32,036 nt of DNA from a virus (IMGVR_UViG_3300032315_001089:1-32036); one strand, 5' to 3'. Shown: positions 1 through 32,036, numbered from the stretch's first letter. Made by a program: numbers and translations. Notes: generated from the letters alone by a model not told the origin.

Positions 1-58
1 GGTGTAGGTGTAGGTGTAGGTGAAGGACTAGCAGGACTAGCAGGACTAGCAGGACTAG
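1..58. repeat. Short tandem repeats coding for Pro/Ser/Thr stalk
   Basis: Plus-strand bases show ggtgta units about three times followed by a 9-base unit containing ggactagca about three times. Read on the minus strand these encode S-P-A triplets then T-P dipeptides. The array runs off the left edge, so its full length is unknown. Such repeats can change copy number by slippage. Confidence 0.8.
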
Positions 59-374
59 GTGTGCCAAAGCATTCTAAAGTAGCTATATATCCGTCATATG
101 GTCCTTCTTGTCCGGGGGGTACGCAGGAACAACCCTCTGCACATGTGTCGCTAAGAAAAATCCAACTTTCACTTTCCCCATTCCATTGATAAGTGCAATT
201 ACCTGAGCAAGATCCAAAGCTTAAAAAATCTTCTCCATATTCTGTTTTAACTTGAGTCGAAGAATCAATATCAAATTTTGGAATTTCCTTTACAGGTGTG
301 AAATTAGGCGTAATTTCTGAACCTGAGTCATTATCTTCAGAATAAATTGTCTTATTTTTAAAGATATCTGTCAT
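1..374 (-). CDS. Cys-rich, Pro/Ser/Thr-rich distal tail protein (partial, C-terminus outside window)
   Basis: The reading frame opens at ATG 374 and stays open to the window edge, so only about 124 N-terminal residues are seen. Residues 1-55 are polar. Then comes a compact cysteine module with the order C-x3-C, a W-containing stretch, C-x3-C-x-C and V-P-P-G. After it the protein turns into low complexity: S-P-A repeats followed by S-P-T-P-T-P. A small Cys module followed by a Pro/Thr stalk is what is expected of an exposed appendage or linker protein. The start overlaps the stop of the PKD protein upstream (TAATG), and AAGG lies 7 bases before it, so translation is probably coupled. It is the most distal gene of the tail run in view. 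I cannot name a family; a fibre or adhesin role is inferred from composition and position. Confidence 0.6.
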   Translation of the reverse strand, partial: MTDIFKNKTIYSEDNDSGSEITPNFTPVKEIPKFDIDSSTQVKTEYGEDFLSFGSCSGNCTYQWNGESESWIFLSDTCAEGCSCVPPGQEGPYDGYIATLECFGTPSPASPASPASPSPTPTPT

Positions 375-1393
375 TATAAAACCTTAACTGGATTTGAAAC
401 TATGATTTTATTTACTTGGTTACCACGCAATGTTATCAACAAAGTAGGAGTATATGTCCCCGGTCTTTGATATGTATGAGTGGTATAATGTATATTTGGA
501 TTAGTTTGACTCTGGTTACCACCATCTTCAAACACCCAAAATCTTTCGATAATATCTCCACCAGACTGATCCACCAAATTGAAAACAGTAGGTTCGATAT
601 TAAGCTTATTTGCCGTTAAAACAGAATAACCTACACTTGGCGTTGCATATAAAAACAAACTTGGGATATTGTTAGAAACAGTGATATAACTTTTCTTTAA
701 AACAACGCCTTGCGCTCCCAAATTTGTGACTACTCTTAATTTAATATCAAAAGTACCTTCGCTTATAAAAGTATGTGTGGGGTTTTTCTCAAGACTCGTT
801 CCACCATCACCAAAATCCCAGAAAAATTTATTGGCAATAATATTACTGAAATTTTGGAATTTAACTGTTAAAGGTGCCGATCCATTTAAAGGATAACCCC
901 TAAAAAGAGGCTTAGGTGATAAAAACTTAATTTCTTGTTGCTTCAGAATATTATTAAGCGAACCGCTTGCTGGACTTTCTACCGTTCCTAATGTGTTTTC
1001 TATTTTTATAACAGCATCTTTAATGCTATTGTGATGATCCGCAAACACACCTCCTATTATTTGAGCACCAACTGCCCAGTTTGTTTGCCTAGATCCTGCA
1101 AAACCACGAACTAAATTGCTAAATGTTTGATTTGTTTTTCTTTCGTAATAAACATATTCAGGAAAAGTTGCATACTTATCTTCCAGATTTATTCTCAAAA
1201 CTCCTTTATCAGGGAAAGCAGTAGCATCTTCCGCTATGATTAAATCAGATCCGTAATTTAAAGCTTGAGTTAATACTGTTTCGCTGTTATTCTTTGCAAA
1301 ATAAAGGGTTTCGTAGCTATCAATAGCTTCTGGGAATATGGATAAATCTCCAGCGATATACCCTAAATCATAACTACTGAGTTTGCTGACCAT
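374..1393 (-). CDS. PKD-domain baseplate/tail fibre-like protein
   Basis: 339 residues. The first 150 or so form an N-terminal region with the pattern G-V-F-A-D-H-H-N-S-I-K-D-A, which resembles baseplate-attachment regions of fibre proteins in T4-like phages. Two PKD (immunoglobulin-like beta sandwich) domains follow. The first carries the classical F-W-D-F-G-D-G-G signature and T-H-T-F near residues 190-210; the second is degenerate (F-W-V-F-E-D-G-G) and ends with H-T-Y and G-T-Y. PKD domains in virion proteins usually bind surface carbohydrate or act as spacers. The start lies 20 bases inside the upstream coiled-coil gene, with AAGGAAAGG about 11 bases before ATG. The domain call is firm; the receptor-binding role is inference. 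Confidence 0.8.
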   Translation of the reverse strand: MVSKLSSYDLGYIAGDLSIFPEAIDSYETLYFAKNNSETVLTQALNYGSDLIIAEDATAFPDKGVLRINLEDKYATFPEYVYYERKTNQTFSNLVRGFAGSRQTNWAVGAQIIGGVFADHHNSIKDAVIKIENTLGTVESPASGSLNNILKQQEIKFLSPKPLFRGYPLNGSAPLTVKFQNFSNIIANKFFWDFGDGGTSLEKNPTHTFISEGTFDIKLRVVTNLGAQGVVLKKSYITVSNNIPSLFLYATPSVGYSVLTANKLNIEPTVFNLVDQSGGDIIERFWVFEDGGNQSQTNPNIHYTTHTYQRPGTYTPTLLITLRGNQVNKIIVSNPVKVL

Positions 1394-1982
1394 TTACCAG
1401 AAGACCTTTCCTTTTATTCACTAGATCTAGAAAATTGCTTTTTAATTTGCTAGAATTATCCAGTTGTAATATTGATCGGACCAATTCTTTATTTACAGGG
1501 TTTCCAAGTAAAAAATCCAAATTTAATTCATTGGAAAATTTATTTTCAAAATATTCAAATTGTGCTGCATCATCAGTCCATTTTTTTATCTCATGTTTTG
1601 CTTCTATTTTGCTAAAAATATCCAATAATTTTTCACATTCGTCTTTATAATTTTTTTTATTTTCCAACAATTTATTGTGATTTATTTCTAAGTTTTTTAA
1701 ACTTCTTTCTAACTTCCTCACCAAGAATGGTGTTTTTCTTGTGTTCTTTTCCTTTTCCTCTTCAATTTCTATTCTTTTTATCTCTATATCATCAAGAACA
1801 TTTTCTATTTCCATTTCCAAATTACCAAGACTTTCATATCTTGTTTTAAGCTCACGAACGCATTGCCACGCTTGTGCGCTAGGACTTAGTTCTTTTCCAA
1901 CAATGAATTTTTCTATTTGAAAATCACTATGCCTGTTAACAACAAGATCTTTGTCAAGTATTTCTTTTATTTTATTTAACAT
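1374..1982 (-). CDS. Coiled-coil protein in tail operon
   Basis: 202 residues, highly charged. Residues roughly 50-130 are rich in E, K, L and I with heptad-like spacing and few prolines or glycines, indicating a long helical coiled coil. No membrane segment or catalytic motif is visible. It sits between two fibre-like genes in the distal baseplate block and its 3' end overlaps the PKD gene by 20 bases. A structural or assembly-chaperone role in building the fibres is reasonable but not shown. No Shine-Dalgarno is present; TATTCT lies exactly 5 bases before the ATG. Confidence 0.6.
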   Translation of the reverse strand: MLNKIKEILDKDLVVNRHSDFQIEKFIVGKELSPSAQAWQCVRELKTRYESLGNLEMEIENVLDDIEIKRIEIEEEKEKNTRKTPFLVRKLERSLKNLEINHNKLLENKKNYKDECEKLLDIFSKIEAKHEIKKWTDDAAQFEYFENKFSNELNLDFLLGNPVNKELVRSILQLDNSSKLKSNFLDLVNKRKGLLVNGQQTQ

Positions 1983-1999
1983 ATATTAGAATAGTAATG

Positions 2000-2785
2000 T
2001 TAATCAAGAGGCAAATCAAAGTCTATTCTAATTATGTCGTTTGCAGTTATTGCGTTATCTAAAACAAATCCTGTTCTACTGTCGTTTTCTGTATATCCAT
2101 TCAGTTTATAAGAGCTTGTTGCCAAAGGAGTAGGAACATAAATCAAAGAACCATCACTATAAATTCTAACACCATTGATATAAACTCTTAAAGATCCAAT
2201 TTCATAAGGAACATTTAGACCTGTAATATAGTTTAAATAGTTTGGAGTTAAGTTTGCAGATTGTGGTTCTACACCATAGAAATGCCTGTGAGCATTTTGT
2301 AAACCAACAGCAACTTCTGCGGTAATAATATTCGGTTCGATAACATTAAAGCTAATTGTAGTAGAATTTTTAAAAACTACAGGTCCGCTATTAAAGAAAG
2401 CTACTTGACTTATTTGATCAACTTGAATCGTGACATTTGTCGCTTCATCAGAAATAAGAGCTAATTTTTCACGCTCAGATAACAACATTCTAACATAATC
2501 TAAGCCATCATAAGATCCGTCAGTGTGAGAACCTATATTATGTAAAGCTTCATTAATTTTTGTGGTTTTTAAATTACCATTTGGTTCTAAAGATTGATCT
2601 AATCTTGCAGCCAATGTGCCAGCTGTTCCAATTGCTGATTCTAAAATAGATGTATTAGTATCAACAGCACTATTAATGATCTCGTCTCTTTGAACAAGAG
2701 CATTGATTGGAAGATTATCAACTTGATAAAAATATGGCTGTAATGGTTGATAACTTGGAACAGCAATTATACTAATATCTGGCAT
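2000..2785 (-). CDS. Putative baseplate-attached fibre/structural protein
   Basis: 261 residues. The N-terminal part (F-Y-Q-V-D-N-L-P-I-N, then Q-R-D-E-I-I-N-S-A-V-D) precedes a helical segment and a H-T-D-G-S-Y-D-G-L-D-Y region. The C-terminal third is beta-rich with G-S-L-R-V-Y-I-N-G-V-R-I, the kind of strand pattern found in phage fibre and carbohydrate-binding modules. There is no signal peptide or membrane helix. It is 20 bases downstream of the next structural gene and 17 bases upstream of the coiled-coil gene. No good Shine-Dalgarno precedes the ATG. A fibre-type role is assigned from composition and neighbours, not from a named domain. Confidence 0.6.
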   Translation of the reverse strand: MPDISIIAVPSYQPLQPYFYQVDNLPINALVQRDEIINSAVDTNTSILESAIGTAGTLAARLDQSLEPNGNLKTTKINEALHNIGSHTDGSYDGLDYVRMLLSEREKLALISDEATNVTIQVDQISQVAFFNSGPVVFKNSTTISFNVIEPNIITAEVAVGLQNAHRHFYGVEPQSANLTPNYLNYITGLNVPYEIGSLRVYINGVRIYSDGSLIYVPTPLATSSYKLNGYTENDSRTGFVLDNAITANDIIRIDFDLPLD

Positions 2786-2805
2786 GGTAAAATATTTAGT
2801 CTAAA

Positions 2806-3276
2806 TCACAGTAAATTTACTCGCCAGTTCCAAATAATTTGAATATCAGATGTTTTTGACAAAGGCGCAAAGGTTGCCATTGAATACAAAATGTCATTAT
2901 TTAACACTAAAGCCATTTCTGACAAATCATATCCATTAGCATCATCAAACCCAAGAACAGATGTAAAAGTTACTTGTGTAGTGTTAGTTGCATCAATACT
3001 GGCAACAACAGGCTTACTTGCCCTAGTCAATCCAAACAAACCAGTTCTATCTGCATCAACATATCTTGGAGTTCCACCATCAACTCCACCATCGCCAAAA
3101 ATCATTCTTGAAATATATTGCTGATAGCTAGCACCAATTTTATTTGCTAAAACCTTTACTAATTCCGCTCTTCCACCCACAAGAACAGCGTTTTTGAAAT
3201 CAATGACACTTTCTTCGCCATTTTTATTGGTAATTTTAACAGTCACATGACCATAGCATTTTGATGTATCGTTCAT
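2806..3276 (-). CDS. Putative baseplate/tail structural protein
   Basis: 156 residues. A conserved-looking core reads Y-I-S-R-M-I-F-G-D-G-G followed by T-P-R-Y-V-D-A-D-R-T-G-L-F-G, then a beta-rich half ending S-K-T-S-D-I-Q-I-I-W-N-W-R. I have the impression that similar small proteins occur beside tail-fibre genes of other phages, but cannot name the family. The start overlaps the stop of the 1033-residue wedge protein by four bases (ATGA), and GAAGGA sits upstream at good spacing, so the two are translationally coupled. Likely an appendage-attachment or fibre-associated virion protein. Confidence 0.6.
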   Translation of the reverse strand: MNDTSKCYGHVTVKITNKNGEESVIDFKNAVLVGGRAELVKVLANKIGASYQQYISRMIFGDGGVDGGTPRYVDADRTGLFGLTRASKPVVASIDATNTTQVTFTSVLGFDDANGYDLSEMALVLNNDILYSMATFAPLSKTSDIQIIWNWRVNLL

Positions 3277-6200
3277 ATTTTTCCTTCAACCTGTTTATTA
3301 TCTTTAGTTATAATAGTGTAACCAATACTTTCTTCTTGTATTGATACTGACTTTGGTCCATTGGTCAAAGCAGCCATTGCCATTGGAGAAGCATTACTTG
3401 TTTCATAAGTAATCAAATCATTGTTCGACCTATCAATAAACGGGAAATCATTGCCTAAAATAGTCACAGAATTCTCCACATATTGAATTAACTCATAACC
3501 AACAGAAGTGCCACCACTTAAAATCGTACCCCAGTCTTCAAATCTTCCAGAAATATACAAATAATCCGTTCCACTAATATTTACTTCAGAAACTATTGAA
3601 TAAAAATATGTAGAATTTATTTTTATTAAATAATTTTCTTTAAAAGTACTATCACGCAAAGCATTAGGATCATTTGGATCTGTAAATAATGGAAATGTCA
3701 AAGGTTTAGTAATAAGCATCTTTGCACAATTCAAATTGCCTGTATTATAAACAAGCCTTTGTAAAACTTTTCCACTTATTCCTGCCTGATCGCCACCATC
3801 ATATCCATCAATATAAAACTGATTGTCTACTTCTGGATATCCATCAATATAATATTGCGCCAAAGAAGAATCAAAGTAGAAATAATTGTTTTGGCTAAAA
3901 GTAAAATATGTTTGTATATTGTCGATTCCTGATCCTGAATCTACAACAACTCTGCCTCTTTTTTCAACATCATAAATTCCTTCAACCGATTCGACAATTA
4001 TATTACCATTTTGGTCTAAAATCTTATAACTCAATCCAGTGATCGATGTGTTACTCAATGTGCCATCATTGACCAAAATCAACTTATTATTAAATGTATT
4101 GGCAATTTCATATTCAAGTCCTGTTGAAACTATTTCAACTTTCCAAGCTGCTATCGCATTTCCATTGCTAACATCATGAACTGTCTTAATCGGATAATAC
4201 AAATAATCAACAGAACTGTCTGATATAGAAAAAACATTGTCTTGATAAACATCAAAATTTGTGTCTGCAAGAGTAACATTTGACAATATAAAAGTAAAAT
4301 CTGTTTGATTAAGAGGCTCGGTGATAGCTCCTAAAACTTCAACAATATTGCCTGTTGCATTTTGAACAGTATAATTACCACTATTAGCATGAGGAGATAA
4401 AATTTGCAAAAAAGTATTAGCTGGGTTATCAGTAATGCCTATTGTTTCTAAATTCTGAAAAGAACAAAACAATACAATATTTCGATTAAATCCTGTTGTA
4501 GTTCCAGATTCAATGCTAGTTGAACTTGCTAAAGCATTTCTTAAAACAGGAGTAATTATGTCGGAATAAGGATTAATGTTTCTTTTGAAAACATCGCTTA
4601 CTTCACCACTGATAAGAAACTCACTACCATTATATTTTATAAGTATCTGCCAACTTTCTTCTGCTGGCAACATGTAATCTTGTAAATAACCATTAAATTG
4701 CAAAGTATGCAAAATCGCATGGAAAGGAATATATTCAGCAATAATTTCCTGTGCTTCAGTCAATCTAATGTTTGATAAATCTTGTATTGTCAATTCTACG
4801 TTAAATCTAGAGCTAATCGTATTACGACAAGGCTCAACAAAGTTTTTGTCTATATCTTTTGGATTGTAACTGTCTCTTAACGATCCATTATACTCATCCA
4901 TGTTATAAGCTTGTTCAGAATAAGGAAATTCTGTTCTTATTTTCCCGAAAATAACAGGATCATAAAATGGATTTTTCACATTTATAATCATGTCAAACAA
5001 AGGATCTGCTTCTTCAATTACATGAGTATTCCAGTCCTTTTTAGGATATTCTATGTATCTTGTATTTCTGGTGTCAGCCAAAGGTAATGATAGAATGTAA
5101 TTATGAATTTGAATGGATTCATAATTTGGAAATTCTTTAATTTGATAGTTAATTTTTAAAATTGATCCTAAAGTGAGTGGATCACCTACATATTTCATGT
5201 AAGAAACGCCACTTGATGTATAAATTTCTATATTGCTCAAACTTACCGAATCGTATGACCCAATTACAATGTTTTCACCAACCACAGTAGCATAAGCAAT
5301 TTCTAAATCAAAATAATTGTTATTAACATCAAGGCTAACTTTTTCTAGTTGGAAAATGTTATCGCCAAGGTATGAAAAACTTTCTGTAAACGAATATTCT
5401 GTTCCTACCTGCCAAAGCTGAATAAATTTATTTAAAACAATTCCAGCATCATTTAAAGCTTCTTCTAAAGCTTTCATTGTTCCTTTGCGCTTGTTTAATG
5501 GGACAGCTTTCTTTATTTGCTTGCGCCATCTAGTTGGATCAGTACTTCTTAACTTCAAATTAAACAAATTAGCCAAATAAACTAACAATTGTTCTTGTAA
5601 AACATTTGCATCTAATAAATCAATTATTTGATTTACAAGATTCTCTATGTCTCTGAAACCAATATTAAGAGCTTGATTAAGTTTATCTAGAATTTCAGAT
5701 GTTTTATCACCTTCTGAATAAGTACTCTTATACATTTCAGGAAGATATCTTGTAAGCAAATCGTAATATTTATTTTCAGGTGTTCTGTGTGTTGGATTGC
5801 TTGTATAAGAAGCAATGTCGCTTGCTAGGTAAAAGCCTAAATGAGCACTAATAGTGTCACCAGATGGATTAGGTTTCCATTTATAGCAAATAAAGTAATC
5901 ACCTTCTCTTACGCCTAAAGCATCCCAATAAAAAGAAAATCTTCCATAAGCAAATTCTTCATTAGCAATTTTTTGAATTGGAGAATCTGTATTTGGTTGA
6001 CCTCTTACCCACAAAGGTTCAGTAGCACTACCTCGTTGATAAACAATGTTTGAACTTTGATAATAAAATGTATTTGTAACAATTGTTGATTGCCAATCTG
6101 CAAGAGCATTGTTTGCTAACCTAATGTTTTCCTCATTTGGATCATTGCAGGCTATATTTTTTAACACATAATATCTTGCTTCTAAATTTGTTTGAGAAGT

Positions 6201-6374
6201 TTGATTATCATATTCTTGTATGTTTGCAGAAGCATAATTTCTTTCAATGAAATAAATCGTAACGGTTTCTATCAAATAAGGGTCTTCGAAATAACACTTA
6301 TTTGCATCTGGAGTCAAAAATATAAATTCGACTCTATCGTTGACTTTCGGATTATCAGTATAAAATTTATTCAT
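3273..6374 (-). CDS. Baseplate wedge protein with phage tail protein I (Tail_P2_I) domain
   Basis: 1033 residues. Around residues 200-315 is a recognisable P2 gpI-type tail protein domain: Y-Y-D-L-L-T-R-Y-L-P-E-M-Y, a long helical stretch, then L-V-Y-L-A-N-L-F-N-L-K-L and a W-R-x-Q-I-K-K-A-V-P-L-N-K-R-K-G-T motif. In P2 and Mu-type baseplates this partner binds the baseplate J protein to make the wedge; the equivalent T4 position is gp7. Here about 200 residues precede the domain and over 700 beta-rich residues follow, far longer than P2 gpI and closer in size to T4 gp7. The gene directly follows baseplate J, overlapping it by eight bases, in the expected order. Functions of the long C-terminal part are unknown. 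Confidence 0.85.
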   Translation of the reverse strand: MNKFYTDNPKVNDRVEFIFLTPDANKCYFEDPYLIETVTIYFIERNYASANIQEYDNQTSQTNLEARYYVLKNIACNDPNEENIRLANNALADWQSTIVTNTFYYQSSNIVYQRGSATEPLWVRGQPNTDSPIQKIANEEFAYGRFSFYWDALGVREGDYFICYKWKPNPSGDTISAHLGFYLASDIASYTSNPTHRTPENKYYDLLTRYLPEMYKSTYSEGDKTSEILDKLNQALNIGFRDIENLVNQIIDLLDANVLQEQLLVYLANLFNLKLRSTDPTRWRKQIKKAVPLNKRKGTMKALEEALNDAGIVLNKFIQLWQVGTEYSFTESFSYLGDNIFQLEKVSLDVNNNYFDLEIAYATVVGENIVIGSYDSVSLSNIEIYTSSGVSYMKYVGDPLTLGSILKINYQIKEFPNYESIQIHNYILSLPLADTRNTRYIEYPKKDWNTHVIEEADPLFDMIINVKNPFYDPVIFGKIRTEFPYSEQAYNMDEYNGSLRDSYNPKDIDKNFVEPCRNTISSRFNVELTIQDLSNIRLTEAQEIIAEYIPFHAILHTLQFNGYLQDYMLPAEESWQILIKYNGSEFLISGEVSDVFKRNINPYSDIITPVLRNALASSTSIESGTTTGFNRNIVLFCSFQNLETIGITDNPANTFLQILSPHANSGNYTVQNATGNIVEVLGAITEPLNQTDFTFILSNVTLADTNFDVYQDNVFSISDSSVDYLYYPIKTVHDVSNGNAIAAWKVEIVSTGLEYEIANTFNNKLILVNDGTLSNTSITGLSYKILDQNGNIIVESVEGIYDVEKRGRVVVDSGSGIDNIQTYFTFSQNNYFYFDSSLAQYYIDGYPEVDNQFYIDGYDGGDQAGISGKVLQRLVYNTGNLNCAKMLITKPLTFPLFTDPNDPNALRDSTFKENYLIKINSTYFYSIVSEVNISGTDYLYISGRFEDWGTILSGGTSVGYELIQYVENSVTILGNDFPFIDRSNNDLITYETSNASPMAMAALTNGPKSVSIQEESIGYTIITKDNKQVEGKI

Positions 6375-7917
6375 AAGTAAAACTTACTGCTATGCTTTCA
6401 GGTCTAATTATTTCGAAATATCTAGCCCTAACAACTTTTCCGCTGTTATCAGGGTCGTTAGTTGTGAAATAAATATCGTATCGACTAGGTTGTTGCATAT
6501 CAGACAAAGCCTTGATAATATCAACATCCCTTAAATTTTGTTCATAATCCCAATTGTTGATTGAAAAGAAATTTTCTATTCTTGAAGAAATATTAAATTT
6601 AATTTCATCTTCAAACTTTTTGTAATATTTATCCATTACAACATTTACAGAAATATTTGATAGAATTATTTCTCCATCCAAAATGCTCAGATAATCTGTC
6701 ATCATTTTGCTTGAATTCATATATTCTGTAAATTCATACTTGAATTGACTCGAAGCTTTTGCTAAATCCAAATTGTTTACTTTGGCTAAAATATACAATT
6801 CAATTATATTAGAACTACAACCAGAATGCCTCAATACAGCATTCGTTTTACCCATAACACCATTGTAAGGCGTTTTAAACAAATTTGCATAATTTTTATA
6901 ATCACTACCAGAAACACATCGGTTTTGCGATTGATTGTAAATAGGAAGTTTATATCTTATATCTTCAATTGTATCGCCAGCATATCCAAATTCACCTTTT
7001 GTGTAATTTGTTAAGTTGACAACAGAACTGAAAATTTCACCCGGAATAGGCACTAAAGTTTGCGTGTTAACAAAGTTACTTACGATGTTACCAGCAGGAC
7101 CACCACCAACTCTGTAAACAACTTGAATCGTTGAACCGGTAGGAGGTATGTAGCCTGCTCTATTGTTGCCGAATATAATGTAAACTGAATAATCAGAATT
7201 ATATTCTATGCGATATTCTCTTCTTGGTGCCGATTCTGTGAAAAACTTAACTTGATCCCACTTTACACCATCAACACTGACACGAATAGAATCAAGCAAA
7301 ACAGGGCTATAACTTAACAGATATGCTTGATCAGTGCCGCCAACAGCATTGTAAATATCACTGTAAGTTCTTCCTTCTATGCCAACAATGTTACTGTTGA
7401 TAAGAGTCCCAGCTGTAATATAAATATTTTCATCATATATTGGTCTGTTTAAGGAATCAGATGGGAAAAGTTCTATAGTTGTTGTTACGTTGTTATTGAC
7501 TATATCAACTGGAAAAGGTGCCGGTATTTCTAAATCTACATTGTATGTGTTTTGAACTCTTGCAGACCATAAGCTTTTTCCAGCAATAGGTGGTTGTGGA
7601 TCAAAACCAACCAAACGAGCCAATCTGAGAGCATCTTCCAGTTCGGTTACAGTGTCAATAAACACTTCATTTGCTATTTGATCTGTTTTGAATGATAATG
7701 TGTCGGCAATAAATGCCCAGTTTTCTATCAACATTATACCTAATGAAGATTCAACAAAATCATTAAATTCAGTACCAAATTTTTCTTTAATGTATGAAAC
7801 CAAACGAGCTTTCATAGACCAAAAGTCTTGATTGGTGTAATTAAGCGAAAAGATTTGAGGTCTGCTGGTATTTGCGCCTAATTTATACGGTGTCAAATCA
7901 AATGGACATTTTTCCAA
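6367..7917 (-). CDS. Baseplate J-like wedge protein (T4 gp6-like)
   Basis: About 516 residues. The central part has the baseplate J hallmark I-I-F-G-N-N-R-A-G-Y-I-P-P-x-G-S-T-I-Q-V-V-Y-R followed by V-G-G-G-P-A-G-N-I. The N-terminus contains the usual E-N-W-A-F-I-A-D-T-L-S-F-K-T-D-Q-I-A-N-E helix. This protein forms the wedge ring around the hub together with the gp25-like and tail-I proteins, which flank it. No ATG is available near the 5' end. A TTG at 7917 with AAGGGGG five bases upstream, one base past the stop of gp25, is the best start. A further in-frame TTG at 7932 lacks a ribosome site. Confidence 0.9.
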   Translation of the reverse strand: MEKCPFDLTPYKLGANTSRPQIFSLNYTNQDFWSMKARLVSYIKEKFGTEFNDFVESSLGIMLIENWAFIADTLSFKTDQIANEVFIDTVTELEDALRLARLVGFDPQPPIAGKSLWSARVQNTYNVDLEIPAPFPVDIVNNNVTTTIELFPSDSLNRPIYDENIYITAGTLINSNIVGIEGRTYSDIYNAVGGTDQAYLLSYSPVLLDSIRVSVDGVKWDQVKFFTESAPRREYRIEYNSDYSVYIIFGNNRAGYIPPTGSTIQVVYRVGGGPAGNIVSNFVNTQTLVPIPGEIFSSVVNLTNYTKGEFGYAGDTIEDIRYKLPIYNQSQNRCVSGSDYKNYANLFKTPYNGVMGKTNAVLRHSGCSSNIIELYILAKVNNLDLAKASSQFKYEFTEYMNSSKMMTDYLSILDGEIILSNISVNVVMDKYYKKFEDEIKFNISSRIENFFSINNWDYEQNLRDVDIIKALSDMQQPSRYDIYFTTNDPDNSGKVVRARYFEIIRPESIAVSFTYE

Positions 7918-7918
7918 A

Positions 7919-8329
7919 TTAGCCCCCTTCAAACGGTATTGCCAAAACTAAATTTTCAACAATATTTATTTGCTCTGGATTTATATAGTTAATTCGCACC
8001 AAGACTCCATTCTGATTTGTTGAAGTTACGCCTCCATTTGTTTCAGACAAATTAGTCACTGTGATGGATTTAACTGTAATTCTTGGTTCCCATGTAGCTA
8101 TAGCATCTGTTATAGCAATAGATATTTCATTTCTTGTCGTCTCTGTATTAGGCTCATAAAAAAATTTGCGCAAAGGAGTACCAAACTGAGACAACATGAC
8201 CCTGTCACCCGGATTTGTCAAAATTAATTGAATCAAATCACTTTTTATATTCTTGGCTCCTATTTGACTATAGAAAAATCCTAAAGGATTTTTAGTAACA
8301 GGAAATGGAAAACCTTTCAAATCAGCCAT
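7919..8329 (-). CDS. Baseplate wedge protein, GPW/gp25 family
   Basis: 136 residues, the typical size of the family. It carries the GPW/gp25 pattern: I-K-S-D-L-I-Q-L-I-L-T-N-P-G-D-R-V-M, then F-G-T-P-L-R-K-F-F-Y-E-P, then an I-x-x-A-I-A-x-W-E-P-R-I-T-V segment. In T4 and related injection machines this protein joins the wedge to the sheath and helps nucleate sheath assembly. AAGGAG sits well placed before the ATG at 8329. It is immediately upstream of baseplate J, the conserved order in contractile tails. Confidence 0.93.
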   Translation of the reverse strand: MADLKGFPFPVTKNPLGFFYSQIGAKNIKSDLIQLILTNPGDRVMLSQFGTPLRKFFYEPNTETTRNEISIAITDAIATWEPRITVKSITVTNLSETNGGVTSTNQNGVLVRINYINPEQINIVENLVLAIPFEGG

Positions 8330-8341
8330 TTATTCTCCTTT

Positions 8342-10570
8342 TTACGCCCCTTCTAATGGTAATCCACCAGAACACAAGTCTTCTCCCGGTTGACAGTTAG
8401 CCGCTGCTATATTTAGATTGCCAAGACCAATAGATGAAGCCGCATTGCTACAAGACGCATAAACTCTATCACTTGCTCTAATACAACCATTTGGCATCAA
8501 AACCAAAATAGGAAATACGCCGGGAACGCATTCTCCTGCATTTGTAGCAGTATTTTGATTAGTTGCTTGATCCAACTCTGGTTTTAATAAATTTTCTGGT
8601 GGACTTGGGTCTGTTTCTGTACCACCTTCATCATTTGGCGGTGGCGGTGGAGGATAATCTCTACCAGCCAATAGAAATATTTTTTCATCCACTTTGACAA
8701 TATGATTGCCTCTTCCTATGTGGAAAAAATTATTTTCTGTATAATCAAGTCTATTCGTCTTGGTATAAACAATTTTATGACCTTCTATCAATTCCAAACT
8801 ATTTTCTGTCGCATATAAAAACAAATTACCACCAGATCTTATTTGAATATATCCAGATTCTTCTACATCTGGATATCCCTCTTGTAATTGTATTATATGA
8901 GGTCTGCTACCATTTTCAACACTTTTTTGTGGCGCTATTATGTCTATAGATTGCCCTTGAGTTGTTTTTTGGCTTGGACTATCATTCAAAGTTATTTGCA
9001 AACCATATCCTGTCCTAAGTTGCATATAAGCAGAATTTGCATTAGGCAAAGGACTGGCACCCTCAGTTCTACAAATATAATCTCTTTTGTTTCCTTCATC
9101 AGACATAACAAATTGATGATTACTCGTTGAAACCATCCTAATACCTTGTTGAGCAGATGCTCTTCCATCGCAACTAGGTCCATCAACAGCATCACATAAA
9201 AATATTTGATTTCCAAGGGCACTTTTCAATTTAATTCCATTGTCTTCACCACGAACCTGTTCATTGCCTCCATCAACTCTTTCCGCATCATTCATTTCTA
9301 TGCTATGACCAGTTGTTGATTTCCAATAAGTTCTACCAACAAATATATTATCACAACCAAAATCAAAAGGCTGAGTACTCTTGTTCCATTCCATATTGCC
9401 TCTTGGCTGATTTACTGAATCATCCATGACAAATGTATGACCTGAAATAGAAAGTATTTGAATGCCAGTTTGAGGCAAATCACATTTGTTGTTTTGTGGT
9501 GTTTCAGGTCCACGATATGGTCTACATTCACTTTCTTGCTTGAAAAAAGGATTTCGTCCAACTTGTGATTCTCTAAATTGTGTTTCAGGCTCACCACCTA
9601 TAATATTTCTCGCAGAATCACATGTTGTGTTTTCACTAATAACATTGCTTGCTGGTATGGATGCAGTAGTTCCAGATAAGTTCAAAGATATTTGGTTGTT
9701 TGTTGCACTGCTTATGTTATAAACTGGAGGATTAGGAACGCCCACAACACAACTAGTATCTCCATCTTTTTTATTTCCAACACATGATGGATGCGCCCAT
9801 TGACCACAATAATGCAAATGATCATCCTTGAATATCATCCAATTACCATTACCGCTCATAATCTCAACACGTTTCCATTTCCTATTACACTTAGGATCTC
9901 CATCCACCATCTTCATCATGTGTTTTTCTGGAGTTTTAAATCCATAAATATTAGGATAGGTGGCTCTTGCTTGAATAGTTGGATCTTGACTTAATTGCTC
10001 AATAGAATCCAAATCATATCCGTTATAAGATTCTGTATTCCAAGGAGGAAATACTTGAGATCCATCATTAGGACCACAAAGATATCCATTTCTTCGTCCA
10101 GCATACAAGTTATTATATTCATCAATAGGAACATTGAAGAAATTCAATGCTCCGGGTCCACGTTCTCTACACCATGTAGTACCTAAATAATAAGCTGCAC
10201 CATTGCTTCCACCTTCAAACGCAATTATTACCGTTGATCCAGCTGGAGGAACCCAGTTAGAACCACTATCATCAAATCCTCCTAAATTGGACACAGGTAA
10301 AGCCCAAGGAAGAGAAGCAACTTCACTAGTAGGATCATCAAAAATTGGCGAAAACCATTGTATTCTATTTTGCTTCCAAACATCCATCGTGCTTATGCAT
10401 ATTGCTGAATAAACACCAAATTTTGTTATAGGTTGCTTGATTCTAGGATCACGGATTTGCTTTGTAGCTGCATTGATATCATTAACCAAATTCTCTAAAT
10501 TATTTATTCTATCATTTAATGAATCTACAACAGAAGATCCTTTTTGCCTTGATGATCTGGATTTGCGCAT
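8342..10570 (-). CDS. Baseplate central spike protein, OB-fold (gp5/gpV-like)
   Basis: 742 residues. After a charged N-terminus and short coiled segment comes an OB-fold-like region of the gp5/VgrG/gpV type, with P-P-A-G-S-T-V-I-I-A-F-E-G-G and Y-L-G-T-T-W (near residues 105-135). From about residue 360 onward beta-strand units recur, such as G-H-T-F-V-M-D-D, G-H-S-I-E-M-N-D, N-Q-I-F-L-C-D and H-Q-F-V-M-S-D, consistent with a spike beta-helix. I see no lysozyme domain like that in T4 gp5. The C-terminus has a run of six prolines and a Cys-containing tail; about 19 cysteines occur overall, which is many for a spike. AGAGG precedes ATG. It follows the hub gene by one base, as expected for a hub-spike pair. 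Confidence 0.82.
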   Translation of the reverse strand: MRKSRSSRQKGSSVVDSLNDRINNLENLVNDINAATKQIRDPRIKQPITKFGVYSAICISTMDVWKQNRIQWFSPIFDDPTSEVASLPWALPVSNLGGFDDSGSNWVPPAGSTVIIAFEGGSNGAAYYLGTTWCRERGPGALNFFNVPIDEYNNLYAGRRNGYLCGPNDGSQVFPPWNTESYNGYDLDSIEQLSQDPTIQARATYPNIYGFKTPEKHMMKMVDGDPKCNRKWKRVEIMSGNGNWMIFKDDHLHYCGQWAHPSCVGNKKDGDTSCVVGVPNPPVYNISSATNNQISLNLSGTTASIPASNVISENTTCDSARNIIGGEPETQFRESQVGRNPFFKQESECRPYRGPETPQNNKCDLPQTGIQILSISGHTFVMDDSVNQPRGNMEWNKSTQPFDFGCDNIFVGRTYWKSTTGHSIEMNDAERVDGGNEQVRGEDNGIKLKSALGNQIFLCDAVDGPSCDGRASAQQGIRMVSTSNHQFVMSDEGNKRDYICRTEGASPLPNANSAYMQLRTGYGLQITLNDSPSQKTTQGQSIDIIAPQKSVENGSRPHIIQLQEGYPDVEESGYIQIRSGGNLFLYATENSLELIEGHKIVYTKTNRLDYTENNFFHIGRGNHIVKVDEKIFLLAGRDYPPPPPPNDEGGTETDPSPPENLLKPELDQATNQNTATNAGECVPGVFPILVLMPNGCIRASDRVYASCSNAASSIGLGNLNIAAANCQPGEDLCSGGLPLEGA

Positions 10571-10571
10571 T

Positions 10572-12305
10572 TTATCCTCTTAGTAGCGGGTTGTTCGACG
10601 TGTAAACTTGAGCAATTTTCAATGTAGTTCTCCAAGATCCATTACTTATTTGATGATCACATCCCTGAATAACATAATAACCGTCTGATATAACAGAATT
10701 AATCTTAGGAGTAGCAAGCCAATCAGTTTCAGTTCCGTAAATAGGAGAACCTTGGGTGGAAATAGCAAAAGGATTAACAAATATTATTTTTATAGTAGCT
10801 CCAAAAGTATTCAAACTCCATAAAAATCTTGGATCTCCCTGTATCTCCAATGTAGCTGTTATCGCCCCTGCCATTGATGGTTTAGTTGCATTTTCGGCAG
10901 CAATAGCTGCTGCTCCTGCTTTTGCTTGTAATTGTGGTATATTTTTAGGCGCTTCCTTATTAACTGTATCGTTTGATACCGCACTACTCATTGCAATTGT
11001 TTGTCCTTGGGATTTTGCTTGCTTTGTTTTATCATCTGCTTTATCACTATCAAAATTACATGTTTGATTAACCTGAATTGATTTAGCACTAACTCCACCA
11101 CCAGCAACGCCACCAGATACCTTGTTAGCTTTGCCAATGAAAGAAATCGTAGGATTGAAACTTATCACAGGACTAAAATCACCACCATTGACCACATACG
11201 TTCCAGCAAATGGTGTTATCCCACATTCTGGTAATGATCCCCTTTTTTGAATACAAAAATTACTTTCTGCTTCCATCAAATACAATGTATTGTTGTTAGC
11301 GCCAGTTGGGAAAAACATAGAAACGCCTTTATTATCTTTAGTAATAAAAGTATCCATGTTTTTTCTTATTGCGTCTAATGGAGGCAAATTGTATCCAGCA
11401 TAAATACCTTTTCTAGTAGCATTTGGTCCACTGCCAGCACCTCTTTCAGAAGTGTAAGAATAACTTCCATTTATGCCTTGAGGAGGCTTTATTATTGCCA
11501 CTCTTGCCTTATTTGGATCTTCTAACACAAGTTTTGGAGGACATTCACCATCAATCATAATTTCAGCTGCTCTAAGAAACGGTATCTCTTTACCCGGTGC
11601 GCCTTTACGATCATTAACTGTCTGATTAGATAAAGGTCCATCGCTTGCTTTTAATTCTAAATCATATCTCCATATATTTGAATCAACACGAACATCTATC
11701 TTTGTTAGATAAAAATTCATGTATGGACCCATTTGTCTTCCGGGAAGATTTCTTGAAGGAGCATTTACATATGACTGATAAATAACTTGTTGTCCTTCAG
11801 AGTTAACAAAAATATAGCCAACATTGACAGAAACAACGAATATGTCTTGTGTTCTTACTGTGTTATTTGCTCCTTGATCGCCCGGAGGTGCAGGAGCATT
11901 ATCTTTTAAACAACTATTTTTATAAACTGTGTTATAAAATCCAACAAAGTCATTGCCTGAAGTATCAATAATTTCTAATTTTGCACCAAATCCATTTTCC
12001 ATGGATAAATTGAAGCTTTTGATAAAAGCGTTTCTGGATTCTCCTCCACCTGAAAAGTTACCTGTTGACACATAATAAAGTTCTTGTTGTTCGCTTCTGG
12101 CAACTTGCAATTGGTCATCAGTAAAGTTTTTTACACGATAAAATCTTGTTTCTATAAATGGCGAATACATTTGTAACATTAAACCATTTGGAACACCTGT
12201 TGGACCTGTGAAAGGTAATGGTCTTCTGAAATAACCGCATGATGAATAATTGATACCATCAATTAAAAAACTCGGCGGCACTTTGTATTTTATGTCTATT
12301 GGCAT
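10572..12305 (-). CDS. Putative baseplate hub protein (gp27/gpD-like)
   Basis: 577 residues, beta-rich. The last 50 residues read like the end of a hub protein: S-D-G-Y-Y-V-I-Q-G-C-D-H-Q-I-S, then W-R-T-T-L-K-I-A-Q-V, the strand pair that closes the gp27/late-control-D fold. The middle contains an A/K/Q-rich, low-complexity insert (about residues 400-470). Position between the LysM-like connector and the spike is the standard position of the hub that carries the spike on one side and the tube on the other. The assignment rests on this ending and on gene order, not on a full domain match. TATAAT lies exactly 5 bases before the ATG; no Shine-Dalgarno is seen. Confidence 0.7.
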   Translation of the reverse strand: MPIDIKYKVPPSFLIDGINYSSCGYFRRPLPFTGPTGVPNGLMLQMYSPFIETRFYRVKNFTDDQLQVARSEQQELYYVSTGNFSGGGESRNAFIKSFNLSMENGFGAKLEIIDTSGNDFVGFYNTVYKNSCLKDNAPAPPGDQGANNTVRTQDIFVVSVNVGYIFVNSEGQQVIYQSYVNAPSRNLPGRQMGPYMNFYLTKIDVRVDSNIWRYDLELKASDGPLSNQTVNDRKGAPGKEIPFLRAAEIMIDGECPPKLVLEDPNKARVAIIKPPQGINGSYSYTSERGAGSGPNATRKGIYAGYNLPPLDAIRKNMDTFITKDNKGVSMFFPTGANNNTLYLMEAESNFCIQKRGSLPECGITPFAGTYVVNGGDFSPVISFNPTISFIGKANKVSGGVAGGGVSAKSIQVNQTCNFDSDKADDKTKQAKSQGQTIAMSSAVSNDTVNKEAPKNIPQLQAKAGAAAIAAENATKPSMAGAITATLEIQGDPRFLWSLNTFGATIKIIFVNPFAISTQGSPIYGTETDWLATPKINSVISDGYYVIQGCDHQISNGSWRTTLKIAQVYTSNNPLLRG

Positions 12306-12306
12306 T

Positions 12307-12633
12307 TCAAATTATATTTACTGGCAAACGAATTGTTTTACCAGCAACAAAATCCTTTATATCATATATTCCATTAACTTCCATTATCAACCACCATGAA
12401 TCAGGATATCCATAAACCTTAGTTGACACCAAATCAGGTCTATATGCGCACCCTTCAGGAATGATTGCATACTTGTCAAATTGTGATAACAAAAAATTTC
12501 TTCTTTTGTAAATTTCAAATGTCAATTTCTTATCATCTCCGTAAACATAAATTTTTGAAGAATTGTATCTTGACAAAGAATTAACATAACTAGAAGCGTT
12601 TGCAGTATTTGATTGATAAATCTTGTATGCCAT
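12307..12633 (-). CDS. LysM-like baseplate protein (gp53/gpX-like)
   Basis: 108 residues. The C-terminal 50 residues follow the phage LysM/gp53 pattern: Y-R-P-D-L-V-S, Y-G-Y-P-D-S-W-W-L-I-M-E-V-N-G-I-Y-D, then D-F-V-A-G-K-T-I-R-L-P. In contractile systems such domains bind peptidoglycan or hold the inner baseplate together (T4 gp53, P2 gpX, the C-terminal part of Afp7-type proteins). AGGAG precedes the ATG at 12633. Only one base separates it from each neighbour, the connector upstream and the hub downstream. Confidence 0.78.
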   Translation of the reverse strand: MAYKIYQSNTANASSYVNSLSRYNSSKIYVYGDDKKLTFEIYKRRNFLLSQFDKYAIIPEGCAYRPDLVSTKVYGYPDSWWLIMEVNGIYDIKDFVAGKTIRLPVNII

Positions 12634-12634
12634 A

Positions 12635-13189
12635 TCAAGCTCCTAACACTAATATTCTATCTGCTCCCGGCAAAAATCTCGAATCATAAACGACATTAAA
12701 ACTTAATTGTACATCAAATTTTGATGGTAAATATCTTGCTATGTTGTAATCAGAATTCCACACTTGATCAGTTGGAAAACTAACGGCATAACTAGTAAGG
12801 ACAACATTTAATTCAGCACCACCATTAGCTAACAAGTCGCCACATCTAATACTCATGACAACAGGAGGTACATATGGCACAATATTAGCCGGATCTCTTC
12901 TCGGATAAACACCAGCTTCCAAAATTCTTAAATAAGCAAAATTTCTTGCCGTACTTTCTTCATCGTAGGAAACAAATGTACATGTCCAGCCTATGGTTCT
13001 GGCACCACCTTGATCGAATGTGAAAAACGGCTGAGTTCTACCCATTCCGTTTTCAGAATTATAATTTGCTTGTTTTCCATCAGTTATTGATGGCAAAACA
13101 AACATGTCAATATAATAGTTTTGAGCCCTGATATAACAATCAGGAATAGGATTTAGTTTACCGAAACTGTTTGTGGCTATTATTCCCAT
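12635..13189 (-). CDS. Putative tail tube initiator / baseplate connector protein
   Basis: 184 residues, mostly beta-rich. The pattern F-F-T-F-D-Q-G-G-A-R-T-I-G-W-T-C-T-F, A-Y-L-R-I-L-E-A-G-V-Y-P and P-P-V-V-M-S-I-R-C-G-D-L is compatible with the tube-like fold that caps the first tube ring in contractile injection systems. It lies directly before the LysM-like gene. In Afp7-type proteins a tube-like domain and a LysM domain are fused, so this pair may be the split form. That reading is inferred from gene order; I recognise no definitive motif. Confidence 0.55.
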   Translation of the reverse strand: MGIIATNSFGKLNPIPDCYIRAQNYYIDMFVLPSITDGKQANYNSENGMGRTQPFFTFDQGGARTIGWTCTFVSYDEESTARNFAYLRILEAGVYPRRDPANIVPYVPPVVMSIRCGDLLANGGAELNVVLTSYAVSFPTDQVWNSDYNIARYLPSKFDVQLSFNVVYDSRFLPGADRILVLGA

Positions 13190-13221
13190 ATTTTATTCCA
13201 TAAATAAATATACTATATTAA

Positions 13222-16200
13222 TTAGTAATTGATCGCTTTGATTCCGTCATTTGATGTATAATCACCACCATTTATTGCACCTAATTTAGAATCAACTTTT
13301 GTTCCACCCCTATTTTCCAATGTAAATTTAGAACTAGAAAAATCTTCCGAACTTGAACCTTTAGATTCTTTCAAATCATCTCTAATTTGTCTTAAAGTTT
13401 TAAGAATTTCTGCTGAGTTTCTTTCTTCGTAATCAAAAACTTGACCTCTATCAGATGTCGCATTTGATATTTGTGCTTGTGTTCTTGGATTAGTCGCAAA
13501 TAAGCTACTATCCATAGCAGAATTGCTACTATCCATTCTTGTCATCGTTCTGTGTATCAGAGGCATCATTAATTCAGAACCATTCATATTAGGATTCATT
13601 GTTGCAAGCAAATTGGTGGTAGTTGGACCACGCATGTTAGGATCAATTGTTCCAAGCAAAGTGGTCATACCATCTGGGCTTATGGTATTTGGATTTCTCA
13701 TAGAATTGTTTAAACTTCTAGAAAACTGCATTGAAGGTTGATTAGCAGTATATTCTTGCAGTATTCTATTTAATTCACTTTCATAATCAGTAGAGCCTCC
13801 AGATCTTGACGACTGAACTTCAGGAGTTAATCCCGATGCAGGAGGAGTTTCTGGCGTAGCTGCGGAAGAACCACCAAACATCCAATCCAATAATCCAGAT
13901 CCAGCACCACCAGCAACTCCAACACCAGCACCAATTGCTGCCCTTCCAGCCAACCCTATCTTCGGCAATAATCCTAATGCCTTTGCACCTAATCCTATTG
14001 GAGAAAAATTCAAAGCTGCCATTCCTGCTCGTTCGGTAGTACCTGCTAACCAATCTGTCCATGTTCCCTCTTGTGTGCCTAAAGCTCCTTGCAACAATCC
14101 ATAATTTGGAGCAACAAGGTCACTTCCTACGCCGCCTATAGTTGACAACCAATCACCAGCCCAGCCAGCCCAATTTCTATTTTCACCATACTCGGCACCA
14201 AACATACCGCCACCACCACTGGATGCACCAGCCCTATCACCATCACCACCACCACCAAAAAAAGTATCTAAAGCATCAAATAGTAATTGAGCACCTCCTG
14301 TTGCTCCTCTACCTGCTGATGCAGAAAAATCAGGAGCATATCTAAGCAAATCTTCATCTTTGATTTCCATTCCGGGCATAAAAACTCCAGCAGCTCTACT
14401 AGAAATTTTTAATGATTCCGCAGCAAGCTTACTGGATGCATCTACTATGTTATCGACTGTGCTAGTTTCATTGCCTGCTGCATCTTTTTTTCTTTCCATC
14501 ATTTTATCTTTGCCCGGCTGTAATTTTTCTTTTATAAAGTAATTTCTTAATTGTTCCACATATCCTTGTATTTTAAACAAAGCAGCAGTGCTTGGTTCTT
14601 GTTCCTCAAGTCTTTTTGTTGTTAATCTTCTTTGACCTGCTTGAACTTCTTCTACTATTTCTCTAAACTTAGTTGGATCAGCACCTTCTTTTAAAGCTTC
14701 ATCTAATTGGGTTTGATCTATTTTTATGAAATCTTCTTCCTTTGCACCAGCAGCAACAAGTTGTTTGTTCAAGTCTATAATTGAATTTCGAAGAAGATCA
14801 TTTGTAATATCTGCGCCTTTTGTTCCTTTCAGTTTTTCAGCATCTACGCCCAATATAGCGGCAATATCTTGATCAAATTCTTTAGTTATACTACCAAATT
14901 TACCAAAAACATCTGCCATTGTTTTGACATCAGTGCCTTTAGCAGTTTTGCCAATTTCACCGAAGATATCAATAGATCTAGATATCTTCATTTCTGCTGT
15001 TCGTTTTTCTAAATCTGCTTTTTCTTTTGCAGTTTTACCCATCCCTTCTTCTTCTTTTTTCAAATCTTTCATTCTATCCGTAAAAGACTTACCACTTTCC
15101 TCCAAAGCTTTATCTGCTCTTAGAAGTTCACCAATAGAAACGCCATGCATCAATTGTGCATTTCTATTTATTTCAGCCTTTACGGAATCACTAAGGCTTT
15201 CGAATTGCTCAACACTGCTTACTCCGAGGTTGTTTAATACTTTTTTAAAGCCTTGAGAAAATTTCTTCATAGACTTATCAGACTTTGTAATAGTTCCATC
15301 AAGCAGTTCTTGACTAACTCCACCAATATCTGCTGCCTGTCTGACCAACATTGCCATTTTGTCGCCACCTTCTAGCAACAATTTATTGGAATCAGTCAGA
15401 TAACTTTGTATTTGTTCTCCGGCTCTGTCTGCACCAAACTTTTTAAAGTTTGCGGTCATTTGAGTGACATTTTTCAATGAATTTGCTGTAAGATTTCCTG
15501 CATTCATCAAATTATTGCTGAATTGCTTACTGCCAGCAATTGCTTCGGTCATCGCCTTACCAGTCATTCCTGTATTCAAAGCAACATCACGCATCGATTT
15601 CGCTATCGTTCCTATTTCTAAAGAACTCATGTTAGCTTGAATGTTCAAATCAGAAAAATGATCAGTTAATGTTCCAGCTTCTAGACCCAATTGTCTCTCA
15701 GTGAATAATTGAGAACGACCAATTTTTTGCATAGTCTGAGCGTGTTTAACCAAATTTGTATTGGTTCTCATGCCTTTTCTGGCATAAGTTTCCATAATTC
15801 CTGCCAATTTTGATTGATCAAAACCTGTTTCTTTACTAACATCTCTTAATTGCGTGAAAGCTTCAACAACTTCTGTTGAATCAGCTGTTAATCCATGTGT
15901 CTGATAAAGAATCCTTTTCATACTTATGTCGAATTGATTCAATTGTTTGAAACTACCTGAGAAATCAAGCATTTGACCAAGAGGTTGATAAAGCTTATCT
16001 GGTGGTTCAAGCAAAGTAGTATAACTTGAAACAAATTTTCCCATCTTATCAGGTAATTTGATAAGATTTTTAATTCCCTCTACTATATTACCACCCACAC
16101 CACCGCCACCTCTATCTCCATTTCTCCCTCTAGCTGCTGGTGCATTGGCTGGTGTTTGTCTTGTTCCTCTTGTTCCTCCTCCTGTTCCTCTTCTTAGAAA

Positions 16201-16515
16201 TTGTAATTGAGGTGCTTCAGCTGTTTGTCTGTTATTATCGTTTATATCATTTGCTAATCTTTGAAATTGATTATTAAGATTTCTGTTTTGTGCAAATTCT
16301 TTTTTATCATTTTTTTGGGTTAAATCGAATAAATTTTGAGTAACTTTTTTGAGCTGATCCATCCCTTTTTCAAATTTATCACTCATGCTTCTAAGAACAT
16401 CTGCCAATTCTTCATGTCTTTTTTCATCTTCTTTTTTATTTTCTCTAACTGGCGACAACAATTCTTCCATTGTTGGCAGAGCATCAAAACTTCTTCCAAA
16501 ATTATCTACTGGCAT
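13222..16515 (-). CDS. Tail tape measure protein
   Basis: 1097 residues, the usual size and build of a tape measure. The N-terminal 100 residues are coiled coil. A Gly/Arg-rich linker follows (about 108-145, with R-G-T-G-G-G-T-R-G-T and repeated R-G). A long helical body with T-A-x-S-L-K-N-V-T-Q-M-T-A-N-F-like segments extends to about 700. Next is a hydrophobic, Gly-rich segment (about 770-890, with G-L-A-G-R-A-A-I-G-A-G-V-G-V-A-G-G) and a polar, Asn/Met-rich tail. Tape measures set tail length at roughly 0.15 nm per residue, which would give a tail of about 165 nm. It precedes the connector and hub genes. GTGAGAA lies close before the start. Confidence 0.88.
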   Translation of the reverse strand: MPVDNFGRSFDALPTMEELLSPVRENKKEDEKRHEELADVLRSMSDKFEKGMDQLKKVTQNLFDLTQKNDKKEFAQNRNLNNQFQRLANDINDNNRQTAEAPQLQFLRRGTGGGTRGTRQTPANAPAARGRNGDRGGGGVGGNIVEGIKNLIKLPDKMGKFVSSYTTLLEPPDKLYQPLGQMLDFSGSFKQLNQFDISMKRILYQTHGLTADSTEVVEAFTQLRDVSKETGFDQSKLAGIMETYARKGMRTNTNLVKHAQTMQKIGRSQLFTERQLGLEAGTLTDHFSDLNIQANMSSLEIGTIAKSMRDVALNTGMTGKAMTEAIAGSKQFSNNLMNAGNLTANSLKNVTQMTANFKKFGADRAGEQIQSYLTDSNKLLLEGGDKMAMLVRQAADIGGVSQELLDGTITKSDKSMKKFSQGFKKVLNNLGVSSVEQFESLSDSVKAEINRNAQLMHGVSIGELLRADKALEESGKSFTDRMKDLKKEEEGMGKTAKEKADLEKRTAEMKISRSIDIFGEIGKTAKGTDVKTMADVFGKFGSITKEFDQDIAAILGVDAEKLKGTKGADITNDLLRNSIIDLNKQLVAAGAKEEDFIKIDQTQLDEALKEGADPTKFREIVEEVQAGQRRLTTKRLEEQEPSTAALFKIQGYVEQLRNYFIKEKLQPGKDKMMERKKDAAGNETSTVDNIVDASSKLAAESLKISSRAAGVFMPGMEIKDEDLLRYAPDFSASAGRGATGGAQLLFDALDTFFGGGGDGDRAGASSGGGGMFGAEYGENRNWAGWAGDWLSTIGGVGSDLVAPNYGLLQGALGTQEGTWTDWLAGTTERAGMAALNFSPIGLGAKALGLLPKIGLAGRAAIGAGVGVAGGAGSGLLDWMFGGSSAATPETPPASGLTPEVQSSRSGGSTDYESELNRILQEYTANQPSMQFSRSLNNSMRNPNTISPDGMTTLLGTIDPNMRGPTTTNLLATMNPNMNGSELMMPLIHRTMTRMDSSNSAMDSSLFATNPRTQAQISNATSDRGQVFDYEERNSAEILKTLRQIRDDLKESKGSSSEDFSSSKFTLENRGGTKVDSKLGAINGGDYTSNDGIKAINY

Positions 16516-16522
16516 TTGATTC

Positions 16523-17017
16523 TCACTTTTCCATCATGTTTTCAACAGTTGTATTTACTAGCCCTGCAATCTGATTTCTAACATTTTCTCTAATTGCTTC
16601 CGCCTCTTGCGGATCTATTGACCTAGTAACTGTCATTGATTTAACAATTAAATCACAATCCAAAACCTTTAAACCTTTTATTCCATTTCTCTTATACGTT
16701 CTGTATGCTTTAACTATGTATTGATATGGTTTTACATTTTGATAATTAAAACCCGGACGACAACCATTAAGCTTATCTTTCTGTAATACTTGCTTTATTT
16801 CGTTGAATGTAAGATAATGAAGATTAACACCATGTAAATAATTTGCGCTGACATAAGTCAAAATAACTAAAGGATAAACATCATTTTTTGCAAACATATA
16901 TTGAAAAGTAACTAAACTACCACTAGCAATTGTCTTAAAACTAGGACCATATTGATTCGCACCAACACTTCTTGATATGACATCTTTAAAAAGTTTGCCA
17001 TAATCACTACGAGCCAT
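16523..17017 (-). CDS. Conserved-looking structural protein with FPLV/NLHYL-type motif
   Basis: 164 residues, basic. The core reads Y-P-L-V-I-L-T then G-V-N-L-H-Y-L-T-F. I recall a similar F-P-L-V ... G-x-N-L-H-Y-L pattern in proteins of marine T4-like phages that are annotated variously as structural or DNA-end-associated. I cannot decide between these. No catalytic motif or membrane helix is visible. It is eight bases upstream of the tape measure gene, and its start overlaps the end of the nucleotidyltransferase by 11 bases, so it belongs to the tail operon. Confidence 0.55.
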   Translation of the reverse strand: MARSDYGKLFKDVISRSVGANQYGPSFKTIASGSLVTFQYMFAKNDVYPLVILTYVSANYLHGVNLHYLTFNEIKQVLQKDKLNGCRPGFNYQNVKPYQYIVKAYRTYKRNGIKGLKVLDCDLIVKSMTVTRSIDPQEAEAIRENVRNQIAGLVNTTVENMMEK

Positions 17018-18398
17018 AGTTCATCTTTTCTCTTATAGCTTTGTCCAAAAGATTTTTTCTAGTAGCATCCATTTCATCATAATCAGGATTCTTACCTAAA
17101 AATTTAATATATCTTGGATTTGGCACTTTTTGTCCCAAATCATCTTCTATGTATTTTTTTGTTACGCCTGAATAATCTTGCTTAAACACCTTGTAATACA
17201 AATCACCTTTTCCGAACAATTTAAGAAAATCATAAATTTTTGAATGTGCTAATCTTGTTGGCATAGTCAACAAATCTCTGATTAAATCAGTTTTATGTGT
17301 ATTGCCAGAACACCAGACAGCAAGTTTCATAAACTTTCCAATTTCGTCAACATCACCTTTTGTATAGCCTTGAGTTAACAAAAGATTTTTTATCATTTCA
17401 ACATTGTTAGGATGTAAGATATAAGCAGTAACCAATATCTTATTGTTCGGCAAATCACTTATAATATTAGAAAAATTACAATTAGGAAACATATCGTGAA
17501 GCAATGCTGCTTGTTGAAGGTTTCTCAAGTATTGTGTTGGATTCACATCTGTATTTTCAATGGCATTGACATAATATTTCTTTAAAATCTTTTGATCCAA
17601 ATCTTTGTCTTTGACACTTTGCTTTATCATTGACAAAAATCTTTCTGGTATTTTTTTATCCACAGAAAATCTACAACATATGTCTGCCAATCTGAATGGC
17701 AAATAACGATCTCTTTTAAATGTCATTGTTGGATCTTCTACGGTTGATATTTCTTCTACTTTTAGATCATGTGCGCCACCAACAGGATCTAAAAGTTCGG
17801 CATTGTCACCATCTGAATTTTTTAATTTAAGATAAAGCGAATTAATAGTAATGTCTCTTGTATACGCATCTTGTTCTATATTATGAACAAATTTTGCCAC
17901 ATCTGGAACCAAATGACGATTCTTGTTATTTCTATTCAAAGTAGCAATATGCGCTTTTTGATGACCTCTCTGTACAGTAACTTCCATTGGATGATGTTGA
18001 GCATCATGGCGAGAAATATAATAAACCAATTCTTTATCATCAAATTGATGATCGCCAGTTACCTTTTTAAACGGTGATTCTGAATTTTTTAAAATTAATA
18101 TAATTTCATCTGGCGTAGCATCTGTCACTAAATCAAAATTTTTGAAAGTTTTGCCTTTAAGATGATCTCTTAACGCTCCGCCTGTCAAGAACAAATTCTT
18201 TCTTTTTAAAGTTGGATGTACCAAGCCTTTGCTTTTATCAAGAGTAGTGTAGCCTATTTTTACTTTATCGCTATCTTCAAAGGCTTCAATGATTGGCTTT
18301 AAAAGAGAATTCAAAGTAGAAGTTACTTTGAGTGGCTTAAAATTAATGACACCTTTAGTGTCTTTAAGTCTTATTTTTGAAAGTAGTTCGTCACTCAT
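17007..18398 (-). CDS. CCA-adding enzyme / poly(A) polymerase-like nucleotidyltransferase, active site altered
   Basis: 463 residues. The N-terminal half follows the class II tRNA nucleotidyltransferase/poly(A) polymerase head. It has G-G-A-L-R-D-H-L-K-G-K (residues 73-83), the catalytic strand N-F-D-L-V-T (87-92), a third acidic strand M-E-V-T (138-141), R-D-I-T-I-N-S (181-187) and L-D-P-V-G-G (203-208). In the family the catalytic strand is D-x-D; here the first Asp is Asn87 (AAT codon checked), while Asp89 and Glu139 remain. The E-D-x-x-R nucleotide-binding motif is also degenerate (K-R-D-R-Y-L-P-F-R). The protein may be inactive, altered in specificity or a structural derivative. It lies inside the tail operon; the start overlaps the coiled-coil gene by four bases. 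Confidence 0.8.
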   Translation of the reverse strand: MSDELLSKIRLKDTKGVINFKPLKVTSTLNSLLKPIIEAFEDSDKVKIGYTTLDKSKGLVHPTLKRKNLFLTGGALRDHLKGKTFKNFDLVTDATPDEIILILKNSESPFKKVTGDHQFDDKELVYYISRHDAQHHPMEVTVQRGHQKAHIATLNRNNKNRHLVPDVAKFVHNIEQDAYTRDITINSLYLKLKNSDGDNAELLDPVGGAHDLKVEEISTVEDPTMTFKRDRYLPFRLADICCRFSVDKKIPERFLSMIKQSVKDKDLDQKILKKYYVNAIENTDVNPTQYLRNLQQAALLHDMFPNCNFSNIISDLPNNKILVTAYILHPNNVEMIKNLLLTQGYTKGDVDEIGKFMKLAVWCSGNTHKTDLIRDLLTMPTRLAHSKIYDFLKLFGKGDLYYKVFKQDYSGVTKKYIEDDLGQKVPNPRYIKFLGKNPDYDEMDATRKNLLDKAIREKMNYGS

Positions 18399-18805
18399 TT
18401 TGGTAATCCCGTCATGTAAAGTATATATCCAATTATAATTGGCAAAGATATATTATAAATGGTCAAACCGATATTATAAATAATTAAAAATGTATTTTTT
18501 ACTTGTGATTCTGTTCCTTGTTTATAATTAAATAAATCTTTATGTCCGTTTTCCAAATCTTCTATTCTTTCATATAATTCATCAAAATTGTCACTAAGCT
18601 TTTCAAGATTATCTTCAAAAAGTATAATTTTTGTTTGTAAATCTATGTGCTTATCAATTATTTTTTCAAATTTAGTATCTAGCTTTTCCAAATTTTCAAG
18701 CAATATCTTGACTCTCTCATCCACTCTAGAAGTGGAATCATAAAGTGTTTGGACTTTCTTTTCCAGATCACCATCATCTGAAATATTTTTCTTTGGTGCG
18801 ACCAT
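18395..18805 (-). CDS. Coiled-coil, tail-anchored membrane protein
   Basis: 136 residues. Residues about 15-95 are a charged coiled coil (E/K/L/D-rich with heptad spacing). Residues about 105-131 are strongly hydrophobic (L-I-I-Y-N-I-G-L-T-I-Y and L-P-I-I-I-G-Y-I-L-Y), giving a C-terminal membrane anchor with only a few residues beyond. The layout matches XhlA-type phage membrane proteins, which take part in lysis in some phages. That is an analogy of layout, not a sequence match. It is the first gene of the leftward run, starting at a divergent spacer, with no Shine-Dalgarno. Confidence 0.65.
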   Translation of the reverse strand: MVAPKKNISDDGDLEKKVQTLYDSTSRVDERVKILLENLEKLDTKFEKIIDKHIDLQTKIILFEDNLEKLSDNFDELYERIEDLENGHKDLFNYKQGTESQVKNTFLIIYNIGLTIYNISLPIIIGYILYMTGLPK

Positions 18806-18846
18806 AATTATATGTATTATTTTGTTCCAAAATTGTAAATAATAAT
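18806..18846. promoter_or_regulatory. Divergent promoter spacer
   Basis: These 41 bases separate a leftward and a rightward gene, so both must be driven from here or from within the coding ends. On the minus strand TTTACA (18834-18839) and TACATA (18811-18816) are 17 bases apart, a reasonable sigma70-like pair, with the -10 only 5 bases before the ATG at 18805. On the plus strand TAAATA (18836-18841) is also 5 bases before the ATG at 18847, without a clear -35. Neither gene has a Shine-Dalgarno. Short or absent leaders are implied. Confidence 0.5.
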
Positions 18847-19293
18847 ATGAGAAACAAATCAGTCCTTCCGTCTATTCCTGTTGTTTTGCCATCTACCGAT
18901 CAAAACGCCGTTGTAACAGATGCTCAACTTTTGGATATTTACAGTGAAATTCTAGAAGATTTAAGAAGTGATCGCAAAGAAGTCGATGCAATTCTTTCCA
19001 ATTTTGTTGAAATGGTTATGAACGAAGGAGACTCTACATCTTCCAGCAAGGAAGCATTGGTCAATCTAGCAAAATTAAAGTCTGATATTTCTATTGGAAA
19101 GACAAAAATTGCTGATTTAATGACTTCTTTAAAATTAAAAGAAAAGCAAGCATCTAAAATTAATGCGACTCAAAATAATAATATAACTATAACTGACAGA
19201 AGAAATTTGATTGAAACGATAAATAAATTAACAAACAATAAGGAAGATAAAGATGCCGAATTTGATCAATCTGCAACATTGGCTAATGAGTGA
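18847..19293 (+). CDS. Hypothetical helical protein
   Basis: 148 residues, mostly alpha-helical and acidic at both ends, with a long amphipathic stretch from about residue 65 to 110 and an N-rich loop (Q-N-N-N-I-T-I) at about 120. I recognise no domain. Size and helicity are compatible with a phage small terminase or a packaging or assembly factor, but the next gene has no Walker A motif and is not a large terminase, so that is not supported. It starts the rightward run at the divergent spacer, and its end overlaps the next gene by 41 bases. Confidence 0.6.
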   Translation: MRNKSVLPSIPVVLPSTDQNAVVTDAQLLDIYSEILEDLRSDRKEVDAILSNFVEMVMNEGDSTSSSKEALVNLAKLKSDISIGKTKIADLMTSLKLKEKQASKINATQNNNITITDRRNLIETINKLTNNKEDKDAEFDQSATLANE

Positions 19294-20521
19294 ACAGGAA
19301 AACCCTGCTCCATCACCTGATGCGTTTATGGGATCTGATCCCACTAGCCTTGCTCCACAGTCATACGACAAAACCACTCAGGTAAGTCTTCCCAAGACAA
19401 ATTCACCTATGGAACAGCCTAATACGCAGGAGCCAAGTGAGCCTGATATGCCAAAAGACACAAAGGTGTCTGATTTTAGTTCTTGGAAAAATAAATTCTT
19501 TAAAGAAAGCATTAAGAATGATGTTGGTATATTGCTCCAAATGATTAATCGGATCAGAGAGGGCGAATTATCAACATATCAGAAGAAATTTGTTGAAGAT
19601 AACCTTCAAATTTGTTTCCTTAGACAGAATTCAAATATCAATAAAGCTTCTGGTGAAATGCGTAAGAAAATCAGAGATGACCTTGATATGGCTAACCCAA
19701 GCGTTTCATTGGCGAATCATTTCGCATCCACAATATCAACAATGCCAGAATTGCTGAACACATTTATCAGAATTTCTGGATATTATAGTAATAAAGCAGA
19801 TCTTCACAGGAAGTATATTGCTTCTCTTATTGGTGCGATTCAGGTTGGTTCTGGTGCGCAACAAGAAGACATTGTTTACAATGAAAAAACTTATTCCATA
19901 AGAATTTCAACAAGATTTAATAGCAAATTTGGCTTGATTGATATGGGTCGTTGGTCTTTACAACAAGATGATTCGCAAAAGTATCTTTCAGATCCAGAAT
20001 TGGAGAAATTAGACTCTGGCGCACCTGAAGAAAAAAGAGTCCTTCGTCACAGAATAATCATCGAATCAGTAGCTACTTCTTTCGAGAAAAGAGTTTTCAT
20101 TGTCAATGTATTAGCAGATAACGGAACTCTTTATTTTGTTGGCATGGATTTATCTAACATTCTTCGAAGCGGATATGACAATGGCGTATTAACCGTTTCT
20201 ACGTTCCAAAATGATGCCTCTGAGGCGTTATTTGATTCTGATGGCAATCTGGTCACTTTGCAAGATATTAAGATCCAGTACCAAAAAGAAACCGGAGAAA
20301 TGGATGAGAATGGCAATCCTTTGAAAGACAGAACTGAATTTCTTGTCAAGAAGGATGGAATGTTGTTTATTAATGCTTCTTTGGAAACATTGCAAGATGC
20401 TGCTGGTAATGTAAACGGTTTGAGTGTTAAAGAATTGCCTTATAACGGAAATCCAAGTGATTTGCATAATCTCGTTAGATGTGTAGCAAGTGCGCCAGAA
20501 TTGATACTTCGCAATTGCTAA
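19253..20521 (+). CDS. Hypothetical protein, possible virion protein
   Basis: 422 residues. The first 60 are Pro/Asp/Ser-rich and disordered-looking; then comes S-D-F-S-S-W-K-N-K-F-F-K-E and a mixed alpha/beta body with no motif I recognise. The start at 19253 is preferred because AAGGAAG lies 6 bases before it. An internal ATG at 19286 just before the upstream stop has no ribosome site. The gene overlaps its upstream neighbour by 41 bases, suggesting coupled expression. It contains S-D-F-S-S-W, similar to the M-x-x-F-x-x-W starts of proteins at 26773-31166, but here it is internal. Confidence 0.6.
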   Translation: MPNLINLQHWLMSEQENPAPSPDAFMGSDPTSLAPQSYDKTTQVSLPKTNSPMEQPNTQEPSEPDMPKDTKVSDFSSWKNKFFKESIKNDVGILLQMINRIREGELSTYQKKFVEDNLQICFLRQNSNINKASGEMRKKIRDDLDMANPSVSLANHFASTISTMPELLNTFIRISGYYSNKADLHRKYIASLIGAIQVGSGAQQEDIVYNEKTYSIRISTRFNSKFGLIDMGRWSLQQDDSQKYLSDPELEKLDSGAPEEKRVLRHRIIIESVATSFEKRVFIVNVLADNGTLYFVGMDLSNILRSGYDNGVLTVSTFQNDASEALFDSDGNLVTLQDIKIQYQKETGEMDENGNPLKDRTEFLVKKDGMLFINASLETLQDAAGNVNGLSVKELPYNGNPSDLHNLVRCVASAPELILRNC

Positions 20522-20581
20522 GATAAATTATAAAAATTTATGATAGTTTGTCGTAAATATATTATATTCTAAGGACGAAAA

Positions 20582-21085
20582 ATGATATTATTTAACGAGT
20601 ATGTGAATCGTCATCACTTCATGTCAAAAAAAAGACTTCGTCTTTTGATGGCTGCTTTGCAAAAAGATGGATTAAGAACAGACGATTACACTCATGATGA
20701 ATACGAACCTTATGTTTTCGTTTATGCTTACCCAATACCAACAACTTTTGAAGGCGTAAGATTCTATATGCATGGAGACATCCTTGCATTCAAAACACAG
20801 AAAAAACCAGAAACACAGCCTTATGGTGAAGCATATGAGCTTGATTTACAAACAATGTTGATGGATATCTTTGAAAACGAAAAAGATAAAAGTGAAAAGC
20901 ATATTACAAAAGTTCTTGTAAACTTGATCGGAAGAGAAATAAGAGATCATTTCAAGAAAGAAAAAGCAGCAGAACAAAATATGCTTACAGGACAAGTTGG
21001 AGACGATAAAAAGAACGCTGGTCAAATTGTTATTAAAAATAATGGCACCGATTATTCAAACACAATCTTTAGCAAGTGGAATTGA
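20582..21085 (+). CDS. Hypothetical protein
   Basis: 167 residues, mixed charge. It begins with M-I-L-F-N-E-Y, has a basic segment S-K-K-R-L-R-L-L-M, a central Y-E-P-Y-V-F-V-Y-A-Y-P-I-P stretch and a charged helical second half ending in a polar tail. No domain is recognised. AAGGA lies suitably before the ATG. A 60-base AT-rich gap separates it from the gene before it, so it could have its own promoter, but I see no convincing -35/-10 pair. Confidence 0.6.
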   Translation: MILFNEYVNRHHFMSKKRLRLLMAALQKDGLRTDDYTHDEYEPYVFVYAYPIPTTFEGVRFYMHGDILAFKTQKKPETQPYGEAYELDLQTMLMDIFENEKDKSEKHITKVLVNLIGREIRDHFKKEKAAEQNMLTGQVGDDKKNAGQIVIKNNGTDYSNTIFSKWN

Positions 21086-21093
21086 GGTTAATT

Positions 21094-21369
21094 ATGCATC
21101 ACGATCATGAAGAAGATGAACCAAGATCATATATGGCTTATCGCAATTTGCACGATATCTACGAGAATGTAGAGGAACTTCTTCATATGTTAGATGAAGA
21201 CGAAACTTTAGAAGATTGGATTGAACACAAAATTTCAACTGCTAGAAATGCAATTTCAGATGTTTTCAGCGCAATCAGATATGAAAAACATCATGATGAT
21301 GAAGAAGATGAAGAAAATGAAATTATAATTGGTTTTGGCGAATGGGTAAAAAATAAGACCAGAGGCTAG
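21094..21369 (+). CDS. Small acidic His/Asp/Glu-rich protein
   Basis: 91 residues from ATG 21094, chosen because GAGG lies 6 bases upstream; a GTG at 21076 would add six residues but lacks a site. The protein begins M-H-H-D-H-E-E-D-E and has a second H-H-D-D-E-E-D-E-E-N-E block near residue 65-75, with a helical middle. The His/Asp clusters could bind metal ions, but no known fold is recognised. It is eight bases after its upstream gene, and its TAG stop lies in the loop of the terminator that follows. Confidence 0.65.
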   Translation: MHHDHEEDEPRSYMAYRNLHDIYENVEELLHMLDEDETLEDWIEHKISTARNAISDVFSAIRYEKHHDDEEDEENEIIIGFGEWVKNKTRG

Positions 21370-21378
21370 CCTCTGGTC
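21357..21378. terminator. Bidirectional intrinsic terminator
   Basis: The 22 bases form a perfect palindrome built from GACCAGAGGC and its complement around a CTAG centre, giving a 9-bp GC-rich stem with a 4-base loop. AATTTT follows on the plus strand, and TTATTTTTT follows on the minus strand. It sits between convergent genes ending at 21369 and 21402, so it can stop both transcripts. The plus-strand gene ends inside the hairpin, with TAG in the loop. Confidence 0.85.
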
Positions 21379-21401
21379 AATTTTAACAAATTTAATTATA
21401 C

Positions 21402-21530
21402 TTATTTGCTAAACATGCTCATAATTTTTGAAACAACCATATCATACATCATCTTGACCCACATTGGCTGAGGGAGAAGATTCCATCCAACAATTAAACC
21501 ACAACCGAACCAAAACATTGCGTCCATCAT
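21402..21530 (-). CDS. 42-residue membrane micro-protein
   Basis: A short reading frame of 42 residues with an excellent ribosome binding site: GGAGG is 6 bases before the ATG at 21530. It encodes M-M-D-A-M-F-W-F-G-C-G-L-I-V-G-W-N-L-L-P as a predicted membrane helix (about residues 4-20). A Met-rich amphipathic tail ending M-F-S-K follows. It is followed by the T-rich arm of the bidirectional terminator. The combination of strong site, hydrophobic helix and terminator makes a real gene likely. Function is unknown; small phage membrane proteins often act on the host envelope or in lysis, which is only a general possibility. Confidence 0.75.
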   Translation of the reverse strand: MMDAMFWFGCGLIVGWNLLPQPMWVKMMYDMVVSKIMSMFSK

Positions 21531-21643
21531 GGTACACCTCCAACAGTATATATTCTCATTATCTTAAATTATACACGAAATTAATCCAAGACCCTTATCA
21601 CAGAATCATAAAAGAGACGACAGATTTAATTATAAGAATTAAA
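21531..21643 (-). promoter_or_regulatory. Leader region of the membrane micro-protein with TATAAT
   Basis: This 113-base gap lies between the nuclease-like gene and the micro-protein. A consensus TATAAT is present on the minus strand at 21568-21573, about 37 bases before the start codon, leaving a leader that ends in GGAGG. The -35 region is weak. A 7-bp A/T-only inverted repeat (TTTAATT / AATTAAA) follows the stop of the upstream gene but lacks a T-run. Confidence 0.35.
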
Positions 21644-22261
21644 TTATTTTTTTATTTTTTCGTATTTGTCATTATCTGTTACCTTGTAATGACTTATGTA
21701 TTTGTAAGGAATGCGATAAAAATCTTCAATCGTATTGCTTTGTCCTAAACCTTTTTTGCACTTCTTTCTAACTCGTATACATCCATGTTCTGGTTCAACA
21801 AATTTTTCAGAAGACAATACTCCATGCCCATAAAATTCTTCTCCACAACTTTCTTGCGCCATTTTCAAACAAATCATCGGTATGACCAGTAATTCATCAC
21901 CACAACTAAATTTATTATTATCTGTTTGAATATAACTGCACATCAAAATATATGACTTTATATCGTCTTGAAGATATTTTAATTTTCTTGTTTCAACATC
22001 AACGCCTTCTTTAACATATCTGAACAGATCCCATCTTTTAGCAGATGCTTCAATGTGTAATGTTTCATTATCTTTTGTTGCAATTAAATCTGTATTTTTC
22101 CAAATAATATTTTCTTTTTCATCTCTGTCAAACGTATTAACTTTATATTTTTTTTGTTCTAAAAATTTAATTGCTGCAATTCTTCCAATCTCTTCAAAAC
22201 TATCATTTCTTGTTTTGTTGAAATAGCCATGCAGATGACCATCTTTGAAGTATGTGTTCAT
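21644..22261 (-). CDS. Possible PD-(D/E)XK-type nuclease
   Basis: 205 residues, basic. A helix-rich N-terminus (F-E-E-I-G-R-I-A-A-I-K-F-L-E) leads to T-D-L-I-A-T (Asp58) and H-I-E-A-S-A-K-R (Glu71, Lys75). This order (helix, strand with D, strand with E and K) resembles the restriction-endonuclease fold. The lysine is shifted two places from the classical E-x-K, so the call is tentative. Several cysteines and a K-K-C-K-K segment lie near the C-terminus. It is divergent from an HNH nuclease gene 101 bases away, which is typical of free-standing phage endonuclease islands. No Shine-Dalgarno is present. Confidence 0.45.
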   Translation of the reverse strand: MNTYFKDGHLHGYFNKTRNDSFEEIGRIAAIKFLEQKKYKVNTFDRDEKENIIWKNTDLIATKDNETLHIEASAKRWDLFRYVKEGVDVETRKLKYLQDDIKSYILMCSYIQTDNNKFSCGDELLVIPMICLKMAQESCGEEFYGHGVLSSEKFVEPEHGCIRVRKKCKKGLGQSNTIEDFYRIPYKYISHYKVTDNDKYEKIKK

Positions 22262-22362
22262 ATTTCTAATGTAGTGTATTTTATTTTTTAGTCAAATATA
22301 ATTACAAACTGGCAGAAGAAGACAACTTTACATTTTTTTTAATTATTTTTATATATTATTTC
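22262..22362. promoter_or_regulatory. Divergent promoter region between two nuclease-like genes
   Basis: On the minus strand TTGACT (22290-22295) and TACATT (22268-22273) are 16 bases apart, a good sigma70-like pair, and the start codon follows the -10 by 6 bases. On the plus strand TATATT (22352-22357) lies 5 bases before the ATG at 22363, with TTTACA (22327-22332) as a possible -35 at a long 19-base spacing. Neither gene has a Shine-Dalgarno. Confidence 0.45.
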
Positions 22363-22641
22363 ATGGCTAAAAAAAAGATAAACAAAAAATACGCAAAGCT
22401 ATCTGCTGGTAAGTGTAGATTTTGCGATTGCAATCAATATGAACTTTTAGATTGCCATAAGATTATGGAAGGTAATAAAAATAAAGGACCGGGATATGTG
22501 AAATCAAATGTAGTTGTTTGTTGTGCATTGTGCCACAGAAAAATTCATGCAAATATAATCAAAATAGACAAATACTACACAACAACACTTGGTAAAGAAA
22601 TTTTACATTATTGGCTAGAAGGTGTTGAACATTGGAATTAA
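22363..22641 (+). CDS. HNH endonuclease (small, free-standing)
   Basis: 92 residues with the zinc-stapled HNH layout. It has C18-x2-C21, then D30-C31-H32-K-I in place of the more usual D-H-H-I, Asn49 before the second knuckle, and C54-x2-C57-H58-x3-H62. The N-terminus is very basic (A-K-K-K-I-N-K-K), suited to DNA binding. HNH proteins of this size nick or cut DNA; in phages they act as homing endonucleases or in packaging. Packaging-type HNH genes sit beside terminases, which are not seen here, so a homing-type element is more likely. Confidence 0.82.
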   Translation: MAKKKINKKYAKLSAGKCRFCDCNQYELLDCHKIMEGNKNKGPGYVKSNVVVCCALCHRKIHANIIKIDKYYTTTLGKEILHYWLEGVEHWN

Positions 22642-22714
22642 TTTACTCAGCTTTTTTATTTTTTATTCTCGTAATTTAACTAAATAATTATAGACAATTA
22701 TTTTTAGAGGCAAT

Positions 22715-23650
22715 ATGAAAAAAGAATTACTTGAGTTGATGGAAAAGATTGAGTCTTCTTTAACAGAACTAAAAAGTAAATTACAAAATATTGTTGAGCA
22801 AGAACAACCACAACAAGTTGAAGAAAAAATAGTTGTTGAAACAAAGATACAAGAAATCACACATATTGACGAACCAACTGTCAATGATGCTTTAAGACAA
22901 TTTGTAGCAAATCCTGCTTGGATTCCTGCTGTACCTCCAGATTTGATTTGCGATGAAAATAGCCATGAAGACAAAATGGATAGAGCTAGAGGCATAAGAG
23001 ACATCTTTAATCCAAGCTTCAACTACGAAGGTAAAAAAGTTTTAGATTTAGGAACAGGTTATGGTCATTTAGTTCAAGCTATTTCTGAAAAAAATCCTGC
23101 AATTGTTGTGGGTTATGATGTAAAAAATGAATTCCAAGTTGGAAATTCAGAAAAATCAATTTTGACAACTTCTTGGGATGAAGTGGTTAAGAATGGTCCA
23201 TATGATTTCATTATGATATACGATGTATTAGACCACGCTATTGATGAAACACCACAAAACATCTTAATCAAAGCCAAATCTGTTTTAACAAGTAATGGTA
23301 CAATAAGAATGCGTTGCCATCCATTTATCAGCAAACATGGAGGACACGCATACACAAAAATCAACAAAGCCTATGCACATCTTATTTTGACAGAAGCAGA
23401 AATGAAAGAAATAGGACATGATTTCAAGAATTTCCCAACAATAAAAGTAACCACACCTTTAAAGACTTATAGTAGCTTTATTTCAGGTGCTGGATTGAAG
23501 ACAGTTGATCATAAGGTTGTTAACGAACCAGCTGATGGATTTTTCCTTACAGGTAATGTTTCCGATAGAATTAAAATGAATTTACGCATTAGACAGCTTT
23601 TAATTCCTCAAATGGGAATGCAATTTGTTGATTATACACTAAGCAATTAA
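22715..23650 (+). CDS. Class I SAM-dependent methyltransferase
   Basis: 311 residues. The first 55 form an acidic coiled coil (E-Q-E-Q-P-Q-Q-V-E-E-K). The methyltransferase core begins with K-K-V-L-D-L-G-T-G-Y-G-H-L (motif I, about residues 108-120), then V-V-G-Y-D-V at the acidic ribose-binding position, and Y-D-F-I-M-I-Y-D-V-L-D-H as motif IV/post-I. There is no N-P-P-Y or D-P-P-Y motif, so a DNA amino-methyltransferase is unlikely; small-molecule or sugar methyltransferases fit better. AGAGG precedes ATG. The next three genes encode repeat-rich virion-like proteins, so modification of a surface structure is possible but unproven. Confidence 0.82.
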   Translation: MKKELLELMEKIESSLTELKSKLQNIVEQEQPQQVEEKIVVETKIQEITHIDEPTVNDALRQFVANPAWIPAVPPDLICDENSHEDKMDRARGIRDIFNPSFNYEGKKVLDLGTGYGHLVQAISEKNPAIVVGYDVKNEFQVGNSEKSILTTSWDEVVKNGPYDFIMIYDVLDHAIDETPQNILIKAKSVLTSNGTIRMRCHPFISKHGGHAYTKINKAYAHLILTEAEMKEIGHDFKNFPTIKVTTPLKTYSSFISGAGLKTVDHKVVNEPADGFFLTGNVSDRIKMNLRIRQLLIPQMGMQFVDYTLSN

Positions 23651-23652
23651 AA

Positions 23653-23687
23653 CCTTTTGTTACAATAGTATATATTGTAACAAAAGG
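23653..23687 (+). promoter_or_regulatory. 15-bp RNA hairpin masking a ribosome binding site
   Basis: CCTTTTGTTACAATA (23653-23667) pairs perfectly with TATTGTAACAAAAGG (23673-23687) around a GTATA loop. The AAGGAG of the next gene begins inside the 3' arm (23684-23689), and the start codon is at 23695, so a folded leader would block initiation. It starts 2 bases after the methyltransferase stop. No T-run follows on the plus strand, so it is not a standard terminator for the upstream gene. Confidence 0.8.
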
Positions 23688-23694
23688 AGATTTA

Positions 23695-24315
23695 ATGGCA
23701 AATGTCACTGCCGGTCTAGGCGTACAAATATATGATAATTCTTACACCGGTGGCGCTAGTGATAAAATTGCTAGCATTATAAGCGGCAAGATACAAGTAG
23801 AAACCGGCATTATCAGAATAAACCCTGTTTCAGGTAGCATACAAACTATTCAAGGTATAGCCAGCGGCTTTCCATTAACAATACAAGGTTTAATTAGTGG
23901 TACTCCATTAGCCATCCAAGGCATTACTAGTGGATCACCTGTAATAACTTCCGAATTAGAAACAACATCAAATACAATAAGTGTTTATAATACATCGTCA
24001 AGTGTTGCTTCAACTGATAGCTCAATCGTTGCCTATTATAGCGTTTCTGCTGGAACAAAATTTTTAATCAAAGAAATAATTGCAAGTGCATCATCTGGTC
24101 CTGTAAAAGTAACTGTTGAGTATGCAGCAGCAGCAACTGGATTATCATCTGGAACATATACTGTTGGATTTTTCTCATCAGCAAATCCAACTTTAACTAT
24201 ACCTTTCTATCAACCAATAGTAGCTGTAGGTCCGACTTATGTAAGAGTGACAATGAGAAATGATTCGGCATTTACGCAAGATCTTTATGCCACAATTATT
24301 GGCAGATCGGTTTGA
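23695..24315 (+). CDS. Beta-rich repeat protein, probable virion appendage or decoration protein
   Basis: 206 residues, no cysteines and almost entirely Ser/Thr/Gly/Ile/Val. Residues about 45-85 contain 11-residue repeats of the form I-Q-G-I-x-S-G-x-P-L-x (I-Q-G-I-A-S-G-F-P-L-T, I-Q-G-L-I-S-G-T-P-L-A, I-Q-G-I-T-S-G-S-P-V), as in beta-solenoid or fibrous proteins. The C-terminal 100 residues form a beta sandwich-like module ending T-Q-D-L-Y-A-T-I-I-G-R. Composition resembles phage tail-fibre and head-decoration proteins. Its translation appears controlled by the hairpin just upstream. No specific family is recognised. Confidence 0.65.
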   Translation: MANVTAGLGVQIYDNSYTGGASDKIASIISGKIQVETGIIRINPVSGSIQTIQGIASGFPLTIQGLISGTPLAIQGITSGSPVITSELETTSNTISVYNTSSSVASTDSSIVAYYSVSAGTKFLIKEIIASASSGPVKVTVEYAAAATGLSSGTYTVGFFSSANPTLTIPFYQPIVAVGPTYVRVTMRNDSAFTQDLYATIIGRSV

Positions 24316-24318
24316 TAA

Positions 24319-25335
24319 ATGCATATTAATTATGTTTTAAATCTTGGGATTTCAAAGAAATCATATACAGGTTCAGGTTCTTTTGAACTGGCTGGAAGCG
24401 CCATTGTCAATCTAGATTTATCTTATATTGGATCGGGTAGCTTTGAATTAGCTGGATCTGGACAAGCATTGCAAAAGTTTTTGTATACTGCAAGTGGATC
24501 TTTTGAACTAGTTGGAACCAATAATCCAACAATACCTGCCAAAGTATTCAAGGATATTAAATTTAATATCAATCAAGTTGGTACAACATACGATAATAAA
24601 CAATATACAGTTTATCAAATTCAAGGAACAGGAAAAAATCCTCAATATGTCGCAACTAATACTTTGCAATCAGATTTGTTTAACAATGACAATTTGTTTA
24701 CTGATTCTGAAATTGCCTCAATTCTTGCAAACAAAAATTCAAATGAAATCACAAAATATGAAAACATAATATCTTATATCAATAACAAATTAAGCACAGC
24801 GCCACTTCCAATAGACAATGAAGTATTAACAAATATTAAGTTTAACTTAAAACAAACATTTGTCAACATTTTAAATCAAAACAAGCAGGTAATATCTGTT
24901 TTAGGTTTAGAGAAAAATCCTGAATATGTTAGTGATTCACAAATTGCAGATGGAGCGAATGCTTTAACCAGTCCGGAAAACACAGAATACACTATAAACA
25001 AAAATAATAATTTAATTGTTGTTTATGAAGACAAGTTAGATGTAATTAACAACAAGCTTGCCGGGATGACACCACCAACTATAGTTCCAGTGAAAACTAA
25101 TACAAAATTTTACATTAAACAAGATGGTTTTAACGATTTGAATCAAGCTGTAAATATACAAAGTGTTATTGGAATAACATCACAGATATCTTATGATTCG
25201 AATGAAGGTGTGTATAAAGAGGATCAATTGCTTGATGATAGTGAAGCGGCTTCATATTTTTCTCAAAAATACGATAATTTGCTAGATAAATATAACGCTA
25301 AGTTAGCAGAAATAAATGGGAGGCTCAATGCCTAG
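24319..25335 (+). CDS. Tandem-repeat structural protein with YxGSGSFEL motifs
   Basis: 338 residues with two repeat systems. First, three copies of a 20-residue unit with Y16, Y36 and Y56 in register (Y-T-G-S-G-S-F-E-L-A-G-S is the clearest). Second, three diverged copies of about 90 residues, beginning K-F-N-I-N-Q (81), K-F-N-L-K-Q (174) and K-F-Y-I-K-Q (263). Each of these ends in a helix of the type Y-x3-I-x2-I-N-N-K-L. This looks like a stalk carrying three similar modules. It follows its neighbour by three bases without an obvious ribosome site, and its last eight bases overlap the next gene. A virion surface role is inferred. Confidence 0.65.
   Translation: MHINYVLNLGISKKSYTGSGSFELAGSAIVNLDLSYIGSGSFELAGSGQALQKFLYTASGSFELVGTNNPTIPAKVFKDIKFNINQVGTTYDNKQYTVYQIQGTGKNPQYVATNTLQSDLFNNDNLFTDSEIASILANKNSNEITKYENIISYINNKLSTAPLPIDNEVLTNIKFNLKQTFVNILNQNKQVISVLGLEKNPEYVSDSQIADGANALTSPENTEYTINKNNNLIVVYEDKLDVINNKLAGMTPPTIVPVKTNTKFYIKQDGFNDLNQAVNIQSVIGITSQISYDSNEGVYKEDQLLDDSEAASYFSQKYDNLLDKYNAKLAEINGRLNA
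24364..24516 (+). repeat. Three 60-base coding repeats (YxGSGSFEL units)
   Basis: Three consecutive units with a 60-base period encode the Y-x-G/A-S-G-S-F-E-L core. Codons differ between copies while the amino acids are kept, indicating that the protein sequence is under selection rather than recently duplicated. A fourth, related copy (Y-T-G-S-G-K-F-Q-L-G) opens the next gene at about 25337. Confidence 0.8.
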
Positions 25336-25666
25336 TTATACAGGAAGTGGCAAGTTTCAACTTGGGGCTTGCGCTAAATTTTGGAAAACAATTAATTATC
25401 CACACAAATGGAGTCCGGGTGACATTCTATTTTCAAAACAAAAAGCATTGCTAGGTCAGTTTGAAAAAGTTGCTATCAAGCAAGTAAGACTAATAATGAA
25501 TGCTGGTACTGCTGGCAAAATGATTTTTATTTATGTCGATACATTCAACTCGTTATGGAATGAATATGATTTGATTCAAGAATACGATGCATTATTGATT
25601 GCAAAAATGTATTATGAAAATAAAATTGCAGAGACAACAAAAGCAAATTATCCGTGTGTTCTCTAA
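25328..25666 (+). CDS. Small structural protein sharing the GSGxFxL motif
   Basis: 112 residues from ATG 25328, chosen because GGGAGG lies 4 bases upstream; an ATG at 25316 would add four residues. It begins M-P-S-Y-T-G-S-G-K-F-Q-L-G-A-C, a clear copy of the motif repeated in the preceding protein. Then come K-W-S-P-G-D-I-L-F-S-K-Q-K, V-A-I-K-Q-V-R-L-I and Y-V-D-T-F-N-S-L-W-N-E-Y-D-L-I, and a C-terminal helix. The two genes overlap by eight bases, so they are coupled and probably assemble together. No family name can be given. Confidence 0.65.
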   Translation: MPSYTGSGKFQLGACAKFWKTINYPHKWSPGDILFSKQKALLGQFEKVAIKQVRLIMNAGTAGKMIFIYVDTFNSLWNEYDLIQEYDALLIAKMYYENKIAETTKANYPCVL

Positions 25667-25678
25667 ACTTGAATGATT

Positions 25679-26773
25679 TTATAAATTGTTTATCAAATCG
25701 TCTATTGTCTTTATTTCTAACTTATCCCAGATATTTTTGTTTAGAAATATGTAATCACATGGGTCAGCACCTATTGGCAGGTAATTACCTCTACATCTAT
25801 TCCCAAAGACATATGTCGGTATGCCACATAGTAAAGAATATGATTTCAACCATGTATCAGCAGAAATAACTTTTTCAGCAGAATTTATTGTTTTCAAAAG
25901 TAATCCCAAATCTGATGCAGACATAATTTTGTTGCCATATATTCTTTTTGATGTCATGAACCAATCTTTGGAAGAAATTGGTTTCCATTTATAAAAATCT
26001 TTATCAGACTCTGATCCAGTTGTAACAACTGTATATCCTAAATCAATAAACTTTTTGACTAAAAAGTTGTATTCAAAAATTTCTAAATATCTTTGTCTAT
26101 CATAATTTTTCATTGATCCGCTAGGCTGCATAACTATTACTTTTTCACCAACAAATAAAGGATTTTTTCCAAATCTTTCTATCCAATCAGTTTTAAATAC
26201 CATTCTGTTTTTGTAATATTCTATATCTCTGCACCAATCATTAAAATCCAAACCTCTGGCTAAGTGAGCACTTGGTTTGAAATTAATTTTTTGAATCATG
26301 TAATTGTTGATTGTATTGGCGTATTTGGTGCCCATTAGATTTCTTGAAACAAAATTTTCTAATTTAAAAAATTCAAGTAACTCTTTGCAAAATTCCATGC
26401 TGCAACTATTTGCGTAAAATACTATTTGTGCTTTAGTGTCTTTATACGCATTTGCAATCAAAAGAATAAGATCGCCAGCACCACCAAAATTTAAATACCA
26501 GTTTTTGTTTTGGTTTAGGAAATCAATCGCAGCCTTAACAGAATTATCACCAAAATTATCTTCTAAAGCTCTTTTTTTCTGCGCAGTTATTTGATCTCTT
26601 TTTATAGCCGTTTTTATTACATTCTTATTAAAATAAACAGGCTCTTTACTTGACGGCATAATCGCCTTGTTTAGATCTTCAACATTTTTATTTTGTTTAT
26701 ATTTATTCTCAAATTGCGCCTGACGAATCAGGCGCTCTACGTCTTCTCTTTTTGTATTGCTTTTTTGATTCAT
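25679..26773 (-). CDS. Glycosyltransferase, GT9/heptosyltransferase-like
   Basis: 364 residues. After an 85-90 residue charged extension comes F-G-G-A-G-D-L-I-L-L-I-A-N-A-Y, the nucleotide-sugar-type Rossmann entry of GT9 enzymes (G-x-G-D). The second domain has V-I-V-M-Q-P-S-G-S, then F-I-D-L-G-Y-T-V-V-T-T-G-S-E-S-D, and I-S-A-D-T-W-L-K-S-Y-S-L-L-C-G-I-P-T-Y-V-F-G. These correspond to the donor-binding half of GT-B enzymes (family pattern G-S, D-S-x-x-x-H-x-A-x-x-x-x-P). The usual H is replaced around W-L-K-S-Y. It probably transfers a sugar to an unknown acceptor. Its ATG overlaps the upstream stop (TAATG), and it converges with the structural gene ending at 25666. Confidence 0.75.
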   Translation of the reverse strand: MNQKSNTKREDVERLIRQAQFENKYKQNKNVEDLNKAIMPSSKEPVYFNKNVIKTAIKRDQITAQKKRALEDNFGDNSVKAAIDFLNQNKNWYLNFGGAGDLILLIANAYKDTKAQIVFYANSCSMEFCKELLEFFKLENFVSRNLMGTKYANTINNYMIQKINFKPSAHLARGLDFNDWCRDIEYYKNRMVFKTDWIERFGKNPLFVGEKVIVMQPSGSMKNYDRQRYLEIFEYNFLVKKFIDLGYTVVTTGSESDKDFYKWKPISSKDWFMTSKRIYGNKIMSASDLGLLLKTINSAEKVISADTWLKSYSLLCGIPTYVFGNRCRGNYLPIGADPCDYIFLNKNIWDKLEIKTIDDLINNL

Positions 26774-27114
26774 TAGATGGATTCAGATTCAGCTTTAAAC
26801 ATATCCTTAGCGTGAAGAAGCTTCTTCCTTAAAAGTCTGACAACTGTTCTTTGTTCGCTAGGCTTGTTGAACTGCCTTATAAATGTGTTAACAAGATCTT
26901 CAATTTGCTTCAAATTGTAAGTCTTCTTTTGTCCATATGTAGTTGCCATGCTGGCATATTTTCCTGCTGTACCCAAACCAGTAGACTTAAATGATTTTGA
27001 CGCATCTAAATCATCTGTATCTTCATCATCTAAGTCATCAATATTACTTTTTAATGGCATTTCAATTTTACCATCTTCGATTGCTTCGTTATACCATTGA
27101 TTAAATTTTTTCAT
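26773..27114 (-). CDS. Small protein with capsid-targeting-like N-terminus
   Basis: 113 residues. It begins M-K-K-F-N-Q-W-Y-N-E-A, which matches the layout of the T4 internal-protein leader M-K-T-Y-Q-E-F-I-A-E-A residue for residue in character. An acidic stretch (D-D-L-D-D-E-D-T-D-D-L) follows. The second half is basic and helical (R-T-V-V-R-L-L-R-K-K-L-L-H), a composition suited to DNA or RNA binding. AGGAG lies 9 bases before ATG. The leader comparison is inference from pattern only. Confidence 0.65.
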   Translation of the reverse strand: MKKFNQWYNEAIEDGKIEMPLKSNIDDLDDEDTDDLDASKSFKSTGLGTAGKYASMATTYGQKKTYNLKQIEDLVNTFIRQFNKPSEQRTVVRLLRKKLLHAKDMFKAESESI

Positions 27115-27130
27115 TGTTGTGAAACTCCTA

Positions 27131-27517
27131 TTATTTGTCTTGATCTAATTCATCATCAATCTCATTAATCTCATCATTTTCATCATTTTCATCATCTAAA
27201 TTGTTATTGACTTCTAAACGATTCAACAAAGTTCTTAAGTCTGTTTTTAGCTTGCTCAATTGTGTCGGATCATTGAAATCATAAATATCTTTTATAATAT
27301 CAGCTAGTACAATTCTTTGTTGACCTCTATTATTCTTTATTTTTTCGGCACCACCATACTTGTCAACCATGCCTTTGAATCTGCCAGCAGCTCTTGAAAC
27401 AGTGCTTGAAACAGTGCCGGGCATTGAACGGAAATCAAAAGCACTATCGCTTTCTTGTCCTTCTGATTCTTGATAAGAATTACTACGGAAGCTCAACCAC
27501 TCATTGAAATTTTTCAT
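27131..27517 (-). CDS. Small protein with MxxFxxW N-terminus and acidic tail
   Basis: 128 residues. It begins M-K-N-F-N-E-W-L-S-F, sharing the leader pattern of its neighbours. The middle is basic (S-R-A-A-G-R-F-K-G, N-N-R-G-Q-Q-R-I-V-L) and the last 25 residues are nearly all D, E, N and I. AAGGAG is 4 bases before ATG. It overlaps the gene upstream by four bases and is paired in layout with the next gene (basic helix plus acidic run, in opposite order). No known domain is recognised. Confidence 0.65.
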   Translation of the reverse strand: MKNFNEWLSFRSNSYQESEGQESDSAFDFRSMPGTVSSTVSRAAGRFKGMVDKYGGAEKIKNNRGQQRIVLADIIKDIYDFNDPTQLSKLKTDLRTLLNRLEVNNNLDDENDENDEINEIDDELDQDK

Positions 27518-27834
27518 GTATCTCCTTCATAATCATCAACGCTAACAATGCGGCGTTTAGTTGGTCTTTCTGGAAAGTCTTCTTCAATATCAGAGTATTT
27601 AGTCAGCGCATTGTTAATTTTATTACGCCAAGTTGCTACTTTTTGTTGATTTATATCAAGCAATGCTGCAAAACCTCGACCATCGCCTAATAAACGCATT
27701 AGGTCATCCCAAAAATCTTCACCGCCGATATCAATACCTCTCGATATCAAATCGGCGGTTTCCTCTTCTTTGCGTCTTTGCTTTTCTTCTCTGAAATTTT
27801 TTATGTTTTCGTTTAAACTAGCAAAACTTGGCAT
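27514..27834 (-). CDS. Small charged helical protein
   Basis: 106 residues from ATG 27834, chosen because AAAGGAAAG sits just upstream. A further in-frame ATG at 27876 falls in the terminator hairpin and lacks a site. It begins M-P-S-F-A-S-L-N-E-N-I-K-N-F, a weaker version of the M-x-x-F leader. A K/R/E-rich helix (R-E-E-K-Q-R-R-K-E-E-E) follows, then G-G-E-D-F-W-D-D-L-M-R-L-L-G. The protein is polar throughout. Function unknown; it is four-base coupled to the following gene. Confidence 0.6.
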   Translation of the reverse strand: MPSFASLNENIKNFREEKQRRKEEETADLISRGIDIGGEDFWDDLMRLLGDGRGFAALLDINQQKVATWRNKINNALTKYSDIEEDFPERPTKRRIVSVDDYEGDT

Positions 27835-27849
27835 TTTCTTTCCTTTTAA

Positions 27850-27873
27850 AAAATTATGCGGATTTAGTCCGCA
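27850..27873 (-). terminator. Intrinsic terminator after the 27880-28200 gene
   Basis: On the minus strand TGCGGA pairs with TCCGCA across a CTAAA loop (27857-27873) and is followed by TAATTTTTT. It lies 6 bases past the stop of the gene at 27880 and just before the ribosome site of the next gene, so it probably makes the small upstream gene a separately controlled unit with read-through to those below. Confidence 0.75.
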
Positions 27874-27879
27874 CAATGA

Positions 27880-28200
27880 TCAAACCCAACTCTCGCTAAC
27901 AACAGTCAAAACATCGTTTGCTGTGCCAGACGCATATGTTCTCTTAAGATATAAAGCGTTCAAACCATAAGCTGTAAATGTATTGCTGTTTTTACCAGCA
28001 ATATTGCCGCCAACGCCAGTATTTGAATAGCCAGTAACGCCAGCACCCAAAGTTGGCAACCAAGTGGTTCTTGTATTAACCTGAGAAGCAGATTCAGTAA
28101 CAGTCTCGTTACCTACTAAATTTATATTGTAAGGTAAAGAAGAACTTTCTTTATTAGCAAGATTTATTGAAAAAACAATTGTAGGATTTGGATTAGCCAT
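27880..28200 (-). CDS. Small beta-rich, Ser/Thr/Gly/Asn-rich protein
   Basis: 106 residues, no cysteines, hardly any charge in the middle, with many Asn, Thr, Ser and Gly (G-A-G-V-T-G-Y-S-N-T-G-V-G-G-N-I-A-G). It is quite unlike the charged proteins around it and resembles small decoration or fibre subunits. AAGGAG is 6 bases before ATG, a strong site, and a good terminator follows, both of which suggest high expression. No family is recognised. Confidence 0.65.
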   Translation of the reverse strand: MANPNPTIVFSINLANKESSSLPYNINLVGNETVTESASQVNTRTTWLPTLGAGVTGYSNTGVGGNIAGKNSNTFTAYGLNALYLKRTYASGTANDVLTVVSESWV

Positions 28201-28240
28201 TTTTACTCCTTATTAATTTATTGACCTTTACGAATATTAT

Positions 28241-29419
28241 CTATTGCATTCCTAAATCTTTTTCTATGAGATCATATAAATTTAATAATGTTTGATTAAA
28301 ATTATTTGGGTTTTCTTCTATATCATTTGAATTTAGGTTTATACCTTTAGATTTTGCATAAGAATACAAATTCATCTTATCTATCTTGCCAATATTGTCC
28401 CAAAAAACTGTATTTCCTTTTTTAGCAAGGCTTACATTGTCATAAAGATTTTTTAGAGTATTTGCATCAAATTTATTTTTGTTAATTTGTTGCCCAACAG
28501 GTTGTTTAGGTTCATATATATTAGATTGTTGTGTCGAAGCTTGTTTAGTTTTTAATAATTTTTGCTTCAAGGCTTTTAATCTATCTGTTTTGTAGTCTTC
28601 TATTTTTTCAGCTTCATTAACGACATTTGGACTGAGTTTAGATGAACTTTGCATTCTTTGTGCTGCTGTGTCCACCGCTGATATGATTGCATCCATTTTA
28701 TTTGGATCTTCTACTAAGTGCTCCCACACTGCTTCCTGTTCACGAGTTCTTCTCATCCCCCCTCCTGCTTGTGCCATTTTATAATAAAAATGATAATCAC
28801 CATCGAGTTTACGTTGTTTCTCTCTGTCATTAAATTTGAAATTGCGAGCAACATCTTCCATTATTTCTCTTCTTTTACACCATATATTCATGTAAGAAAA
28901 ATCTGTATCATAATTGCTAGACCAATCAGCAAACATATCTGGCGTGATTCCTAATTTTTCTTCTAGTTCGTTTGCTTTGTACATGCTTTCTGAAACTTTT
29001 TTAGCAGCTAAACTAATATCCTCTATCAACGATGAAAATTGTCCTTTTTCAGTTTGATTCGCAGCGGCTGCTAACTTGCCTAAATATCTCATGTATTCTT
29101 TAGTAAATCCAACTGGAACTTCACCGGGCTTATTAGGTTGAGAAGCTGTATTACCACCCATAGGTTTAGGCTGCATTGGTTGTCCGCCACCACCACCTTG
29201 TCTTTGCTGTAACCTTTGTTGTAATCTATCAGCTGCTGCTTGAGCATTATCTTGATTTTGTTGCATTGGAGTGCCTCCTTGTCCACCAGCTCTTTTTTGC
29301 AGTCTTTGTCTTAATATTTCAGCTGCTGATTGAGCAGGTGCATTTTGCTGGATTGGAGCATCTTGCTCAAACAAATATTCAGGATATTTTCTTGCCAACC
29401 AATTGCTAAAATCACTCAT
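28241..29419 (-). CDS. Protein with MxxFxxW...PEYLFE leader, Gln/Gly-rich N-terminus
   Basis: 392 residues. The first 18 are M-S-D-F-S-N-W-L-A-R-K-Y-P-E-Y-L-F-E, nearly repeated at the start of the protein at 31166. Residues 25-100 are Q/A/G/R-rich with duplicated Q-R-L-Q-K/Q-R segments separated by G-G-Q-G-G and G-G-G-G-G. The body from about 105 is helical, with a basic middle (W-C-K-R-R-E-I-M, R-K-L-D-G-D-Y-H) and a helical C-terminus. L-F-E would fit the T4 prohead protease consensus (L/I-x-E). A head-internal protein is proposed, not shown. Confidence 0.65.
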   Translation of the reverse strand: MSDFSNWLARKYPEYLFEQDAPIQQNAPAQSAAEILRQRLQKRAGGQGGTPMQQNQDNAQAAADRLQQRLQQRQGGGGGQPMQPKPMGGNTASQPNKPGEVPVGFTKEYMRYLGKLAAAANQTEKGQFSSLIEDISLAAKKVSESMYKANELEEKLGITPDMFADWSSNYDTDFSYMNIWCKRREIMEDVARNFKFNDREKQRKLDGDYHFYYKMAQAGGGMRRTREQEAVWEHLVEDPNKMDAIISAVDTAAQRMQSSSKLSPNVVNEAEKIEDYKTDRLKALKQKLLKTKQASTQQSNIYEPKQPVGQQINKNKFDANTLKNLYDNVSLAKKGNTVFWDNIGKIDKMNLYSYAKSKGINLNSNDIEENPNNFNQTLLNLYDLIEKDLGMQ

Positions 29420-29441
29420 TTTTCAACATCCTTTTCTAATA

Positions 29442-29633
29442 TCATTTCTTAAAGTATTTAGTTTTTTTCTTACAATTTTTCCCTAAAAATTTACAATCAG
29501 CTTTACCATCAACATTTATTGTATGCGCTTCTACTTCGCCATATTTACTTTTGGCTCCAGCACTTTGTAGAATAGCATCATTGGTATGACTACCAACAAC
29601 AGGACCACCAGCCCAATCTAAAAATGTTAACAT
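29442..29633 (-). CDS. Short protein with MxxFxxW N-terminus
   Basis: 63 residues. It begins M-L-T-F-L-D-W-A-G-G-P-V-V-G-S-H-T-N-D-A and ends in a basic tail with two cysteines (C-K-F-L-G-K-N-C-K-K-K-T-K). The M-x-x-F-x-x-W start matches the neighbours, but the following G-G-P-V differs. No ribosome site is visible; TAAATA lies 4 bases before the ATG. It lies 7 bases after the upstream gene. The coding call rests on its tight fit in the run and on the shared start. Confidence 0.5.
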   Translation of the reverse strand: MLTFLDWAGGPVVGSHTNDAILQSAGAKSKYGEVEAHTINVDGKADCKFLGKNCKKKTKYFKK

Positions 29634-29640
29634 AATTTAT

Positions 29641-30243
29641 TTAGACTTTTACAAACAAATTATTACTAATTACATTGTAATTTCTTTTTTTCAATTCAGC
29701 AGCTTGCTTTTTGTTGGTCATTATAACAACAGATGAACTTCTAATCTTATCTATTAATTTGTAATTAACATCATCTTTAAAATCAAAAAACACATATGAA
29801 TCGTGATTATCAAATGTTTTTAAAGCATTTTCATTAGTTTCACAGACAATAAAAGAATTTTTCATTCTAGCAGATATCATCTTTATGTTGTTGATGTTTT
29901 CATCAATCGCCAGCTTAGTAACTACACCTTTAGTCAACTTGGATTTGTTTTCAAGATAAAACTTTAACGAATCATCACATATTTCTTTTGGTTTGTTGAA
30001 TCCATATTTTTTTATATAATCTGTGAAAATTTCTGGCTTATCTCTCATCTTTCTCAACAAATTACAATACTTTTCACAACTGCAATGAACTATTTCTTCG
30101 TCCTTTTTTTCTTCTGGTAAATATAAATTTTCAGAAAAGTTAAATAAAATAAATTCTGGTTTCTTTAAGATTTCTTTTATTTGCTCGTTTTGCTTCTTGT
30201 TGATTTTCTTAATCTTGTTTCTGAATACATTTTTTATAAACAT
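29641..30243 (-). CDS. Hypothetical basic protein
   Basis: 200 residues. A very basic N-terminus (F-R-N-K-I-K-K-I-N-K-K-Q-N) is followed by H-C-S-C-E-K-Y-C, which might bind a metal, and helices. The C-terminal 80 residues alternate strands and helices (S-F-I-V-C-E-T-N-E, S-Y-V-F-F-D-F-K-D, S-S-V-V-I-M-T-N-K-K-Q-A-A-E-L), as in small Rossmann-like or nuclease folds. I cannot assign it. It starts 5 bases after the zinc-ribbon gene and is probably co-transcribed. Confidence 0.55.
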   Translation of the reverse strand: MFIKNVFRNKIKKINKKQNEQIKEILKKPEFILFNFSENLYLPEEKKDEEIVHCSCEKYCNLLRKMRDKPEIFTDYIKKYGFNKPKEICDDSLKFYLENKSKLTKGVVTKLAIDENINNIKMISARMKNSFIVCETNENALKTFDNHDSYVFFDFKDDVNYKLIDKIRSSSVVIMTNKKQAAELKKRNYNVISNNLFVKV

Positions 30244-30248
30244 AAAGC

Positions 30249-30437
30249 CTACTTAGTTGGATCGTGAATAACTTTTTTGCATGCGTCACATACAACCTTG
30301 TATTCTCCGTAACCTCTTTTTGACCCTTGCCAAAAAAATTTACCTTCTTCTTTGTCTTTGCAACAATCAACGCATTTGGGAGACATTCTCTGTCTCCCAT
30401 TGTCGTCAATTACCTCAAAATAACAATCTTCTTCCAT
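30249..30437 (-). CDS. Zinc-ribbon mini-protein
   Basis: 62 residues with two C-x2-C knuckles: K-C-V-D-C at about 21-25 and V-C-D-A-C at about 49-53, the latter followed by K-K-V-I-H. Between them lies F-F-W-Q-G-S-K-R-G-Y-G. This makes a single zinc ribbon with almost no other sequence. Such mini-proteins act as nucleic-acid-binding or protein-binding adaptors in phages. A different frame over 30209-30409 is open but has no Cys pattern. It begins after a 72-base gap and may head a sub-operon. Confidence 0.75.
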   Translation of the reverse strand: MEEDCYFEVIDDNGRQRMSPKCVDCCKDKEEGKFFWQGSKRGYGEYKVVCDACKKVIHDPTK

Positions 30438-30440
30438 TAG

Positions 30441-30463
30441 TATAAAACAGTTATTGTTTTATA
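30441..30463. repeat. 9-bp A/T-rich inverted repeat before the zinc-ribbon gene
   Basis: TATAAAACA (30441-30449) and TGTTTTATA (30455-30463) can pair around GTTAT. The stem is 3 bases upstream of the minus-strand ATG at 30437. It could be an operator or a leader hairpin covering the start region; no T-run argues for a terminator. The remaining bases to 30509 show nothing further. Confidence 0.5.
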
Positions 30464-30509
30464 AAAATTTTAGATATTATGCTTGTTACTATTAGTAGGT
30501 GTCCAAATT

Positions 30510-31166
30510 TTATCTAGGTGGAAATTGTTTAGTTGCTGCATCAGCACGGTTGATAAGTTTACCAAGTTGCCTCTGATGTGGCGTTTTTGTGAGTTTTTCT
30601 AATTCTTCTCTCACGCTAGGCATAGACACAGTATTCATAAGTTCTGATGCTAACTGATATGGTATGATATCATCATCAAGTATTCCATCGCTAATAGCAA
30701 ATACGATGTCAGCTATCTCATCTTGATTTGCATTCCTCAAATCTCCTTTCAAATCATCTTTGATAAATTGTTTAATACGATTTTGTTTTTGTTGAACTGA
30801 AATATTTGAACCCAATAAAGCTGATATATCTAATTGCTGTGGTTCTCTTCGGTTATCTGCTTGATCTACTGTTAATGGAGAAACATCATCCGGTAATACT
30901 TTTCCTGTAACTGGGTCCATATTTGGAATTGTCCTGTTTGCTTGGGTGTTCCCTGATGTATACCCTTGGGTGTAATTTCTACTTACTGGCGCATATGATT
31001 GTCTTCTAGTAACAACTTGTCTGCTAGGTCTAGGAGCAAAAAGTGGTCTTCTGCCCATTCTTCTACCAAAAGTTTCTTCAATCAATTCAGAATTTTGTTC
31101 GGCAAATGCACTCTCAAACAAATATTCTGGATCTCTTTGATTCAACCATTCTAAAAATGTTTCCAT
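30510..31166 (-). CDS. Protein with MxxFxxW...PEYLFE leader, Arg/Gln-rich
   Basis: 218 residues. It begins M-E-T-F-L-E-W-L-N-Q-R-D-P-E-Y-L-F-E-S, sharing M-x2-F-x2-W-L-x4-P-E-Y-L-F-E with the 392-residue protein at 28241-29419. Residues 30-75 are Arg-rich (F-G-R-R-M-G-R-R-P-L-F-A-P-R-P-S-R) and disordered-looking; the C-terminal 110 residues are helical. AGGAT lies 6 bases before ATG. An Arg-rich protein with a removable leader would suit packaging with DNA in the head. No domain is recognised. Confidence 0.65.
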   Translation of the reverse strand: METFLEWLNQRDPEYLFESAFAEQNSELIEETFGRRMGRRPLFAPRPSRQVVTRRQSYAPVSRNYTQGYTSGNTQANRTIPNMDPVTGKVLPDDVSPLTVDQADNRREPQQLDISALLGSNISVQQKQNRIKQFIKDDLKGDLRNANQDEIADIVFAISDGILDDDIIPYQLASELMNTVSMPSVREELEKLTKTPHQRQLGKLINRADAATKQFPPR

Positions 31167-31234
31167 TTGATTATCCTATTAGTGTGTGCCTAAATTATAT
31201 TTATGCACAAGTTATAAAAATTAAATCATTTTTG

Positions 31235-32036
31235 CTATTCTCTAGCTCGATTTTCAAGCCATTCTATTCCTCCCGTGAATATTTCTGTGGTTCCTACATG
31301 AGATGTTGCCAATTCTTTTACACAATCACTCCTCATAAGTATTTTTCTAGCATCTTGAGGGCTTATAAATTCTGCTCGATCTCCCGTTAATTTATTTGTG
31401 ACGTTATACCAAATCAATGGATTAATTTCATATGTCTTTAAATTGTCAATTCCTCCTTTTAATTTTATTTTTTCATTACAAATTTCAACAAACTTATTCA
31501 TTCCAAATGTCCTTTTTATTTCACCAAAAGATATATTTTTTAATGTTTCAGCAGTTAAACTTTTGTCTTGAATAACAGTTCTTTCTAACATTCTAATAAA
31601 AGCACTATCTACTTTTCCTTTGGTAGTATACTTATAAGCCTCATCTCTATCAGAAAAGCTTTTACCTTTATATTGTTTGACAATTTCTAAAGCTTGTTTA
31701 GGATTTATGAGGTCTAATTCAAGTTCATTGTTCAAGGATAGAAAAATTTCAAAATCATTTAATATAGAATATCCATTTGGATCTTGATTTCTTGGACGAA
31801 ATCCCTTTTCTTCAGAATTTACCATGTTTTTGAATCCGCCCGATTTTTCTATTTTTTTATTTATTAGTACCTTTAAAGCATTTTTATTAAAACTTTTTGG
31901 CATATCCATTCTTACATCAAACCATGACGCTGAATACAAATCAGCTGCTTTAAGCAAGTGGTCAGCTTCTTGATCTGTTAATGTTAAATTTGGCGTATTT
32001 AATATTGTTGCAGCTTTATTTGAGTCAAGATTTTTA
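31235..32036 (-). CDS. Hypothetical protein (partial, N-terminus outside window)
   Basis: The frame is open to the right edge, giving about 266 C-terminal residues; a TTG at 31957 is not a credible start because the frame continues upstream without a stop and with coding-like composition. The sequence is polar and mixed alpha/beta, with P-N-G-Y-S-I-L-N-D-F-E-I-F-L-S-L, K-G-K-S-F-S-D-R-D-E-A-Y-K-Y and S-P-Q-D-A-R-K-I-L-M. No motif is recognised. Its N-terminus must be seen to know whether it shares the M-x-x-F-x-x-W leader. A 68-base gap separates it from the gene downstream; CATAAATA at 31198-31205 on the minus strand is similar to the T4 late promoter TATAAATA but is a single case. Confidence 0.6.
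   Translation of the reverse strand, partial: KNLDSNKAATILNTPNLTLTDQEADHLLKAADLYSASWFDVRMDMPKSFNKNALKVLINKKIEKSGGFKNMVNSEEKGFRPRNQDPNGYSILNDFEIFLSLNNELELDLINPKQALEIVKQYKGKSFSDRDEAYKYTTKGKVDSAFIRMLERTVIQDKSLTAETLKNISFGEIKRTFGMNKFVEICNEKIKLKGGIDNLKTYEINPLIWYNVTNKLTGDRAEFISPQDARKILMRSDCVKELATSHVGTTEIFTGGIEWLENRARE

Follow-up and report, generated by a model that had tools for sequence, protein, structure and literature searches.

The window, by which we mean the whole 32 kb IMG/VR fragment analysed here, carries a contractile-tail module with several kinds of baseplate wedge proteins, among others. Five genes on the minus strand, with starts at 27114, 27517, 29419, 29633 and 31166, open with M-x-x-F-x-x-W; the original prediction had read their N-termini as MKKFNQW, MKNFNEW, MSDFSNW, MLTFLDW and METFLEW, respectively, and all five ORFs are present with exactly these peptides. 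A purine-rich stretch lies upstream of several of the five ATGs. Such starts are found in five of the 36 called ORFs of the window, 0.03 being expected with internal sequence as background, and they are unevenly distributed (5 of the 10 ORFs beyond 26.7 kb, 0 of the 16 below 20.5 kb). Pfam and PHROGs searches of the block returned no trusted match, and the window DNA between 20 and 32 kb had no match in the phage record collection.

The gene at 26773..27114 encodes a small protein of 113 aa with no known family, and its leader MKKFNQWYNE/A (residues 1-10, 27085..27114; the slash marks the end of the leader) reaches a profile score of 19.0. Cleavage behind E10, as in T4, may occur here, although the site, Y-N-E, is a near and non-canonical form. 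The 128 aa protein encoded at 27131..27517 bears the leader MKNFNEWLSF (27488..27517, profile score 21.5), which is kept in the relatives G005 and G011, and the predicted structure of its family, a low-confidence model, has a short N-terminal helix, a low-confidence linker and a helical body. Across eight sequences of the positional relatives of these two proteins, the invariant columns are F4 and W7 alone; when the LR756511.1 sequence, which has Y4, is added, W7 alone stays invariant and F4 is kept in all but one. The neighbouring gene on the same strand (27514..27834) begins with MPSFASLNEN... and its family retains F4 but not W7, so that reading this start as a degenerate leader is doubtful. 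The longest carrier, a protein of 392 aa (28241..29419), opens with MSDFSNWLARKYPEYLFE/QD (29366..29419), in which a canonical L-F-E site stands at residue 18. It is encoded by an extra gene, the homologues of its two flanking genes abutting directly in G005 and G011, and no relative of the protein was detected, nor any match in the phage record collection. The 63 aa protein encoded at 29442..29633 has the least typical of the five leaders (MLTFLDWAGG, 29604..29633); it is conserved in G005, G011 and G019, with F4 and W7 invariant across four homologues. Finally, the 218 aa protein encoded at 30510..31166 carries METFLEWLNQRDPEYLFE/SA (31113..31166), also with a canonical L-F-E site at residue 18, which makes the 28241 and 30510 products the two of five window proteins with the canonical L/I-x-E near the leader. 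Ahead of the 30249-30437 gene, or its homologue, the leader-bearing gene differs between the window (30510) and G005, and searches with the 28241 and 30510 proteins found no close homologue in IMG/VR or in 33 related records. Gene 20582 (MILFNEYV, F..Y) keeps F4 unchanged across 11 homologues but was rejected as a sixth carrier, since the structure prediction places residues 4-28, with high confidence, within a folded helix. Aromatic residues at these positions are thus not always the mark of a tag. The predicted fold of 20582 had no significant viral match.

The bodies of the five proteins had been described as all different. This holds with one qualification: in 28241 and 30510 the likeness extends past the motif (FxxWLxxxxPEYLFE), the first 45 residues aligning in blastp at E about 2e-4, so their two leaders may have a common origin. 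Together with some true paralogues in G017 and G019, this resemblance is what speaks for an explanation by chance or recent duplication, in which the N-termini would be alike through duplicate genes or composition. The gp6-like protein of the window has 273 relatives in IMG/VR, several on contigs of 180-340 kb, and shows 43% identity to the 595 kb phage LR756511.1. We compared five large relatives, whole or in large part, all huge myoviruses (G019, 180 kb; G021, 323 kb; G024, 254 kb; G030, 340 kb; and LR756511.1, 595 kb), and smaller contigs were also taken. ORFs were called by a simple longest-ORF scheme; start errors in this scheme probably make the leader counts slightly low, some relatives having the leader at an internal ATG.

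The M..F..W starts observed were 13 in G019 (0.14 expected), 9 in G021 (0.27), 6 in G024 (0.24), 4 in G030 (0.38) and 19 in LR756511.1 (0.94). When the five relatives are pooled, F4..W7 occurs 51 times and F3..W6 22 times, each against 1.9 expected, and W at other distances from F4 stays close to expectation. After internal methionines the F..W pair is nearly absent (in G019, 2 of 976 internal methionines versus 13 of 230 starts). We also built profiles from part of the genomes and applied them to the others: they picked 35 of the 230 genes of G019, while shuffled or internal controls gave about 1, and 36 of 1078 in LR756511.1, where 3 to 4 were expected. The leader recurs genome-wide, and the pattern is not equally common in all phage proteins, either within the window or at genome scale, an outcome that would have refuted the original prediction had it been otherwise. 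The spacing and internal-methionine counts and the held-out profiles, to which the unrelated bodies of the carriers and the synonymous variety of their leaders may be added, make chance or duplication untenable, and we regard it as highly improbable.

The distribution of the carriers varies between genomes. Their clustering is strong in G019, weak in LR756511.1 and absent in G021, G024 and G030; in G019, an island at 42.6-59.3 kb has the leader on 16 of 21 consecutive genes, on both strands. Contigs consisting mostly of the tail module have the leader in very few genes or lack it. Several IMG/VR stretches are carrier-rich (e.g. L304, 5 of 9 genes), and the exact coding pattern MKTFxEWL was found in 108 IMG/VR stretches versus 18 for an F/W-swapped control, which is not neutral as its own loci include carriers. 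In G019 roughly 15% of called genes are carriers (about 35 in 180 kb), a share exceeding the few internal proteins of T4, which we counted against a packaging role. No difference was found between carriers and other genes in how accessory they are.

The leader consensus is MK(T/N/S)Fx(E/Q)WLxE. An alignment of 122 carriers gives MxxFxxWLxE as consensus with a mean column identity of 3%, showing that the leader is common to proteins with unrelated mature parts. Among 84 non-redundant F..W starts, K2 is present in 46% (background 14%), E/Q6 in 54% (11%), L/I8 in 71% (20%), E10 in 23% (8%) and T/N/S3 in 68%, all of them well above the same position in other proteins. F4 is encoded by TTT and TTC (27 and 22 cases) and L8 by many codons, in genomes of 36-56% GC; as the leader residues are kept through synonymous changes over this range, selection acts on the peptide and not on the DNA. 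The T4 late-promoter-like sequence TATAAATA was not enriched upstream of carriers.

In T4, the capsid-targeting sequence (CTS) of IPIII is ten residues long, with targeting depending mainly on residues 4 and 7 and processing on residues 8 and 10 (PMC9026906). The suggested likeness to the T4 leader was confirmed at these residues, F4, W7, L8 and E10 all being among the enriched positions. Compared with the CTS of IPI, IPII and IPIII (MKTYQEFIAE/A; MKTFKEF...TITE/A), the leader is likewise N-terminal, about 10-19 residues long, with aromatic residues at 4 and 7, K2, T3, E6, L/I8 and E10, and it is likewise borne by otherwise unrelated proteins in phages whose relatives encode gp21 and gp23. It differs in having W7 instead of F7, in the number of carriers (a handful in T4; here 5 in the 32 kb window and about 35 in the 180 kb of G019), in the presence of enzymes and a cargo island among them, and in a cleavage site that often comes later or is absent. 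A profile was built from huge-phage leaders alone, F or Y was then allowed at both aromatic positions (a choice made knowing T4), and scores of at least 10 were retained. In T4, our positive control, this profile picked 4 of 255 ORFs, which are IPI, IPII, IPIII and gp61.1; in phiKZ, our negative control, it picked 0 of 355. Elsewhere it picked 1 of 189 in SPO1 and, in the T4-type marine phages, 3 in P-SSM2 and 1 in HTVC008M. By computation, the leader is a tag, specific in position and spacing, used genome-wide on unrelated proteins and matching the residues mapped in T4. As far as sequence can tell, it would work like a T4 CTS.

The prohead protease gp21 cleaves after L/I-x-E (PMC9026906). 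Of the 84 carriers, 48 have this motif within residues 8-31, compared with 24% of other proteins (P 1.3e-10); for residues 9-29 the count is 35 carriers, where shuffled sequence gives 20 (0 of 500 shuffles). It is absent from residues 8-31 in 36 of the 84, three of the five window proteins among them, and cleavage therefore cannot be general. As no head genes were identified in the window fragment, gp21 and gp23 are shown in relatives only: Pfam detects gp21 (PF03420) and gp23 (PF07068) in G019, G021, G024 and LR756511.1, and a partial gp23 with no gp21 match in G030. The head genes of G021 run from a 595 aa gene, which by position is portal, through gp21 and a 298 aa gene, by position gp22, to gp23, and carriers at 284295, 285407, 286997 and 294104 flank the gp21-gp23 cluster. 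The gp22-like core protein of G021 is encoded at 290009-290905. PF03420 is also present in T4, P-SSM2 and HTVC008M and has no match in phiKZ or SPO1.

A leader of this kind could instead send proteins elsewhere, to the membrane, the tail or a replication compartment, as a short amphipathic helix that came to resemble the T4 CTS by convergence. The short N-terminal helix of the low-confidence 27131 family model fits such a role, as do the many carriers that are enzymes and the many that lack L/I-x-E. We nevertheless consider it unlikely because (i) the T4 CTS is matched in kind at residues 2, 3, 4, 6, 7, 8 and 10, (ii) the internal head proteins of T4 are among the profile picks, (iii) L/I-x-E is enriched and (iv) gp21 is present in four of the five large genomes, while phiKZ, with no PF03420 match, is without the leader.

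Carriers with supported domains include a P-loop kinase (G021, 145754), a C39 peptidase (LR756511.1, 429897), a SAM lyase (G030, 206179), a Nudix protein (G019, 51235), a tRNA-ligase-type phosphodiesterase (LR756511.1, 411779), a ParB-like protein (G024, 55246), ankyrin proteins (G019, 2161 and 42656) and an RNA-repair-type HAD protein with an F..Y leader (LR756511.1, 582920). A SNF2-type helicase (G021, 225763) has a weak leader only (score 9.2). Some carriers contain Y-H-x-T or F-H-G-S stretches, but their identity as ADP-ribosyltransferases found no support and was rejected. The kinase and HAD carriers have relatives without the tag, the same domain occurring tagged and untagged, and the cargo genes are modular, differing at matching sites between close relatives. 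Some carrier enzymes, such as a tRNA nucleotidyltransferase, could act in the cell instead, which we also counted against packaging. A variant compatible with packaging would have most carriers help to build the core or condense the DNA, remaining in the head and not passing into the host. Many carriers are indeed small and without recognised enzyme domains, and T4 IPIII itself influences head assembly (PMC9026906), but a C39 peptidase, a SAM lyase, a Nudix protein, a kinase and a phosphodiesterase make little sense as structure. This mainly structural role is possible, and we hold it only tentatively.

T4 Alt, a head-packaged ADP-ribosyltransferase, is an enzyme carried via an N-terminal propeptide and ejected; however, its leader is not among the T4 profile picks, and no ADP-ribosyltransferase was confirmed among huge-phage carriers. 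In P1, N-terminal residues send the anti-restriction protein DarB to the capsid, which recalls the leader, but no sequence consensus has been reported for the Dar proteins and P1 appears to be without a separate T4-like scaffold (PMC9024508). In the giant phages phiKZ and SPN3US, a prohead protease likewise removes the propeptides of inner-head proteins that are then ejected, but several SPN3US propeptides exceed 100 residues (PMC5694885). The phiKZ genome itself differs in having no F..W leader, no enrichment and no PF03420 match. A case for Nudix and ART enzymes being packaged in myovirus heads has been made on other grounds (PMC9503650).

We propose that the leader most probably serves as a T4 CTS-type address tag at the N-terminus, with W7 in place of F7, by which proteins are bound to the core, packaged, often cut by gp21 and made available for ejection. 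The core binding, packaging, cleavage and ejection of the tagged proteins we infer. While the prohead is being built, a short N-terminal helix would attach through its F4/W7 face to the growing core, and very different tagged proteins would be trapped inside the prohead before the shell closes. The gp21 protease would then cut many carriers after L/I-x-E, at residue 10 or somewhat later, freeing the cargo, and the mature proteins would lie in the head alongside the DNA, available for ejection into the host. It is, in our judgement, an evenly balanced proposition that a clade of huge T4-type phages uses this one portable tag as a general means of head loading. Each genome would then encode dozens of cargo proteins, candidate anti-defence and RNA-repair enzymes among them; these would be acquired and exchanged as cassettes, would be delivered alongside the DNA and would amount to a virion secretome readable from sequence.

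No prior report of such a leader was found in the open-access papers searched, which gave partial coverage. Head-carried phage proteins can act before phage gene expression and are hard to recognise by sequence. If the leader is a true packaging tag, it would allow likely head cargo of uncultivated huge phages to be listed from sequence, many orphan proteins would gain a testable location, and the T4 CTS, known from a few internal proteins, would be extended to a large and exchangeable cargo set.

The leader is M-x-x-F-x-x-W, with F4 and W7. In the window, the family of the gene at 20582-21085 is conserved across all relatives, with F4 invariant and residue 7 mostly Y or F; in a predicted structure model, however, this F4/Y-F7 stretch falls within a folded helix. 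In the tail module, the tRNA nucleotidyltransferase gene (17007-18398) lies beside one, at 16523-17017, with a match to the DNA end protector family. A leader-like start is present in part of the nucleotidyltransferase's relatives and absent from others. Elsewhere in the window, two adjoining proteins (24319-25666) contain repeated YxGSGSFELAG-type segments, and a conserved 364 aa protein (25679-26773) is encoded downstream of the leader-bearing genes; it had no match in Pfam and, judged by eye only, looks like a glycosyltransferase.

Two more carriers were found in the close relative G005 (locus L082, 3410-3824), near 3410 on the minus strand and 3651 on the plus strand; for both, the likely start is an internal ATG. 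In T4 (NC_000866), gp61.1 (18966-19130, locus L393) starts MKTFKEFIKED and its leader-profile score groups with the three internal proteins, IPI, IPII and IPIII. Gp61.1 is possibly a so far unrecognised T4 head protein.

The 180-kb huge-myovirus fragment G019 harbours a cargo island (42656-59206, locus L138) where, in an unbroken run of 21 genes lying on both strands, 16 start with the leader, including those for a Nudix protein and an ankyrin-repeat protein, the latter with a second copy at 2161. In G030 (340 kb), a 450 aa protein (206179-207531; L112:6179-7531) opens with the leader MRFSFRKWLEAE and carries a SAM lyase domain in its C-terminal part (PF23780, E 6.8e-12); it is a candidate anti-restriction enzyme delivered from the head.
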